A stretch of DNA of 63,429 bases, taken from NCBI GenBank assembly GCA_014377485.1, contig JACMPM010000011.1, forward strand, positions 1-63,429, written 5' to 3'. Under the pieces are notes generated by a model. That model saw only the letters and a program-made list of their open reading frames with translations. It had not been told where the DNA came from and did no database searches. The position numbers and the translations under genes are program-made. Positions 1 through 63,429 of the stretch are shown here, in pieces. Each line of letters begins with the position of its first letter. Within the stretch, counting starts at the first letter, position 1. The stretch is from Bacteriovorax sp. (GTDB lineage: Bacteria > Bdellovibrionota > Bacteriovoracia > Bacteriovoracales > Bacteriovoracaceae).

Positions 1-1
1 G

Positions 2-136
2 AATTTAAAAGTTGTCGATCTGCCAAGTGGAGCGAGTTCAGGATATTTTTTAAGACTTAATGGAAGCTATAAATTCAATAATACTGCCGGCTCAGCCGTC
101 ACGGTTAATGTTTATTATACTTCTAAAACAAACTAA
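2..136 (+). CDS. C-terminal end of an unidentified protein (5' truncated by the window)
   Basis: Only the last 44 codons lie in the window, open from base 2 to the TAA at 134-136. The visible part alternates hydrophobic and small polar residues (Ser, Thr, Asn, Gly, Tyr), a pattern common at the end of beta-rich exported or pilus-like domains, but no family can be named. The next gene is convergent and its stop lies four bases away. The call rests on the open frame and its composition alone. Confidence 0.5.
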   Translation, partial: NLKVVDLPSGASSGYFLRLNGSYKFNNTAGSAVTVNVYYTSKTN

Positions 137-140
137 AAAT

Positions 141-1187
141 TTAAGAACGAGTTGGTTGCGCCTTCGCATCGTTAACACGATTGAGGGCGTTCATGAAACG
201 AACGACAGGGAACATCTTTTTTAGATAATCAACGTTCAACATCCCTGTAATTCTGCCACTGTCTTCCATTTTGTATTCACCACAAAATTTAGCGTTACGC
301 GCCCCTTGAAAATCATCAAGAGAGATCGGGATATTGTATTCTTTGAAATAATTTACGATTTTAGATAAATCAACTTCCACTACTCCATTTTCAGCTTCAA
401 CACCTTCGACTTGCTCGAGGGCCTTTATTAAAAATTTCTCGCATTTATTAGAGATGATTAATTTCTTATCATCTTTCATTGATCTTTGAGCATTGAAGAA
501 AACCTGGAAAATTCTAAAAGTTTCGGGTTCTTTAATAATTAAATTTTTTGGTGAGCCTTCATCATCAAGTGCTACTTCAGTAATTTTTTCAGCAATCAAA
601 AGCTGGATGAACTCTTCTAGTTTTGCTTCATTCACATTGAAAATTTCGACAGCATACATTTTGAGTTTGCTGAGGTGGAGCATCCATTTACCATCTTTGT
701 TCTCGCTTAAACTTCTAAAAGTGAAAAATAAGAGAGAGAGTATTTTGACAATATCAGCGGATTGAAAAAATTTAAACTCGCCTGAAAATCCAATTGAATT
801 ATTCTCGAGAGCTTTAACTCTTTCATTACTTTTACGTAAGCGTTCGGCAAGCGTGTTAATTAAAGTTTTGAACCACGGGTTAAGCGCAGTCATTGTTTTT
901 TCTAGTGCAACAAAAGAAATTTCAATGATGTCTGTTTGAGTTATGGCCGCAGCAGATGCACTTCTTTTTTTAGAATCCGGATCAAAATACGACATCTCAC
1001 CCAGTACCTCGCCAGAGCGAAGAACAGCAAGCTCGATAAATCCTTTTCCTTTTGGACGGAACAATCGCAACTGACCCTTTTGGATAATATACATTGAAAC
1101 GGCATTATCCCCTTCGTTGAAGAGTATTTCGCCAGGTTGCAATGTCTTGATTCCAGATTTTTTTTGCGTCCCTGTTGCTTCTGCCAT
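141..1187 (-). CDS. Cyclic nucleotide-binding domain protein
   Basis: A 348-residue cytoplasmic protein with a CRP-type cyclic nucleotide-binding (cupin-like) domain at about residues 12-125: LQPGEILFNEGD opens the barrel and GEMSYFDPDSKKRSASA (63-79) is the phosphate-binding cassette, with the Glu and Arg expected for a cAMP or c-di-nucleotide ligand. The remaining 220 residues are not a CRP helix-turn-helix that I can recognise, so it is probably a signalling adaptor, not a DNA-binding regulator; a PATAN/DUF4388-like module is possible but unproven. It follows the thiolase gene on the same strand with 20 bases between them and may be co-transcribed. Confidence 0.8.
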   Translation of the reverse strand: MAEATGTQKKSGIKTLQPGEILFNEGDNAVSMYIIQKGQLRLFRPKGKGFIELAVLRSGEVLGEMSYFDPDSKKRSASAAAITQTDIIEISFVALEKTMTALNPWFKTLINTLAERLRKSNERVKALENNSIGFSGEFKFFQSADIVKILSLLFFTFRSLSENKDGKWMLHLSKLKMYAVEIFNVNEAKLEEFIQLLIAEKITEVALDDEGSPKNLIIKEPETFRIFQVFFNAQRSMKDDKKLIISNKCEKFLIKALEQVEGVEAENGVVEVDLSKIVNYFKEYNIPISLDDFQGARNAKFCGEYKMEDSGRITGMLNVDYLKKMFPVVRFMNALNRVNDAKAQPTRS

Positions 1188-1207
1188 TTAAATCCTTCTT
1201 AGATTTT

Positions 1208-2365
1208 TTATAGTCTTTCTAGTATAAGCGAAAGTGCCTCTCCACCACCAATACAAATTGCGGCCATACCATATTTTGCTTTCTTATTTTCCATTGCAGT
1301 CATCAATGTCACTACAATTCTTGTTCCGCTACTTCCGATTGGGTGCCCCAAGCTCACACCGCCACCATAAATATTTACTTTATTATGATCTAATTTTAAC
1401 TCTTTCATAGCAGCTAGTGCAACTACTGCAAAAGCCTCATTGATTTCGAACAAATCAATTTGATCAAGTTTAAGATTAGCTTTAGCAAGTGCCTTGTTCA
1501 TGGCCTCAATTGGTGCTGTCGTAAACCAAGTTGGGTTTTGAGCGTGATTAGCATATGAAACAATTTTAAATTTAGCTTGAGAACGATATTCTTCACCACC
1601 AAGAACAACTGCCGCTGCTCCATCGTTGATTGTCGATGCGTTTGCTGCCGTAATAGATCCATTTTTATCGAATGCTGGTTTCAGCGTTGGCATTTTTTCA
1701 AAGTTTGCTTTTCCTGGGCCTTCATCAATTGAAACAATAGTATCACCTTTTGGACCTTTGATAGTTACTGCTGCGATTTCAGAATTAAAAATTCCATCGC
1801 GAATCGCAGCTTGTGCTCTTTTAAAAGATTCAATTGAAAACGCATCTTGCTCTTCTCTATTTGAATATTTTGCAGCCGCTTCTTCAGCACAATTCCCCAT
1901 CGGACGATTAGTGTACACATCCCATAATCCATCTAGAAGCATTGAATCTTTCATCGATCCATCACCAAACTTAATTCCATTTCTAGAATTCATAATTAAG
2001 TGAGGTGCCATCGACATATTTTCCATCCCACCGGCAACAACAAGTTTATTGTCTCCAGCTAAGATAGTTTGGGCCCCAGTGATGATTGTTTTTAATCCAG
2101 ATCCACAAACTTTACCAATTGTCGTACATGGAACTGATTCTGGAAGACCGGCGAAGATTGCAGCCTGGCGTGCAGGTGCTTGCCCTACTCCTGAAGTAAT
2201 TACGTTCCCCATAAAAACTTCGTCAACTTTTGAAGCATCAATTTCTGCTTTCTTTAAAGCTGCTTCTATTGCCACTGCACCAAGCTTTGGAGCAGAAACA
2301 CCGCTCAAAGATCCCATAAAACTACCACTAGGTGTACGCGCGCCTGAAAGAATATAAACACTCAT
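1208..2365 (-). CDS. Acetyl-CoA C-acetyltransferase (thiolase)
   Basis: Condenses two acetyl-CoA, or cleaves 3-ketoacyl-CoA, in the cytoplasm. The 385-residue length is close to the 390-393 of the family. The nucleophilic Cys is Cys87 in KVCGSG, the catalytic His is His341 in GHPIGSSG, and the second Cys is Cys371 in CIGGGEA; the NEAFA motif is also present. Together with the acyl-CoA dehydrogenase, crotonase and 3-hydroxyacyl-CoA dehydrogenase found 2-5 kb further on, it completes a beta-oxidation or butyryl-CoA cycle, although it is separated from them by an unrelated gene. A good ribosome binding site (AGGAG) precedes the ATG. Confidence 0.93.
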   Translation of the reverse strand: MSVYILSGARTPSGSFMGSLSGVSAPKLGAVAIEAALKKAEIDASKVDEVFMGNVITSGVGQAPARQAAIFAGLPESVPCTTIGKVCGSGLKTIITGAQTILAGDNKLVVAGGMENMSMAPHLIMNSRNGIKFGDGSMKDSMLLDGLWDVYTNRPMGNCAEEAAAKYSNREEQDAFSIESFKRAQAAIRDGIFNSEIAAVTIKGPKGDTIVSIDEGPGKANFEKMPTLKPAFDKNGSITAANASTINDGAAAVVLGGEEYRSQAKFKIVSYANHAQNPTWFTTAPIEAMNKALAKANLKLDQIDLFEINEAFAVVALAAMKELKLDHNKVNIYGGGVSLGHPIGSSGTRIVVTLMTAMENKKAKYGMAAICIGGGEALSLILERL

Positions 2366-2475
2366 AAAGTCTCCTTTAATAATAAAAAATTTGAGTCATT
2401 AAAACATACTCAACACTCGTTGCAAACAAGGCTTTTAAGAGCTATATCTTAGGCTCTTTTTTCATTGGAGTTAAT

Positions 2476-2925
2476 ATGTTTTCTAGACTTGACCATGATA
2501 CCCCACCAGTACTTTTTCCAAAAGATTGGGCAGAGGGTTTAAAGCAAATTCTTTTAAATATTTACGGAGAAAAATGCATAAAAGACGAAAAGACATTTGA
2601 AGTTTATGGCTTTTCATACCCTACTGAAGTGCTTATGGTTATTTCATATGTAGGTCTGGATAAATTTGTTTCACCTATCACAATTTTTTTGTCGGCCGAT
2701 TTGGCAGAAAAGACAAAAACTGACGATATTATAAATGATATGTTTGACTCAGTTGGGGTCTTTTTTGATTCATACTTTGCTAAGGCTGAAAATCAAGATG
2801 AGATCTGGGATGATTACGTTTTGGATTGGGAGGAGACGGAGTTCGCTAAACTTCAATTCTTTTATAAGGTGACTAGGGAGAATATTGGGCTGTCGATTGA
2901 GGCGGATCTTTTGTTGGGTGAATAA
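2476..2925 (+). CDS. Hypothetical protein, 149 aa, acidic
   Basis: I do not recognise the family. It is a soluble acidic protein of 149 residues with no signal peptide or membrane segment; the middle (about 50-75) is hydrophobic and strand-like, and the C-terminal third is rich in Asp, Glu and aromatic residues. The start is supported by TGGAG five bases before the ATG. It is divergent from thiolase and convergent with the histone-like gene, from which it is separated by a strong hairpin terminator, so it is a single-gene unit. Confidence 0.7.
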   Translation: MFSRLDHDTPPVLFPKDWAEGLKQILLNIYGEKCIKDEKTFEVYGFSYPTEVLMVISYVGLDKFVSPITIFLSADLAEKTKTDDIINDMFDSVGVFFDSYFAKAENQDEIWDDYVLDWEETEFAKLQFFYKVTRENIGLSIEADLLLGE

Positions 2926-2950
2926 AATTAGAAAGAAATATAAAAAAAAA

Positions 2951-2966
2951 GGCTCCTGTGGGAGCC
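2951..2966. terminator. Bidirectional intrinsic terminator
   Basis: The stem GGCTCC-TGTG-GGAGCC is flanked by an A-run on the left and a T-run on the right, so it can end transcription in both directions. It sits between the convergent stops at 2925 and 2978, exactly where such a shared terminator is expected. Confidence 0.88.
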
Positions 2967-2977
2967 TTTTTTTTATA

Positions 2978-4126
2978 TTAATCATCAAACGACGGTTTAA
3001 CTACTTTAGTTTCAAATGCAATATCCTGATCATCATCTAATGCTTCTTCATCATCAAATGCATCAATTTCATTTTCATCTGTCTCGATATCAAGATCTTT
3101 AAGAACATGATTAAAAGCTTTATCATCAGCAAGATCATGAATAATTGTTTCGATATACTTCATTGGGTACTTTCGAACAAGTTCTTCAATGATTTTAGCC
3201 AGGCGGCCTTCAGATAAAATAAGTTCTTTCTTTTTAACGTCTTTCCACAATTTAATATAATGGTAGCGACAGTATCCACTAGTAGTAGACGGGTTATCAC
3301 AACCTCTTACTACACACTCGTCAGTGTCAATTTTAAAGAGTTCCATGCTTCTAATCGACGCGAACACTTCATCAATTGAGAAGTCTTCAGCAAGAGCTAA
3401 AATTTCTTCAGCAAGATTTTCTTTAATATCGTCATCCAGGCCAGATTTATTTTTCTTTCTAACTGGAATAATTTCTTCTTCGATGTCTTCATCAAAAGTC
3501 ATTTTAACTTTTTTTGGTGCACCGGTTTCGAAATCATCATCCCCTTCATCTTCTTCGCGTGGTTTTTTATTGGCTTCTTCTTCTTGTTCTTCTTCGAAGC
3601 TGCTTCCGCCTTTTTTACCTTTCGCTTTGAGTAGTTCTTTTTCTTCTTTCTTAGTTAATTTTTTAGCTGGTTTTTCAGGAACCACTTTTTTAGCAGGCTT
3701 TGCTTCCAGTTTTACTGGTGCGGCCTTAGGTGCTTCTTTCTTTGAAGTCATCTTTACAGCTTCAGCTTTCTTAGTTGTTTTTAATTCAACTTTTGCAGGA
3801 GCTTTGACTTTCATTGGTGCAGGTTTTTTCACAAGGCCTTTTTTAATAGCAGCTTCTTTTTTGACAGCTTTGTTGGCCACAGCTTTTTTAGAAGCAGCAA
3901 TTTTATCATGAATTTTTTTCTGAATATTTTTTTGTGGAGCTTTAGCTTTTACTGTTGCTTTTACCACTGGCTTTTTTGCAACTAGTTTTGCGACCACTTT
4001 TTTAGCAGCTGGTTTAGGAGCAGGCTTCGCGGCCGACTTCGCAACAACTTTTGTAGCTTTTTTAGCAGGGGCTGCTTTTTTTGCAGGAACAGCTTTTTTG
4101 CTGGCCGGTTTTGCAGGCTTCTTCAT
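2978..4126 (-). CDS. Histone H1-like Lys/Ala/Pro-rich protein with C-terminal Cys/His motif
   Basis: Residues 1 to about 170 are a low-complexity tail of Lys, Ala, Pro and Val (repeated AKK and KKP units) like bacterial histone-H1 homologues, so nucleic-acid binding is likely. A very acidic linker (about 175-225) follows. The C-terminal 150 residues are a folded, acidic domain containing C-x4-C-x9-C-x2-H (Cys271, Cys276, Cys286, His289), a possible zinc site, then KLWKDVKKK. I chose the ATG at 4126 because TGGAGA lies eight bases before it; a TTG at 4156 would add ten residues and has a weaker AAGG. Its position between thiolase and acyl-CoA dehydrogenase gives no functional hint. Confidence 0.8.
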   Translation of the reverse strand: MKKPAKPASKKAVPAKKAAPAKKATKVVAKSAAKPAPKPAAKKVVAKLVAKKPVVKATVKAKAPQKNIQKKIHDKIAASKKAVANKAVKKEAAIKKGLVKKPAPMKVKAPAKVELKTTKKAEAVKMTSKKEAPKAAPVKLEAKPAKKVVPEKPAKKLTKKEEKELLKAKGKKGGSSFEEEQEEEANKKPREEDEGDDDFETGAPKKVKMTFDEDIEEEIIPVRKKNKSGLDDDIKENLAEEILALAEDFSIDEVFASIRSMELFKIDTDECVVRGCDNPSTTSGYCRYHYIKLWKDVKKKELILSEGRLAKIIEELVRKYPMKYIETIIHDLADDKAFNHVLKDLDIETDENEIDAFDDEEALDDDQDIAFETKVVKPSFDD

Positions 4127-4201
4127 ACCAAGATTCTCCAATAATTTTTTTATCAATTAAATACCTTCGCGTTAAATCAAGTCAAGTAACTTAGATCACT
4201 C

Positions 4202-5347
4202 TTAGACTTCTTTTAGTTCGTTAGCAGCAATGACTATTCTCTGAATTTCAGACGTTCCTTCGTAAATTTCAGTGATTTTTGCATCTCTGAAATGGCGCTC
4301 AACCGGATACTCTTTGCTGTATCCATTTCCACCCAAAACTTGAATCGCCTTAGTTGTAATAGACATACATGATTCGGAAGCAAAAAGCTTGGCTTGGGCC
4401 GCTTCTTTTGCATAAGGCAGCTTATTATCTTTTAAATAACTGGCATTCATAACCAAAAGTCTTGAAGCAGCAATCTTGGTCGACATATCTGCCAGCATAA
4501 ACTGAATTGCTTGTAACTCACTGATCGGCTTTCCAAATTGAATGCGTTGTTTAGAATAATTTTTTGCGTATCTAAAAGCCGCTTCAGCAATCCCCAAAGC
4601 CTGAGCAGCAATTCCAATTCGTCCCCCATCGAGGGTAGAAAGAGCTACGCCGAAACCTTTTCCAGCGACTCCAATAACGTTTTCTTTTGGAACTTTTACT
4701 TTATCGAGCCAAATCTGAGCTGTACTTGATCCTTTAATTCCCAATTTATCTTCAAGCTTTTGAACACTGAAGCCTGCAGATTTTGTTTCAACAATAAATG
4801 CTGTAATCCCTTTGTGATCATTGGTCTTGGTCGTTTTGGCCATAACTATGGCCAAGCCAGCGTCTCTGCCGTTGGTAATCCAATTTTTTACTCCAGAGAG
4901 TTCGTAGTGGTCGCCTTTATCCTCGGCAAACGTACTTAGTCCACCTGGATCTGAACCCGCATTTGGCTCTGATAAGCAAAAGCATCCGATCATGCCACCT
5001 GAAGCGAGGGACGGAAGATATTTTGACTTTTGTTCAGCAGTACCAAAATTGAGTATAGGCCACATGCAAAGTGAGGTATGAGCTGAAATTAAAACTCCAG
5101 TTGAAGCACAGCCTCGAGAAATTTCTTCGACTATAATGGCATAAGAAGAATAATCCATTCCCGCCCCGCCGTATTCTTCCGGAATATATGACCCCATAAA
5201 ACCATTTTCAAAAAGTTTATTAATTAAAGCCTCGGGAATTTTCCCATCGTGATCAATAGCGTGAGCTAAGGGGGCTACTTCTGAATCAGAAAATTTAGCT
5301 ACGAGATCACGGAGTTCTTTATACTGTGCTTCGAAGATCGATTGCAT
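4202..5347 (-). CDS. Acyl-CoA dehydrogenase
   Basis: FAD-dependent alpha,beta-dehydrogenation of an acyl-CoA, passing electrons to electron-transfer flavoprotein. At 381 residues it has the size of short/medium-chain family members. Visible family motifs include CFCLSEPNAGSD, the substrate and FAD-binding stretch around residue 125, LGGNGYSKEYPVERHFRDAK near the C-terminus, and the catalytic base Glu363 in YEGTSEIQR. It is the last of three genes of an operon (hydroxyacyl-CoA dehydrogenase, crotonase, this gene), 15 bases after crotonase. Chain-length preference cannot be read from the sequence, but the neighbours favour C4. Confidence 0.94.
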   Translation of the reverse strand: MQSIFEAQYKELRDLVAKFSDSEVAPLAHAIDHDGKIPEALINKLFENGFMGSYIPEEYGGAGMDYSSYAIIVEEISRGCASTGVLISAHTSLCMWPILNFGTAEQKSKYLPSLASGGMIGCFCLSEPNAGSDPGGLSTFAEDKGDHYELSGVKNWITNGRDAGLAIVMAKTTKTNDHKGITAFIVETKSAGFSVQKLEDKLGIKGSSTAQIWLDKVKVPKENVIGVAGKGFGVALSTLDGGRIGIAAQALGIAEAAFRYAKNYSKQRIQFGKPISELQAIQFMLADMSTKIAASRLLVMNASYLKDNKLPYAKEAAQAKLFASESCMSITTKAIQVLGGNGYSKEYPVERHFRDAKITEIYEGTSEIQRIVIAANELKEV

Positions 5348-5362
5348 TTAACAAATCCCTGG

Positions 5363-6166
5363 TTATTTACCAATAAATTGTGGAGCTCTTTTTTCTACAA
5401 ATGCCATAGTCCCTTCGCGCATATCTTCCGAAGAAAAAATGCCTGAAAACTGACGCTTCTCTAGCTGTAATCCTTCAGTGATGGTTAAGTCAATACCTTC
5501 ATTCATAACTTTTTTTGCAATTGAAACGGCAAACGGAGAATTAGAACTTACGGACTTGAGAGTTTTAGTTGCCGCTTCCAACATTTGCTCTTTTGTAGCA
5601 AATGTTCTGAGAACTAATCCCATGCTACATGCTTCTTCTGCATTTACATTTCTACCGGTATAAATCATTTCTTTCGCACGATTTCTTCCCACTAGTTTTG
5701 CCAGACGCTGAGTCCCGCCAAATCCTGGTATAAGACCAAGTTTAACTTCCGGCTGACCAAAAATACCGTTATTAGTCGAATAAATAAAATCGCAACTCAT
5801 AGCGATTTCGCATCCTCCCCCCAAAGCAAAACCATTTACACAGGCGATCACTGGTACTTGAAGTGTTTCAAATAAAACCGTCACTTGTTGCCCCAAATGA
5901 CCAAAAGTGTAAGCATCACTTGGAGTCATGTCACTCATCTCAGCAATATCGGCCCCTGCAATAAAGGCTTTTTCTCCTGAACCAGTAACAATCACACCTT
6001 TGATGGCAAATACTTCATCTTTCTTAATTTCTAATAGCAGCTCTTTAAGTTCACTCAATAATTCAACATTGAGAGCGTTTAATTTGGTCGGGCGATTGAT
6101 GGTTATAACACCAAGGCTGTCTTTTACTTCATAGTTAAGTGTATTCCAATTTCTATTTGTATTCAT
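5363..6166 (-). CDS. Enoyl-CoA hydratase (crotonase family)
   Basis: Hydrates 2-enoyl-CoA to 3-hydroxyacyl-CoA. The 267 residues contain the crotonase oxyanion-hole stretches ([11 protein letters not shown] near 70-80; [15 protein letters not shown] near 112-126) and the second catalytic Glu in [20 protein letters not shown]. The ATG has AGAGGA four bases before it and overlaps the end of the dehydrogenase gene by 14 bases, so translation is probably coupled. Its neighbours are the enzymes before and after it in beta-oxidation or the butyryl-CoA pathway. Confidence 0.94.
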
Positions 6167-7007
6167 AAAATCCTCTTCCTGATTTGCGCCCCATTCTTCC
6201 CGCTAAAACATATTTCTTTAAAAGCGGACACGGACGATATTTTGTATCTCCTAAACCTTCATGCAAAACATTCATAATAGCCAGACAAGTATCAAGTCCT
6301 ATAAAATCTGCAAGCTCCAATGGACCCATTGGCTGATTGGTTCCCAGTTTCATGGCCTGATCGATGTCCGAAATACTAGCGACACCTTCATAAAGAGCGT
6401 AAACCGCTTCGTTGATCATTGGCATAAGAATTCTATTTACGGCAAACCCTGGAACGTCGTTGGCACGTACAAAAACTTTTCCCATTTTTTCGGCTACAGC
6501 TGCTACCGTATTAAAAGTTTCATCTGAAGTCTCTAAACCTCTAATCCCCTCAACCAGTTTCATCACTGGAACTGGATTCATAAAGTGCATTCCCGCAACA
6601 AATTTTGGACGACTGGTGACTGCTGCAATTTCAGTAATTGAAATGGAAGAAGTATTGGTTGCCAGAATTGCGCCTGGTTTTGCCACTTCATCAAGCTCTT
6701 TAAAGATATCGAACTTAACGATTTTATTTTCTGTAGCAGCTTCAATTAATAGATCACATTGAGACAGACCGGTGATCTCATTGACCGGCGAGATATTTTT
6801 CATGCAATTCTTTGCCGTGATTGCATCCCATTTACCTTTATCTGCACCTTTATCGAGCTGCATCTGGATAAAATCCATGCCCTTCTTTAAACCCTCAGAT
6901 GAAACATCGAAAAGTTTAACTTGGTAACCTGACATTGCCGCTACTTGGGCTATTCCGCGGCCCATTTGCCCTGCGCCAACAATCCCAATACTTTGGATAT
7001 CTTGCAT
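6153..7007 (-). CDS. 3-hydroxybutyryl-CoA dehydrogenase
   Basis: NAD(P)-dependent interconversion of 3-hydroxyacyl-CoA and acetoacetyl-type CoA. The Rossmann motif [11 protein letters not shown] starts at residue 8; the catalytic His141 and Glu153 lie in [14 protein letters not shown]; the C-terminal half carries the dimerisation domain signature [17 protein letters not shown]. Length 284 is standard for the stand-alone HBD enzyme (not the fused FadB type). It is the first gene of the operon leading to crotonase and acyl-CoA dehydrogenase and is divergent from rpsT. Confidence 0.94.
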
Positions 7008-7174
7008 AAAGTCCTCGCTACATTAAATTTATTAAAGGAAATCGACCTAATGATACAAACCTCAAGCAAGTTTCACAAATAAAACCTTGCCAACTTTTCC
7101 AAATTAGAATAAAAAATGAATCTCATTAAAGTTGCTAAATGCAAAAAAAAGAATATCTAACGGTAGGAGTTATT

Positions 7175-7438
7175 GTGGCAAACCACAAATCATCAGAAAA
7201 AAGAGCAAAACAAGATATCAAGAAAAATCTTGTAAACAAAACTAACGAATCAAAAATGAAGACTTCTGTAAAAAAAGTTAGAGATGCAGTTACAGCTGGT
7301 GACAAAACCGCTGCTGGTGAATTCTTTAAAGCTGCTCAAGCAGAACTAAGAAAACTTGCAAAAACTGGAGTTATTAAACTTAACACAGCTGCAAGAAGAA
7401 CTGCTCGATTAGCTGCTCAAGTTAACGGCGTTAAATAA
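7175..7438 (+). CDS. rpsT: 30S ribosomal protein S20
   Basis: Ribosomal protein S20, which binds 16S rRNA in the small subunit. The start is the GTG at 7175: it gives the family N-terminus (M)ANHKSSEKRAKQD, has AGGAG five bases before it, and yields 87 residues, the usual length. An open frame continues upstream to 7139 but would add 12 residues never found in S20. The rest is the expected Lys/Ala-rich three-helix bundle ending LNTAARRTARLAAQ. It is a single-gene unit ended by the hairpin at 7472. In many bacteria rpsT lies near holA, as it does here. Confidence 0.96.
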   Translation: MANHKSSEKRAKQDIKKNLVNKTNESKMKTSVKKVRDAVTAGDKTAAGEFFKAAQAELRKLAKTGVIKLNTAARRTARLAAQVNGVK

Positions 7439-7471
7439 TTTATTAAAATCGCAAGATTTTTTTATATAATA

Positions 7472-7495
7472 AAAGCCTCCATTGATGGAGGCTTT
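7472..7495. terminator. Intrinsic terminator after rpsT
   Basis: AAAGCCTCC-ATTGAT-GGAGGCTTT forms a nine-pair stem followed by TGTTTTTT. It lies between the convergent stops of rpsT (7438) and the holA-like gene (7513) and, with A residues on its left side, may serve both. Confidence 0.9.
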
Positions 7496-7512
7496 TGTTT
7501 TTTGTAATTGAA

Positions 7513-8445
7513 TTATTTTAACGTTTCCAATCTTAGGCGATTTACTAAAAAGAGATCGCTAGATTTCGATAGAATTTCTAGCTCAGAAAAAAATCCCAAA
7601 TAATATTTCATAATGTCTCGATTGAGCTTCTCGCTCATATCTAAAACCGTTTGATCATATTTTGAAAGTTTTCCCTTTGATCGCAATTCTTCTGGAAAAA
7701 GAATTTTAGTTATATGACTTTGCATAAACAGTGAGAGGGTTCTCATCCATTCATAATCTATTTCTTTTTTAAGAATTTCTACGAAGAATAGTTTAGGCGC
7801 ACGATGAAAGAGATCGATAAGTTCAAAAAAATCCCAGCGCTCTTTTGTTACTAGTTCTTGTAAAACTTTGAAGTTAACTATTCCCTCAGGGAAATTCATT
7901 TTAATAGTATCAATCAGCCAAAAAAAAGATTCAAAATTATGCTCTAGATTTTCCAGGGCAAATCGAGTGACTGTTCCGTCTAAATTAATATCGCGGGCCT
8001 TCTGGCAAAATTGCCATAGTTTGGCGCCTTCCCAGAATCGTGGAAGCTCCAATTCAATTGCTTGAACTTTTTTATTTTTGGCAAATGGAAGGAATTGTTT
8101 TCCGGACTTGGTGAAAAAGAGAACGATTACACGCTCCGACCAATCAATGTCAGTTTCACATAAAAAATCCAGCGAACTCGAAGGAATTGTTTCGGCATTC
8201 ATGATTAAAATGGGGTAGCCACCCCCAAAAAAAGATAAATTTACAAAATGTTCTTCGATAAAATCGCGTGTGACGTCACTGCCAGAATAGAGAGAGAATT
8301 TTAATTCTTTTTTCGGTAAGCGATCAAGGATCACTCTTTCCAAATATGGTTCATCAATTAAAAAAGCATTTATTCCGAATTGTTTAGGATCAATAGATTT
8401 AGGATATTTTTGGATAAAATCCCAAGGAAGAATTTTAGAAAGCAT
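7513..8445 (-). CDS. holA: DNA polymerase III delta subunit-like protein (divergent HolA)
   Basis: Predicted delta subunit of the clamp loader, which opens the beta clamp. The 310-residue sequence is divergent: it keeps the AAA+ -like N-terminal half (FSLYSGSDVTRDFIEEHF..., then FGGGYPILIMNAE and VIVLFFTKSGK) and a helical C-terminus (WMRTLSLFMQSHITKIL...) but, as usual for delta, no Walker A site. The strongest support is context: it overlaps the stop of lptE by 11 bases, the same lptE-holA order as in enterobacteria, and is next to rpsT. No other candidate function fits as well, but homology is read by eye only. Confidence 0.75.
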   Translation of the reverse strand: MLSKILPWDFIQKYPKSIDPKQFGINAFLIDEPYLERVILDRLPKKELKFSLYSGSDVTRDFIEEHFVNLSFFGGGYPILIMNAETIPSSSLDFLCETDIDWSERVIVLFFTKSGKQFLPFAKNKKVQAIELELPRFWEGAKLWQFCQKARDINLDGTVTRFALENLEHNFESFFWLIDTIKMNFPEGIVNFKVLQELVTKERWDFFELIDLFHRAPKLFFVEILKKEIDYEWMRTLSLFMQSHITKILFPEELRSKGKLSKYDQTVLDMSEKLNRDIMKYYLGFFSELEILSKSSDLFLVNRLRLETLK

Positions 8446-9112
8446 TTAAGACAACCTGTTTAAAAGTTTGGGCGGCTTGATAACAAGTATCTTGCAAACT
8501 TTTATCGAATATCCCTTTGTTTTTTACAAAATTTACTTCTCCCGGAGCAGTGGCAGTATTGGTTGGACTCGCAACCCTTGCAAAGTTTCCACTTAAGTTA
8601 ATTGTGTCTTCTAAAACAATTTTCGGATGAACTTTAATCATTCGCCCTAGATCACTGGTGAATAGGGCCAGCTCTTCAGGGGATGGACGTTTGATGAGGA
8701 TGATTCTCAAAGCAAAATTATAAGTGGTTTGCACGGGGTAATAAAACGGACTTCGATTTCCAATAGATTTTGAGATATCGCCTTCGGTAAATAGAGTCTG
8801 AGTAGTTTTGACGACATCGTTGTAATGATCTTTCGATTCAAGAATACCGATTAAAACTGCGTCGGCATTTTGATTGTCACCGCTAATCACTTTTAATCCG
8901 GTATAATCGTTTAGGGCCAAAGTTATTTCTTTTGTCATTGGCGCAGCAAGTTGCGGGAGCACTGAGCGATTGATAAACATTGGCACAGATACGGTTCTAA
9001 TATCATAACCAATCAAAGGGTTATTATTAGTATTAAAATGATAACCTGAGCAACTCGTCAGAGAAATCATAGCTAGAATTACAATAGAAGGATAAAAAAA
9101 TCGCACTTTCAT
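8435..9112 (-). CDS. lptE: LPS-assembly lipoprotein LptE
   Basis: Outer-membrane lipoprotein that plugs the LptD barrel and helps insert lipopolysaccharide. A signal peptide of about 20 residues ends in the lipobox LTSC with Cys21 as the lipidated residue, followed by SGYHF, the typical LptE start of the mature protein. The middle has the family pattern of paired strands and helices (SVPMFINRSVLPQLAAPMTKEITLAL). At 225 residues it is slightly longer than the E. coli protein. It overlaps holA downstream and is divergent from the DciA-like gene 33 bases away. Confidence 0.85.
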   Translation of the reverse strand: MKVRFFYPSIVILAMISLTSCSGYHFNTNNNPLIGYDIRTVSVPMFINRSVLPQLAAPMTKEITLALNDYTGLKVISGDNQNADAVLIGILESKDHYNDVVKTTQTLFTEGDISKSIGNRSPFYYPVQTTYNFALRIILIKRPSPEELALFTSDLGRMIKVHPKIVLEDTINLSGNFARVASPTNTATAPGEVNFVKNKGIFDKSLQDTCYQAAQTFKQVVLNAF

Positions 9113-9145
9113 AACCCCAATGCTACCCTAAAAAGAAGAATATTT

Positions 9146-9649
9146 ATGCTAAAAAAGCTCTCACAATTTATTGATTCACCAAACAGTAGCCAAAATTCTT
9201 TTAAAAAAGATAAAGCTCATTTGCTTGAAAGTTTTGATTTTCTAGCTCTAATAAGGGCTTGGAAAGACATCGCTGGAGCGAAACTAGCAGAACATACTAT
9301 CCCTCTTAAAAATCAAAATGGAACTCTTATAATCCTGAGCAATCACTCCGCTTTTGCAAACGAGCTAAGTTATATGGAGCTTCCCTTAAAAAAGAAAATT
9401 GTGGAAAAATTTCCAACCTTAGAAAAATCTATTCTCTCTATTAAGTTCATTGTTGATAGCACTCATTTCACGCAACAATATGCTCAGTTTATTGCTCCTG
9501 TTGAAAAAAAGAAAAGCCAAGCCCTTCATCCTTACTCTCCAGAATTTCGCAAATTAAAAAAAGAAGCGGAAGAATTATTTGTGGATATAGATGATCTTGA
9601 ACTAAAAGAAAAAATGATTTCAATTTATATCCAATCGATAAAAAAGTAA
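9146..9649 (+). CDS. DUF721 / DciA-like protein
   Basis: A 167-residue protein with the DUF721 domain at about residues 30-110: AWKDIAGAKLAEHTIPLKNQNGTLIILSN... matches the family pattern of W-x-x-[IV]-[AV]-G followed by a KH-like fold. DciA members of this family help load the replicative helicase DnaB in bacteria that lack DnaC; that role is known for the family and only inferred here. The C-terminal 50 residues are charged and helical. It is divergent from lptE-holA and convergent with the Sua5/YrdC gene, so it is a single-gene unit beside another replication gene. Confidence 0.75.
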   Translation: MLKKLSQFIDSPNSSQNSFKKDKAHLLESFDFLALIRAWKDIAGAKLAEHTIPLKNQNGTLIILSNHSAFANELSYMELPLKKKIVEKFPTLEKSILSIKFIVDSTHFTQQYAQFIAPVEKKKSQALHPYSPEFRKLKKEAEELFVDIDDLELKEKMISIYIQSIKK

Positions 9650-9651
9650 TT

Positions 9652-10269
9652 TTATACGGCCGTAGGTTCTGCAAAAAGTTTCATCAAATGATTTTTTACT
9701 TCTTCAATTCTTCGACCTTCACGTTTAATTTCAAAATCTAAATTCTCTTGAAAGAAAACAATGGTTGAAGATGATCCTGATAAATCATCCTTCACATTGG
9801 ATTCAAAAAAATGAGCATCAGGTGCCAAGTTTTTTTGGAAATTAAATGCTTCAACAGTTGATATGATTGGAGCAGAACCCGTCAGATTTAAACTAGTAGA
9901 AAAAAAAGGAGTTTGAAGATCATGATAAATGGATTTTATCACATCAGAGTTTAAAGAACGGATGCTTACGTAATCACTTTCCCCCGTGGCCCATTTAGGG
10001 ATTTTTATTTTCGAAGCTTTTATTGGAAATCCCAAAGTCGTTTCGAGTTTAAAAAAATCTTCCAGCCAGGCGAGAGCCATTTCTTCAGGAAAATGAAAAC
10101 TATTATAGATGTCGTTTACGCTGGCAAACATAATTGAAAGCGGTTTATTTTTTGACGTTTTTTTTATTTCGGCAATACGTGCATGACCGATTGAAGAAGT
10201 TATACTGCTACCAATTCCCCAGACCGTGTCAGTGGGATAGATAAAAACATCATCTATTTTAATCGACAT
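9652..10269 (-). CDS. Sua5/YrdC/YwlC-family protein (threonylcarbamoyl-AMP synthase-like)
   Basis: Members make threonylcarbamoyl-AMP from threonine, bicarbonate and ATP for the tRNA t6A37 modification. The 205 residues carry the family motifs YPTDTVWGIG (11-20), the nucleotide-binding KTSKNKPLSIMF (37-48), and STSLNLTGSAP, the variant of the S-x-N-x-S-G motif. The C-terminal EIKREGRR is also typical. It lacks the extra Sua5 domain, so it is TsaC-like. It is the last gene of the mla operon, four bases after the GYF-like gene. TrmO at 28 kb acts later on the same modified nucleoside. Confidence 0.85.
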   Translation of the reverse strand: MSIKIDDVFIYPTDTVWGIGSSITSSIGHARIAEIKKTSKNKPLSIMFASVNDIYNSFHFPEEMALAWLEDFFKLETTLGFPIKASKIKIPKWATGESDYVSIRSLNSDVIKSIYHDLQTPFFSTSLNLTGSAPIISTVEAFNFQKNLAPDAHFFESNVKDDLSGSSSTIVFFQENLDFEIKREGRRIEEVKNHLMKLFAEPTAV

Positions 10270-10273
10270 ATTA

Positions 10274-11473
10274 TTAGACCGGAAGAGGTTTATTTAAAAT
10301 GGTACGGTAATAGTAAAAAAACAAACTAAGGAGAATTAATACTATTATGACCAACAGGTACATTAAGTAATTATCATTTCGTTTTTTTAGATGTTCTGGC
10401 ATGGTCGAGCGCTGAACTTCTGGTGGAAGATCTTTAGTCACTTCTCGTGGGGCTGCCGGATTAAGTGAAGCCTTCACCTTTCTTTCGTGTAAAAGTTTTT
10501 TATCGTCAGGACTTTGATGGGAATCTTTACTCTTATCTTTCTTAAAATTTTGAGCAGGTTCTGCTTTTGCATGCTTTTCTTCATGGTGAACTGAACTGGC
10601 CAAAGAGAGTCCTGAATCATGTTCAAATTCATTTCTAAAATCTTTTGTAACAGATTTTTTTGCTTCAATTTTTGGAGTGCTGACTTCAGATTTATGCAAT
10701 TCTGTCTTTGCGATATCAACTTTATAATCTCGGTCTTCCTCCACATTATGTTCATGTGGAATACTTGTGATTGCACTCATTGATCCCATATCAGGATAAG
10801 CCAAGTCATCGTCTTCGGGATAAATCACCGGCTCAATACTCGCCAACGCTTCGACGGTTTCAGATGGACGAGAACTAGTGCCAATCGATTGTCCGTGGTT
10901 GCTTACGGTCTGAGGTGTATTATTAATGGATGCGGTAATTAGTGTTATATCCGGAAATTCTAAATCTTCTGAAGCTGGTAACTTCATATCTTCTAATGAG
11001 ACTGGAGAGACCGCAGATAATGGTGCGTTGGAAGAGTGTGAGCTTGAAGTTGCAGGAGTTACTGGCTTTGATTCCTGATTAAGTTGAGCGCCTGCAGATG
11101 TATTAATTAAAGTGATATCTGGATATTCAAGATCAGTATTGGAAGGTATTACTCCCGGTCCCAACGGTCCAACTTTCAGGACTTGTGTTTTATTGACCGG
11201 TGTTGCGTTTAGAGAAGTGGTCTTATCAGGATTTTCTCTTTTTGAGAGAATACTTTTTGATTCTGAAATTGGGTTATAACCTTGAGGAACATCTCCTAAG
11301 AGATATTTATCCACTAAGTCTTTTTCTTTTAGAGAAAACCAATAACCATTGCCGCTAGTGACCTCGTCATTTAAGCCGAGAGCACCTTTTTGCAAAAACT
11401 CAAGCACCTTTGACTTTGCAACAGGTCCTAAAATTTGTTTTTGTGTTGTTCTAATTAACCAATTGCGTTCCAT
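10274..11473 (-). CDS. GYF-like domain membrane protein with three DLE[YF]PD repeats
   Basis: A 399-residue tail-anchored-looking protein not seen in standard mla operons. Residues 4-60 (NWLIRTTQKQILGPVAKSKV..., then GNGYWFSLKE) resemble a GYF_2/DUF4339 domain, which binds proline-rich peptides. Residues 65-365 are disordered, Ser/Thr/Pro and charge-rich, with three copies of a short motif: DLEYPDITLIN (114-124), DLEFPDITLIT (170-180) and DLAYPDM (223-229). A single membrane segment lies at 369-388, followed by a short tail. It starts three bases after the mlaD-type gene, so it probably acts with the lipid transporter or at the envelope. No signal peptide is seen. Confidence 0.7.
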   Translation of the reverse strand: MERNWLIRTTQKQILGPVAKSKVLEFLQKGALGLNDEVTSGNGYWFSLKEKDLVDKYLLGDVPQGYNPISESKSILSKRENPDKTTSLNATPVNKTQVLKVGPLGPGVIPSNTDLEYPDITLINTSAGAQLNQESKPVTPATSSSHSSNAPLSAVSPVSLEDMKLPASEDLEFPDITLITASINNTPQTVSNHGQSIGTSSRPSETVEALASIEPVIYPEDDDLAYPDMGSMSAITSIPHEHNVEEDRDYKVDIAKTELHKSEVSTPKIEAKKSVTKDFRNEFEHDSGLSLASSVHHEEKHAKAEPAQNFKKDKSKDSHQSPDDKKLLHERKVKASLNPAAPREVTKDLPPEVQRSTMPEHLKKRNDNYLMYLLVIIVLILLSLFFYYYRTILNKPLPV

Positions 11474-11476
11474 GTC

Positions 11477-12847
11477 CTACCAAAAGAATCCTAACAAACC
11501 TTTTAAATCTTCATCATTAAATCTTAAACCACCAGCGATAGTTCCACTGCGATTTTTTCTAACAGCATCATTGAACGATGCACGTCCGAAAAAAACATTC
11601 CAAATTTGCGTTTCAATAGCCAGTCTTAGGTTTGGTCCAACATTTTTCTTATAATCAAAAGCATCGAAAGATACTTTGGATCCAATGGCCTGAAAACGGT
11701 AATCCGCTCCCAATCCACCTGTTGATTCAATTAAACCACCACGGAAATCGAAGTCATTTATTCGGCGACCGATCTGAGCGTTGAAGCGTAGAGTATTATT
11801 TACATTTTCTTTTCTATTCTCGGTAACTGTTACACCATTTGTTGTGGTCACAATTGTTTTATCGTAATCAGGTCCAATCTCAGAACTCGCGATCCCTAAA
11901 TGATAAAATCTTTCTGGACTTGGATAGATGCGAAGTGAAGCTTCAGTGTCTCCACCAGCTTTAGAATTTACACCGCTAAAAATAGAAAGCTCCGTTCTAA
12001 GTGCATCTGCTTTTCCAACAATTTTTTGAACACTTGATAATGTTTCTTTAACTTGATCGGCGATCTCATCTTCAACTAACATTTTTCCAAGCGTGCCTTT
12101 TCCTTGTTTCAAGTCGGCAACGATTGATTCCATGTCCCCAGTCAGCTTCTTAGTATTTGCCAAAACTTGCTTAATATCTGACATGGCACTGTCGCCATTA
12201 TTTTTGTCTACTTGATAAGCAAGATCTTCCGAGAATGCCTGCAGATTATCCATTAAGGCATTAATTTTTTCTTCGTTTCCGGTAGTAACACGCTTAAGAC
12301 TTGCTGTTACTTCTTTAGTATTGGCCACTAACTCTGAAACATCTGTTAAGATTTTTTTAAGTGGAGAAACTTCTCCTTCTGGTGCGATTGAGTCTTTCAT
12401 TGAACGAACAATTAATTTTACGTCTGCTAGTACTTCTGAAGTATCTTTGATTAAATTTTCAAGTCCTGCAGCTTCTTCTGAATCAATGAAATCATATTTG
12501 CGAAGCATTTCACGGGAATCGCCTATAAAAATCTCAATATATTTATCACCTAAAAATCCTACGGATTTAATTCTTAATTTAGAATTTTTTGTTACTTGAA
12601 TTTGTTTTAAAATTTCAAAAGTAATAAGAGCGGTATTTCCTTGAAGCTCAATAGTAACAATTCGGCCGGCATTGATCCCTGCAACTTTGATTGGTGTTTT
12701 AGGAAAAATTCCAGAAGCATCTTTAACTATTGTTCTGTACGTTACGTACTGACCAAATCCAGATTGATTGGAAGTAACTTTGAGTGACATGACGACCACA
12801 GCGATCATTGTGGCGATGGCCAGGAGCCCTACTTTAAATTCATTCAT
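11477..12847 (-). CDS. mlaD: MCE (MlaD-type) protein with long helical region and predicted barrel tail
   Basis: Substrate-binding component of an Mla-type lipid ABC transporter. An N-terminal membrane segment (about 5-24) is followed by one MCE domain (about 36-110, ending GFLGDKYIEIFIGD) and a helical coiled-coil-like stretch (125-283). The last 170 residues switch to alternating polar/hydrophobic strands with aromatic girdles (LRFNAQIGRRI, VSFDAFDYKKN, IAGGLRFND) and end GLLGFFW, a C-terminal aromatic residue as in outer-membrane barrels. MlaD of E. coli has only 183 residues. It lies 47 bases after mlaF. The barrel is my inference from pattern. Confidence 0.88.
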   Translation of the reverse strand: MNEFKVGLLAIATMIAVVVMSLKVTSNQSGFGQYVTYRTIVKDASGIFPKTPIKVAGINAGRIVTIELQGNTALITFEILKQIQVTKNSKLRIKSVGFLGDKYIEIFIGDSREMLRKYDFIDSEEAAGLENLIKDTSEVLADVKLIVRSMKDSIAPEGEVSPLKKILTDVSELVANTKEVTASLKRVTTGNEEKINALMDNLQAFSEDLAYQVDKNNGDSAMSDIKQVLANTKKLTGDMESIVADLKQGKGTLGKMLVEDEIADQVKETLSSVQKIVGKADALRTELSIFSGVNSKAGGDTEASLRIYPSPERFYHLGIASSEIGPDYDKTIVTTTNGVTVTENRKENVNNTLRFNAQIGRRINDFDFRGGLIESTGGLGADYRFQAIGSKVSFDAFDYKKNVGPNLRLAIETQIWNVFFGRASFNDAVRKNRSGTIAGGLRFNDEDLKGLLGFFW

Positions 12848-12894
12848 CTAAATCTTTTACCTTTTAAAAGTTCTTCCTGAACTATAATTTCCAT

Positions 12895-13647
12895 TTATAG
12901 ATTAATGAATTCTTGAACTAATGGGTTAGTTGAATTCTTAAACTCTAAAACTGGTAAATACTCAATAATCGTACCACGATCCAAAAATGCGACATAGTCG
13001 GAAATTTCTAACGTCGCTTTTACATCGTGAGAGATAATAACCGAAGTCATTTCTCGGTCTTTATGAATGGTCGCAGTTTCTACTATAAGATTGTTCACCA
13101 TTTTTGTTGTGATTGGATCAAGGCCGGTTGTAGGTTCATCATACAACATAATATCCGGACCAAGGGCCAGTCCGCGTGCAAGTCCTACTCTCTTTCTCAT
13201 CCCACCTGAGAGTTCAGAAGGTAATTTTTTAAACGAGTCTTCCTTGATTCCTACAGATAAAAGTAAAACTTTAACTTTTTCAGCAATCTCTGCAGTACTA
13301 AGTTTGGTAAATTCTTCTAATGGGAAAGCAACATTTTCTTCAGCGGTGAATGAATCAAACAGTGCTGCATATTGAAAAAGCATTCCAAAATTGCGACGAA
13401 ATTCTCTAAGTTGGACTTTATCCAGCTCTTCAAGGTCTTGCCCTAAAACAAAAACTTTCCCGGATGTAGGTTTAATTATACCAAGAATGTGCTTGAGTAA
13501 AGTGGACTTTCCTGCTCCAGAAAATCCCAAAATAGTTGTGATTTTATTTCGAGCTATATCGAAACTCAGGTCTTTTAAAATGACGTGTTCACCAAATTGT
13601 TTGGTGACGTTTTTAAATTTTATGGCCGGATCTTCAAAAGTTAACAA
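12895..13647 (-). CDS. mlaF: Mla-type ABC transporter ATP-binding protein
   Basis: Cytoplasmic ATPase of the lipid transporter. The 250 residues contain Walker [10 protein letters not shown] (41-49), the Q-loop FQYAALFDS, the signature LSGGMRKRV, Walker B IMLYDEP and the switch His in SHDV. Length and motifs are those of MlaF/MkL. The start is TTG with AGGAG six bases before it. It follows mlaE by nine bases and precedes the mlaD-type gene in the usual E-F-D order, but there is no mlaB or mlaC in the operon. Confidence 0.93.
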
Positions 13648-13656
13648 TGATCTCTC

Positions 13657-14460
13657 CTAAAGAATCTTCACTAAGAAAGAGGTAAGAAAATAATCGAGAA
13701 TCAGCACTGAAATCATTCCCCAGACAACCGCCAGGTTTGTTCCACGCCCTACTCCCACTGCACCTTTATCAACTTGAAACCCAAAATAAGTTCCAATCAC
13801 TGCAATCACGAATCCAAAGACCCAGGCCTTGATCACGCCTTGAGCGATATCCGAAACATACATAAAATCGCCGAGCTTGGAAAAAAATAGCGCTTCATCA
13901 ATCATTAATGTTTTAGTTCCAACTAACCAGGAACCAAAGTTTCCAATAAAAAGAAAAACTATAGAAAGCATGGGAACCGCAATGGTTGCCGCAGCTATTC
14001 TAGGAACTGCGAGATACTGAATACTGTTGATACCCATAACTTCGAGGGCATCAATTTGCTCAGTAACTTTCATTGATCCAATCTGTGCGGCCATTGCTGA
14101 TCCAGCTCTTCCGGCGACAATCAATCCCGTTAAAACCGGTGCTAATTCTTTTGATAAACTTATCGCTACGATTGCACCAACCAAAGAGTCGACATTTATA
14201 AGTTTAAATCCAAAATAAGTTTGAGTGGCCAAAACCATACCGGTAAACATTCCCGCGAGCAGAATAATGGTAATACTTTTGTTTCCGATAAAATAAAGTT
14301 GTTCGAAGAATAAATGTATACGAAATGGTCTTTTAACAACCCAATAAAAAAATCGGCCTGTAAATAAAGAAATTGCGCCGAGACCATTGACCCCTTCAAT
14401 AACGGTCATCCCTAGATCTTCGATCTGATGTTTTAGTAAATTAGTTAATTTTTCAATCAC
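13657..14460 (-). CDS. mlaE: Mla-type ABC transporter permease
   Basis: Inner-membrane permease of the MlaE/DUF140 family, 267 residues. It has the family hallmarks: an amphipathic N-terminal helix, GMFTGMVLATQTYFGF, then ELAPVLTGLIVAGRAGSAMAAQIGSMKVTEQIDALEVMGI (reported here as two overlapping parts of one conserved loop around residues 110-150) and five hydrophobic segments. The start is GTG, four bases after the alanine racemase stop, so the genes are transcribed together. With MlaF and the MCE protein it forms a complete minimal lipid transporter. Confidence 0.93.
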   Translation of the reverse strand: MIEKLTNLLKHQIEDLGMTVIEGVNGLGAISLFTGRFFYWVVKRPFRIHLFFEQLYFIGNKSITIILLAGMFTGMVLATQTYFGFKLINVDSLVGAIVAISLSKELAPVLTGLIVAGRAGSAMAAQIGSMKVTEQIDALEVMGINSIQYLAVPRIAAATIAVPMLSIVFLFIGNFGSWLVGTKTLMIDEALFFSKLGDFMYVSDIAQGVIKAWVFGFVIAVIGTYFGFQVDKGAVGVGRGTNLAVVWGMISVLILDYFLTSFLVKIL

Positions 14461-14464
14461 CCAA

Positions 14465-15607
14465 TTAGTCTAAACGATAAACCCTTGGAACGCGAGGAAG
14501 TAGTGAGCAGAAAAGTTCATAGGGAATAGTTTTTGTTTCTTCTGAAAACTTGAGCAAATCACCATCATGTTCTCCCCAAATTGTAAAAATTTCGTGGGCT
14601 AAAATGTGGTCTCGTGCTTCAATAGGAAAAAGAACTTGGATCATGTCCATATTCACTCTCCCAAAAATCACTCCCTCAAATCCTTTATGATAAAGATGGG
14701 CTCCTCCATAGCGAGTAGAAAATCCATCTCCATATCCAATTGCTAAAACCGCCACCACACCGTCGTGAGGACAAATGGTAGAACCGTAACCGATTGGTGT
14801 TCCCGCCAGAACATCAAAAGTTCGGATAATATATGTTTCTAACTTGGAAACGACTTTGCCTTTGAAATAGCCCTTTTCAGTATATTCACTTAAAAGTGAA
14901 GTTGATCCATACATCATTAAACCCGGTCTGATATGGGTATCCCCATCCGCTTTAAAACCAATTTTTTGCTCAATAGCCCCAGAGTTTGATTGAGATGTTC
15001 GTTCTAAAATAATCCCTGAATCTGTGAAAAATTTTTTAATTTCTAAAAAACGCGTGCGCTGAAAAATATTGCGCTCATTTTCTTCCATCGGATAAGAAGC
15101 ATTGGCATAGTGACTGATTAAATGGTGTACGCTCATACGGCCATGTTTTTTCAGCATAGCTACGATTTGAGGAGCCTCATTTGGATCTAAGCCCAAACGA
15201 TTCATCCCGGTATTAAACTTCATACAAATGGGAAAATTTTTAAATTCAGGCGTGTGAAGAATATACTCCAATTCACTTACGTTTGAGATCACTGGAATAA
15301 TTCTGCGTTTTAAATAAATATCGGCATTTTCAAAAAGTTCCAACTGAATATCTGAAAAAACATAGATATCGAATTCTAAATCGTTTAATTCTTCGCGAAG
15401 CTTCAAAGCTTCACTAATGGTCGCAGTGCCAAATTCTTTAATTCCTAATTCTGTCATAGCATAACGAGCAATTGGAATCATTCCGTGTCCGTATCCATCG
15501 GCCTTAACCATAAAAAGGACTTCGGTATCGGGAGCCATCTGTTTAATGACGGAATAATTGTGATTGAGGTTCTGGAGATTGACTACAAGCCGACTTCTAA
15601 ATTTCAT
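14465..15607 (-). CDS. alr: Alanine racemase
   Basis: PLP-dependent racemase making D-alanine for peptidoglycan. The PLP lysine is Lys35 in VKADGYGHG; the second catalytic Tyr lies in the MMYGSTSLL segment and the conserved GYGDGFSTR and INMD-like VNMDMI motifs are present. At 380 residues it has standard length. The start overlaps the end of the receiver-like gene by 11 bases and mlaE follows after four bases, which puts cell-wall precursor and lipid-transport genes in one operon. Confidence 0.93.
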   Translation of the reverse strand: MKFRSRLVVNLQNLNHNYSVIKQMAPDTEVLFMVKADGYGHGMIPIARYAMTELGIKEFGTATISEALKLREELNDLEFDIYVFSDIQLELFENADIYLKRRIIPVISNVSELEYILHTPEFKNFPICMKFNTGMNRLGLDPNEAPQIVAMLKKHGRMSVHHLISHYANASYPMEENERNIFQRTRFLEIKKFFTDSGIILERTSQSNSGAIEQKIGFKADGDTHIRPGLMMYGSTSLLSEYTEKGYFKGKVVSKLETYIIRTFDVLAGTPIGYGSTICPHDGVVAVLAIGYGDGFSTRYGGAHLYHKGFEGVIFGRVNMDMIQVLFPIEARDHILAHEIFTIWGEHDGDLLKFSEETKTIPYELFCSLLPRVPRVYRLD

Positions 15608-17093
15608 TGATGGATTCTCTTCCCCAGATTAGATCTTTTGTTTTTAATTTAGCCAGCGTCTCTTTATCAGAAATAAGCGAGCTGGTTTTCTCATGATAAG
15701 CAAGAGAAGCTTTATGCGTTGCCTTTAAATAGGCAAAGGCCGAGAGAGGAACCATACTCACTTTCGGTGTTACGATTTGAGATAATACTCCATCACTCTC
15801 TTCGAAATATTTCCAATAGGAAAACTTAGATGAAAAATCTTTTAATTCATCAAAGAAAGAATCGAGGTCCCGGCTCTCGATTAAAAAAGCCAGGTGATTT
15901 ACACCGAATTCAAAAGATCTGAAATCCGAACGCGTTTGAATTTCTAATTTATTAATAAATTCTTTTTCAAACTTGGCCCAAAAAAATCGATTGTTAGATT
16001 TTTTTAAAACAACTTCTACCAAACTAGTTAAATCCACATCAATTAAACGGTAATCTAATTTTATCAAGGCTTTTTTATCATCAGACTCACGGGCACTATT
16101 CCCAAATAAAAATTGATCCAAAAAACTCATCGCTTCAAAAGAAGAAGAGAATTTTTTTTCAACCGAAGGCTCGCTATCTAATTTGTTTCTAAAACTTGCA
16201 TAAAAGCCGTTGAGATAAGCTTCCAACATATTCCAGTCAAAATGATTATAGAATAATTCATTCTTAGCTTTAATAAACATCATTTTATCGGGGCGGGAAA
16301 GATTGCCTTTGATTAAAAGTGAAACCAAATCTCCCCCCATAATCTCCACGGCAACTTGCGTGGCCATGTTTTGAGCAAATAATTCAATTCCTTTAGGACA
16401 GGCTTGTCCTAACCACAAAGAAGGTATGGCACGAAATTTTTGAACATGCGAAATAGGTGAAATTAATTTTTGTCCGTTGAAACTTAATTCCAACAGAGCA
16501 AATTCTGAAATTTCATCGATCCCATGAAAAACTCTTTCCACTGCTCTGAAAAAATCACTTTCTCCGCGCAGTTCTTCAAGTTGCACACAAACACTCTTTA
16601 CCATTGACTGGTATTGATCAGTTTGTTCCATCGTTATTTTATCGAATTTTAATTTTTCAATTGTTTCGGCCATTTCATGCTTGCTAACTTTCAGCGTCTG
16701 ATTCTCAAATTCCAGATGCATGAAATGGTTTAAGCGTTTTAAAATAGCTCGAAGTGGACTTTCATAATCTTCTGTTTTTTTCAAAAGTCCTAGGTGAAAA
16801 AAATCATAAGTCGAAACTAAAAGCGGTTCAGTATTTTTACTATAAAAAAAGATAAGAGGAAGTTTTTCTGATTTAACGGCAGGATGATCGCGAAGTAGAA
16901 ACTCCCCTTCACTCATTTTTTTAACATCTACAATGCACAAAGAAGGAATGCGCTCGAGTGTCCCGCTCCAAAAAGTTTTGAGGTCTTCGTAGAAATGCGG
17001 AATAATTCCCAGCTTTTTAAAAACTGCTGAAATTTCTTTTACTTCATTTAAATCAGACAGCAATAAAGCAACTGATAATTGTCCTTCGCGCAT
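15597..17093 (-). CDS. Receiver-like protein of unknown function, 498 aa
   Basis: The first 125 residues have the alternation of a response-regulator fold: a first strand LSVALLLSD, a central SLCIVDVKK with an Asp where the phospho-acceptor would be, IFFYSK and GLLKK where the conserved Thr/Ser and Lys would be; the acidic pocket is incomplete, so phosphorylation is doubtful. The remaining 370 residues are soluble, mixed alpha/beta and not recognised. I chose the ATG at 17093, which has GAGG six bases before it; in-frame ATG 17105 and TTG 17123 are alternatives. It lies between aroK and alr in the same operon. Confidence 0.65.
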   Translation of the reverse strand: MREGQLSVALLLSDLNEVKEISAVFKKLGIIPHFYEDLKTFWSGTLERIPSLCIVDVKKMSEGEFLLRDHPAVKSEKLPLIFFYSKNTEPLLVSTYDFFHLGLLKKTEDYESPLRAILKRLNHFMHLEFENQTLKVSKHEMAETIEKLKFDKITMEQTDQYQSMVKSVCVQLEELRGESDFFRAVERVFHGIDEISEFALLELSFNGQKLISPISHVQKFRAIPSLWLGQACPKGIELFAQNMATQVAVEIMGGDLVSLLIKGNLSRPDKMMFIKAKNELFYNHFDWNMLEAYLNGFYASFRNKLDSEPSVEKKFSSSFEAMSFLDQFLFGNSARESDDKKALIKLDYRLIDVDLTSLVEVVLKKSNNRFFWAKFEKEFINKLEIQTRSDFRSFEFGVNHLAFLIESRDLDSFFDELKDFSSKFSYWKYFEESDGVLSQIVTPKVSMVPLSAFAYLKATHKASLAYHEKTSSLISDKETLAKLKTKDLIWGRESINEI

Positions 17094-17124
17094 ATTGCAC
17101 CTCATTTCTCTCTTCGTTCTCAAT

Positions 17125-17646
17125 CTATAAGTACTCTCGTAAATTATGCACTAAAGTCCCAAGGCCTTCAATATCTTTTATCTCACTCTCGTCTACAACT
17201 AAATCAGCTGATAAATAGTCTTTGCGCCTCGATTCAAAGAGTCTTTTTAATTCTTCCAGTGAAATTTGCGACATCGGACGGGTGGGATCATCTTTTATTC
17301 TAGCTAAACATAAGTCAAAACTAGTATCTAGAAAAACCAGTTTGCACTCAGAGTCCCTTTGAATGAGTTTTAATATTTCCGGTGTTAGCGAGCCGCCACC
17401 AAGTGCGATTACCAAAGAATTTTTATGTCTCAATAGTATTTTAAGTTTATTTTTTTCCAAGTCCCGAAAAAGAGGAAACCCGTTCTGGAGAATCCACTCC
17501 CCTAGTCTTTCTGGGCGTATTCGGAGCTCCACTGCGAGGGCATCATCAAGGTCGATACAATCATACCCTAAATCGTTGGGCTGAAATTTTCGGAGCAATG
17601 TAGACTTACCTGCCCCCATGAATCCACAAATTAAAATTTTCACCAT
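17125..17646 (-). CDS. aroK: Shikimate kinase
   Basis: Phosphorylates shikimate with ATP in the aromatic amino-acid pathway. The 173 residues show Walker A GFMGAGKST (8-16), the shikimate-binding Asp of DLDDAL, the ALGGGS motif (about 91-96) and the lid region RIKDDPTRPMS. Length is typical. It is the first gene of a long leftward operon that continues through alr and the mla genes to 9652, and is divergent from yceD. Confidence 0.9.
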   Translation of the reverse strand: MVKILICGFMGAGKSTLLRKFQPNDLGYDCIDLDDALAVELRIRPERLGEWILQNGFPLFRDLEKNKLKILLRHKNSLVIALGGGSLTPEILKLIQRDSECKLVFLDTSFDLCLARIKDDPTRPMSQISLEELKRLFESRRKDYLSADLVVDESEIKDIEGLGTLVHNLREYL

Positions 17647-17737
17647 TCTCCTAGGTCAATATCGCAAAATCTCCGTTTTCAATTGTACTTTTAAAATGAT
17701 CTGAGATAAATCAAATCTTCACAAATTTCATTCAAGC

Positions 17738-18265
17738 ATGGACCATTTTATGAGCAAAATTCAAACGAGTTTAGAACCTACAGTTACCGTCCCTAAATAC
17801 GCCCTGGATATTATCGAAGAATACGAGCTCGATAAGACTACACCCTGGATAAACGAATTATTAGTTGAACTTGAAGAAGAAAATGACGATGAAGCAGAAT
17901 TTTCTCCTGCCGATATGATACTTAAGGCCCAAATCTCTCGCAAGACCAACACTTTACTAAAAGATTATCTAGTGGTTAAAGCTCAATTAAAGACCCATTT
18001 TCATTTACCCTGTGGCCGTTGTTTATACCCTTTGCCACAAGAGTTGGATTTAGATTTAGCCGCTACTTTTTTACATGAAACTCAAGAAAAATTACCAGAA
18101 TACATTGAAGCCACGACCGTATATGCAGATGGTCAAGAAATGGAATTATACTTTTACCACAAGGGAGTCGCGGATATAAAAGAGTTCATCCATGAGCAAA
18201 TTTATATCGAAGTAACACCTTTTCCGCGTTGCGACGGAGAATGTAAAAATCCGGTCCTTTTCTAA
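17738..18265 (+). CDS. yceD: YceD / DUF177 family protein
   Basis: DUF177 proteins are encoded next to rpmF in most bacteria and have been linked to 23S rRNA or ribosome assembly; the role is family knowledge. The 175 residues contain the paired cysteines typical of the family, CGRC (Cys92, Cys95) and C-x3-C (Cys165, Cys169), and a middle region DLAATFLHE. The start is uncertain: neither ATG 17738 nor ATG 17750 has a clear ribosome binding site. rpmF follows 121 bases later in the conserved yceD-rpmF order. Confidence 0.85.
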   Translation: MDHFMSKIQTSLEPTVTVPKYALDIIEEYELDKTTPWINELLVELEEENDDEAEFSPADMILKAQISRKTNTLLKDYLVVKAQLKTHFHLPCGRCLYPLPQELDLDLAATFLHETQEKLPEYIEATTVYADGQEMELYFYHKGVADIKEFIHEQIYIEVTPFPRCDGECKNPVLF

Positions 18266-18386
18266 AAAGAAGTGTTTTTGCACTGAGGCAATTTGAAAAA
18301 AACTTGCCGAAATGCTCTTTCACGCGTAAGTATTGTCCTTCATATTTGAAAAATACTTAAAGTTAATTATTGTCGCGGAGTATACG

Positions 18387-18593
18387 ATGGCTGTTCCAAA
18401 GAAGAAAAATTCAGTTTCAAGAAAAGGTTTAAGAAGAGCTGGTCAACACCATAAGCTTTATAGAAAACACCCAATGACATGTTCAAACTGTGGAGTGCAT
18501 GTAATGCCTCACGCTGTTTGTGATGCTTGCGGATTCTACAAAGGTAAACAAGTTGTTACTGTAAAAGCTCCTTCTGAAGAAGCTGCTGCATAA
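18387..18593 (+). CDS. rpmF: 50S ribosomal protein L32
   Basis: The ATG at 18387 with GGAG six bases before it gives the canonical start MAVPKKKNSVSRKGLRRAGQ and a 68-residue protein. It has the four zinc cysteines (C-x2-C and C-x2-C) of the zinc-containing L32 form. The frame is open further upstream to 18333, but those residues are not part of L32. It is followed by a long hairpin terminator, which separates it from the fatty-acid genes. Confidence 0.96.
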   Translation: MAVPKKKNSVSRKGLRRAGQHHKLYRKHPMTCSNCGVHVMPHAVCDACGFYKGKQVVTVKAPSEEAAA

Positions 18594-18643
18594 TAATTAA
18601 CCAAATTTGAATTGCATAAAAAATATTATAATTAATATAAGAA

Positions 18644-18690
18644 AGGCCCTTAAATTCGTAAAATAATTCGAATTCAAGGGCCTCTTTTTT
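18644..18690 (+). terminator. Intrinsic terminator between rpmF and fabH
   Basis: AGGCCCTTAAATTCG (18644-18658) pairs with CGAATTCAAGGGCCT (18669-18683) over 15 positions with one mismatch, around a 10-base loop, and is followed by a run of T. It should stop most transcription from rpmF, so fabH needs its own promoter or partial read-through. Confidence 0.88.
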
Positions 18691-18712
18691 TATACCGAAC
18701 AGGACAGTTAAA

Positions 18713-19714
18713 ATGAAAACCTATGAAGTTAAAGTTCTAGGAACTGGGATGTACGCTCCAAAAAAAATCCTTACTAATGTTGATTTAGAAAGCATTGTTG
18801 AAACGGACGCCCAATGGATTTTTGAACGAACTGGAATTCAAGAAAGACATATTTGTTCAACTGAAGGCGGAGAATTTCCTACAGATATGGCCCTGAATGC
18901 CACTCTCGATGCTCTTAAAGCAGCCAACCTCGTTCCCAATGATATCGATTTAATTCTTTTTGGTACTTGTACTCCCGATGTAAAACTTCCCAATTCAGCT
19001 TCTATACTTCAGGTAAAACTTGGGATCACTAATAATTGTGCTTGTCTTGATATCGCAGCTGCCTGCTCTGGTTTCATTTACGGATTTAATATGGCCTCGG
19101 CGATGATTAAAACTGGAATGATTAAAAATGCATTGATCGTAGGATCAGAAATGCTCTCTCGCGAAGTGAACTGGAAAGACCGCAATACTTGCATTCTTTT
19201 TGGAGACGGTTGTGGCGTAGCTCTTATCGGCCGCGCAGAAGAAGGTTCAGAATCTAAAATTTATTCTAGTGTTTTAAATGCCGATGGAACTGGAGGAGAA
19301 TTCTTCGACCAACCTATCGGTGGTGCTGTTACTCCCCTTACTGCTGAGCATATTGAAGCTGGAGCTCATTATATGCAAATGAAGGGTAAAGAAATGTTTA
19401 AAGTAGCAACTAGAACTCTGGCAGAAAATGCTCAGAAAGTTATTACTGAAGCTGGTCTTTCACTCGAAGATGTTGATTGGGTTGTTCCTCATCAGGCCAA
19501 TATTAGAATTATCGAAACGACTGCAAAATTAATCGGTATCGGAATGGATAAAATGATCGTCAATATCCATAAGTACGGAAATACCTCTGCTGCTACTGTG
19601 CCAATTGCTTTTCATGAAGCCATTATGGACGGAAGAATTAAACGTGGTGACGTTGTTCTCTTTGATGCTTTTGGTGCTGGCTTAACAGCTGGAGCGACAC
19701 TTCTAAAGTATTGA
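18713..19714 (+). CDS. fabH: Beta-ketoacyl-ACP synthase III
   Basis: Starts fatty-acid synthesis by condensing acetyl-CoA with malonyl-ACP. The 333-residue protein has the Cys-His-Asn triad: Cys118 in DIAAACSGF, His in VVPHQANIRI and Asn in GNTSAATVP. It begins the cluster fabH-fabD-fabG-acpP-fabF. In many bacteria plsX separates rpmF from fabH; here the space holds only a terminator. The motif C-S-G-F around the active Cys is typical of acetyl-CoA-using enzymes. Confidence 0.96.
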   Translation: MKTYEVKVLGTGMYAPKKILTNVDLESIVETDAQWIFERTGIQERHICSTEGGEFPTDMALNATLDALKAANLVPNDIDLILFGTCTPDVKLPNSASILQVKLGITNNCACLDIAAACSGFIYGFNMASAMIKTGMIKNALIVGSEMLSREVNWKDRNTCILFGDGCGVALIGRAEEGSESKIYSSVLNADGTGGEFFDQPIGGAVTPLTAEHIEAGAHYMQMKGKEMFKVATRTLAENAQKVITEAGLSLEDVDWVVPHQANIRIIETTAKLIGIGMDKMIVNIHKYGNTSAATVPIAFHEAIMDGRIKRGDVVLFDAFGAGLTAGATLLKY

Positions 19715-19748
19715 GAAAAATAAAAATTTCAAAAACAAGGAATTGTTC

Positions 19749-20696
19749 ATGGTAAAATCGGTAACATTACTTTTTCCCGGACAAGGATCTCAATATGTCG
19801 GAATGGGAAGAGATCTTGATCATACTCTCTTTGATAAAGGGAATGAGATTTTAGGATTCGACTTAAAAAAATTAATGCACGAAGGTCCGGAAGAAGAATT
19901 GCGACTGACTCATAATACTCAGCCGGCCATTTTAAAACATTCGATCACAATATTTAATCATCTTTGTCCCATATTAGAAAAACACAATGTAAAAATTGAC
20001 CGCGTTCTTGGCCACTCTGTTGGTGAGTACGCTGCTTTAGTTGCGGCAGGTGTTCTTTCTCCTTATGATGCTATTCACGCGGTTCATCTGAGAGGAAAAT
20101 ATATGCAAGAAGCTGTTCCAGTCGGAATGGGAAAGATGTTTGCGATCTTAAAAGTTCCAGCGGACGTTGTGGTTGCTGCTTGTAAAAATGCATCGAAGCC
20201 CGGCTCTGAAGTAATGCCGGCAAACTTTAATGATCCTTCTCAAATTGTTATTTCCGGTGAAAGTGAAGCTTGTCTGAGAGCTGTCAATTGGTTATCAGAA
20301 AATTTTAAAGATGCTCACCGAGCGATGGAATTAAATGTTTCAGCTCCTTTTCACTCGTCATTAATGAAGCCTGCTGCCGATAAACTTAAAGAAGCCTTTG
20401 CTAAATTTAAATGGCATGAAAATAAAATTTCTTATATTGCCAATATTGATGCCACTGAATACTCTGTTGGAACAAATCCAGAAACAATCATCAATAATCT
20501 TTATCATCAGGCGTACGGTCCAGTACTTTGGACCCAATCAATTGAAAAACTTCCTTCAGATACTCTTTGTCTGGAAGTAGGCCCGGGAAAAGTTCTAATG
20601 GGTCTGGTTCGAAAAATTAATAAAGATATAAAGGTCATTACTTTGGATAAAGACGAAGCCTTTATTGAATTAGAAAAATATCTAAAGGAGCAATAA
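19749..20696 (+). CDS. fabD: Malonyl-CoA:ACP transacylase
   Basis: Transfers malonyl from CoA to ACP. The start is the ATG at 19749, with AAGGA seven bases before it, giving 315 residues; an in-frame TTG six bases earlier is less likely. [13 protein letters not shown] lies at residues 8-20, the nucleophile is Ser90 in [10 protein letters not shown], and the catalytic His falls in SAPFHSSLM. It lies between fabH and fabG, three bases before the fabG start. Confidence 0.96.
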
Positions 20697-20698
20697 GC

Positions 20699-21460
20699 AT
20701 GATCGCAAATTATACCGACCTAAAAGGAAAAACTATTTTAATCACTGGAGCCTCTAGAGGCTTGGGAAGAAAAATGGCCGATGCCTTGGCCACTCAAGGT
20801 GCTCACGTAGTTTTCAATTACCGTGGCGATGAATCAGCTGCCATGACCCTTAAAGAAGAACTAATGAATTTAGGTGCCAGCAATGCAACCGCTTTACTTT
20901 TTGATGTAACTAATACGGCACAAATGAAAGAAGCAGTTGAGAAATTTATTGAGACCAATGGTGCTATAACTGGATTGGTCAATAATGCAGGGATTTCAAA
21001 AGATCAAATCGTTTTAAGAATGAAAGAAGAAGATGTTGTTCAGACAATTAGCACAAACCTCACTTCAGCTATTATGCTGACTCAAATACTTTCTCGTAGT
21101 TTTTTAAAAGCTGAAAATGTTTCTGTCGTTAATATCAGCTCAATCGTTGGACTTATGGGAAATGCATCTCAGATTGCTTATTCAGCCTCTAAAGCAGGCT
21201 TAATTGGATTTACAAAGTCATATGCCAAAGAACTAGCTTCAAGAAATATCCGATGTAATGCAATATGTCCGGGCTTTATCACAACAGATATGACACATGC
21301 CCTCGATGAAAAAGTTAAGGATGCTTACTTAAATACAATCCCACTTAAACGCATGGGCGACCCAGAAGAAGTGGCCAGCCTGGTGTGTTTTTTATTGAGC
21401 AAAGCATCGTCATATATCACTGGCGAAACGATTAAAATTGACGGTGGACTCTATATCTAA
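20699..21460 (+). CDS. fabG: 3-oxoacyl-ACP reductase
   Basis: NADPH-dependent SDR reducing 3-oxoacyl-ACP. The cofactor motif TGASRGLG is at residues 17-24, NNAG at 95-98, and the catalytic set Ser147/148, Tyr161 and Lys165 (YSASK) is intact. The 253-residue length is a few residues above the usual 244-248. GGAG precedes the start. The neighbours fabD and acpP confirm the assignment against other SDRs. Confidence 0.95.
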
Positions 21461-21498
21461 TAAAACTATTACTTATTTGAATAATTCAGGAGTTATTA

Positions 21499-21726
21499 AT
21501 GAAAGACAAGGTAATCAAACTTATCAGCGACGCAACTAAAATTGATATTTCTAAAATCAATCTTGAAACTAGTTTCGTTGACGACCTTAATCTCGATTCA
21601 CTAGATATCGTTGAATTGATGATGAAAATGGAAGATGAATTCGGTGTAGAAATTCCTGAAGAAGATGCTGAAGGACTTAAGACGGTAAAAGATATCGTCA
21701 CTTATTTAGAAAAGAAACAAGCCTAA
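21499..21726 (+). CDS. acpP: Acyl carrier protein
   Basis: A 75-residue acidic protein carrying growing acyl chains on 4'-phosphopantetheine attached to Ser34 in the DSLD motif. The helix-II sequence DSLDIVELMMKMEDEFG is characteristic. CAGGAG precedes the ATG. A hairpin just after its stop (21742) lies before fabF, so acpP can be made in excess over fabF, as is common. Besides fatty-acid synthase, it may supply the LuxE/LuxC-like enzymes at 55-59 kb, but that is speculation. Confidence 0.97.
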   Translation: MKDKVIKLISDATKIDISKINLETSFVDDLNLDSLDIVELMMKMEDEFGVEIPEEDAEGLKTVKDIVTYLEKKQA

Positions 21727-21741
21727 TTTATAAAAGATATG

Positions 21742-21761
21742 AAGGCCCCTAACGGGGCCTT
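21742..21761 (+). terminator. Intrinsic terminator/attenuator between acpP and fabF
   Basis: AAGGCCCC-TAAC-GGGGCCTT is a perfect eight-pair stem followed by TGTTGTTTT. The T-tract is interrupted, so termination may be partial; that would lower fabF relative to acpP while keeping one operon. Confidence 0.75.
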
Positions 21762-21784
21762 TGTTGTTTTACGGGAGTGTAATC

Positions 21785-23068
21785 ATGGTGGCCCAAACAA
21801 ATCTAAAAACTATACAGGTTAATAGAGTCGCTATTACCGGAATGGGAATGATCTCAGGTCTTGGCCACTCACTCAAGGAAACCTGGGCTAATAGCATCGC
21901 GGGTAAATCAGGCGTCAGCCTTATTGAACAAGCAAACACAGAATTAATGGTTACTAAAATTGCTGGAGAAGTAAAAAACTTTTCTATAGCAGAACATATA
22001 ATGGAAGCTAAAGAAGCTGGGCGCTACGATCGTTTTATTCACTTTGCTATGCACTCGGCATACGAAGCGCTAAATGATGCAGGATTAATTACCGATCACC
22101 AAATGAATGACACATACGAATCCCACCGAATGGGAAGTATTATGGGTGTAGGTATTGGTGGTTTTCCCGAGATTGAGCGAACTGCTCACATCATGTTTGA
22201 TAAAGGACCTAAAAGAGTTTCTCCGTTTTTTATTCCTGCAGTTATCCCAAATATGGCAACTGGATTAATTTCAATTCGCTTTGGACTAAAAGGTTTAAAT
22301 TATACTATTTCATCTGCTTGTGCTTCATCTGCTCACGCTCTGACAGCAGCATGCTACGAAATTATGTTTGGTCGCCAGGATATAATGATCAGCGGTGGTT
22401 CTGAAGCCGTTGTGGGTGCTCTTGGAATGTCAGGGTTCATGACAATGAAAGCTCTTTCTCGACGTAACGATGAACCTCAAAGGGCCTCTCGTCCATTTGA
22501 TATTGGTCGAGATGGATTTGTTTTAGGTGAGGGGGCCGGAATTTTAGTTTTAGAAAATTACGATAAAGCAGTTGCTCGTGGTGCAAAAATTTACGCTGAG
22601 ATTGTAGGTCACGGCGCTACTTCTGATGCTCATCATATTACAGCTCCACACCCAGAAGGTGACGGTGCTTTTAACAGTATGAAAATGGCCGTAGAAAATG
22701 CAGGAATTAATTTCAATGAAATTGGATATGTAAATGCACACGGGACTTCAACTCCACTCGGAGATATTGGAGAAACAAAAGCGATTAAGAGAACTTTTGG
22801 TGATCATTCTAAAAATCTTTTAGTTTCTTCCACAAAATCTATGACTGGTCATCTGCTTGGGGCAGCTGGTGGAATTGAAACTATTTATTGTGCAATGGCC
22901 TTGCATACAGGAATTATTCCTCCGACTATCAATCTTGAAAATCAGGATCCTGAGTGCGATTTAAATTACGTTCCAAATAAGGCAGTAAAAGCAGATATTA
23001 AATATGCCCTGAACAATTCATTTGGATTTGGCGGAACTAACTCATCATTAGTTTTAAAAAAGGTATAA
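21785..23068 (+). CDS. fabF: Beta-ketoacyl-ACP synthase II
   Basis: Elongating condensing enzyme. The ATG at 21785 has GGGAG seven bases before it and gives 427 residues; the frame is open eight codons further, into the terminator, which argues against the earlier start. The active Cys is Cys179 in SSACASSAH; the two catalytic His residues lie in NAHGTSTPLGD and TKSMTGHLLGAAG. GlyA begins three bases after its stop. Confidence 0.95.
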   Translation: MVAQTNLKTIQVNRVAITGMGMISGLGHSLKETWANSIAGKSGVSLIEQANTELMVTKIAGEVKNFSIAEHIMEAKEAGRYDRFIHFAMHSAYEALNDAGLITDHQMNDTYESHRMGSIMGVGIGGFPEIERTAHIMFDKGPKRVSPFFIPAVIPNMATGLISIRFGLKGLNYTISSACASSAHALTAACYEIMFGRQDIMISGGSEAVVGALGMSGFMTMKALSRRNDEPQRASRPFDIGRDGFVLGEGAGILVLENYDKAVARGAKIYAEIVGHGATSDAHHITAPHPEGDGAFNSMKMAVENAGINFNEIGYVNAHGTSTPLGDIGETKAIKRTFGDHSKNLLVSSTKSMTGHLLGAAGGIETIYCAMALHTGIIPPTINLENQDPECDLNYVPNKAVKADIKYALNNSFGFGGTNSSLVLKKV

Positions 23069-23071
23069 AAT

Positions 23072-24325
23072 ATGTTTCACAAAGACTCATCAAAACTTGA
23101 ATCAATGGATCCGGAAATTTTTGGAATCATAGAACTTGAAAGAGCTCGCCAGGAAGATGGTTTAGAGTTGATTGCTTCTGAAAATTACACCAGCCCGGCA
23201 GTAATGCAGGCTCAAGGTTCAATCCTTACAAATAAATATGCTGAAGGTCTTCCCAATAAGCGTTACTACGGCGGCTGCGAATTTGTAGATCTTGCAGAAA
23301 CACTTGCTATCGAGCGAGTGAATAAACTTTTCAATTCTAAGTTTGCCAATGTTCAAGCTCACTCCGGTTCTCAGGCCAATATGGGTGCATATTTTTCTAT
23401 GCTTGAATACGGCGACAAAGTTTTAGGAATGAGTTTATCAGAAGGTGGCCACCTTACTCATGGCTCTGCTGTAAACTTCTCAGGAAAACTTTTCAAATTT
23501 TCTTCTTATGGATTAAATCCTGAAACAGAAAGACTTGATTATAATATGATTCGTGAAACAGCTTTGGCATCTCGTCCTAAGCTAATCGTGGCCGGAGCTT
23601 CAGCTTACGCCCGTGAAATTGATTTTAAAATCTTTAGAGAAATTGCTGATGAAGTCGGTGCTCTTTTGATGGTTGACATGGCCCATATCGCAGGATTGGT
23701 AGCAGCAGGATTGCATAATTCTCCAATTCCTTATGCTCATGTAACAACATCTACGACTCATAAAACTCTTCGCGGACCGCGCGGAGGACTTATTTTAACG
23801 AATGATGAAGACCTGTTTAAAAAATTAAACTCGAATATTTTTCCGGGTATTCAAGGTGGACCTCTTGAGCACGTGATTGCTGGAAAGGCAGTTGCTTTCA
23901 AAGAAGCACTTGACCCAACATTCGTGACTTATCAAAAACAAGTTCTCGCCAATTCAAAAGCGCTTGCGGCTTCTTTAATTGATCTTGGAATTGGATTAGT
24001 AAGCGGTGGAACTGATAATCACCTTGTACTTTTAAAAACAGATTCTGTTGGACTCTCAGGTAAAGATGCGGAAAAAGCTCTTGAGCACGCAGGGATTACT
24101 TGTAATAAAAATATGATTCCAGGTGATAAACGCTCTCCATTCATCACGTCTGGTATTCGTTTAGGAACTCCCGCCATTACGACACGTGGACTGACTGCTA
24201 ACCATATGGTGATACTGGCAAATTGGATTCACCAGGCCCTTACCAATAGTAAAAATGAAGAAGTGCTAAAAAATATTAAAAATCAAGTTCTAGAACTTTG
24301 TAGAACATTTCCGGTATACAAATAA
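23072..24325 (+). CDS. glyA: Serine hydroxymethyltransferase
   Basis: PLP enzyme converting serine and tetrahydrofolate to glycine and 5,10-methylene-THF. The PLP lysine is Lys231 in [15 protein letters not shown]; other family motifs are [10 protein letters not shown] (32-41) and [15 protein letters not shown]. The 417-residue length is standard. It is followed three bases later by nrdR, a common gene order (glyA-nrdR-nusB). Confidence 0.96.
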
Positions 24326-24328
24326 TAT

Positions 24329-24826
24329 ATGCATTGCCCTAGTTGTAACGCCCAGGACACGAGAGTTATCGATTCAAGAATGCTTCTTGAAGAGAACTCT
24401 GTTCGCCGTCGCCGCAAATGTGATGCGTGTGAAATGCGTTTTACAACTTACGAGAATATTCATATTCAAATGCCGTTGATAGTTAAGAAAGATGGTCGTC
24501 GCGAAAATTATAATCGTGAAAAAATCATGAAAGGTTTAAAAAAAGCCTGTCAAAAAAGACCGATATCAATTGATGATATTAATTTAATGATTAACGGAGT
24601 TGAGAAGTCACTTCTAGAACTTTCTCAAACCGAAGCCTTAGCATCAGATCTTGGTGAAATCATCATGGATCATTTAAAGAAACTGGACCGAGTTTCTTAT
24701 GTACGATTTGCTTCATTTTACTGGGACTACCAGGACATTGAAGATTTTGTATACGGTCTAGTCAACAATCTCCACTCAGAAAAATCTATTAGTGATAAAG
24801 GTGAAAAACGTGAATTCCAATACTAG
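24329..24826 (+). CDS. nrdR: Transcriptional repressor NrdR
   Basis: Nucleotide-sensing repressor of ribonucleotide reductase genes. It has the N-terminal zinc ribbon (Cys3, Cys6, Cys31, Cys34), the RRRRKCDAC segment that contacts DNA, and the ATP-cone starting at KKDGRRENYNREKI (about 51-64). At 165 residues it has about ten more than usual at the C-terminus. It overlaps nusB by 17 bases if nusB starts at 24810. No NrdR box was found by eye in the window, and no nrd gene lies here. Confidence 0.95.
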   Translation: MHCPSCNAQDTRVIDSRMLLEENSVRRRRKCDACEMRFTTYENIHIQMPLIVKKDGRRENYNREKIMKGLKKACQKRPISIDDINLMINGVEKSLLELSQTEALASDLGEIIMDHLKKLDRVSYVRFASFYWDYQDIEDFVYGLVNNLHSEKSISDKGEKREFQY

Positions 24827-25304
24827 TAAACCAGTAAAAAGATCTGTAGGCAGAGAATACGCCTTCAAATTTATATACAAACATTTACTTTCAGATTTTA
24901 TTAAAGAAAAAAATCAAATCATCAGTGATACAAAATCTTTTGAAGACGCTCTTGCAATGTTTGATAAGTCTTATTATGAAGAAGACATTGAACATCCAGA
25001 TAATGTGATCGATCTTCACACTAAGACTTTTGCACGCGATCTAATCTTAGGATCTCTTCGTCATGAAGAAGAAAACTCAGAATTGATTGAGAAATACTTA
25101 TCTACCGGCAATCTGCAAAAAGTGGATCGCATGAATTTAGCGGTTCTCTTGCTTGGTGCCTATGAAATCAGAAACGATAAAAAGACCTCTCCAAGTATTT
25201 TCATCAATGAGTATGTTAATATTGCCAAGAAATATTGTCCTAACGACTCTCAAGGTTTTATTAATAGTATCCTAGACAAGCTTGCAAAAGATCATGCCGT
25301 CTAG
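24810..25304 (+). CDS. nusB: Transcription antitermination protein NusB
   Basis: Component of rRNA antitermination complexes with NusE (S10). The C-terminal half shows the NusB pattern (VDRMNLAVLLLGAYEI, SIFINEYVNIAKKY, FINSILDKLAKD) and the N-terminus has the Arg-rich start KPVKRSVGREYAFKF. Three in-frame GTG codons (24792, 24801, 24810) are possible starts; the last has AAGGTG six bases before it and fits best, giving 164 residues. The usual rib genes between nrdR and nusB are absent. Confidence 0.9.
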   Translation: MNSNTSKPVKRSVGREYAFKFIYKHLLSDFIKEKNQIISDTKSFEDALAMFDKSYYEEDIEHPDNVIDLHTKTFARDLILGSLRHEEENSELIEKYLSTGNLQKVDRMNLAVLLLGAYEIRNDKKTSPSIFINEYVNIAKKYCPNDSQGFINSILDKLAKDHAV

Positions 25305-25728
25305 AGTTGATACAAATCTCAAAACTGTTATTGACCAATTCACACCTGATATTCTGGGAGTGTTTTGGATTACCAATGCAGAACTAAGCCGAAACTTGTT
25401 GGGTTTTGATGAATTCAATTATCTCTTTGATGGATTGATCTCCCAATATCTTTACGGTCAAACAAAAGAGAATTCAGAAATTCATCCCGACAGATCAAAT
25501 GTTTTTTTCACGTTGAATTTTAATCAAAAACTTTTTTTAGCACATTTAAAAATGCATAGTGAAATTGCGGGCGTGCTGGATGATCAGATAGCTTTGCTAC
25601 AAGAAAATAAAAATGGTGATAGGAAAAAGATTTTACTTTTCAATCAAACTCAAAAGAACTGGGGTAGCGATCTTCAAAAACGCTACCCACAATTTGAGTT
25701 TATCAACTTAGAACTTTCAAATATCTGA
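25294..25728 (+). CDS. Hypothetical protein, 144 aa
   Basis: No family recognised. It is a soluble protein of 144 residues, without signal peptide, beginning at ATG 25294 (a TTG at 25282 would add four residues). It overlaps the 3' end of nusB by 11 bases, so it is co-translated with it. The sequence has a helical first half and an ending QKRYPQFEFINLEL that looks like a Rossmann-type strand. Its position suggests only that it is made together with GlyA, NrdR and NusB. Confidence 0.65.
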   Translation: MPSRVDTNLKTVIDQFTPDILGVFWITNAELSRNLLGFDEFNYLFDGLISQYLYGQTKENSEIHPDRSNVFFTLNFNQKLFLAHLKMHSEIAGVLDDQIALLQENKNGDRKKILLFNQTQKNWGSDLQKRYPQFEFINLELSNI

Positions 25729-25733
25729 AATTT

Positions 25734-26531
25734 CTATGGTAAAGCACAAATATAAGTTACCCATGATTCACAGTTCTCTGCTTTAAGAGACTGCTTGAAT
25801 ACTCCATTGCCAGTACCATCTTTATCTACGCCTTCCCAATAAATAAGTGTTTCAGAAAAGCCGGCGTCTTTAAGAATATCCAGGAGTTCGCGGGCGTCCC
25901 ACATGCGCCAATCGTATTTAAAAACTTTTTCATGCTTCACTTGATCTTTGTGAGTTTTGAAATGGATATAATAAAGAACATCTGCTGTGAGTGGGTTGTA
26001 TTTATCGCAATCCCAGTAATAGGTATGAGACTTATGTTTTACAGATTCTTCCAATGGTTTTCTAGTTTCAGTTCCACCGAAAAGATCGATAAAAAAGGCT
26101 CCGTCTTTTTTGAGGTGTTTTTTGACTTGAGTAAAATATTTTACGAGGTCAGCTCTTTGTTTAAATAAAAAATAAGAGAAGTTAAAAGCAACGATGACAT
26201 CTGTTTTAAAATCGTAACTGGCCATTACGTTCCCAAGAATAAATTCCATCCTTGTTTGTTCTTCTTCATCGAGTTTAAATAAATGGTTTTGTACTCCATA
26301 AGAAATGGGTTCCATATCAAGATCAATTCCATGAGCTTTGTGCTTTTTACTTTGAGCAACCCATGCACACGCCATTGATCCAGTCCCGCAAAAATCTTCG
26401 CGCAAGACTAATGGTTCTTTGCCTCGGATTTTTTTGAATTCGCGATTAATAAACGCAATATCTGCTTCTGGGTTTTGAACAGAACCTTCATAAAGAACAT
26501 ACTTTTCATCGCGGGTTAACTTCTTGGCCAT
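25734..26531 (-). CDS. Class I SAM-dependent methyltransferase
   Basis: A 265-residue cytoplasmic protein with a Rossmann-type methyltransferase core. The SAM motif is EDFCGTGSMACAWV, a G-x-G with Cys in place of the first Gly, then the acidic end of strand 2 (GIDLDMEP), and DVIVAFNFSYFLFKQRADL and KKDGAFFIDLFGG as motifs IV and VI. The substrate cannot be predicted. AAGGA lies eight bases before the ATG. It is the last of three leftward genes (greB, DUF6165-like, this one). Confidence 0.85.
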   Translation of the reverse strand: MAKKLTRDEKYVLYEGSVQNPEADIAFINREFKKIRGKEPLVLREDFCGTGSMACAWVAQSKKHKAHGIDLDMEPISYGVQNHLFKLDEEEQTRMEFILGNVMASYDFKTDVIVAFNFSYFLFKQRADLVKYFTQVKKHLKKDGAFFIDLFGGTETRKPLEESVKHKSHTYYWDCDKYNPLTADVLYYIHFKTHKDQVKHEKVFKYDWRMWDARELLDILKDAGFSETLIYWEGVDKDGTGNGVFKQSLKAENCESWVTYICALP

Positions 26532-26542
26532 GGATTTTTTCC

Positions 26543-26923
26543 TTAATATTCTTTGTAAGACTTGACCTCAACGAGGCCTGATTTATAAATTGTGTTAATA
26601 GTATTTTTTCTATTGAAGCGTTCATCGTTAGTTATATACACTAGGCGGGCAATTTCAATAAATTCTTGATTAAAAATTTTAGTGCGTTCAAATTCGCGAA
26701 TATCATCTTCAATTTTCCACAAAGTTAAGTTGATATCAATCATCTCGTTTAGGTGGTGCTCGATATCGACAAGATTTAGCGAATGAAGCGCTGTCGAAAG
26801 TGCAAACTCTTCTTTTTTAATGTGAGCAAGCTTTATTGGGTCTTCAATTTTTTGAAGTTTAATTCTTAAAATAGAAAGCTTATCTACCAGTTCCCCTAAA
26901 GAAATTTCACATTGTATATTCAT
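26543..26923 (-). CDS. DUF6165-like small protein
   Basis: A 126-residue helical protein. The opening MNIQCEISLGELVDKLSILR and the following pattern of alternating charged and Leu/Ile residues resemble proteins of the DUF6165 family, often found near sugar or glycosyltransferase genes in other bacteria; the function is unknown. It lies five bases after greB and 11 bases before the methyltransferase, so the three genes form one transcription unit. The family assignment is by recall of the N-terminal motif only. Confidence 0.65.
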   Translation of the reverse strand: MNIQCEISLGELVDKLSILRIKLQKIEDPIKLAHIKKEEFALSTALHSLNLVDIEHHLNEMIDINLTLWKIEDDIREFERTKIFNQEFIEIARLVYITNDERFNRKNTINTIYKSGLVEVKSYKEY

Positions 26924-26928
26924 ATGAC

Positions 26929-27444
26929 CTAATTAATTTCTCGATAGATTATTTCCAAAATTTCGTAGGTGATGACACCCTTCGGAGTTCGGACCTCGAT
27001 TGTATCATTAACCTCCTTCCCTATCAAAGAACTTCCGATAGGAGAGCGCCAACTAATAAATCCTTTTTTGGTATCGATCTCATCAACCCCCACAATCGCT
27101 ATCAACTTTGTTACACCCTCTTCATCGGAAATTTCAACGCTGGCTCCAAACTGAACTTTATTTGTCGTTGTGGCTGCGGGATCAACTATAACAGCAAGGT
27201 CAATTCTCTGAGTTAGAAAGCGAACTCGTCTATCTATCTCTCTAAGTCTTTTTTTACCGTATATATAATCGGCATTTTCCGATCGATCCCCATTCCCTGC
27301 TGCCCAGGCGACAGTTTTAGTAACCTCGGGACGTTCAATTCTGGCAAGTTGATGAAGTTCCTCTTGAAGTTTAGATAAACCTTTAGGAGTTATATAGTTT
27401 TTCTCTTTTAGTTTAGCTGTGGGTTTTTCTGTTGATTTATTCAT
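26929..27444 (-). CDS. greB: Transcription elongation factor GreB
   Basis: Rescues backtracked RNA polymerase by stimulating transcript cleavage. The N-terminal coiled coil contains YITPKGLSKLQEEL and the catalytic-tip acidic pair in NGDRSENADYIYGKKRLREID, the GreB rather than GreA form; the C-terminal FKBP-like domain has SPIGSSLIGKEVND. With the ATG at 27444 it has 171 residues, about 13 more than E. coli GreB, the excess being a Lys-rich N-terminus. A GTG nine bases earlier is an alternative. It is divergent from def. Confidence 0.92.
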   Translation of the reverse strand: MNKSTEKPTAKLKEKNYITPKGLSKLQEELHQLARIERPEVTKTVAWAAGNGDRSENADYIYGKKRLREIDRRVRFLTQRIDLAVIVDPAATTTNKVQFGASVEISDEEGVTKLIAIVGVDEIDTKKGFISWRSPIGSSLIGKEVNDTIEVRTPKGVITYEILEIIYREIN

Positions 27445-27533
27445 TCGTGTCACAAGATTTTAATTGTCCTCAGTTTACTCTATTCATCTAATTATGCTAA
27501 TAATTATTAAGGACCATGAACAAGAGGATAAGT

Positions 27534-28091
27534 ATGACAGCAAGACCAGTTATTCGCATGGGACACCCAACTCTCAGACAAACTGCAGAACCAGTAATTT
27601 TATCCGAAATAAGCACTCCTGAGTTCAAAGAACTCTTGGCAAATTTGTATGACACGATGAAAGTCGAAGGTGGAATTGGCATTGCAGCTCCACAAATAAA
27701 TGTATCAAAACAAGTTACTTTGATTGAACTTCCGGCCAACAATGAACGATATGGAACTCTCGAATCTTCCCCGCTTTTCATCATTATTAATCCTGAAATT
27801 ACAATTATAGATTCTGAGCTTCAAGGATTTTGGGAAGGATGTTTATCAGTGCCGGGCATCCGGGGATTTGTGGAACGTCCTCGAGTTGTGCAAATAAATT
27901 ATACTGATGAATTAGGCGAGCAAAAACAATTTATCGCAGAAAATTTCTTAGCGACTGTTTTTCAACATGAGCTGGATCATCTTTTTGGAAAACTTTATAT
28001 CGACAGGATAACTGATACAACTAGGATTAGTTTTCTCGATGAGTTCAATGAATTTAACAGTGTTAAAAAAGAAGATACGCTTGAAGAATAA
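27534..28091 (+). CDS. def: Peptide deformylase
   Basis: Metalloenzyme removing the formyl group from nascent proteins. All three motifs are intact: GIGIAAPQ (47-54), EGCLSVPG with metal ligand Cys103, and QHELDH (144-149) with the two His ligands and the catalytic Glu. The ATG at 27534 is preceded by GAGGATAAGT; an upstream ATG at 27516 would add six residues but its AAGGA is only three bases away. It overlaps trmO by about 11 bases. Confidence 0.95.
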   Translation: MTARPVIRMGHPTLRQTAEPVILSEISTPEFKELLANLYDTMKVEGGIGIAAPQINVSKQVTLIELPANNERYGTLESSPLFIIINPEITIIDSELQGFWEGCLSVPGIRGFVERPRVVQINYTDELGEQKQFIAENFLATVFQHELDHLFGKLYIDRITDTTRISFLDEFNEFNSVKKEDTLEE

Positions 28092-28746
28092 CTTAGATAT
28101 TAAAACCATAAGTAAAATTGCCATCGCTCACTCTCTGTTCAAAGAAAAATTTTCCATCCCTCGCCAACCTGGCCTTGTAAGCTTCGAATCAAAAATCGAA
28201 ATGCTTCCACCATATAATCGCCCTGAAGCACTCAATGGTTTAGAAGAATTCTCTCACCTTTGGGTATTATTTGATTTTCATGCAAATGATAAAGCAGATA
28301 ATTCTTCGTTAACCGTGAGACCACCACGTTTAGGTGGAAATAAAAAACTCGGAGTCTTCGCAACCCGTTCTCCCAATAGACCAAATAATATTGGACTCTC
28401 GCTGGTAAAACTTCTTCGGATAGAAGGCACCGATTTAATTATTTCAGGAGGAGATTTTCTAGATCAGACTCCAGTGTTTGACATAAAACCTTATCTCAAA
28501 GAGATTGAATCGTATCCCGATGCCCGTTCAGGATGGACCGATGACCTGGTCATAAAAAAACTAAAAGTTGTTTTCCATTGTGAATGCGTTTTAGAATTAA
28601 AAGTAAAAATCACTGAAGTACTCTCACTTGATCCCCGCCCTCGTTATCACGAAGACGGATATAAACAGTACGGCTCTAGATTAGGAGAGGTCGATGTTCA
28701 CTGGGAAGTGATCGAAGGAGTTGTTAGAGTTCTAGAAATTACTTAA
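28081..28746 (+). CDS. trmO: tRNA (t6A37) N6-methyltransferase TrmO
   Basis: TrmO/YaeB methylates t6A37 of some tRNAs to m6t6A. The family signatures KEKFSIPRQPGLV near the start and GVFATRSPNRPNNIGLS in the middle, then LDQTPVFDIKPYL, are clear, and the C-terminal DPRPRY is also conserved. The start is uncertain: TTG 28081 gives 221 residues and the right distance to the first motif, with GAAGA before it; ATG 28039 and ATG 28048 inside def are alternatives. It works downstream of the YrdC-like protein at 9.7 kb. Confidence 0.9.
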   Translation: MKNNLDIKTISKIAIAHSLFKEKFSIPRQPGLVSFESKIEMLPPYNRPEALNGLEEFSHLWVLFDFHANDKADNSSLTVRPPRLGGNKKLGVFATRSPNRPNNIGLSLVKLLRIEGTDLIISGGDFLDQTPVFDIKPYLKEIESYPDARSGWTDDLVIKKLKVVFHCECVLELKVKITEVLSLDPRPRYHEDGYKQYGSRLGEVDVHWEVIEGVVRVLEIT

Positions 28747-28987
28747 CTGAACAACCTGTGTTTCCGCCTTGAAGGCTGAATCCTTTTGGCTTTCCTTCCG
28801 CTTCAGCTTTTTTCTTTTCTTCAAATTTTTTAAGAAGATCTTCTTTTGAATCGCAAGGAACAACCGCTTTTGGATCAACGGTCTTAGCAATTTCTTCAGA
28901 TTTAATTGGTGAGACTTTTTTATCTTTTTCTTTTGAACATGCGCTAAAAGAAAATATTGTAAGCGTAATTAATAATATATATTTCAT
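28739..28987 (-). CDS. Small lipoprotein, 82 aa
   Basis: A signal peptide ends in the lipobox FSAC with Cys17 as the lipidated residue; the mature protein is about 66 residues, Lys/Glu-rich and helical, with two further Cys (in VVPCDS and NTGCSVK) that could form a disulfide. No family recognised. AGGAG lies before the ATG. Its end overlaps the trmO end by eight bases, convergently. It follows the SDR gene by eight bases. Confidence 0.75.
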   Translation of the reverse strand: MKYILLITLTIFSFSACSKEKDKKVSPIKSEEIAKTVDPKAVVPCDSKEDLLKKFEEKKKAEAEGKPKGFSLQGGNTGCSVK

Positions 28988-28995
28988 TTTTACTC

Positions 28996-29745
28996 CTAGT
29001 CTTCTGAACTATAGTTTAACATTTTTAAACCCATCAAGCATCTATACCAGCTTCTGGGCATCTTTTCTAAAATAGCGACAATGATTTTCATCCGGAATGG
29101 AAAAACATAAAGCACTTTCTTCTTTTCGAGCGCTCTCTTGATAAGTTTAGCGGCTTTTTCTGAACTCATTAAAAAAGGCATTTTATGATTATTTTGTTGA
29201 GTCAAAGGAGTGTCGATAAAACCCGGAGCAATCGCCGTCACGTTGATTCCCATACGCTTTAAATCAATAGAATACGACTCACATAACTTAAGCACCGCAG
29301 CTTTTGAAGCGCTGTAGGCTCCTGCTCCCGGAAGCCCCATAAATCCTGCTACAGAAGCAGTGGCAACCAGATGACCTTTCTTTTTCGGAAGCATGATTTC
29401 AAGAGCAAATTCAAAAGTATTAAGCACACCTTTTACATTGATATCAATTATATCGTTGGCCACCGAAAATTGTGGAGTCTTAGACTTCGCGCCGACTGAT
29501 CGCCCGGCGTTTGCAATAATAATATCGAGATCACCATTGGCGAAATCAACTATGGCCGCACGCAATTCATCTCGATTAACAACGTTTACTTGGTAACATT
29601 TTAATTGTTTGTATTTATTTTTTATTTCGACTGGAAATTTTTCTAAATTCCTAGCGCAAATGCCAACCCGATGACCTTCTTCCAAATAAAGTTTAGCGAG
29701 CGATAAACCGATGCCCGTAGTCCCGCCGGTAATGAAAATATTCAC
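28996..29745 (-). CDS. SDR-family oxidoreductase
   Basis: NAD(P)-dependent short-chain dehydrogenase. Starting at the GTG at 29745 (GGGG upstream) the protein opens MNIFITGGTTGIGLSLAKLY with the cofactor motif TGGTTGIG; NAG follows near residue 80 and the catalytic YSASKAA is present. An in-frame TTG at 29778 would add 11 residues that do not fit the family. The C-terminus has a hydrophobic, basic stretch (KKKVLYVFPFRMKIIVAIL) that may touch the membrane. The substrate is unknown. Confidence 0.88.
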   Translation of the reverse strand: MNIFITGGTTGIGLSLAKLYLEEGHRVGICARNLEKFPVEIKNKYKQLKCYQVNVVNRDELRAAIVDFANGDLDIIIANAGRSVGAKSKTPQFSVANDIIDINVKGVLNTFEFALEIMLPKKKGHLVATASVAGFMGLPGAGAYSASKAAVLKLCESYSIDLKRMGINVTAIAPGFIDTPLTQQNNHKMPFLMSSEKAAKLIKRALEKKKVLYVFPFRMKIIVAILEKMPRSWYRCLMGLKMLNYSSED

Positions 29746-29865
29746 AAGACCCCAACATGTTAAGCTTAATGATAACAAATAGTCTAAGACGAATATTCTG
29801 AGGGTACAATCCCCTAAAGTGTCTTAAATTGGTCATTTTTTTAGCCAAAAGGCTTAAGATTTCCC

Positions 29866-29894
29866 TTGACGATAAACCCTGATATTCTTATATT
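29866..29894 (+). promoter_or_regulatory. Sigma-70-type promoter of tRNA-Asp
   Basis: TTGACG (29866-29871), a 17-base spacer, and TATATT (29889-29894). This is the best consensus promoter in the window and lies 30 bases before the tRNA, which fits a short 5' leader. Confidence 0.72.
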
Positions 29895-29924
29895 TGAGCT
29901 TCATTGAATTCAAACTACTTCCAC

Positions 29925-30001
29925 GGGGGCGTAGTTAAGTTGGTTATAACGTCTGCCTGTCACGCAGAAGGCCGAGGGTTCGAGTCCCTTCGCTCCCGCC
30001 A
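29925..30001 (+). tRNA. tRNA-Asp (anticodon GTC)
   Basis: The acceptor stem GGGGGCG pairs with CGCTCCC (one G-T), the anticodon arm TCTGC-CTGTCAC-GCAGA shows anticodon GTC at 29959-29961, and the T arm contains GGTTCGAGTCC. The discriminator is G, as expected for Asp, and the CCA end is encoded. It has its own promoter and terminator. Confidence 0.97.
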
Positions 30002-30045
30002 TTTTTACACTAATTATTTTCATAAAAATTTAAGACATCAAAAAT

Positions 30046-30079
30046 ACTAAGAAAGAGTTCTAATAGCTTAGTTTTTTTG
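30046..30079 (+). terminator. Probable terminator after tRNA-Asp
   Basis: ACTAAG (30046-30051) pairs with CTTAGT (30067-30072) and is followed directly by seven T. The stem is short and the loop long, so it is weaker than the other terminators here. Confidence 0.5.
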
Positions 30080-30145
30080 TTTCTAGTCCATAGATAGCTA
30101 AAATGATATCTTTTTATCAGCTCAAAATGATCAAAAGGCAAAAAA

Positions 30146-31291
30146 ATGGAAAAAAAAGACCTCTTCCAAAAACAACGTAAAAATACTGATAAAAGTTTAA
30201 AAGATGAACGTCAAAAAACGGACGGCTACCTCGATCAAGAAAGTAAAAATGTTGAAGAAGAGTCTGACGAAACTGTCCATGCAAATCGTCTTGCTGCAGA
30301 TAAAAAACTAGAAAAACAGCGTGCAATAGTTGATACCGAAAAAGGAAATTCCGTTAGATTAACCCCCATGTTAGATGCCGAACGTGAACGTTCCGACAAG
30401 GCTCAGAAAGTAGCTAGATCTGAAGAAGATAAAGTCAGAAATCAAGAACGATATCAGAAACGTTTGATAGCAGAAGCTCTTCTGGAAAACGAACGAAAAG
30501 ATACAGATAGCAATCTTCATAAAGAACGAGATCGTGCAGACAATGCTTCTAAACACGATTCTGAACTGATACTTAATGCAGAAAATGCACTCGTTACTAG
30601 AGATCAATACTTAGCGATAGTAAGTCATGATTTAAAAAATCCACTAAATTGTATTTCATTAAGCGCAGGTATAGTTCGAAATAGCATTAATAAGAAAGGG
30701 GAAGAGAATGAATCTCTTGTAGTCGCAGTCGAATTAATTGAGAGAAGTGTTGCTCACATGGACCGAATGATAAGTGATCTCCTCGACGTAGAACGAATGT
30801 CGAGTGAAAAACTTGTTCTTAATCGTTCAAACAGCGATATCTACGCTCTCTTATGTGAATGCAAGGATCTCTTTGCACCTACAGTTTCAAATAAAGAATT
30901 TTCAATGACGATTGAAAATTGCCCGAACCCTCTAATGGCAAATTTTGATAACGAAAGAATTCTTCAAGTGTTATCGAATCTAATCGGGAATGCGCTAAAG
31001 TTTATTCCTATTGGCGGGACCATTAAACTTTCTGCTAAGAAGCAAGCGACAGAAGTTGAAATTTCGGTAACTGACAATGGCGATGGTATTCCAAGAGAGA
31101 TGAGGACAAAAATCTTTGAAAGATTCTCACAACTTCATAAAAATGATCGTCGTGGCTTAGGTCTTGGACTTTTTATTTCTAAATGGATTGTTGAAGCTCA
31201 TGACGGAAAAATTAGCGTTAATTCAGAAATTGGGAAAGGAAGTGTATTTAGTTTCACGCTTCCCACTACAGATGGTGAATCAAGTTTCTAG
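30146..31291 (+). CDS. Sensor histidine kinase with N-terminal coiled-coil repeats
   Basis: Residues 1-140 are highly charged and helical, with repeats of the type R-x-x-T-D-x-x-L-x-x-E-R (near 11, 22, 48 and 116), and no membrane segment, so the kinase is probably cytoplasmic. The HisKA domain starts near 150 with the phospho-acceptor His161 in SHDLKNPLN. The ATPase domain has the N-box [16 protein letters not shown], and the G2 region [11 protein letters not shown]. All catalytic motifs are intact. The DTW gene follows two bases after the stop. No partner response regulator is adjacent. Confidence 0.92.
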
Positions 31292-31293
31292 AA

Positions 31294-31911
31294 ATGAACC
31301 AAATTAAAGCCATTTCCAGAAAAAGAAAAACCAAAGACCCATGCCTGGTTTGTTTTCTCCATAAAGAACGCTGCATTTGCAAGAGCACTCCGACTCTCAC
31401 TCTCCAAACAAAGATCACATTGATCATTCATGCTAGAGAATTAAAACGCACAACCAACACCGGCAGACTCGCCATAAAAGCACTTACAAATAGTGAAATG
31501 AGAATTCGTGGTAAAGATCGTGAAACGCTGGATCTCACTGAACTTCTTACTCCAAATTATCGAACTTTTTTATTTTATCCCTCGGATAATGCAATTGAAC
31601 TTGATCATAAACTGGTGAATGAAAGTTCACTTCCCATTCAACTCATTGTCCCCGATGGTAACTGGCGCCAGGCCAGCAAAGTTCATTACCGCCATCATGA
31701 ACTTCAAGATATTCCTCGAGTGAAAATCAGCACTCCCAATACAGCTGAACTGCATATGAGAGCAGAAACAACCGTGGCCGGAATGGCGACCTTGGAAGCA
31801 ATTGCTCGCGCTTTGGGTATCATTGAAGGTGAACAAATTAAAGAAACGTTGATGAAATTCTATCAAGAGAAATTAGAAGGAACGTTGATTGGACGAGGGC
31901 ATTTGAAATAA
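31294..31911 (+). CDS. DTW-domain protein (tRNA-uridine aminocarboxypropyltransferase-like)
   Basis: DTW proteins such as TapT/TuaA transfer the 3-amino-3-carboxypropyl group from SAM to uridine in tRNA. Here the N-terminal Cys set C-x2-C-x6-C-x-C (CLVCFLHKERCIC, residues 17-29) may bind zinc, and the name motif appears as VPDGNWRQA, with the substitution of DGTW seen in some members. The 205-residue length is normal. It is co-directional with and nearly touching the histidine kinase, probably by chance of operon structure. Confidence 0.85.
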   Translation: MNQIKAISRKRKTKDPCLVCFLHKERCICKSTPTLTLQTKITLIIHARELKRTTNTGRLAIKALTNSEMRIRGKDRETLDLTELLTPNYRTFLFYPSDNAIELDHKLVNESSLPIQLIVPDGNWRQASKVHYRHHELQDIPRVKISTPNTAELHMRAETTVAGMATLEAIARALGIIEGEQIKETLMKFYQEKLEGTLIGRGHLK

Positions 31912-31921
31912 TAAATTCTCC

Positions 31922-32089
31922 TCATTGACACAAACAATCCGAAGACTTAATCCCGGTCAGCGCACAAGTTTCAACCAAACTTTGATGAAAAGATATCTGA
32001 CTAAACGCCAGTGTATTTTCACTTTCTATCAATCGGTTTGTTGACTGCTGCCGAAGCTGCCAACGAGATACTCACCGAGCAAGTAAATG
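31922..32089 (-). pseudogene. Possible frameshifted gene remnant
   Basis: On the minus strand an ATG at 32089 opens a 20-codon frame (ending VGSFGSSQQT) that runs into stops; shifting the frame by one base near the CAACAAACC gives a 36-codon continuation NRLIESENTLAFSQISF... to the TGA at 31922, ending SSDCLCQ. Both halves have protein-like composition. This may be the decayed end of a gene, or chance. No family recognised. Confidence 0.3.
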
Positions 32090-32175
32090 ACCATTTTTTA
32101 TAAAAATAGTTTTTAACTAATTAAGCTTAACCTTTCAATGAATATGAAAAATATATAGGTTAGAGATTTCGTTTT

Positions 32176-32520
32176 TTAACGAGAAGCACGTAAAAGATTC
32201 GCTTGAGTAGCTATTTCTGTATAGGCTTTTTCTTTTTTTTCGTTATTTTTGACTTTTGATCTTTGAAGTTTCAGAGTTGCTTTAATATAAATATCCACCA
32301 ATTTTGAAAATTCATCAGAACTTAAATCAAAATATTTCAGAAGCTCATAATAAAGTGAAACTCCCAGCTCGAGCGATCCATTTTCTATTTTTGAAATAGT
32401 CCCTTGAGTAATTCCGACTTCTTCAGAGAGCACGTCTTGACCTATATTAAGATCGTTTTTTCTTAGCGCATGAATAACTGCACCGACATTGGACCTATTA
32501 AATTTTTCTGAAATTATCAT
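32176..32520 (-). CDS. XRE-family helix-turn-helix regulator
   Basis: A 114-residue protein with a Cro/CI-type HTH at about residues 10-65: NIGQDVLSEEVGITQGTISKIENGSLELG is the classic helix 2-turn-helix 3 and following helix (shown here in outline; key residues Gln, Thr and Ser of the recognition helix at QGTISKIE). The C-terminal third is Lys-rich and helical. AGGAG lies eight bases before the ATG and the gene begins 20 bases after the stop of the 221-residue gene, so it is the last gene of the operon. It is the natural candidate to bind the palindromes at 34587 and 34998. Confidence 0.9.
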   Translation of the reverse strand: MIISEKFNRSNVGAVIHALRKNDLNIGQDVLSEEVGITQGTISKIENGSLELGVSLYYELLKYFDLSSDEFSKLVDIYIKATLKLQRSKVKNNEKKEKAYTEIATQANLLRASR

Positions 32521-32540
32521 TGTTATAACTCCTAAACTAT

Positions 32541-33206
32541 CTAGTGGAGCACTTGGAATGCTTCAAGCACTTCTTTAACAGAAATTACAGTTAAATACCC
32601 CATAGGGGCACCAGAATTAACGTCGTTAACACTAGCTAGCTTGATCATTTTATATCCAAATTTTTTATTTGAACACAGTTCAGTTAAGAAATGCACAGGA
32701 ATATTAGGCGCCATATATTCTATATCATTATCAATCGCAAAATTTATTGCATTAAACATTGCGAGTGTATCTTCTTCAGATCGATAAAATAACTTGTCCC
32801 ACGGAATAAAAGTTAAAGCACCGAGGTCATATGAACTTAAGTTAAAAAAGTTAATTGAACGATAAATTTGCTGGTGAGATAAAGAGTAAACTTCGACTAA
32901 ATACTTGTCGGCAAAGTCATTAAACAATCGCTCGTTAACAGTTAATCCGTATTTTGTTAAAAATTTTCGTAAATGCCTTTGGGTTTGAGTGCCTTCGCTT
33001 TCATCAAGAACAGGTCCATCGGTAATTAAATCATTATAACTTTGAAGACTAGTATTAATCTGAAAGAGCTGATCCTGATGTATATCTCTAGCGTGCTTAA
33101 AGGAATCACTTTCTTGAAAATTAAAATTTGTCAGATTTAAGCCAAATTGATTTAAAGAATTAGTTAAATTTTCAAATGTCGAATCTAATGCCTGTAGTGT
33201 ATTCAT
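32541..33206 (-). CDS. Hypothetical protein, 221 aa
   Basis: Not recognised. It is soluble, Asn- and Phe-rich, without signal peptide. The first 80 residues are helical; the C-terminal part (about 130-221) alternates helix and strand and ends with APMGYLTVISVKEVLE, reminiscent of a PAS- or GAF-type sensory fold, but I see no diagnostic motif. It sits 50 bases after the diiron-protein gene and 20 bases before the XRE gene, in the same operon, so it may sense or bind the product of the first two gene products. Confidence 0.7.
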   Translation of the reverse strand: MNTLQALDSTFENLTNSLNQFGLNLTNFNFQESDSFKHARDIHQDQLFQINTSLQSYNDLITDGPVLDESEGTQTQRHLRKFLTKYGLTVNERLFNDFADKYLVEVYSLSHQQIYRSINFFNLSSYDLGALTFIPWDKLFYRSEEDTLAMFNAINFAIDNDIEYMAPNIPVHFLTELCSNKKFGYKMIKLASVNDVNSGAPMGYLTVISVKEVLEAFQVLH

Positions 33207-33256
33207 AGCTACATTTATATCTCAAAATATATTAAATTAAAAATTAAAGTTTGGCA

Positions 33257-33871
33257 TCACGCTGCCTTCACCACCAGCCTTGAAATATCAGCTAATTTCA
33301 AAAGCATTTGCTGATATAATTCAGCTGTTTGATGATAATTGTCCCAAATTTGATCTTGCTCAGCCACGCTAAGTTCCAAAATGACCTGAAGTACATGATC
33401 AAGATGTTTAGGATCTTCTTCCATGTGAACTTTTAAAAAACGATTTGCATTCTCTGGAAAATATTTCAAAATACCTTTAAAGCAATGAACTGGTATTGCT
33501 TCTAAATAGAGAATATAGCCTAGTAAGCTCGTACCTTTGGTTTGATCAATTTTATAATATTGCGATTCCCAGAAAGCTTTTGTGATAGCAAGCTCCTCAA
33601 AATCATTTGGAGACATTCCCATGGCCAATAAATCGCTTTCAGCAATTCTTTCGTGGTAATTCTCTTCTTTTAAGTGAGCTACAAATCGTCGATATAAACT
33701 ATCGCGCTCAACACCAAAGTGTGAAATTGATCTGGCCAACAATCTGGTTGAATGACAGACAAAATAATATGTTTGGGCTAAATAATTACTATAAAATGCT
33801 TTATCTTCCCAAGGAAGAGATTGAATTAATAGTTCCGTATTTTTAAGCTGTTTTTGATAATTCTTGTTCAT
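33257..33871 (-). CDS. Heme-oxygenase-like diiron (HDO/TENA-type) protein
   Basis: An all-helical protein of 204 residues from the ATG at 33871 (a TTG at 33892 is the alternative). Helices carry the pattern of metal ligands known for heme-oxygenase-like diiron enzymes: HLKEENYHERIAE (Glu and His), LEAIPVHCFKG (Glu and His) and HMEEDPKHLDH (Asp-x3-His type). Relatives cleave or oxidise amino-acid or fatty-acid substrates. Its start lies within the end of the GNAT-like gene (29-base overlap), so the two are translationally coupled. The substrate is unknown. Confidence 0.75.
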   Translation of the reverse strand: MNKNYQKQLKNTELLIQSLPWEDKAFYSNYLAQTYYFVCHSTRLLARSISHFGVERDSLYRRFVAHLKEENYHERIAESDLLAMGMSPNDFEELAITKAFWESQYYKIDQTKGTSLLGYILYLEAIPVHCFKGILKYFPENANRFLKVHMEEDPKHLDHVLQVILELSVAEQDQIWDNYHQTAELYQQMLLKLADISRLVVKAA

Positions 33872-34547
33872 ATCCCCTCTTGCGATAATCAATTTTTTCT
33901 TCCCATAATTTTTTAAAAAGATTTGAATAACTTAGCTGCGCTTCTCGCACCTTGTCTGGTTCAACCAATATAAGATCTACTTCACATCCATGGGCCAGGG
34001 ATTCACCACGCTTTTCACCGCCTATTTCATAAAGTAATTTATTTACGCTGCGATTATTGCGTGAAGTTCCGTACCCAACATTGTATCCGTCTTCCAAAAC
34101 AATTTTGCCGAAAGCTTCCATGATTAGCTTGGCAGAATTGATAGGATAATTTAATTGTGATTTTCGGTATTCTGGAGCAGTACAAAACCAAGCCGCAATT
34201 AGACCTTCACCTTCGCGAATTGACTGTTCTGCTAAAAATTCTTGAGGCCAGCTCTCAAACCAGGAGTCGTTTTTACGAACGTCTAAATTTAAATTAACCG
34301 CGCTGTAGCACATTAATGCAATTGCAATATCGTCACGATAGAGAACAGTTGCAAAATCATGGCGTGTAAATTCATTTGAAAATAACTTTTTTACTCCATC
34401 AAGTTCTTTTAGCGTTTCCGACCAAACTCTTTCCCATAAGTGATATGCACTATTATAGGCATGATAAGCTTCTGGTGGAATTGTTTCGCGACAAGGTATT
34501 ACTCGAAGGCTCAATTTTTCAATCTCACTATTTTCCAAATTTTTCAA
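33843..34547 (-). CDS. GNAT-like acyltransferase
   Basis: A 234-residue protein whose middle resembles a GNAT core: GLIAAWFCTAPEYRKSQ (strand 4 and the acyl-CoA pyrophosphate loop region), NSAKLIMEAFGKIVLEDGY (helix 3) and GYGTSRNNRSVNKLLYEIGGEKR (strand 5 and helix 4). The Q/R-x-x-G-x-G/A loop is not canonical, so acyl-CoA use is only probable; LuxI-type synthases share this fold. The start is TTG with GAGG five bases before it. It is the first gene of the four-gene island operon, and its promoter region holds the palindrome at 34587. Confidence 0.65.
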   Translation of the reverse strand: MKNLENSEIEKLSLRVIPCRETIPPEAYHAYNSAYHLWERVWSETLKELDGVKKLFSNEFTRHDFATVLYRDDIAIALMCYSAVNLNLDVRKNDSWFESWPQEFLAEQSIREGEGLIAAWFCTAPEYRKSQLNYPINSAKLIMEAFGKIVLEDGYNVGYGTSRNNRSVNKLLYEIGGEKRGESLAHGCEVDLILVEPDKVREAQLSYSNLFKKLWEEKIDYRKRGYEQELSKTA

Positions 34548-34586
34548 TTGAACCTCTATTTTTCAAACTTTGTAACACCTATACTT

Positions 34587-34600
34587 ATTCCAGTTGGAAT
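34587..34600. promoter_or_regulatory. Palindromic operator ATTCCA-N2-TGGAAT, copy 1
   Basis: A perfect inverted repeat with six-base arms and a two-base centre (GT), 40 bases upstream of the GNAT-like start. On the minus strand a TATAAT box (34599-34604) overlaps one arm, so a bound protein would cover the promoter. The same palindrome occurs at 34999. Confidence 0.65.
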
Positions 34601-34677
34601 TATAGTACAGTGGGCACATGTTGCCATTTTAGTGATTGAAAAAAATTGGTGGTTTTTTTATTTATGGGTAAGAAAAA

Positions 34678-34944
34678 TTATAGAACGTAAGTACTTATTC
34701 CCGCCCATGGCGAAGAAGGGACCGCTATTGCGCTTTCAATTTCTATATTCAAATCTTTAGCGACTTTCATAATTTCCGAAATGGACTTCTCGACAGTAGT
34801 ATCTGTCTTCCACATTGTTGATTTGGGCAATAAATATGTTTTATTCTCAAAGAACCATCTGTCTAAATACCCCCACTTTGTTAATTGATCCTTCAACTCC
34901 ATAAGTTTGTCTGAAACTTCGAATGTAATTAGAATGCTTGACAT
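34678..34944 (-). CDS. Small protein, 88 aa, possibly ferredoxin-fold
   Basis: An 88-residue soluble protein: a strand (SSILITFEVS), a helix (DKLMELKDQLTKWG), then KTYLLPKSTMWKT, a second helix (VEKSISEIMKVAKDLN) and a final strand (IESAIAVP). The beta-alpha-beta-beta-alpha-beta order recalls small ferredoxin-like proteins such as Cas2 or VapD relatives, but there is no catalytic residue I can place and no cas gene nearby. Its promoter region carries the second copy of the palindrome, so it is likely co-regulated with the neighbouring operon. Confidence 0.65.
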   Translation of the reverse strand: MSSILITFEVSDKLMELKDQLTKWGYLDRWFFENKTYLLPKSTMWKTDTTVEKSISEIMKVAKDLNIEIESAIAVPSSPWAGISTYVL

Positions 34945-34971
34945 TATTTCCCGCCAGAAAAATATTTTTTA

Positions 34972-34993
34972 CTTAATTGTTTAACCAATTAAG
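34972..34993. promoter_or_regulatory. Inverted repeat in the leader of the 88-aa gene
   Basis: CTTAATTG-N6-CAATTAAG, an exact eight-base inverted repeat between the palindrome and the gene start. It could be a second operator or a leader hairpin; there is no matching element at the other promoter. Confidence 0.4.
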
Positions 34994-34997
34994 ACAT

Positions 34998-35013
34998 TAT
35001 TCCAAATGGAATA
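34998..35013. promoter_or_regulatory. Palindromic operator TATTCCA-N2-TGGAATA, copy 2
   Basis: The same six-base arms as copy 1, extended here to seven, 54 bases upstream of the 88-residue gene. The match of sequence, spacing and position between two neighbouring promoters is hard to explain by chance and points to one regulator. Confidence 0.65.
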
Positions 35014-35096
35014 CAATAGTGGCTTGGAAATATTTTTTTTGATTTAAAAAAGACTAGCTTCAAATTAATTAAATATTATTTGATTTATCTTATTGT

Positions 35097-35648
35097 TCAG
35101 ATATTTAGACTGCCTTTAACTATTTTAAATTCCACACACATCCTCTCAGTTTCATTGGAAATCCAAATTTCGGAATCCTCTATAGAGATATTTAAGTTCA
35201 TTCCTTTTTCCGCGAAAGCTTCAAGTGATTGAACGTCATTGACCTTAAAATGAATAATATTTAAATGATCAAAACGATTAACCTTGTTTTCAATTGAATC
35301 AAACCACAGAAGTGCTTGATTGCCATGATAAGTATAAATTGTGACTTTTTTTGCTTTAGAACAAATTTGGCGAATTCGTCTTTCATCAGGAAGACCTAGT
35401 TCAATCCAATGTTCAATGGATCCATCGTGATTTATTTTCCAAAGATCAGCTTCATTGTCGGCGCTTAAACCTTTTGTGAATTGCACATCTTCTTGAGCGG
35501 ATAATGAAAAGGCCAGCAAACGAATCATCATTCGTAAGTCATTTTCTGATGGATGCTTTGCAATAGTTAAAGAATAATCGCTGTAATGATGAATATTTAA
35601 ATTTGAAAGTGTCAGTCTTACTTTATAAATTGTAGATTTTAATGCCAT
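35097..35648 (-). CDS. YaeQ family protein
   Basis: YaeQ proteins have a fold related to PD-(D/E)XK nucleases; their cellular role is unsettled. The match is clear at the N-terminus: MALKSTIYKVRLTLSNLN, then YYSDYSLTIAKHPSEND and MMIRLLAFSLSAQ in the family positions, and at DLWKINHDGSIEHWIELGLPDE, which holds the conserved acidic residues. The 183-residue length is typical. It is followed, 152 bases later, by the island promoter region and preceded by the GAF kinase gene 24 bases upstream on the same strand. Confidence 0.92.
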   Translation of the reverse strand: MALKSTIYKVRLTLSNLNIHHYSDYSLTIAKHPSENDLRMMIRLLAFSLSAQEDVQFTKGLSADNEADLWKINHDGSIEHWIELGLPDERRIRQICSKAKKVTIYTYHGNQALLWFDSIENKVNRFDHLNIIHFKVNDVQSLEAFAEKGMNLNISIEDSEIWISNETERMCVEFKIVKGSLNI

Positions 35649-35672
35649 AGAGGAAATCTTATCATTACAAAT

Positions 35673-37373
35673 CTAATTTAACATCTGAAATGGTCTGGAA
35701 TCTCTAGGAATCGTAACTATGAAACTAGTTCCTTCACTTTCGTTACTTTGAACTTTTACAAACCCACCATGAGCCTCTGCCACGCCTCTGACTAGCGTGA
35801 GTCCTAGACCCCAGCCTTTCTTCTCACCACATTGAGCAGAACTGGTGCGATGAAAAGGTTGAAAAAGATTAACTTGATCTGCAAGAGGAATAGGATTCCC
35901 AATATTATGAACACTAATTTCTACTTTATTATCTAATTGCTTGAGTGCAACAGAAATAAGTTGTTGAGGAGAACCATACTTAACTGCATTATTCACCAGG
36001 TTCTCAATGACTCTTCTAATAGCCTCTTCATTCCAATAACCATTAATGCTTTCTCGATCTGTCTCAAGCATGAAACGATCACCGTAAGAAAGTCCCAGAT
36101 CTCTTAGCGTTGTTAAAGCGATAAGGCGCAAATCACATTCGTTCATAGTAAAAGACAAAGGCTCTCCCGCCCTTATTCTATTAGCATCAAGTAAATCTTT
36201 AATCATTTGATCCATACGATCAATGCTTCTCACAACCTTGCTTGCTAGGATTTGATTTTTTTCAATATTTTTTGGTTGTCTTAAAATTACTTGTGCGGCC
36301 ATTTTTGCTGCTGTCAATGGAGTACGAAGATCATGAGTCAAGATTGAAACGAACTGATCCCGAAGATCACGCTCTTTCTCTAAATTTTTTACATATTCTT
36401 GTGCCTGAACAAGCTCTCTGATTCTCTCATTAATCTCTACCTGTCTTAATTGCTGAGTGCCATGCTCTTTATTAAATCTATCAAGTGCTACTGCAATTAA
36501 ATTTGAGAGAGCACTTACAAATCGCAGATCAGATTCATTCATTGCAGTGACTGTTTCAAATTGAAGTACTCCGAAAGTTTCAAGAGAACTGAGTGTAAGA
36601 GGCAAGGTTATGAACTTATCAAAATTTTCTCCATCAACTTGCATTAACTCTAATGAACAAATTGGAAGAGCATACTTAGATATGGATTCATATGTCTCCT
36701 CTACCTCACCCGCAACTTTGGTTAAAGGGCTAACGAGATATTCAAAAGACCGGAGAGAATATTCTATCGCTTTCATCATTCTTTCTTTACTGGTATTGGC
36801 ATCATACCAAGCTGTCGTTACACAAGTTCCACCTTTTTTTTCTAACAGAAGTATAGTTTGAAAAGAAAAGGTATTTGCTAAAATCATGAAAATTTCAGGA
36901 AATGTATTTTCCAGACTTTCGAAGCCGGCAAAGCATTTACTTATTTCGTAAAGATTTTCCAAACGATTAGCAGCGATATTCATTTCAGAAGAAGCTTTTT
37001 GCTCTTCAAGAGATGCCGGCAAAATATCAGCAGTGAGATTAGATAATATAGTAATTAATTCCGTTATCAAAAATCCAAATGCTTCTTTTAGCTCAGATGG
37101 ATCAACCTGGCTAAATTGAATTGAGAATTGGTCACTCGGAATTCCAAATGATTCAACTTTTAGACCCGAGAGAACTGGATATTTTTCACCACATCGATAA
37201 ATAACTCGCTTAAAAATGGCCATCAAAGTATTTTTATTCAACGTCAATGAAGCACGCTTCGAAAGATTTTTCAAAGTATCACCAAAAAGACATGCCAATC
37301 CTTCGGAAGGGAGTCCTCTGGCGGCTTGCTCAAGCCACGCATCGATATGTTTAGCGCTGTATGGGTTTGACAT
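35673..37373 (-). CDS. GAF-domain sensor histidine kinase
   Basis: A soluble kinase of 566 residues (ATG at 37373 with AAGGA just upstream; an ATG at 37409 lacks a binding site). The first 130 residues are a helical module of unknown type, a GAF-like domain follows at about 140-310, then a short coiled coil, HisKA with the phospho-acceptor in LTHDLRTPLTAAK, and the ATPase domain with NLVNNAVKYG, the degenerate N-x-G-N-P of HNIGNPIP, and KGWGLGLTLV. The G1 box has Asn in place of the usual Asp, which may lower activity. It is divergent from the pseudokinase-regulator-patatin operon and may act on it. Confidence 0.9.
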   Translation of the reverse strand: MSNPYSAKHIDAWLEQAARGLPSEGLACLFGDTLKNLSKRASLTLNKNTLMAIFKRVIYRCGEKYPVLSGLKVESFGIPSDQFSIQFSQVDPSELKEAFGFLITELITILSNLTADILPASLEEQKASSEMNIAANRLENLYEISKCFAGFESLENTFPEIFMILANTFSFQTILLLEKKGGTCVTTAWYDANTSKERMMKAIEYSLRSFEYLVSPLTKVAGEVEETYESISKYALPICSLELMQVDGENFDKFITLPLTLSSLETFGVLQFETVTAMNESDLRFVSALSNLIAVALDRFNKEHGTQQLRQVEINERIRELVQAQEYVKNLEKERDLRDQFVSILTHDLRTPLTAAKMAAQVILRQPKNIEKNQILASKVVRSIDRMDQMIKDLLDANRIRAGEPLSFTMNECDLRLIALTTLRDLGLSYGDRFMLETDRESINGYWNEEAIRRVIENLVNNAVKYGSPQQLISVALKQLDNKVEISVHNIGNPIPLADQVNLFQPFHRTSSAQCGEKKGWGLGLTLVRGVAEAHGGFVKVQSNESEGTSFIVTIPRDSRPFQMLN

Positions 37374-37598
37374 AATTCCTTTTGCTTTCTTGAAATAAAT
37401 ATATTTCATGGAGATTTGGCTTACGATTTTTAGCGACGATCATATTCTAAGTCAAGGTGCTAACATTCATAAACTTAGTTGTACTCATTGATAAATATTA
37501 TGTTTCGCATAGGCTATATGTATTTTTCTTCAAGAAAGCATCATGATGAAATTTAATATAGAAAGTTCTCGAACCTCGAAAGGGATAAGGAGGCTTAA

Positions 37599-39041
37599 GT
37601 GCCGAATTCTAAAAATGGAGGATTCAACAAAACGATCATAAATCTAAATGCTCTATTACAAAGTATGGTTGAAGGAATGATCCTCCAGAACAATATTGGC
37701 AAAATCATTCAATTTAATCAAGCTGCATTAGATATATTAGGATTTTCAGAAGAACAGCTTAAAGATCTGGATTTCATTGATTCCCACGAAAGAGAAAGAG
37801 ATTTAAAAGAATGGAATAAAATTTTTCCAGGAAAAAATCACATTGGAATGGACTCGTTAAAAACAAAAGAAGTTCAGCGCAATATTGTACTTAGAATATT
37901 CCGCCGTGATGGTGAAGTTCGATGGATTTCGTTGAACGCTGTTCCCATTCTTAAAGACAATCTTCCGCCCACTCAATTAATTTGTACTTTTACTGATATC
38001 ACTGAGATGAGAAAGGTTCTTAACGACCTTAAACAAGTTCAGCTCCTTTTTAATATTTCGCATGACTTAATGATCATTGCCAATCAAGAAGGTTATTTTA
38101 AAAGGATAAACCCAAGATTCATAAATGTTTTAGGATATTCTTTGGCCGATATTATCTCTCACAAATTTTTAAACTTTGTTCACGAAGACGACGTTGATGC
38201 GACTCAATTAGAAATGCAAAAACTTTTAGAAAAAAAAGAATCAATCCATTTTGTAAATCGTTATAGGACAAAAAATAATGATTACCGTGTTTTTGACTGG
38301 GTAGTTGTTCCTGATTCTGAAACCAATTTAATTTATTTCACCGCCAGAGATATCACCGACTATAAAGCTGAAGAGCTCGACATTATCCATTCATCAAAAG
38401 TTTATTCTATTGGTGAATTGACCACTGGAATTGTCTATGTGCTCAACGGTCAGCTCTCAATCATTAGTGGGCATATTTCCTTTCTTCAAACACATATTGA
38501 ACAAGGGCATATTGATTTAAATGATTTGAGAGATAAAATTAAAAGTATTGAGGTCTCTATTCATAGGCTTTCTACAACAACAAAAGAACTGGCTACTTTT
38601 GCCCGAAATATTGAAAATGAAAGAATTTCAAATGTCTCCCTAAAAGGAATACTCGATAATGTTATAGGTTTATGCAAAGAGCGATTTCGCATCCATGGAG
38701 TAAAGTTAGAAACAAAATTAATAGGTGAATTAGTTATTCATTCGAGAGAATCGCAAATTGCACACGTTCTCATCAGTTTACTTAATATTGCCTATAATGC
38801 TGTTCATACTCAAAGAGACAGTTGGGTGGAGTTAACCGGATCGGCAGCAAACGGTGTTGTTCGCATTACTATTACCAATAGCGGTCATTCGACAGAGGTA
38901 CCTAATCAAAAGAATTTAAATGTACCAAAAGAAATTATTGAAGACAACTTTGGCACTTTTTACTTTGATAACTCGAGTCCAAATGCAAGATTTGTTATTG
39001 AGTTCCCTCAGGTGCTAATAGGAGAAGATGTTGAAGACTAA
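37599..39041 (+). CDS. PAS-PAS sensor with degenerate histidine-kinase core
   Basis: Two PAS domains (about 15-140 and 145-255, each ending in a PAC-type TDIT/RDIT) precede a HisKA-like segment. Where active kinases read G-I-A-H-E-x-N-N-P-L, this protein reads GIVYVLNGQLS: the phospho-acceptor His is Tyr280. The ATPase part keeps one Asn (LNIAYNAV) but the D-x-G-x-G box is TNSGHS. It is therefore probably a pseudokinase. The start is GTG with AGGAGG six bases before it. It leads an operon with a response regulator and a patatin phospholipase. Confidence 0.88.
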   Translation: MPNSKNGGFNKTIINLNALLQSMVEGMILQNNIGKIIQFNQAALDILGFSEEQLKDLDFIDSHERERDLKEWNKIFPGKNHIGMDSLKTKEVQRNIVLRIFRRDGEVRWISLNAVPILKDNLPPTQLICTFTDITEMRKVLNDLKQVQLLFNISHDLMIIANQEGYFKRINPRFINVLGYSLADIISHKFLNFVHEDDVDATQLEMQKLLEKKESIHFVNRYRTKNNDYRVFDWVVVPDSETNLIYFTARDITDYKAEELDIIHSSKVYSIGELTTGIVYVLNGQLSIISGHISFLQTHIEQGHIDLNDLRDKIKSIEVSIHRLSTTTKELATFARNIENERISNVSLKGILDNVIGLCKERFRIHGVKLETKLIGELVIHSRESQIAHVLISLLNIAYNAVHTQRDSWVELTGSAANGVVRITITNSGHSTEVPNQKNLNVPKEIIEDNFGTFYFDNSSPNARFVIEFPQVLIGEDVED

Positions 39042-39074
39042 TTTTATAACCCCTAAAAGTAAGTGAGAATAAAT

Positions 39075-39452
39075 ATGGAGAAGAAGGAAGCAGATTCAAA
39101 CAACAAAAGTATTTTGGTGATTGAAGACAATAAAGAAATACAAGATTCATTGAAAATGGCTTTAGAAGTTGAAGGCTATTACGTTTTTACAGCTGATAAC
39201 GGCAAAGAAGGATTGGATAAATTGGAAAAAATTCCCACTCCCTGCATGATCTTACTAGACCTGATGATGCCCGTAATGAACGGTTGGGAATTTGTAGATG
39301 CCATTAGCAAAGATCTTATGCTTTCAACCATTCCAGTTGTAGTAGTAAGTGCATTTGGTGATAAAAAAGGAACTCCAAAAACAGACGGCTATATTCAAAA
39401 GCCGATTGATTTAGATGCTCTATTAAATACTGTTACCAAACACTGTGGTTAA
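39075..39452 (+). CDS. Single-domain response regulator
   Basis: A 125-residue receiver domain with no output domain. All active-site residues are present: the acidic pair in VIEDNKE, the phospho-acceptor Asp in LLDLMMP, Ser in VVVSAFG and Lys in IQKPID. The ATG at 39075 is used; a GTG 12 bases earlier is possible. It lies between the pseudokinase and the patatin gene, so it probably passes a signal to another protein; since its neighbour cannot phosphorylate, the donor may be the GAF kinase at 35.7-37.4 kb. Confidence 0.92.
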   Translation: MEKKEADSNNKSILVIEDNKEIQDSLKMALEVEGYYVFTADNGKEGLDKLEKIPTPCMILLDLMMPVMNGWEFVDAISKDLMLSTIPVVVVSAFGDKKGTPKTDGYIQKPIDLDALLNTVTKHCG

Positions 39453-39470
39453 ACCGATGGCAATTCATCA

Positions 39471-40595
39471 ATGGAAAATAAACTAGCAATTGTCTTAAAT
39501 GGTGGAGGAGCGCGTGGCAGTTATCAAGCAGGTGCGCTTCGTGCCCTTTATGAAATTATAAAAAAAGATCAAAATCTTTTTGATATAATCACTGGCAATT
39601 CTGCCGGCGCCATTAATGCAATTTTCCTCGCCAATAACGCTCGTGACTGGGGAGGATCAACACAATACCTTATCGATCTTTGGAAACGAATAAAACCCGA
39701 AGATGTTTTTGATATAAGTCATTACACCATGAGCAGAATTGGGACAAGATGGATGAAAGGCACAATTTTTAGAGATACTTCACCCGGGGATCCCTATAAT
39801 GGAATTTTGAACACTGATCCATTAAGAAAACTTTTACTACGAGAAGTTGATTTCAAAGAACTTCATAATTTAATAGAAGAAAAATTTATTTCAGCAGTAG
39901 CACTAACAGCTACCAATTATTATTCTGGTTCGAGTGTTGTTTTTTTTGATGGAGACAAGAAAATTCCCGAGTGGTCAAAATCCGATCGTTTTTCTATTCG
40001 AACTGAATTAAATGCTGACCATGTGATGGGATCTTCGGCGATACCACTCTTTTTTCCGCCTGTTAAAATTGGACATAGCTATTATGGTGATGGTTGCATC
40101 AGACAAGTCACTCCATTATCTCCGGCCATCCACTTAGGTGCAACAAAACTTATTACTATTGGAATACGCTATAAAAGAACTCAAGAAGTTATAAAAGAAC
40201 TGGCCCTTAAAACAAATCCTCCTCCGCAAATTTCTCAAGTGGGCGGTGTGATGATGAATGCTATTTTTCTAGATTCTCTTGATGCTGATGTTGAACGGTT
40301 GGAAAAGATGAACATCATGGTCGCTATCATGGGCAAACATTCTCCCTGGAGGCATATTCCCATTCTTTCCTTAAACCCATCGAGAGATCTTGGAGCAATG
40401 ACTAAAAAACTCAATGATGAAATGCCTAAGTTTCTTCGATATCTTTTAAGCAGTATTGGAGTCACTGGCCAGTCAGGTCTGGATCTTCTTAGTTACCTTG
40501 CTTTCGATTCTTCTTACACACTTCAAGTTACAGAATTAGGGTACAACGATACTATGGCCCGCAAAAATGAAATATTAAGTTTTATAGATTCCTAA
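39471..40595 (+). CDS. Patatin-like phospholipase
   Basis: A lipid acyl hydrolase of 374 residues. The oxyanion hole GGGARG is at 11-16, the nucleophile is Ser44 in GNSAG (G-x-S-x-G), and the catalytic Asp lies in YYGDGC near residue 205. There is no signal peptide, so it acts in the cytoplasm or is exported by another route. It begins 18 bases after the response regulator and is the last gene of the operon, making it the likely output of the sensory pair. In predatory relatives such enzymes may digest prey or self lipids, which is inference. Confidence 0.92.
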   Translation: MENKLAIVLNGGGARGSYQAGALRALYEIIKKDQNLFDIITGNSAGAINAIFLANNARDWGGSTQYLIDLWKRIKPEDVFDISHYTMSRIGTRWMKGTIFRDTSPGDPYNGILNTDPLRKLLLREVDFKELHNLIEEKFISAVALTATNYYSGSSVVFFDGDKKIPEWSKSDRFSIRTELNADHVMGSSAIPLFFPPVKIGHSYYGDGCIRQVTPLSPAIHLGATKLITIGIRYKRTQEVIKELALKTNPPPQISQVGGVMMNAIFLDSLDADVERLEKMNIMVAIMGKHSPWRHIPILSLNPSRDLGAMTKKLNDEMPKFLRYLLSSIGVTGQSGLDLLSYLAFDSSYTLQVTELGYNDTMARKNEILSFIDS

Positions 40596-40610
40596 ATTGA
40601 GTAGTATTTT

Positions 40611-40916
40611 TTAAAGTTTTTTAAATAGAATTAAATAAAACATTTTAAAATCACCCATCAAACTCCAAATCGGATGCTTGAGAGTCACAGGGCGATTTTT
40701 TTCAATAATTAAATGTCCGAACCATGCAAAGGCGTACCCCACAAGAGGAATAAACCAAAGTAACTTAAAATCTGCTGTTGCAAAGACGTAAAAAAGAATT
40801 AAATGAACGGTAAGAGTACCAACGAAATGCAGGCGTCTGTTTAACGGATTGGCGTGTTCATCCATATAAAATGGCCAAAAGTCATCGAAGGTCTTAAAGG
40901 GCTTTAAGCTTTTCAT
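40611..40916 (-). CDS. DUF962 / Mpo1-like membrane protein
   Basis: A 101-residue protein with the family opening FDDFWPFYMDEHANPLNRRLHFVGT, then two or three hydrophobic segments and GHLIIEKNRPVTLKHPIWSLMGDF (described in outline: the conserved His residues of EHANPLNRRLHF, WFGHL and LKHP). Yeast Mpo1 is an iron-dependent alpha-oxidation dioxygenase of 2-hydroxy fatty acids; the bacterial role is unknown. It is convergent with the patatin gene and follows a terminator. Confidence 0.85.
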   Translation of the reverse strand: MKSLKPFKTFDDFWPFYMDEHANPLNRRLHFVGTLTVHLILFYVFATADFKLLWFIPLVGYAFAWFGHLIIEKNRPVTLKHPIWSLMGDFKMFYLILFKKL

Positions 40917-40932
40917 TTCGTAATGATAGCAT

Positions 40933-40967
40933 AAAAAAGCACTGAGGCTATCACTCAGTGCTTTTTT
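40933..40967. terminator. Intrinsic terminator of the 41-kb secreted-protein gene
   Basis: GCACTGAG (40939-40946) pairs with CTCAGTGC (40954-40961), with A-run and T-run on either side that extend the stem. Reading leftward it lies seven bases after the stop of the secreted-protein gene at 40974. Confidence 0.85.
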
Positions 40968-40973
40968 ATAAAA

Positions 40974-41378
40974 CTAGTCTTGAACTATATGCCAAACGTT
41001 TCCAATTCCATCACCGTTGATGTCATTTGGTTTGCTGTCACCTTTGTAGAAATAAAGTGGCTTGTTATCAATTGTTAATTGAAGCTCACCTGTTTTTCTT
41101 TTGGTAACTCCCATTGGCTCCGATAGACCTGCACCAGTTGAAACGACTACCGGTGGCCAAGTTTTAGCACAACCATCATAACAATTAGAAACACCCGGAG
41201 CATCTGGATCGAAAGAATACACAACACGTCCTTTTGTATCAGCAACAATATCTCTGCCATCGGCCAAAGTTATTTCTGTTAACGGTGCCAGTGCTTGAGG
41301 ATCATGGGCTTGTACTAGACCTGAATTCAAAATACCTAAAGATAATGCGAGTAATGTTAAAGCGATTTTCAATTGCAA
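40974..41378 (-). CDS. Secreted COG4315-type repeat protein
   Basis: A 134-residue exported protein with a signal peptide of about 24 residues ending VQAHD. Two copies of the family repeat are visible: VVYSFDPDAPGVSNCYDGC followed by TWPP (about 52-75), and PLYFYKGDSKPND with GDGIGNVWHIV at the end. Paired Cys in the first repeat may form a disulfide. The family (predicted lipoproteins with a Y-x-[FWY]-x-x-D motif) has no firm function. It stands alone, followed by a terminator. Confidence 0.85.
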   Translation of the reverse strand: MQLKIALTLLALSLGILNSGLVQAHDPQALAPLTEITLADGRDIVADTKGRVVYSFDPDAPGVSNCYDGCAKTWPPVVVSTGAGLSEPMGVTKRKTGELQLTIDNKPLYFYKGDSKPNDINGDGIGNVWHIVQD

Positions 41379-41483
41379 CCTCCTAAATAGTTGTCAGTTT
41401 TTCTATTGCTAATATGACCCCACAATCACCTTTGGTGAACTAAGTCATACTCAGTTGAATGATGGGATTTGATGCCATTTGCA

Positions 41484-41511
41484 TTGACCTTTTATCGTTT
41501 TTATTTTAAAT
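41484..41511 (+). promoter_or_regulatory. Probable promoter of the riboswitch leader
   Basis: TTGACC (41484-41489), a 16-base spacer and TTAAAT (41506-41511). Transcription would begin near 41518, immediately before the aptamer. Confidence 0.5.
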
Positions 41512-41519
41512 TAAAGGGA

Positions 41520-41636
41520 GTTAGGGAGTATTCTCTCGAAGTTATTTCGAGTGCTTGGTCGACATACTGGGATAAATCCCCGGCCAAGTGGTAAGTGTAG
41601 CAAATATATATTTGGTACCTTATTGAAGAGACTGAC
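41520..41636 (+). ncRNA. yybP-ykoY manganese riboswitch aptamer
   Basis: The closing helix pairs GTTAG (41520-41524) with CTGAC (41632-41636). The conserved GGAGTA (41525-41530) and the matching AGA of GAGA (41628-41631) sit inside it, and TTC/GAA (41531-41533 with 41625-41627) replaces the GC/GC pair of known examples. A hairpin CTCGAA-TTCGAG and an arm containing GACATACTGG and CCGGCC follow, as in the family. This aptamer senses Mn2+ and commonly controls GDT1, MntP or TerC-type exporters; a GDT1-type gene is next. It fills most of the gap from 41379 to 41715. Confidence 0.78.
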
Positions 41637-41715
41637 ATGAACGTATAAATCATACGTCGTGTTGTCTTATAAGCTCTTTGCTTTTGCCTCACGACCTAAA
41701 GTGGGGAATCTCAAA
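41637..41715 (+). promoter_or_regulatory. Riboswitch expression platform (RBS sequestration)
   Basis: Three helices cannot all form together: ACGTAT/ATACGT (41641-41646 with 41652-41657), GTCGTG/CACGAC (41656-41661 with 41690-41695), and CCTCAC/GTGGGG (41687-41692 with 41701-41706). The last would hide the GGGGA ribosome binding site of the exporter gene. There is no terminator T-run, so control is probably at translation. Confidence 0.55.
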
Positions 41716-42276
41716 ATGCTTTCTTTAAAAATTATTTTCAATTCCTTTCTTCTCGTTTCATTGACCGAGATGGGAGACAAGACTCAGCTTCTTGCCTTTG
41801 TACTGGCCACACGTTTTAAAAAGCCCTGGACCATTTTTGCGGGTATTTTTGTCGCCACTGTCTTGAATCATCTACTGGCTGCTACAGCGGGCGTATGGGT
41901 TGCTAATACAGTTTCTCCGCTGATTCTTAAGCGAATACTTGCCTCTATATTTTTAATATTTGCCGTTTGGATTTTAATTCCCGACAAAGAAGAAGGCTTA
42001 TCTGAGACGAGTACTTGGGGTCCTTTTCTCACCACTGTTGTTACATTTTTTTTGGCAGAAATGGGAGACAAAACCCAACTGGCCACAGTTACACTGGCAG
42101 CCAAATATCACAATATAATTTTAGTAACGGTAGGAACAACTATAGGCATGATGATAACTGATGGACTAGCCGTCTTCTTTGGCGATAAAATGACCAAATA
42201 TATACCTATGAAATGGGTGCATATTGCTGCTGCGATTCTTTATATTGTATTCGCATTGGGAATTCTTTTTAGTTAG
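41716..42276 (+). CDS. GDT1/TMEM165 (UPF0016) family Mn2+ exporter
   Basis: An inner-membrane protein of 186 residues with six hydrophobic segments in two repeats, each with the family motif E-x-G-D-K-T (TEMGDKTQL near 17 and AEMGDKTQL near 115). Bacterial members such as MneA/MntX export manganese. I start at ATG 41716, after GGGGA; an in-frame TTG or earlier codons reach back to 41659, but that stretch is the riboswitch leader. The riboswitch supports manganese as the substrate. Confidence 0.93.
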   Translation: MLSLKIIFNSFLLVSLTEMGDKTQLLAFVLATRFKKPWTIFAGIFVATVLNHLLAATAGVWVANTVSPLILKRILASIFLIFAVWILIPDKEEGLSETSTWGPFLTTVVTFFLAEMGDKTQLATVTLAAKYHNIILVTVGTTIGMMITDGLAVFFGDKMTKYIPMKWVHIAAAILYIVFALGILFS

Positions 42277-42302
42277 AACAAAACATCAGTTAAGGAGTCA
42301 TT

Positions 42303-42797
42303 ATGAATTATGCAAAAAAAATTTCTTCTCCAATTGGCGATCTTTATTTAATTGCAAATGACCATGCTTTAATTGCGCTGGATAATGTTTCAAATGATCA
42401 ATACAAAAAAGCAGTGCAATCAAAAACACATAAAATTCTCAATCTTACCCACAAACAACTCGATGAATACTTCATGGGAAAACGAATTGAATTTGATTTA
42501 CCATTGGAAGCTATAGGAACTCCTTTTCAGCAAAAATCATGGAAGGCATTAATGAAAATTCCTTTCGGATCTGTTTGGAGTTATGGCGAACAGGCAAAAT
42601 TCTTAAAATCTCCAAAAGCTTGCCGCGCTGTCGGCGGAGCTAATGGAAAAAACCCCATACCTATTATCATTCCTTGTCACCGTGTGATTGGTTCAACCGG
42701 AAAGCTAACTGGCTATAGCGGAGGTATGAAAATGAAGATTGGGCTTTTAAAACACGAAGGCCATCAAATTGATGGCCTTCAGTTAATTGAATCTTAA
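42303..42797 (+). CDS. ogt: Methylated-DNA-protein-cysteine S-methyltransferase
   Basis: Repairs O6-alkylguanine by moving the alkyl group to its own Cys. The 164 residues contain the active motif IIPCHRVIGS, the helix-turn-helix with RAVGGANGKNPIP, and YSGG near the C-terminus. The N-terminal domain is short, as in Ogt rather than Ada. GGAGT precedes the start, and the gene follows the exporter by 26 bases. Confidence 0.94.
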   Translation: MNYAKKISSPIGDLYLIANDHALIALDNVSNDQYKKAVQSKTHKILNLTHKQLDEYFMGKRIEFDLPLEAIGTPFQQKSWKALMKIPFGSVWSYGEQAKFLKSPKACRAVGGANGKNPIPIIIPCHRVIGSTGKLTGYSGGMKMKIGLLKHEGHQIDGLQLIES

Positions 42798-42806
42798 AAA
42801 TTAAAT

Positions 42807-45032
42807 TTATAATTCTGTATCAAAAATTCCGATGACAACTTTTTTCCACAGAGCAACTTTTTGCTTCTCAGTGACTTCGCGTGTTTGTTTGCGATAGACA
42901 TCTAAAATTTCATTCATTTTCTTGTTATAGGCCGGGTTGTAAATCATGACCGCATTTTCCATATCGTGGACAAAGCTTCTTTTATTCAAATTCACTGATC
43001 CGATAAATGAAACCTTTCCATCAATCAGTACAATTTTGGAATGAAGGATGACCCCTGGTTCAGTGTATTCATAAATTTTAATCTTATTTAAGAAACGATT
43101 AATTCCTTCTTTATTTACTTCGCTTAAAATTATTGCAGCGGTATCGCCACTTAAATCAATTCGAGTAATTAGACTTACATCTACACCTCTTGCCACTGCT
43201 CTTTGCAAAGCCTCACCTAATTTTATAGTTGGTCTAAAATAAGGTGTAGATAAACGAATAGATTTTTCAGCACTATCGAAAATATCAATATAAAATTTTT
43301 CAAGTGCTTCATCATCTTTGTATGGGACAGACATAAAGTGGCGTACCAGGGCTGTGTTTTCTGCGCGTTCAAAATACTTTGGGTCGGCCTTGTTAGTTGA
43401 CACTATATTATGATTAATACTTCTTACATAAAAATTTTGAGAATCTCGCTGCCATAGGGTCAGATAATGAGAAGCAATTTCCTCAGCAAATGACTTTGAG
43501 CGGATTCTCATTTCAAAATCTCTCCAAGGGGCATAGCCTTCATCTTTGCCTTTACCTTTTCCATATTGAATTAGATCCGGAAATGCTGAATGATCAGGAG
43601 TTTTCATAAAAACAAATCCGTCGTGAATATTTCGTCCACCGATATAGACAACGTTATTTACTGGATTATCAGCAAGAGTGATTAAAAGTTTTACGTGCAT
43701 AGTTCTATGATATTCAGCGAGATGATCCCAAACTCCACCACCTTCAGAGTCATAACGATACTCTTGAACTTTAATATTATTTGAAGTTTCAATCAGGTCG
43801 TGAAGCATTAAGCGGTCTTTTTTATCTGCAATTACATCTGACATAAGAATACGAACCTGGGTTCCGTGATCAGCATGCCATTTCGCCAGGCGAGCAATCA
43901 AAGCTCCGTAAAAATCATGTCTAAAAACCAAGTACGAAATTAGAATTGTATTTAATTTTGGAGCTTCTGAAAAATCGAGTGTTGCATAAGGATTCATTTC
44001 TTTAATAAATTTTTCTGACAGCGCCTGACCTAATAATGTTTCTGCCTTCGCCTTTAAACCATCAATTGGCTCTTCAAGCGTTTTGATATCCGAGACGACT
44101 TCAGCACAAGTCATTGAGTTGTATTTTGAAGTTAAGAAAAGTTTCTCAACGCCTTTTAAATCACTAGCATCAGGCAGAATACAAGTTTCAAAACGATTTT
44201 TTAATTCTGCAATTTGATTCTCTACTTTTGTGTCACTGACTAAGCGTACACCATAGTTTTTTTCAGGATTTTCCGGATTCTTAAAGAATATTTCGCAATT
44301 ACTCACCTTTTGGTTCAAATAAAGTAAAACTTTCGGCGAGTTATTTTCTTGTTCGTAAATTCTAAAACTAATGTTTTTATTTTTTGAAACAGACTTGGAA
44401 AAAAGAGTTTTTTTAATTTTGAAATCGCCGTCACATTTAATGCTTGCTTCAAAATAACGACGATGATCGTTTGAACTTTCATCATCGACATTATTAGTTT
44501 TAGGAAGTGGAGCCCAGGCTTTATTCACTATTCCTAATTGATAATCTGTAGTTCCAGATAAATCCATTGTGAAAGAACGGATGATTTTGCCTTCACTTAA
44601 AGCGTAATGGGCCGGATCATTTATAACCAGTTTTTCTTTTTGACGTCGCCAATCTTTTTTATACTCGGCCCATTGTGAAAGAGGGACATTTGTTTTTAAA
44701 TCTTCGGCTTCCAATTGAGTACTGATGTTGAGGTTTTTTATTTTTGCTTCAGTCTCGCTAATTTTAGCTTGAACATTTTGAAGCTCGCTCTGATCAAAAG
44801 ATGAAGGTGAATTCTTTGAAGCATTGATTAATCTTGCTTCTAATCTTTTTCCTTCTGCTCTAAGATAATCGAGATTTACAGTTAGTGCGTAACTCTCTTC
44901 AATCTTTTTAGAATTCACGAACTCGCTGCCTGAAGAAGGCTTACGTATTCCTGGGCCCTGGCAAGATTGCAACGAGAGAATGGAAATTAATCCAATAATC
45001 CCCAGTCCCAAATGAATAAAGGTTTTTCTCAT
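42807..45032 (-). CDS. Phospholipase D-family lipoprotein
   Basis: A 741-residue exported protein. The ATG at 45032 (AGGAG five bases upstream) gives a signal peptide with lipobox LQSC, Cys24. Residues 30-330 are an N-terminal region with coiled-coil segments; the C-terminal 400 residues hold two HKD motifs. The second, HSKIVLIDGKVSFIGSVN, is canonical (H-x-K-x4-D-x6-G-S-x-N). The first, HVKLLITLAD...GGRN, has an insertion that displaces the Asp. Relatives include cardiolipin synthases and periplasmic PLD enzymes. The product may act on lipids or nucleic acids outside the inner membrane. Confidence 0.88.
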   Translation of the reverse strand: MRKTFIHLGLGIIGLISILSLQSCQGPGIRKPSSGSEFVNSKKIEESYALTVNLDYLRAEGKRLEARLINASKNSPSSFDQSELQNVQAKISETEAKIKNLNISTQLEAEDLKTNVPLSQWAEYKKDWRRQKEKLVINDPAHYALSEGKIIRSFTMDLSGTTDYQLGIVNKAWAPLPKTNNVDDESSNDHRRYFEASIKCDGDFKIKKTLFSKSVSKNKNISFRIYEQENNSPKVLLYLNQKVSNCEIFFKNPENPEKNYGVRLVSDTKVENQIAELKNRFETCILPDASDLKGVEKLFLTSKYNSMTCAEVVSDIKTLEEPIDGLKAKAETLLGQALSEKFIKEMNPYATLDFSEAPKLNTILISYLVFRHDFYGALIARLAKWHADHGTQVRILMSDVIADKKDRLMLHDLIETSNNIKVQEYRYDSEGGGVWDHLAEYHRTMHVKLLITLADNPVNNVVYIGGRNIHDGFVFMKTPDHSAFPDLIQYGKGKGKDEGYAPWRDFEMRIRSKSFAEEIASHYLTLWQRDSQNFYVRSINHNIVSTNKADPKYFERAENTALVRHFMSVPYKDDEALEKFYIDIFDSAEKSIRLSTPYFRPTIKLGEALQRAVARGVDVSLITRIDLSGDTAAIILSEVNKEGINRFLNKIKIYEYTEPGVILHSKIVLIDGKVSFIGSVNLNKRSFVHDMENAVMIYNPAYNKKMNEILDVYRKQTREVTEKQKVALWKKVVIGIFDTEL

Positions 45033-45162
45033 GAAGTCTCCTAAAACTAAAATCTCTTTGGTCCTAATGACCAACAATTCTCTTATAGTATAAAGGATTA
45101 AAGAATATTTTCTTAGAGGGAGCTATTTTCCTTAAGAATACCTGAGCGAAGGATTTCGTGAA

Positions 45163-46116
45163 TTAAGAATTATTTTCAGCGTAGATGAGGAATTCTTGTT
45201 TGTGCGAGGGCAGTTGAGTGGCCATAACAACCGAAAGCCCCATGTTTTTAACAAAAGTTAAATACATCGGCACTCGTGATACAAGTTCGAATTTAGTCAT
45301 TTTCAAAGTGATAAAAGCGCCTTTTAAAGACGGCTTCACTTTCTCAACAACCTTTTCAATCTCTCGCAAAGTTCCTTCGGGAGGAAGATTCATATCCACA
45401 AAAAGCCATTGCACATGATTTTTTAAGTCATACACTTTGAAGTCCTGGATGGAGGTATGGTGATGAGTAAATTTGGGATGATTCAGGCAGATCTCACTCA
45501 TCAAGGCAGGATCTAATCCTTCGACGCTCAATCCTTTTTCTAAAAGTGCGTAAGTCGCTCCGCCAGGGCTAGAGCCAATCTCTAGAGCGTGATCAGAGGA
45601 CTCAAGCAACGCACCAACATAATCGATTCCATCTAAAACTTTTAAGTAAGCACGCGATGGAGCGACATCAGGAAGTACAAATGGAGAAAATCCTCCAGGC
45701 CAAGGAGAAGTGAGAAGTGAACTTTTAAATTCACCGAGATAATATTGATCTTTTCCGTTAGCTGTTACTTTAATTATTTCGAGTGCAATTTCCCCAAATT
45801 TTATTTTTGGACTTTTATAAATCTCACCGTCTTTTGAATAAAAAAGTGTCGGTAAACCAATCTCACGAGCGCGAGTTTCGACTTCTTCTAAGTTCCCTCT
45901 CATAATAAAACTGCCGAAGTGACGGCAAAAAACTGGCCGTAAGGTTTTTCCGAGCGGTCGAATTTCTTTAAAAGTTAAGAACCCATCAGTGGAGTAAGCG
46001 AATCTAAGTTCCGGGTAAATAAGGCGAATTTCTTCCTTCAAAAAGCTCTCGCTTCCTGGATTGCATAGAAAGTAGAAAAAATGGCTGGTCTCTGGTATTT
46101 TTAGGTTTTGTGTCAT
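45163..46116 (-). CDS. RlmM-like 23S rRNA 2'-O-methyltransferase
   Basis: A 317-residue protein similar in layout to RlmM (COG2933): an N-terminal THUMP-like part (FYFLCNPGSESFLKEEI), then an FtsJ-type methyltransferase domain with ALEIGSSPGGATYALLEKG as the SAM motif, LFVDMNLPPE with the catalytic Asp, and ITLKMTKFE with the catalytic Lys. RlmM methylates C2498. The protein is shorter than E. coli RlmM (366). It is divergent from the radical SAM gene, with about 20 bases between the starts. Confidence 0.82.
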   Translation of the reverse strand: MTQNLKIPETSHFFYFLCNPGSESFLKEEIRLIYPELRFAYSTDGFLTFKEIRPLGKTLRPVFCRHFGSFIMRGNLEEVETRAREIGLPTLFYSKDGEIYKSPKIKFGEIALEIIKVTANGKDQYYLGEFKSSLLTSPWPGGFSPFVLPDVAPSRAYLKVLDGIDYVGALLESSDHALEIGSSPGGATYALLEKGLSVEGLDPALMSEICLNHPKFTHHHTSIQDFKVYDLKNHVQWLFVDMNLPPEGTLREIEKVVEKVKPSLKGAFITLKMTKFELVSRVPMYLTFVKNMGLSVVMATQLPSHKQEFLIYAENNS

Positions 46117-46139
46117 GAATTGTGATAGATAACACTAAA

Positions 46140-47009
46140 ATGGAAAAATTCAAACGCGTTTATATTGAGATCAGTAATATTTGCAATCTTCAATGCTCTT
46201 TTTGCCCTGTGGTGGATAGAGATAAAAAGATTATGGGCCTCGATCTATTTGATTTGACCATTAAACAAGTTGCTCCTCTTACAGAGCAAGTTTGTTTACA
46301 CCTTATGGGCGAGCCTCTAGCCCACCCTGAATTCGAGCAGATCATAAAAATTTGTGAACGAGAAGGTGTTAAAATCAACTTAACTACCAATGGTGTACTC
46401 CTTAATCGTTTTGCTGATTTACTCTCGACCAGTCCAGCTTTTCACCAGGTAAATTTTTCGATTCACAGTTTTAAAGATAATTTCAAAGACAAAAGTATCA
46501 TGCCTTACCTCACTGATATTTTGAATTTTTCTAAACTTGCGCACGAGCGCCATCCAGAAATGTATATTAATTATCGTCTCTGGAATATATTTGAAACGAC
46601 TACTCAAAACGATACCAATAAAGATATTTTGCAAAATATAGCCAAGTTTTTTGAAGTAGATATTAAAGAAGATATCGACGTTGGATCTATTAAAAGTAAA
46701 CGTATTTGGAACCGGGTTTATTTGCATTTTGATTCGCGTTTTGAATGGCCGGATCCTGCAATGCCATTGCAATCAACCAAAGGATTTTGTCATGCTCTAA
46801 GTTCACATATTGGAATTCATGCCGACGGAACTGTAGTTCCCTGCTGTTTGGACAAAGAGGCCCGCATGGGTCTTGGAAATTGTTCGACAAAATCACTGGC
46901 CGATATTTTGGAAGTTAAACGTGCCAAAACTATGCGCGAAGGTTTTGCTCAAAGAAAGTTGGCAGAAGACCTATGTCAACGTTGTACGTACATTAAAAGA
47001 TTTCAGTAA
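46140..47009 (+). CDS. Radical SAM protein with SPASM-type C-terminus
   Basis: The radical SAM cluster cysteines Cys15, Cys19 and Cys22 lie in CNLQCSFC, followed by LHLMGEPLAHPEF (the G-G-E equivalent) and a TIM-barrel pattern. The C-terminal region has Cys residues in GFCHAL, VVPCCLDK, LGNCS and LCQRC, typical of an auxiliary 4Fe-4S SPASM/Twitch domain. No peptide substrate gene is adjacent, so the reaction is unknown. The start is unclear: ATG 46140 gives 289 residues and GTG 46122 six more; neither has a ribosome binding site, and the gene begins almost at the start of the divergent neighbour. Confidence 0.88.
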   Translation: MEKFKRVYIEISNICNLQCSFCPVVDRDKKIMGLDLFDLTIKQVAPLTEQVCLHLMGEPLAHPEFEQIIKICEREGVKINLTTNGVLLNRFADLLSTSPAFHQVNFSIHSFKDNFKDKSIMPYLTDILNFSKLAHERHPEMYINYRLWNIFETTTQNDTNKDILQNIAKFFEVDIKEDIDVGSIKSKRIWNRVYLHFDSRFEWPDPAMPLQSTKGFCHALSSHIGIHADGTVVPCCLDKEARMGLGNCSTKSLADILEVKRAKTMREGFAQRKLAEDLCQRCTYIKRFQ

Positions 47010-47095
47010 GTTAACTAAAAACTCCCCAAAATTTAAGTTTGCCCTTAGAATATCCGATAGGAACAGTAGGAAATATTCTTTTACAAGGCCTGGCA

Positions 47096-47362
47096 ATGAC
47101 CGAAGAAGAACTGCAGAAAAAGCGACAGGATTTTAGAGATTCAGAGGTTCAAAACAGAATCGCCAATCTCTCTAGTTCAGAAGAATATCGCCAGCAAACT
47201 TTGAAGGCCAATTACACTCGTAGAGTCATTAAAAGCGATATCGGGAAGATGGGTTGGAGTTTAATAATAGGACAGGCCACATTTCTATTCTTATTCTCAT
47301 CACTTTTTTTAATTAGTTATATTCCCAAAACCAAATTTCTCGTCACGAAAATCTTTCCCTAA
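47096..47362 (+). CDS. Small single-pass membrane protein, 88 aa
   Basis: From the ATG at 47096 (AAGG upstream) the protein has a charged, helical N-terminal half (MTEEELQKKRQDFRDSE...) and one hydrophobic segment near residues 54-76, ending KFLVTKIFP. No family recognised. Its frame is open upstream to 47039, but that part has no good start. It lies between the radical SAM gene and coaBC. Confidence 0.6.
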   Translation: MTEEELQKKRQDFRDSEVQNRIANLSSSEEYRQQTLKANYTRRVIKSDIGKMGWSLIIGQATFLFLFSSLFLISYIPKTKFLVTKIFP

Positions 47363-47400
47363 AATTGCCAAACTCCCTTGTTTAGTGACATATTTTCTCG

Positions 47401-48624
47401 ATGAAAATACTCCTAAGTGTATGTGGGTCAATCTCTGCTTATAAGTCGCTCGATATCGCTCGAGGTCTGGTCAATAATGGCCATCAAGTAAAAGTTGTTC
47501 TTACACGTGGTGCTCTTAAATTTGTTGTCCCGGAAGTCTTCACTTATTTAGGAGTTGAAGCTGTATATCTCGAAGATGCCGACTTCAATCATAAAAATGT
47601 TTTGCATGTAGATCTCGCTCGTTGGTGTGACACTTTAGTCATTGCTCCTCTTTCTGCTAATACTCTTTCGCGTCTTGCCCAAGGAGCAGCGAATGATTTA
47701 TTAAGTTCTATTTTCTTAGCATTAGAACCAGAAAAAACTATTTCAATATTCCCGGCCATGAATTCTTTGATGTTAAAACATCCATTCACCGTAGAAAATT
47801 TAGCTCAATTAAAAAAACTTAAAACACTTAATAATGTTTTTGTCTCTTTGACCAATGCTGGAGTTCTCGCTTGCAATGAAGTGGGCGTTGGAAAACTTCC
47901 TAACGTATCCGAAATTCTAGAATTAATTCCAACGCTGAAAGCTCCTTTTACTGAAAGTGCCGTGCGCTCTAAAATTGTTATCAGTACGGGTGCGACCATT
48001 GCTCCACTGGACCCTGTTCGCTATTTAACAAATTCTTCATCCGGAATCACCGGCTATCATCTTGCCGTTGCAGCATTAAAGCGTGGTCATAATGTTTCTG
48101 TGATTGCAGGTAGAAATGCAGCAAGTGAACTTGATTTGTTGGCAAAGCATCCAAATTTTAAACTCACTCGCATAACCACTGTTTCTGAACTGCACGATGC
48201 AGTTCATGCCGAGTTAAATCAAGCGAGTGCTTATTTATCAGCAGCAGCTATTTCTGATATTGAATTTGACATTTCCACAGAAAAAATTAAAAAAGAAAAT
48301 ATTAATGACAAGCTTTTAGTAAAAAAAGCGACAGATGTTTTGAAGACAGTTATCGATGCTCGTATACCAAATTTAAAAATAGTTGGTTTTGCTGCTGAAA
48401 CAGATTTAAGTGATGCGGTTTTAACCAAAAAATTTAATTCGAAACCTGTCGATTTGTTAGTTGGAACAAAAGTGAATAACGGTCTCGCGGCCAATTCTGA
48501 AATTCTAGGCTTCAACGTGAATCAAGCCAATTATCGTTTTATGGAAAAAGGAATGATCACACTTGAGCGCTCTCTTACAAAAAGTGAACTGGCCGAAATA
48601 ATCTTACAACGAATTAACCTCTAA
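47401..48624 (+). CDS. coaBC: Bifunctional phosphopantothenoylcysteine decarboxylase/synthetase
   Basis: Two consecutive steps of coenzyme A synthesis. The N-terminal flavoprotein (CoaC) domain has CGSISAYKSLDIARGL, the His of the active site in HVDLARW, and FPAMNSLM (the PAMN motif) near residue 120. The CoaB domain starts near 185 with ISTGATIAPLDPVRYLTNSSSG and includes KKATDVLK. The 407-residue length is normal. panC follows nine bases after the stop, so two CoA-pathway genes are together. Confidence 0.95.
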   Translation: MKILLSVCGSISAYKSLDIARGLVNNGHQVKVVLTRGALKFVVPEVFTYLGVEAVYLEDADFNHKNVLHVDLARWCDTLVIAPLSANTLSRLAQGAANDLLSSIFLALEPEKTISIFPAMNSLMLKHPFTVENLAQLKKLKTLNNVFVSLTNAGVLACNEVGVGKLPNVSEILELIPTLKAPFTESAVRSKIVISTGATIAPLDPVRYLTNSSSGITGYHLAVAALKRGHNVSVIAGRNAASELDLLAKHPNFKLTRITTVSELHDAVHAELNQASAYLSAAAISDIEFDISTEKIKKENINDKLLVKKATDVLKTVIDARIPNLKIVGFAAETDLSDAVLTKKFNSKPVDLLVGTKVNNGLAANSEILGFNVNQANYRFMEKGMITLERSLTKSELAEIILQRINL

Positions 48625-48632
48625 AAATAAAT

Positions 48633-49490
48633 ATGATTAAAGTTTTTACTACACAAAATGATTTTAAAAAATATAGAGCGAGCCTCGCACACGACTCCGT
48701 AGGAATTGTTCCCACGATGGGTAATTTGCATGAAGGACACATCTCGCTACTCAAACAATGTATTACTGACAATGCTATTAGCGTAATCATAATTTTTGTG
48801 AATCCAAAGCAATTTGGTCCTACAGAAGATTTTGATAAATACCCTCGCACGCTGGATGCCGACCTGGCGAAAATAACTAACCTTGCCCTTCATTCAATTT
48901 CTTTGAATGATAAAAAAGAAATTGTCGTTTTTGCTCCAAAGAGCAACGAAGAAATTTATCCAAATGGTTTCGGCACTGTCATTTCTGTAAAACAAGTTAC
49001 ACAAAAATTAGAAGGTGCCTTTCGTCCTGATCATTTTGATGGTGTAACTACAGTTGTTTATCGACTCTTTAAAATCATTGGTGCCAAAAATGCTTATTTT
49101 GGGCAGAAAGATTTTCAGCAATGTGTGGTAGTGAAAAAAATGGTTTACGACCTAGGCCTTGAAATCAAGATGAATATTCTTCCAATTATTAGAAATAGTG
49201 AAGGACTTGCATTATCTAGCCGCAATCAATTTTTAAGTTCTGAAGAGAGAACTGATGCACTTCATCTTCCAAAAATGCTAAAGCAAATTGAAATGCTTAT
49301 AAAAAATAAAGCTGATTATAAATCATTAATCGCTTCTGAATTAACAAACGATAAATGGGATTACCTCGAAGTGCTGGACTCAGAAGATTTAGAAATTCCA
49401 AATACTAAGACAAAAGAAATTGTAGTAATTGGAGCTTATAGACTTCGGGCCGTCAGACTCCTCGATAATATTTTGGTGCAAACTATATGA
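48633..49490 (+). CDS. panC: Pantothenate synthetase
   Basis: Joins pantoate and beta-alanine using ATP. The nucleotide-binding motif GIVPTMGNLHEGHISLL (23-39) contains both HxGH-type histidines, and GQKDFQQ and LALSSRN are the later signatures. The usual KMSKS-equivalent region is intact. Its stop overlaps the hflX start by four bases (ATGA). Confidence 0.95.
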   Translation: MIKVFTTQNDFKKYRASLAHDSVGIVPTMGNLHEGHISLLKQCITDNAISVIIIFVNPKQFGPTEDFDKYPRTLDADLAKITNLALHSISLNDKKEIVVFAPKSNEEIYPNGFGTVISVKQVTQKLEGAFRPDHFDGVTTVVYRLFKIIGAKNAYFGQKDFQQCVVVKKMVYDLGLEIKMNILPIIRNSEGLALSSRNQFLSSEERTDALHLPKMLKQIEMLIKNKADYKSLIASELTNDKWDYLEVLDSEDLEIPNTKTKEIVVIGAYRLRAVRLLDNILVQTI

Positions 49491-50833
49491 TGGATAACGA
49501 ATTTAATATTGATCCCACTTATCAGGCCACTCTGGTTTCTTTAGTGTGCCCTAGCTTTCCTGACCACACTACTGAAGCTGAGTCACAAAGATCGATTACA
49601 GAGCTCCGTGAGCTTCTTAGAACACTAGGTTTAAAAACCGGCACTTCTCATGTTCAAAATAAAAAAGAGATCGATCCTGCGACAATATTGGGCTCTGGTA
49701 AATTAAAAGAAATTGCTGAAGCGGCTGAGGCTGAAGGATCTAAACTTTTAGTTTTTGACTTTGAATTAACAGCAAGACAGATTACGAATATAAGAAACCT
49801 CACTGGCCTCTCAGTAGTCGATCGCGTTCATGTTATTTTAGAAATTTTTGCCAAACACGCTCGCACCAAAGAAGCAAAAATCCAAATAGAGATTGCTCGT
49901 TTGCAGTATATGCTTCCTCGCCTTGCAGGTTTTTGGACCCATTTAAATCGTCAGCGCGGTGGTGTTGGGGTTTTAGGTGGAGAGGGTGAAAAGCAGATCG
50001 AGTTAGATAGACGTATTATTCGCGAAAAAATTGAATTCTATAAAGAAGAGCTAGTCACTTTAGAAAAGCAAAGAGTTGTTCGTAAAAAAAGAAGAGAAAA
50101 CCAAGCTGTGACTGCTGCTCTGGTAGGCTATACCAATGCTGGAAAATCTTCAATTATGAATCGCCTTTGCCGAGTTGAAGTTTTGGAAGAGAACAAACTC
50201 TTTGCAACTCTGGACTCAACTTACAGAATGCTGAATCCAGATACAAAACCACCAATGATTATGATTGATACGGTAGGATTTATTTCCAACCTTCCCAATA
50301 CATTGATCGACGGATTTAAGACAACATTAGAGTCTGCACTCGAAGCTGACCTTTTAATCATTGTCTGCGATATTTCAGATCCTCATTACGAAAAACAATT
50401 AGAAGTAACCAATGACGTTTTAAAAGAGCTGGATGTTGGCGACAAAGAGAGGCTTATTGTCTTTAATAAAAAAGATCAACTTCATGATGATTTATTAAAG
50501 AAAATTATCCTGCGTAAATACCCAAATAGCTTTTTAGTTTCAAGTTATGACCCGGAAGATATGAAAGCACTTCGCACGCACATCATTGAATATTTTTTGA
50601 AGAAGCAGCAACACTATGATCTTTTTGTGCCTTATGAAGACGGAGCTGCACATTCAGCTATCATGTCTAAAACCAATATCGTGAAGACTGCTCATCACGA
50701 GAAAGGGATTTTTTACCGTATCCGTGTGCCCGATTTTATTTTTGGAAATCTAGGTGTGCAGAAATATATTCTTGCACCAAATGATCCACGCCTAGAGGAA
50801 ACTGATTGGGAAGAACTTACCCCTTTAACCTAA
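49487..50833 (+). CDS. hflX: GTPase HflX
   Basis: Ribosome-associated GTPase involved in stalled or heat-damaged ribosome recycling. The N-terminal HflX domain includes DPATILGSGKLKE and LPRLAGFWTHLNRQRGG; the G domain has G1 VGYTNAGKSS, G3 DTVGFISNLP and G4 NKKD. The 448-residue length is typical. The start is one of two adjacent ATG codons (49487 or 49490), overlapping the panC stop. Confidence 0.94.
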   Translation: MMDNEFNIDPTYQATLVSLVCPSFPDHTTEAESQRSITELRELLRTLGLKTGTSHVQNKKEIDPATILGSGKLKEIAEAAEAEGSKLLVFDFELTARQITNIRNLTGLSVVDRVHVILEIFAKHARTKEAKIQIEIARLQYMLPRLAGFWTHLNRQRGGVGVLGGEGEKQIELDRRIIREKIEFYKEELVTLEKQRVVRKKRRENQAVTAALVGYTNAGKSSIMNRLCRVEVLEENKLFATLDSTYRMLNPDTKPPMIMIDTVGFISNLPNTLIDGFKTTLESALEADLLIIVCDISDPHYEKQLEVTNDVLKELDVGDKERLIVFNKKDQLHDDLLKKIILRKYPNSFLVSSYDPEDMKALRTHIIEYFLKKQQHYDLFVPYEDGAAHSAIMSKTNIVKTAHHEKGIFYRIRVPDFIFGNLGVQKYILAPNDPRLEETDWEELTPLT

Positions 50834-50906
50834 AAAAAACGGCCAAGAGAAAAATGACAACTGTCAGGGTAAGACCGATGACAACAACGCGCGTATCTTT
50901 ATCCAT
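50817..50906 (-). CDS. Small membrane peptide, 29 aa
   Basis: A 30-codon frame: start MDKDTRVVVIGLTLTVVIF, then LLAVFFRLKG and TAA. AAGGA lies seven bases before the ATG. It encodes one transmembrane helix with a charged N-terminus and a basic C-terminus, the form of many bacterial small membrane proteins. It overlaps the end of hflX by 17 bases on the opposite strand. Being so short, it could be chance, but start, binding site and topology agree. Confidence 0.5.
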   Translation of the reverse strand: MDKDTRVVVIGLTLTVVIFLLAVFFRLKG

Positions 50907-50974
50907 AATTTTTTCCTTATTTTTTATTCTAACAAAATAAGCCATACTTACTAGAAAAATATTATTGGGGACTT

Positions 50975-52912
50975 ATGAATAAGCAATACACTCCGCCTAC
51001 TGACGTAAAATCTATTCTAGCACTTGTTAAACGCCCAAAAAAAGCTGTTGTTACTGCTGGTATGGTATACGCAAATGGTCCCGTGCATCTTGGTCACTTG
51101 GCGGGTGCACACGTCCCAGCTGATGTTTTGGCCCGTTATATGCGCATGCTTATCGGCAGTGAGAATGTACTTTTTGTTTGTGGTACGGATGACCATGGTT
51201 CTGCCGCGGAAGTTGCGGCCATTAAAAATGGCAAAAGTGTTCGCGAATATATCGATCAAATCCATGATATGCAAAATAAGACCATGGATAACTATGCTAT
51301 CTCGCTTAATGTTTTCTCAGGAACATCAAAGCCAGATTGTTTTCCCATTCATAGTAAACTTTCTCAAGATTTTATCAGAAAGCTTTATAAGAATGGAATG
51401 CTAGAAAAAAAGACCAGCAAGCAATGGTTTGATACAAAATTAAATCGTTTTCTCCAGGATCGAAATGTTACTGGAAAATGTCCCAATCCAAATTGTACAA
51501 ATGAAAAAGCTTATAGCGATGAATGTGAAGTTTGTGGAACTCAATATGATCCAAGTGAACTTATCAATCCGATTTCTGCTTTAAGCGATACTGCTCCAGT
51601 ATTAAAAGACACAGTTCATTGGTGGTTGGATCTTTGGAAAGTTTCAGATCAACTGACTGAGTGGATTCAAACCAAACAAGGAAAATGGCGCACTCCTGTT
51701 TTTAATGATGTCTTTGGAACTGTTCAACCAGCTTTTCAATTTGATAATACAAGTGAGCCCATTTTTAAAGAAATGCGAGCTAGTCTTCCCAAGCACAAAA
51801 GCCGATACGCACCTGGAAAAAAAGTTGTCGTTCAATGTGAAAATAAATCTGACATGAATGAAGCCAAACGTATGCTCGAAGAAAAAGGTGTCACTTGTAC
51901 ACTTCTCGATGGCTGGGCCCATCGTTCTATTACTCGCGATATTAGCTGGGGAATTCCTCTTCCCAAAGACCTAGATCCTGAGATGGAAGGCAAAACATTA
52001 TACGTCTGGCCAGACTCTCTAATCGCCCCAATTTCTTTTTCACAGGTAGCTTTAAAAAATCAAGGAAAAGATGCAAAAGAATACGAAAAATTCTGGAAGG
52101 ACCCCGAAGCAAAAATATTTCAATTCTTAGGCCAGGACAATGTTTATTTTTACGTGCTGATGCAAGGAGCGATGTGGCTTGGATCTCAAGATGATCCTAA
52201 TCATTTACCACTTGCCGGTGAATTGCAACTTACAGATATCTTCGGTTGTTTTCATTTGATGGTTGATGGCGAAAAAATGAGCAAGTCGATCGGGAATTTT
52301 TACACCGGCGATCAAATGCTAGAAGAGAAAGGTTACGATCCAGATCAGGTTCGCTACTTTTTAGCACTCTTGAGTCTTCCAGAAAAATCTTCAAACTTTG
52401 ATTTTAATACTTTTAATGAACGCAATAAATTTTTAGCTGGTCCATTAAATGCGGCCTTGGAAAAACCAATTTCTGCTGTTCACTCTAAATTTGGCGGCAT
52501 TGTTCCCAATGGAAAATTATTAGAAAAAGCAGAAAAAGAAACAATGCAAATTGTGCAAAGATATTTAAAGAGCATGGAAAAAGCTGAATACTCCACGCTG
52601 CTATTTGCAGTGGAGAATTACGCCAGACTCATTAATAGTTTCTTTGTTCAGTACAAACCGCATGATGACCGTGCGCCAGAAGAGAGTCGTGCTGATGCCC
52701 TTTATTCGTGTTTTTATGTTTTGAAAAATTTGATGATTATGCTTTATCCGTTTGCTCCGGTAACGATGGATAAAGTTCGTCAGTCACTTAATTTGCCTGA
52801 GAATGTTTTTTCGGTTGATGAGCTTGGGTTGCCTATTCCTGCAGGACATGTGATTGGGCAGAAACAACAGTTTTTTCCGGCGGTTGAAGGAAGCGAAACC
52901 GAAGACACATAG
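50975..52912 (+). CDS. metG: Methionyl-tRNA synthetase
   Basis: Class I aminoacyl-tRNA synthetase. The HIGH-type motif is HLGH (38-41) in GPVHLGHLAGAHV, the KMSKS loop is intact in DGEKMSKSIGNF, and a zinc knuckle C-x-x-x-x-C ... C-x-x-C is seen in CPNPNCTNEKAYSDECEVCG. At 645 residues it lacks a long C-terminal EMAP domain. The ATG is preceded by TGGGGA. It stands alone downstream of hflX. Confidence 0.95.
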   Translation: MNKQYTPPTDVKSILALVKRPKKAVVTAGMVYANGPVHLGHLAGAHVPADVLARYMRMLIGSENVLFVCGTDDHGSAAEVAAIKNGKSVREYIDQIHDMQNKTMDNYAISLNVFSGTSKPDCFPIHSKLSQDFIRKLYKNGMLEKKTSKQWFDTKLNRFLQDRNVTGKCPNPNCTNEKAYSDECEVCGTQYDPSELINPISALSDTAPVLKDTVHWWLDLWKVSDQLTEWIQTKQGKWRTPVFNDVFGTVQPAFQFDNTSEPIFKEMRASLPKHKSRYAPGKKVVVQCENKSDMNEAKRMLEEKGVTCTLLDGWAHRSITRDISWGIPLPKDLDPEMEGKTLYVWPDSLIAPISFSQVALKNQGKDAKEYEKFWKDPEAKIFQFLGQDNVYFYVLMQGAMWLGSQDDPNHLPLAGELQLTDIFGCFHLMVDGEKMSKSIGNFYTGDQMLEEKGYDPDQVRYFLALLSLPEKSSNFDFNTFNERNKFLAGPLNAALEKPISAVHSKFGGIVPNGKLLEKAEKETMQIVQRYLKSMEKAEYSTLLFAVENYARLINSFFVQYKPHDDRAPEESRADALYSCFYVLKNLMIMLYPFAPVTMDKVRQSLNLPENVFSVDELGLPIPAGHVIGQKQQFFPAVEGSETEDT

Positions 52913-52975
52913 TAATAAATTTTATTATCCCCTACGATTAATTTGTGGGGGCTGAAAAAAAAACGTTAGAAGCTA

Positions 52976-53935
52976 TTACAACATATTCAACAAATCCAAC
53001 TCAACACTAAAACTCCCCCCCGAAACACAATCACTATCTACCCCACCGCTCAACAAAACAGTGTGTTTAAATATATCGCCTTTTTTTACTTCAACATCTC
53101 GAGACTGAACATCTGAAGAAATTCCACTTCCAGGAATTGTTGCGACAATGTCATTGTTTTTATAAACTCTCCAGGTCACTGAAGTATCATTGGCAATTCC
53201 AGTCCATGATATTTTTGCAGTTCCCGCTCCATCGGCCGTCCATGAATCGAGAACATGCTCTGCACTTCCCATCCCGCCTTCACAATGCTGATATTGTTTT
53301 TGGTGAATAGGAGTGTCCCCTTTTACATAAACAGAAGGTGGATTACATTTTTTACCTGCAGTATTCACACTTCTTCCAAGTGCATTGCAAAGGGATGCAA
53401 GGTTTGTAGTCGAAGCTAGTGCATTACAACTTAAAATATTTCCAGAGTCATCAACACTTACTGATATCGGAATTTTAAAAGTTTTAAGCTTTGCGCCTAG
53501 AACCATTTTTCCTCTATCATAATTAACAATAAGAACTGTCTCTCCAACTTTCTGCCCTTTAGGAATCAAATAAGTTTCATCTGTCTTTAAATCATACCCC
53601 GTAATCATCACTCCGGAGTTACCAATTTTTTTTTCGTTGGCAGTAAAACGTTTTTGAATTGTTCCATCAGAGAGAACTTTTTGAATCTCTTTAACGGCAC
53701 TAGGTATATTCGGATTAATCCCTTTAAAAGTTTTCTCACACGAACTTCCATCAGCAACAATATTTCTAATTTCTTGTCCAAGGGAATCGATATCCATATT
53801 GGTTGCAGTTGTTTTTTCATTCTTGGTTTGCTGAGTGAAAATATTCATCATCCAAGCTGAAAGGGCACCCATCAGACCTATGGCAATTAAGATTTCAATC
53901 AATGAAAATCCCGACCTGTTTTTTAAAATCTTCAT
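52976..53935 (-). CDS. Pseudopilin / prepilin-type protein
   Basis: The N-terminus reads KILKNRSGFSLIEILIAIGL: a short basic leader, the prepilin peptidase site G-FSLIE with Glu at +5 of the mature protein, and a long hydrophobic helix. The remaining 270 residues have two parts, one with DLKTDETYLIPKG and a C-terminal domain with several Cys and beta-rich composition. It should be processed by a PilD-type peptidase and may be a minor pilin or type II pseudopilin. Its ATG overlaps the stop of the adenylating-enzyme gene (ATGA), an unexpected neighbour. Confidence 0.82.
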   Translation of the reverse strand: MKILKNRSGFSLIEILIAIGLMGALSAWMMNIFTQQTKNEKTTATNMDIDSLGQEIRNIVADGSSCEKTFKGINPNIPSAVKEIQKVLSDGTIQKRFTANEKKIGNSGVMITGYDLKTDETYLIPKGQKVGETVLIVNYDRGKMVLGAKLKTFKIPISVSVDDSGNILSCNALASTTNLASLCNALGRSVNTAGKKCNPPSVYVKGDTPIHQKQYQHCEGGMGSAEHVLDSWTADGAGTAKISWTGIANDTSVTWRVYKNNDIVATIPGSGISSDVQSRDVEVKKGDIFKHTVLLSGGVDSDCVSGGSFSVELDLLNML

Positions 53936-55197
53936 TTGCCGCTCCGGTTATCAATGACCCTTTTTAATTTTCCAGTTCTTGCGTTTGCCTCAAGCTGACT
54001 CATCACTACGATTTCAATTTTCAGAGGGTGAACAAGATTTTTAGCTAAGATATCTTCATAAACTGCTTTTTCTTTTTTAAAGGATTCAATTACGCGCTCT
54101 ACAATAGTCGAATCAGGTTTTAAGTTATGTCCTGCAATCCGAAAGATGAGTTCATCCTTATGGGCAAAATGATTCAAGATCATTTGAAACTGAAGTCCGC
54201 TAATTTCCTTGAGTGCATTCATAACCATTACGCGTGTGTCTTCGAAATAAACACTTATGGTTCCAAGTCTAGCGGCTTCATCAGATCTTCCTTGCAATTT
54301 GAATTTGCGATCAGGAGTCTCTGCACTTTCTATCCACATTGCCAAATCGCCAGCTGGATAACGAATAATGGGCATGAGTTTTCGAGTGAGATTGGTGAGT
54401 AAAACTTTTCCAACACGGTTTTCTTCGGTGATAACTTCGTTGGTATCTGGATCAATAATTTCAATAATAATTGAGCCATCAAAAACTCGGTGTTCTCCAT
54501 CGGCACAATCGCCATCTGAATACCCCAAAAGTCCCCCATCAACGCTGGCGTAACCGATGGAAGAAATTTTAATATCTGGAAATATTTTTTTTAAGGCAAG
54601 ATATTGATCAGGATAAAGAGCTTCACCACCAAAAAGTATTTTTTCTATCTTAACGTTTGGATAATTTTTTTTCTCGCGGTCGTAATATTCTAGCAGTGTA
54701 AGAATGGCGGAAGGAACTCCCACCATGACATTAATGGAGAACTCTTCCAGTGTTTTTAAAATATGACTTGGCCCTGTCGCGCCTGCAATCGGAAATTGCA
54801 AAAGTTTTTTATTCTCAACAGGAATCCATTGCAAAGAATCTTTTATAAAAAGAAATGAAGCATAGAGATCTCCTACATAAAAAAGATTGGCCACGCGGTC
54901 GTAATCTTCAAGAATTCCTTGTGACATTCCCCAACCAAAAGCCTCAGTAAAACTTTGCCATTCTAATGAAGTAAAATAGGAATATTTCGGCGCTCCAGTG
55001 CTACCTCCGCTTTTAAAAACAATACCGTCTCTTTTATCAGTTGTGAGCACATCACCTTTCCAAAATTTAAATTGATCAGTAACCGGTAGATCAGACAATT
55101 TTTCAAACTTGGAATTAGCATAAAGTTCACGATAAAAAGGTGAATGACTTTTTGCGTGCTCTACAATTTCTTTCAAAGACCATTTTTGAATTGTCAT
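53932..55197 (-). CDS. PaaK/LuxE-like adenylating enzyme
   Basis: A 421-residue member of the PaaK-like branch of the ANL superfamily (acid activation as acyl-AMP). From ATG 55197 (AGGA upstream) the P-loop-type motif SGGSTGAPK is at 63-71, IIRYPAGD is the Y-x-x-G-D motif, LQGRSDEAARLG follows, and TGKLKRVIDNRS at the end carries the candidate catalytic Lys. There is no Cys-rich metal site, unlike many PaaK enzymes. It is paralogous to the second half of the 841-residue protein upstream, whose stop it overlaps by a few bases. Confidence 0.85.
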   Translation of the reverse strand: MTIQKWSLKEIVEHAKSHSPFYRELYANSKFEKLSDLPVTDQFKFWKGDVLTTDKRDGIVFKSGGSTGAPKYSYFTSLEWQSFTEAFGWGMSQGILEDYDRVANLFYVGDLYASFLFIKDSLQWIPVENKKLLQFPIAGATGPSHILKTLEEFSINVMVGVPSAILTLLEYYDREKKNYPNVKIEKILFGGEALYPDQYLALKKIFPDIKISSIGYASVDGGLLGYSDGDCADGEHRVFDGSIIIEIIDPDTNEVITEENRVGKVLLTNLTRKLMPIIRYPAGDLAMWIESAETPDRKFKLQGRSDEAARLGTISVYFEDTRVMVMNALKEISGLQFQMILNHFAHKDELIFRIAGHNLKPDSTIVERVIESFKKEKAVYEDILAKNLVHPLKIEIVVMSQLEANARTGKLKRVIDNRSGK

Positions 55198-55198
55198 A

Positions 55199-57724
55199 TT
55201 AATTCCTATGATCCAGAACACTTCTAAGTTTTCCGGTGCTAGCACTAAATTCAAGCTTAGATCGATCAGTTATTTCGATTTCAAAATCGAGAACCAGGTC
55301 TTTATTGACCACTTCGTTTAAGTCGCTGTAGTCAGCAAGGATTCTAGTTTGAAGAAAATCTTTGGTCACAGTATTTTTAAAAAGATTTTCTATTTGAAGC
55401 ACTACTTTTTCTTTCTTCGTTGCGCTCCCAGCGAGTAAATGAAGCTGGAATGATCCTTCAAAATCAAATTTATCTATTAAGAGTTTTTGAAATTTTTGGT
55501 AACTTAAAAAAGTTGTTCCAATTCTAAAGACATCACCATGTCTGCCCAAGAGGTCAAATCTTGTTCCGACTCTTCCGCACTCACATCTTCCTTCGATAAT
55601 TCTTCCCACATCGCCAATTGCATAGCGCTCAATCTTTTGCCCGTGGCGAACTTTTGAAGTGAATAAAAATCTTCCCACTTCACCCTTTTTCACAGGACTA
55701 TCAGTCTCCAGCTCCACAACTTCTAGTTCGTGAAGACGTTCATTTAAATGATGAACTCCGCCATCTGCGAATTCACATTGAAATCCTAGTGGTCCGGCAT
55801 CAACCGATCCATAACTGGCAGAACGGATGATTACTACACCGAATTCACTCTTCAAATAATTTCTTTGAGTTTCACTAAAGTGTTCACCACCATAAAATAT
55901 TTTTTTAATTCCACGGTATTGTTTAAACAATTCACTGTTGGCTGCAAAAAGTTGGATAAAATAAGAAGGCATTCCCAATAATGTATCCACTTTATTTTTT
56001 ACAATGGTTTTTCCAACCAGCTCGAAATCAGTACTCGCCCCCATTGGAAAATGAACAGCATTGAGTTTTTCTAGAATTGTAAAAAAACTAACGAAGCCTC
56101 CGTATAAACTTCCGGCGTAAAATAGATTCATGCATCGATCAGTTTTAGGGTCTAATCCTGCAGCATAAAGCCCTTCTGCCGCAACTTCCATCTGACGGTG
56201 ATAATCGGCATAAGTAAAAATAGAAAGTTTAGGCTCTCCCGAACTTCCTCCGCTGTAAAAATAAAGATCAGCGTAAATGTCATCCACAACTTGTGCTTGA
56301 AAATCGCTCTTCTCCATAATCTTGCTGGACTTTGGAAGAGGGCTTGCAGATTGTTCTTCAAATGAGCTTTTATGGGCCATTAATTTTAAAGATTCAGAAT
56401 CGGTATAAGAAATTTTCTGGCAATATCTCTCTAGTGCGTAAACTCCATCATGAGGCTCACCCAGGTAAGAGTCAGTCATATCACCAATCGCGCGAACTCT
56501 TTGAACACCTGCTTGAAATAATGTTCGAGTTAATTCTTCAATTTCGTTTTTATTAGCAGAAACTCCAACGGTTTGCAGGTAGACTTTCAGCGGTTTTAAA
56601 TTATGAACGATTTTATTTTTGGGCATCGGTTTTACCCAGATAGTCCGAAATAATGGAGAGGCATTCAGAGAGGCGGTATCCTCTATATAAATGCGCCAAT
56701 CATTTTTAGCTGAAATTATAGCTTCACTATTTCCAAACATGGAGTTCAGTCTTACCTGTTCTCTACTAACAGTTAATTCCGCTGTTTCCTGAATTCCAGG
56801 AAGAACTCTAGCGATAGTCGGAGAAACTAAATCCAGGGCTTTTGCCAGATTTTTTGAAAAGTTTTTTAACTCTTCAAAACTAGCGTCTTCTAGTAATATA
56901 CATTGAGGACTAGAGCACGCCATTTGTTCATTATTACAAATTTCAAAGGCCATCTTTTTGAGCATTTCTTCATAGGAAGCCGTGGCTTTTGAAACATAAG
57001 CAAAAGAAATTTTATGTCCCCACTCAACGATGCGGGCACGACTAGGTGCCATTTCTCTTAAACTTTTTATGCTCTCTTCACTTCCCCATGCGGAGACGAC
57101 ATCCGCAATTGATAAAAAGTCCTTCAAGTAAGATTTATCAGATGAAGAAACTTTTCCGATATAAATATAATCTTTGAAAGTTTTACTCGTATCAATAGAG
57201 CATAACTCTTTATAAAAGATGGCGGCAAAAGAGCTATCTTTTCTTGCTAACTTCAATACATTTACATTGCCGCTGAGCAAGCCTTCAATCACTCCCAATA
57301 CACCAAGTAGTGGTGAATTATTAGGAGTCACATGAACTAATACTCCTAATGGGAACCAAGATTCAAAATGGTTTTCACGAAAATTAATTCTTTTTAATTC
57401 AAAAGGAAATTCACTTCCTAACTCACGGGAGAGCTTCAACCGTAGGTTATCTACACTTAGGAATTCTTCCAGCGCTTGCATCGATAGTTCAATTTCTTCA
57501 TCTCTAACATCGGGACGACTTTTAAGATCATTCACCAAGGCTCGATAAAACTCACCTCTTTCTTTTAATTTGAAAGACGCTTTTTCAATCAGGTTAAATA
57601 ATAGAGAAGATGAAAGCGGTTTTTTACTCCAAAATCCAGAGTTATGAATATGTTCATAAAATAAATTTTTAAATTCATCGTCTGTAACAATTTTTCCTTG
57701 CCAAAGATTGCTTATATTACTCAT
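55199..57724 (-). CDS. LuxC-type acyl reductase fused to a PaaK/LuxE-like adenylating domain
   Basis: Residues 1-440 are a LuxC-family NADPH-dependent acyl reductase (acyl thioester to aldehyde): the aldehyde-dehydrogenase-like core with PLGVLVHVTPNNSPLLG (125-141) and the catalytic Cys270 in NEQMACSSPQC. Residues 480-841 are a PaaK-like adenylating domain with SGGSSGEPK (491-499), YAIGDVGRIIEGRCECGR, the GRHGDVFRIG hinge and ASTGKLRSVLDHRN at the end. The two are joined by a Ser-rich linker. A complete fusion of acid activation and reduction in one chain is unusual. It starts inside the end of the LuxE-like gene (ATGA). Confidence 0.87.
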   Translation of the reverse strand: MSNISNLWQGKIVTDDEFKNLFYEHIHNSGFWSKKPLSSSLLFNLIEKASFKLKERGEFYRALVNDLKSRPDVRDEEIELSMQALEEFLSVDNLRLKLSRELGSEFPFELKRINFRENHFESWFPLGVLVHVTPNNSPLLGVLGVIEGLLSGNVNVLKLARKDSSFAAIFYKELCSIDTSKTFKDYIYIGKVSSSDKSYLKDFLSIADVVSAWGSEESIKSLREMAPSRARIVEWGHKISFAYVSKATASYEEMLKKMAFEICNNEQMACSSPQCILLEDASFEELKNFSKNLAKALDLVSPTIARVLPGIQETAELTVSREQVRLNSMFGNSEAIISAKNDWRIYIEDTASLNASPLFRTIWVKPMPKNKIVHNLKPLKVYLQTVGVSANKNEIEELTRTLFQAGVQRVRAIGDMTDSYLGEPHDGVYALERYCQKISYTDSESLKLMAHKSSFEEQSASPLPKSSKIMEKSDFQAQVVDDIYADLYFYSGGSSGEPKLSIFTYADYHRQMEVAAEGLYAAGLDPKTDRCMNLFYAGSLYGGFVSFFTILEKLNAVHFPMGASTDFELVGKTIVKNKVDTLLGMPSYFIQLFAANSELFKQYRGIKKIFYGGEHFSETQRNYLKSEFGVVIIRSASYGSVDAGPLGFQCEFADGGVHHLNERLHELEVVELETDSPVKKGEVGRFLFTSKVRHGQKIERYAIGDVGRIIEGRCECGRVGTRFDLLGRHGDVFRIGTTFLSYQKFQKLLIDKFDFEGSFQLHLLAGSATKKEKVVLQIENLFKNTVTKDFLQTRILADYSDLNEVVNKDLVLDFEIEITDRSKLEFSASTGKLRSVLDHRN

Positions 57725-58890
57725 GATGACTTACCTTTTAAAAGTTCACTTGCGGCCAGGGCACAACTTTTATTTTTAGAGACACCTGCTCTTCCGTGCA
57801 CTCTAAAATAAGGACTGCCAAGTCCGCACCCACAATTCTTACCTTCGTGAAGCGATGCCATATCACCCATAATCACCGAGTGCGCCGGCATTGAAGTAAT
57901 ATAAGGTGAAACAAAATGCAAAAAACCTTTTTCTTCAAACCCCAGTGGCTTCATCGTTTCAACATCTCTGATAAAAACTCTAGACCATACTGGAACATGA
58001 AATTCATGATTCTTGCATTCCACATATGGCACACAATGCTCGACAGACCCAAATCCATCTCTAAGCCGTTCATTGGGAATTCCCAACATCTCTTCAACTA
58101 AGGAATAAAAATCTTCTTTAGCAATGGCCTTGTCAGCATTGCCTTTCCATCCGCCGCCTAAAAAAACCATCGAGTCTGGATGCATTTTGAGAGGCGCTAT
58201 TCCTAACTTTTTCATTCTCTCTAAGGCAAAATAAAAGAAGGCCGGAAAACCAAAGAGTCTTACTGGAAGTCCTTGGGTGGAAAATTTTTGAAATGCTTCG
58301 ATAGTTCCAAAACAATCAAATTCATGTCCACCATTTCCAGTGAGTTTCAATGCATAAAATACTTCATTCACAGGAGCATACTTGCAAAGAAAATTATCAG
58401 TATAGGCAGTTCCTAATTTTGAAGAACTTTCAGTCTCGTAACTAAAAAGAATGTAATTACATTTTTGTTCCGGAGTGATCCAATTGTATTTTTCAAAAAT
58501 TGAATCGACCATTCTTTGAGCTGACCTGATGGTCCATTCATCAAAGAATATTTGAGACTTCTGTCCAGTCGTTCCCGAGGAGGTTAAGTGCAGAAAAATA
58601 TCTTTTTCTGGAACAGACATTACTTCATGGGCCTTAAAAAAATGGGCCCAAAGATGGGGAATCTTTAAACAATCAACGAGAGTTTTTACACTCTCCACAG
58701 AAAAATTCTGAGAGTTGGAAAGTTTTTTATAAAAATCACATTGCTCAATATGCCACGACGTAATTTCTTTCATTGCTAAAATAAACTCGTCATCATTAGC
58801 GGCAAAGTCTTCATAGGGTGAAGTTCTATCGCAAACTTTTTGAACAGTTTTTAATTTTTCTAAATTTGGTACTCTAAGTTTTTGGTCCAT
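57721..58890 (-). CDS. LuxE-type acyl-protein synthetase
   Basis: Activates a fatty acid as acyl-AMP and carries it on Cys; in luminous bacteria it feeds LuxC. The 389-residue protein (ATG 58890, GAGG six bases upstream) shows HLTSSGTTGQKSQ (101-113), FLGGGWKG, and the C-terminal GRAGVSKNKSCALAASELL, in which the Cys matches the acylated Cys of LuxE. It has CGCG near the end, possibly a metal site. It overlaps the GNAT gene by 17 bases. No luxA, luxB or luxD lies in the window. Confidence 0.88.
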   Translation of the reverse strand: MDQKLRVPNLEKLKTVQKVCDRTSPYEDFAANDDEFILAMKEITSWHIEQCDFYKKLSNSQNFSVESVKTLVDCLKIPHLWAHFFKAHEVMSVPEKDIFLHLTSSGTTGQKSQIFFDEWTIRSAQRMVDSIFEKYNWITPEQKCNYILFSYETESSSKLGTAYTDNFLCKYAPVNEVFYALKLTGNGGHEFDCFGTIEAFQKFSTQGLPVRLFGFPAFFYFALERMKKLGIAPLKMHPDSMVFLGGGWKGNADKAIAKEDFYSLVEEMLGIPNERLRDGFGSVEHCVPYVECKNHEFHVPVWSRVFIRDVETMKPLGFEEKGFLHFVSPYITSMPAHSVIMGDMASLHEGKNCGCGLGSPYFRVHGRAGVSKNKSCALAASELLKGKSS

Positions 58891-60043
58891 AAATAACCTC
58901 AATCGTATCCAGGTTTACTTGCTTCCAAGCATCTACATACTGATCAATAAAAGGTTTAAAAGGTGCTACAACTGCCATTCCACGAAAATTGAGCGGTTCC
59001 ATGGTTCTACTCATCACAATATAGTCCTCGTAATTATTTTTCACTTCTCTCATGGCCGGATAAATGGCCGAAGGAAGAAACTGTCCACTAAGAAGTGTAT
59101 CGATTAATGGAGTGTGTTTTACGTTCACAAGAACTTCTATATAAGACACCCCGATATCATCGAGCTGCATATAAAGACTAGAAAGCCGTCCATTGAGTTC
59201 AGTAATAGGACGAGTGGATTTGATCAAAGTGCAATAACCGTCACGTTTACTAAAATAAGCAAAAATTTCGATGCGCCCTTTTTTATCTGCGATAATCATA
59301 TTGGGAGTATGAAAAGGAAAGAAGCGGTCATTTGGATCTGGAAATCTTTCATAAAATTTTCGAAGCACATAATTGGGCGCACGAATAATTTCAAATTCCC
59401 ATTCTTCTTCGCTCTCTTCCACATTTACCGGTGCAATGGGAGAAGGCTTCGGTAAACTAATTTTAGGAACAAGTTTTTTCAAAATATCATAAAGTGGGAT
59501 GACTTTAGCGGATACATCAGTTTCCGGTTTTCTTTTCTCTAAAATTCCTTCACGGAACTTTGCAAAAAGGGTAACCGTTTCATAGTGATGCAAACGATGA
59601 GCATTGGGAAAAATACCTAATGGCAGATAATCATTTTTTATAAAAATCATTTGAGGCCCGACTGTAATAGTTCTTGTCGTGGCATACAATGAATTGAGCC
59701 TGGTATCTTTTTTAAGAAAAAATTCACTTACAAATTGCACTAACCCATTTCCAATTTTATGCCGTTGATAAGTTGGATGAACAACGAGTCCCACCATTTT
59801 CCCAATTTTGTTGAAGGCGTCGATTTCAATAATCAAGGCACCGGCGATAACTCGATTCATTACATCTCTTGCCACTAGAACCTTATGTGTTTCTTTATCT
59901 TCAATCGATTTTTTTAGTAGATCAGGATCAGTTCCATAGGAGATCGGATATTTTCGACCATAAACGGCACGGTAAAGATTGATAATTTCATCAACATCAC
60001 TTACATCCGCTTCTTGTATTTGCAGCTCTATTCCGATTTCCAT
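58874..60043 (-). CDS. GNAT N-acyltransferase, probably two-domain
   Basis: Residues 8-150 form a GNAT domain: EADVSDVDEIINLY at the start, KMVGLVVHPTYQRHKIGNGL as the acetyl-CoA loop (Q-R-x-x-x-G-x-G form), and QMIFIKNDYLPLGIFPNAH. After a Pro-rich linker (about 195-215) a second half, about 230-370, has a similar length and strand-helix pattern (MIIADKKGRIEIFAYF, YIEVLVNVKHTP, GQFLPSAIYPAM) and may be a second, degenerate GNAT-like fold. It is coupled to the MFS gene upstream (16-base overlap) and to luxE-like downstream. The acyl donor and acceptor are unknown. Confidence 0.8.
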   Translation of the reverse strand: MEIGIELQIQEADVSDVDEIINLYRAVYGRKYPISYGTDPDLLKKSIEDKETHKVLVARDVMNRVIAGALIIEIDAFNKIGKMVGLVVHPTYQRHKIGNGLVQFVSEFFLKKDTRLNSLYATTRTITVGPQMIFIKNDYLPLGIFPNAHRLHHYETVTLFAKFREGILEKRKPETDVSAKVIPLYDILKKLVPKISLPKPSPIAPVNVEESEEEWEFEIIRAPNYVLRKFYERFPDPNDRFFPFHTPNMIIADKKGRIEIFAYFSKRDGYCTLIKSTRPITELNGRLSSLYMQLDDIGVSYIEVLVNVKHTPLIDTLLSGQFLPSAIYPAMREVKNNYEDYIVMSRTMEPLNFRGMAVVAPFKPFIDQYVDAWKQVNLDTIEVIYGPKT

Positions 60044-61254
60044 ACTGGTCCTTGTAAAAATTTAGGCATAAGAATGGCTATAAATATAATGAGTACACCA
60101 CTTAGTTTTGCAAAATTGGGAATGGAGACATGGGGAAAAATTAGACCTGAGAATACCAGAGATAAGGGAACAGAAGCGGCACTTATAATATTCACAGCTG
60201 TCATGATGGCCGGAACTTCTTCTTCTGATAAAGCAGTTTGAAAATAAGTGAGTACTTGTATATTTAAAAAGGTGCTGATAATTCCGATAGAAAAAAGTAT
60301 GACGGCTCCATGCCAAGTGAAATATGAATAAGCAAAGATCAGAAAAAATAGTCCGAATAAAAAAGAAACCAACGCTATCATCGATATTCTTTTGTCCGTG
60401 TTGACTTGAAAACTTGAAAAAGACAAGTACAGTCCGGTGACAAATGCTCCAACTCCCATTGCTCCTTCGATTATGGCAAGAGAACTGGAGTCACCCATAT
60501 ATATTTTTTGAACATACCAGGGAATCATGACCAGTATGGGAGTAAAGACCAGATTCAAAAATAAAAAACTTACAAGCATTCGGGCAATATCAGGGTATTT
60601 TTTTAAAACAAACATCGGCCCAATTTCAGCTGTATTTCCTTCTACTGAAGGAGCGGATTGCTCTCGAGTTTTTAAACCCATTTGTAAAATACCTGCCCAG
60701 ACAAAACTTAGCGCATTAATCAGAATCAACGTTTTTAAATCAACAAAACTTAAAATGAAAATTGCAAAAGTTGCACCTAAAATAGTTGAGATAGACATAC
60801 TAGAATCTATGAGTGCATTGAGGCCCATTACTTTGTCAGGAGCTACTAATTTTGGCGGCAATGAAAGAATGGCCGGATTAAATAGACTGGATCCAAGACC
60901 CACAAAAAAACCTGAGACAAACAAAGCCTCCAAAAGTTGATTTCCTTCTAACTTCAAAAAATGAATGGATCCGAATAAAATAAATAAAACAGTTCCTCGA
61001 AAAAATTCGGAAGCAATAACTGTTCTCAACGCCCCTACTCGATTAATAATGGACGTGGAAAAAAAGGCCATCAGCAAATGCGGAAGAAAGCTTGCAGCTA
61101 AAAACCAGGGAACTACGTTTATTGAATACTCTTTGGTGAGATACCAAATCAAGCCTATGGACATCATTTTGTCGCAAATTGCAGAGACTAGTTGAGAGAC
61201 AAAAATAAGCGCCGAATTCTTGTCTTTAAGAACATCCATATTAATTAAACTCAT
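60028..61254 (-). CDS. MFS transporter
   Basis: A 408-residue inner-membrane protein with about 12 hydrophobic segments and an MFS-type cytoplasmic loop between helices 2 and 3 (INRVGALRTVIASEF, in place of the usual G-x-x-x-D-R-x-G-R-R). It resembles drug or macrolide efflux-type transporters (MefA-like layout with a long central loop). It is the first gene of the six-gene operon and probably exports its product or a toxic intermediate such as an aldehyde. Confidence 0.87.
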   Translation of the reverse strand: MSLINMDVLKDKNSALIFVSQLVSAICDKMMSIGLIWYLTKEYSINVVPWFLAASFLPHLLMAFFSTSIINRVGALRTVIASEFFRGTVLFILFGSIHFLKLEGNQLLEALFVSGFFVGLGSSLFNPAILSLPPKLVAPDKVMGLNALIDSSMSISTILGATFAIFILSFVDLKTLILINALSFVWAGILQMGLKTREQSAPSVEGNTAEIGPMFVLKKYPDIARMLVSFLFLNLVFTPILVMIPWYVQKIYMGDSSSLAIIEGAMGVGAFVTGLYLSFSSFQVNTDKRISMIALVSFLFGLFFLIFAYSYFTWHGAVILFSIGIISTFLNIQVLTYFQTALSEEEVPAIMTAVNIISAASVPLSLVFSGLIFPHVSIPNFAKLSGVLIIFIAILMPKFLQGPVWKSE

Positions 61255-61314
61255 AAACTTATTTTAGAGTGAGAATGCAATTAGCAAAAGATGGAAGATT
61301 TGATTCCCTGATTT

Positions 61315-61668
61315 TTAGTCAAGTAATGAGAGGATCCGATCGGCGATATTTTTTGCCTCTAAAGGCTTAGTTATGTAGTTTTTTACCAGCCCTTCTACTA
61401 ATGACTTGGATTCCTCGCTCCCCACTGCTACCAAGACGGCTTTTGCTGAGTACTCACTGAGTACTTTGATGTGGTTTAGGGATGTATCTACGTCGAAAAT
61501 TATCAAATCTGGTAATAAATCGTCCAGTAGGTAGAAATTATTCTCAATACTGGCAACTGTATAGATTTCTGCTCCCCGAGCTTTCAGGGCGAACTCCATC
61601 ATTGAGCGCAAAAACTCAACTTTTTCGATGTAAAATACTTTTTTCTTATGCTCTTGGGGCTTTACCAT
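61315..61668 (-). CDS. Receiver-domain protein
   Basis: A 117-residue response-regulator fold: YIEKVEFLRSMM (the acidic pocket is Glu only), the phospho-acceptor Asp in IFDVDTS, VAVGSEE in place of the Thr/Ser strand, and the Lys of YITKPLE. The pocket is slightly unusual but the main residues are there. No output domain. It lies between the lux-like operon and a divergent gene 28 bases away. Confidence 0.8.
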   Translation of the reverse strand: MVKPQEHKKKVFYIEKVEFLRSMMEFALKARGAEIYTVASIENNFYLLDDLLPDLIIFDVDTSLNHIKVLSEYSAKAVLVAVGSEESKSLVEGLVKNYITKPLEAKNIADRILSLLD

Positions 61669-61696
61669 AGGACCATTTTCTTGTTACTCTTATTAA

Positions 61697-61972
61697 ATGT
61701 CAAACCGAGTACGCGTAATCGATAATATTTCTGGCACAGTCCTTTTTGAAACTTCTATTGAGAAGATTAGCGAAGCATATTCATTTGCCGCAATATTGGA
61801 AGATGAAGGTCTAGATATTAAAATCGATTCTCCGGGCTTAGCAGAAACTCTTATCAAAAGTCTGGGCGCTGACGAAGCCGAAATCGCAGAATACAAGCAA
61901 AGCATGGATAACGAGCTCGTTGATCATGAAGTTGATTATGGCTGCACGTTTTGTCCACCTCCTAAAAAATGA
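61697..61972 (+). CDS. Hypothetical protein with C-terminal CTFC motif, 91 aa
   Basis: A small acidic soluble protein of 91 residues. The middle resembles a beta-alpha-beta unit (GLDIKIDSPGLAETLIKSLG). It ends DYGCTFCPPPKK, a C-x-x-C that could be redox-active or bind metal. No family recognised. Its stop overlaps the start of the M24 peptidase gene (ATGA), so the two are coupled. Confidence 0.7.
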   Translation: MSNRVRVIDNISGTVLFETSIEKISEAYSFAAILEDEGLDIKIDSPGLAETLIKSLGADEAEIAEYKQSMDNELVDHEVDYGCTFCPPPKK

Positions 61973-62616
61973 CAACTGAAAATTATGGAATTGATTTCAA
62001 TCTTGAGCTTTATTTAAAAGCGCGAGCTAAAACGGTTCAAGCAGTCCAAGTGACAGCTAAAAGTATTCATCCTGGCATGAATGAAGCTGAATCATTAATT
62101 GTCTTAAATCAAGAATTAGCACGAGCTGGTCTAGAAAAGTTCTGGCATCCAACAAAATTTCGAATCAACAGCAATACAACAAAAAGTTTCCGCGATATTT
62201 CTGACGATGTCATTTTATCCGAAAACGATCTTTTTTTCATAGATATCGGTCCCGTCTTTTTTAATCATGAAGGTGATTACGGAGAAACTTTTGTCGTTGG
62301 ATCTGAGCCGAGACTTACCAAGCTTCAGAATGCAACAAAGAGTATCTTTATTGCAACTCAGACCCAATGGAAACAAAACAAGCTAACTGGCGTTGAACTC
62401 TATGAATTTGCAACTAATGAAGCACTCAAGCTGGAATTAAAATTAAACAGCAATATGTACGGACACCGACTCGGGGACTTCCCCCATGCTCTCCACTACA
62501 AAGGAAAATTAGGCACGCTTGAAATTTCTCCGGCCCCTCACTTATGGGTTTTGGAAATTCACCTTATTGATGAGACCATTAATCGCGGTGCTTTTTTTGA
62601 AGATATCTTAATTTAA
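61969..62616 (+). CDS. M24 (pita-bread) family metallopeptidase
   Basis: A 215-residue protein with the pita-bread fold of creatinase/Xaa-Pro peptidases. Metal-ligand positions are visible: Asp in FFIDIGPV, Asp in EGDYGETFVVG, His in NMYGHRLGDFPHALHY, and Glu near LEIHLI. It has only the catalytic domain, without the N-terminal domain of aminopeptidase P. The substrate is unknown. It overlaps the 91-residue gene and is the last gene of that two-gene unit. Confidence 0.85.
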   Translation: MTTENYGIDFNLELYLKARAKTVQAVQVTAKSIHPGMNEAESLIVLNQELARAGLEKFWHPTKFRINSNTTKSFRDISDDVILSENDLFFIDIGPVFFNHEGDYGETFVVGSEPRLTKLQNATKSIFIATQTQWKQNKLTGVELYEFATNEALKLELKLNSNMYGHRLGDFPHALHYKGKLGTLEISPAPHLWVLEIHLIDETINRGAFFEDILI

Positions 62617-62644
62617 TTTTAAATTTCATTTTTCAAGAAAACCA

Positions 62645-62875
62645 TCAGTTAACAAGTTTATCTAATGCCTTCTGAATTTTTCTTTTCGATCCAGTTAGCC
62701 ATCCGGTTTCTCAATTCGCGTCATAAATGGCAGCATTAATACCAGTTGCATGTTGGACATTCATCGTACTGTTAGTAAATTGCAGAATCCGAATCATTCG
62801 ATCAACTTCAAGATAGATTAAAGCTATCGAATTATAAATCAATTCAATTATCTCTATATTCTTTTCAAGACGATA
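62645..62875 (-). pseudogene. Possible decayed ORF with an in-frame TGA
   Basis: A minus-strand frame stays open from 62875 to a TGA at 62711-62713 (ending NVQHATGINAAIYDAN) and then continues in the same frame for 19 codons (ETGWLTGSKRKIQKALDKLVN) to TGA at 62645. A single C-to-T change in a CGA would explain the internal stop. There is no convincing start. It occupies the 62617-62902 gap before catalase. No family recognised. Confidence 0.3.
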
Positions 62876-62902
62876 CTATCAATATTAAACATAGGAGTTT
62901 AA

Positions 62903-63429
62903 ATGAAATTGAAAATTCTCACAAGTGCTCTCACTCTATCCCTTCTCTCTATGGTTCCAGTTCTTGCAAAAACTACTCTAACCAGAGATACAGGTGCCCC
63001 AGTTGGGGATAATCAAAATTCTCAAACAGCAGGCCCCACCGGTCCTGTTCTTCTCCAAGATGCTCATCTGATTGAAAAATTGGCCAGATTTGATCGTGAA
63101 AGAATACCTGAACGTGTAGTTCATGCTAGAGGTACAGGTGCATTCGGCGAATTTGTAAGCTATGGGGATCAGTCTGACTTAACTAAAGCAAATATCTTTG
63201 CAAAAAAAGGAAAAAAAACGCCAACCTTCGTGCGATTTTCAGCAGTAATTCACGGCAATCACTCTCCAGAAACACTGAGAGATCCGCGTGGATTTGCCAC
63301 AAAGTTCTTTACCGATGAAGGTAACTGGGACTTAGTTGGTAACAATCTTCCAGTATTTTTTATTCGTGATGCGATGAAATTTCCAGACATGGTTCACTCA
63401 CTAAAGCCTGATCCAGTTACAAATATTCA
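62903..63429 (+). CDS. Catalase with signal peptide (3' truncated by the window)
   Basis: A heme catalase, of which the first 175 residues are visible. A signal peptide of about 22 residues ([21 protein letters not shown]) indicates export to the periplasm. The mature part has the family markers: [21 protein letters not shown] with the distal catalytic His, [25 protein letters not shown], and [16 protein letters not shown] with the catalytic Asn. AGGAG lies upstream of the ATG. The window ends before the proximal Tyr, so completeness cannot be judged. Confidence 0.93.

Follow-up and report, generated by a model that had tools for sequence, protein, structure and literature searches.

An operon with LuxC- and LuxE-type enzymes in Bacteriovorax sp. 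that probably makes and exports a leupeptin-type aldehyde

We analysed a run of genes on the minus strand of a 63,429-nt stretch of DNA (the window) from Bacteriovorax sp. (Bacteriovoracaceae; contig JACMPM010000011.1, assembly GCA_014377485.1). Judging from its recurrence in other genomes, a set of five genes—encoding an MFS exporter, a GNAT acyltransferase, a LuxE-type enzyme, a fusion of LuxC with an adenylation domain (LuxC/A) and a second PaaK-like ligase (A2)—belongs together. With high confidence, we assign this cassette to an exported, aldehyde-forming small-molecule pathway, and within that its product is probably a leupeptin-type aldehyde of an N-acylated peptide (or amino acid), which the operon would build on its own, without an NRPS, and then export. 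Peptide aldehydes inhibit proteases covalently and also serve as precursors of pyrazinone signals. If correct, the cassette would be a minimal exportable non-NRPS system that moves between phyla and connects bacteria that have predatory relatives with protease inhibition or signalling; it also offers a small gene set for heterologous expression. The original prediction of a small-molecule operon that activates and reduces an acid, modifies it with the GNAT enzyme, exports it and is not tied to light is supported for these steps, but not for the inclusion of a pseudopilin gene, and it missed the closest parallel, leupeptin-type peptide aldehyde biosynthesis.

Operon organization and gene content

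Six ORFs span positions 52976–61254 and, as originally described, overlap or lie a few bases apart at every junction (overlaps of 4–17 bp and one 1-bp gap, calculated from the coordinates). The run opens with an MFS exporter of the MefA/EntS-like H+ antiporter subgroup (60028–61254, minus strand as for all genes here; 408 aa; PF07690, 6e-23; TIGR00900, 2e-29), which overlaps by 16 bp with a tandem GNAT acyltransferase (58874–60043; 389 aa; PF00583). The latter overlaps by 17 bp with a LuxE-type acid-activating enzyme (57721–58890; 389 aa; PF04443, 5e-30), followed after a 4-bp overlap by LuxC/A (55199–57724; 841 aa; PF05893, 2e-86, and PF00501), after a 1-bp gap by A2, an AMP-forming ligase (53932–55197; 421 aa; NF045666/TIGR02155), and after a further overlap of 4 bp by a pseudopilin-like gene with a prepilin N-terminus (52976–53935; PF07963). 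The ATG starts of LuxE (58890) and A2 (55197) were moved inward and both lie inside the longest ORFs. For the MFS, GNAT, LuxE, LuxC/A and A2 proteins, dN/dS was 0.05–0.12 in comparisons with measurable dS, which is the mark of purifying selection and, together with the recurrence of the gene order in relatives, indicates that the ORFs are real genes. Promoter and terminator scans returned signals at chance level only. A degenerate receiver-like gene (61315–61668, minus strand; weak PF00072 match, below its cut-off) stands 60 bp upstream of the MFS gene; it evolves fast, is conserved at that place in the genus only and may be the first gene of the operon or a regulator.

Among homologous loci drawn from 40 related genomes, the cassette was present in 12 of the 14 sampled members of the window's genus (the two genomes lacking a match are 84–89% complete), and all 12 kept the arrangement MFS-GNAT-LuxE-LuxC/A-A2. 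Other genera of the family retained the core GNAT-LuxE-LuxC/A-A2 in different genomic surroundings, with a fusion of ~40–48% identity, and three distant family members had GNAT-LuxE-LuxC/A without A2.

Scanning 84,980 species genomes with the fusion yielded 358 related stretches, and we combined the best 80 of these with three plasmid loci into a set of 83 loci from several phyla, counting genes that were chained on the same strand around LuxC/A; this sampling is biased towards loci near the query. In the set (best 80 of 358 plus three plasmid loci), LuxC/A was found at 83/83 loci, LuxE at 81/83, GNAT at 80/83, A2 at 76/83, MFS at 50/83 and the pilin at 2/83. There were 16 gene orders among these 83 loci, the commonest being A2-MFS-GNAT-LuxE-LuxC/A (Streptomyces), GNAT-LuxE-LuxC/A-A2 and MFS-GNAT-LuxE-LuxC/A-A2. 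Thus, the cassette recurs in relatives and across phyla, as the original prediction required, and the repeated reshuffling of order at constant membership argues that the five gene products act together. The pilin, which also adjoins the cassette in only 3 of the 12 genus members (the window, L023 and L026), was rejected as a pathway member on these counts, and we judge it a passenger; in most other genus members, a convergent hflX gene stands after A2.

Some cassettes are plasmid-borne, on conjugative plasmids and, in Streptomyces, on a megaplasmid. An annotated Streptomyces plasmid carries exactly the five cassette genes, and the order LuxE-LuxC/A-PaaK-GNAT is found on an IncF plasmid of Salmonella that was typed as conjugative. 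The intact four-gene cassette lies near recombinase genes on the IncF-type plasmids CP054717.1 (L144, 7806–13564) and CP053580.1 of Salmonella enterica, and two further Salmonella plasmids (CP053407 and NC_019126) match only ~500 bp of the cassette LuxE region at ~90% identity and are perhaps decayed remnants. Several loci had other companions. On a Streptomyces europaeiscabiei plasmid (L154, 3055–11513), LuxE and LuxC sit beside DUF692, MBL-fold and YcaO genes in what looks like a RiPP cluster, the product of which may end in a peptide aldehyde. On a Priestia plasmid (L152, 2681–8613), LuxE occurs with a carrier protein, a fatty acyl-AMP ligase and a cysteine desulfurase. In another family of the phylum, a single run comprises A2, a 489-aa protein with a weak central GNAT match, LuxE, LuxC/A, MFS and GNAT (L062, 5173–14112), and at L060 (6832–10950) the cassette precedes genes for an acyltransferase of the PlsC/OlsA type and a weak GNAT, which suggests a lipidated variant. 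Streptomyces albireticuli, which we take to be a listed leupeptin producer, also carries the cassette (L134); we give this no weight as evidence. None of the papers cited here describes the cassette in Bdellovibrionota.

Catalytic residues and the predicted pathway

LuxC/A consists of a LuxC reductase domain (residues ~1–440) and a PaaK-like adenylation domain (~470–841), which match LuxC of the solved luminous complex (7xc6_A) and PaaK (4r1l), respectively. Its Cys270 (codon 56915–56917) aligns with the DQQACFS motif of 7xc6, and both Cys270 and Lys832 are invariant in 25 sequences; a LuxC domain with this cysteine is predicted to form aldehydes. In LuxE, the invariant Cys376 near the C-terminus (codon 57763–57765) aligns with the C-terminal cysteine of luminous LuxE. 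A2 and the fused adenylation domain align with PaaK and keep its glycine-rich loop and terminal lysine, with the loop and the A10-type Lys410 of A2 being invariant in 20 sequences. The AlphaFold model of the GNAT protein (pLDDT 88.8) contains two GNAT folds in tandem, the first of which matches RimI, Naa60 and PAT (Z ~13–14) and in the model resembles α-amine or amino-acid N-acetyltransferases. The second half, modelled alone (pLDDT 83.4), had only GNATs as top matches (Z up to 10.3) and shows a GNAT fold in which no acetyl-CoA loop can be recognised. The acetyl-CoA loop of the window protein (QRHKIG) deviates from the R/QxxGxG/A consensus, a point against the leupeptin-type reading.

The inventory therefore comprises three AMP-forming activators (LuxE, the LuxC-fused adenylation domain and A2) together with a single reductase, a single N-acyltransferase and a single exporter; none of the operon proteins contains a condensation or carrier domain. 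Among the genes scored at the 83 loci (best 80 of 358 plus three plasmid loci), no further biosynthetic gene was common, so that the gene set looks sufficient if primary metabolites, for example amino acids, serve as starting material; because it includes no aminotransferase or aryl-acid synthase, the amine acylated by GNAT would most simply come from an amino acid. This combination of activities with no precursor-making gene suggests an N-acylated amino-acid or peptide aldehyde. Ac-Leu-Leu-argininal needs three activations, a number equal, by our own reasoning, to the three activators of the cassette. In the proposed route, GNAT would acylate the α-amine of an amino acid, and A2 and the fused adenylation domain would activate the N-acyl chain as it grows, so that amide bonds with further amino acids can form. 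LuxE would then adenylate the final acid, carry it on Cys376 and hand it over to Cys270 of LuxC, where NAD(P)H-dependent reduction of the thioester would leave a C-terminal aldehyde for export by the MFS protein. Gene content, intact catalytic residues, the tandem GNAT fold and recurrence of the set are observations, whereas we infer the substrates, the assignment of ligases to steps, that the product is a peptide and that it inhibits proteases. The products may also differ among family members, given the absence of A2 in some and the divergence of GNAT, with hardly any similarity between the Salmonella protein and that of the window (E 0.003).

The one precedent in the literature is leupeptin of Xenorhabdus, which reportedly arises through distinct AMP-dependent ligases plus a reductase, without an NRPS (PMC11212599), a route that the inventory fits. 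The leupABCD operon of Xenorhabdus, Photorhabdus and Klebsiella is described by Li et al. 2020 as relayed in PMC11212599, PMC8283571 and PMC11480411, and occupies ~5.8 kb with a neighbouring transporter (PMC8283571). From the published coordinates (PMC8283571), the start of leupA to the cluster end measures 5,781 bp, against 5,759 bp for the LuxE-LuxC/A-PaaK-GNAT operon of the Salmonella plasmid. The published leupA primer encodes MKIAIHN, which is not clearly a LuxE start, and the leupB primer peptide EQLKDH resembles EPLHDT at residue 23 of Salmonella LuxC/A, near the expected place, with five other stretches of that protein scoring equally well or better; the primer comparison is consistent with a relationship but not significant. 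For S. roseus, a 1978 title cited in PMC8546846 reports that leupeptin production is transferred by conjugation. A more far-reaching view, which we hold only tentatively, is that a widespread mobile ligase-based peptide-aldehyde cassette exists in Bdellovibrionota, Streptomyces, Massilia and Salmonella plasmids, with gammaproteobacterial leup as at most one branch; predatory bacteria would then use it to make novel protease inhibitors of the aldehyde class, or novel pyrazinone signals, and the cassette may hold the unassigned ligase and reductase genes of actinomycete leupeptin production.

Alternative functions and comparison with known systems

The strongest competitor, which we nevertheless consider rather unlikely, is a carboxylic acid reductase pathway yielding an exported, GNAT-acylated aryl or fatty aldehyde that is not a peptide. 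Aryl or fatty acids are frequent substrates of PaaK-like enzymes, which counts against a peptide product; PaaK homologues use phenylacetate and other acids, and LuxE and LuxC act on fatty acids in luminous bacteria to supply tetradecanal. GriC/GriD, which form 3-amino-4-hydroxybenzaldehyde, provide an aryl precedent (PMC10179220). However, two amide-type ligases would be superfluous in such a pathway, and no aryl-acid or amine-forming gene recurs beside the cassette in the 12 genus members or at the 83 loci (best 80 of 358 plus three plasmid loci). The cassette LuxEs are, moreover, only ~21–25% identical to luminous LuxE, and they stand apart from it in a quick tree, the deep long branches of which are uncertain; there, the window LuxE fell among those of the Bacteriovorax genus (support 98), at a large distance from the luminous enzyme. 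We regard as less probable still, and very unlikely, that the operon modifies a cell-surface polymer or lipid and that the pilin marks this role. A PlsC-like acyltransferase does adjoin the cassette in L060, and luxE-luxC occur with an AMP-ligase in flagellar glycosylation islands of Aeromonas (PMC7874193), but most relatives lack the pilin, the same gene set is found in Gram-positive Streptomyces and on plasmids, and it is an EntS/MefA-type MFS exporter that recurs, with no recurring glycosyltransferase or lipid gene seen.

We rejected a role in bioluminescence. LuxC and LuxE domains are present, and the operon could in principle be a luminescence remnant or supply aldehyde to a luciferase elsewhere, yet no luxA/B-type protein was found in the genome of the organism, in agreement with the original prediction, its sole luciferase-fold protein being an MsnO8/YhbW-type oxidoreductase. 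The fusion of LuxC to a ligase, the purifying selection on the cassette and its recurrence with MFS and GNAT across phyla also speak against this explanation, to which we give almost no credence. The genome contains one LuxE and one full LuxC only; the luxD profile (PF02273) had no match in it, nor did it match the positive controls. Annotation of LuxC and LuxE as 'bioluminescence' is misleading in these genomes that carry the cassette. The surprise that the original prediction implied at LuxC and LuxE without luciferase is not supported, as luciferase-free systems of this kind are already established (GriC/GriD, PMC10179220; Aeromonas, PMC7874193).

An N-acylated peptide or amino-acid aldehyde remains our preferred product, and the cassette can be set against four known systems. 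As described in publications, leupABCD likewise dispenses with an NRPS, uses separate AMP-dependent ligases and a reductase that leaves a C-terminal aldehyde, has an adjacent transporter and comprises four genes of similar total length, whereas the window has another gene order, places MFS inside the operon and encodes a tandem GNAT. The fatty acid reductase of luminous bacteria (LuxC–LuxE, 7xc6) shares the enzyme families, the acyl-carrying cysteines and the sequence of ATP activation followed by NADPH reduction of an enzyme-bound thioester; the window differs in that no luxA/B was found in its genome, and in the fusion of LuxC to a PaaK-like domain, the low identity of its LuxE and the additional PaaK-like ligase, GNAT and MFS. 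In the grixazone pathway, GriC/GriD similarly combine an AMP-forming ligase and a reductase to make an aldehyde outside bioluminescence, but they are two proteins for one aryl acid, embedded in a larger pathway that itself supplies this acid (PMC10179220). The Aeromonas flagellar islands also pair luxE-luxC with an AMP-dependent synthetase and have no luciferase role; there, in contrast to the cassette, luxE-luxC sit among glycosyltransferase and sugar genes (PMC7874193).
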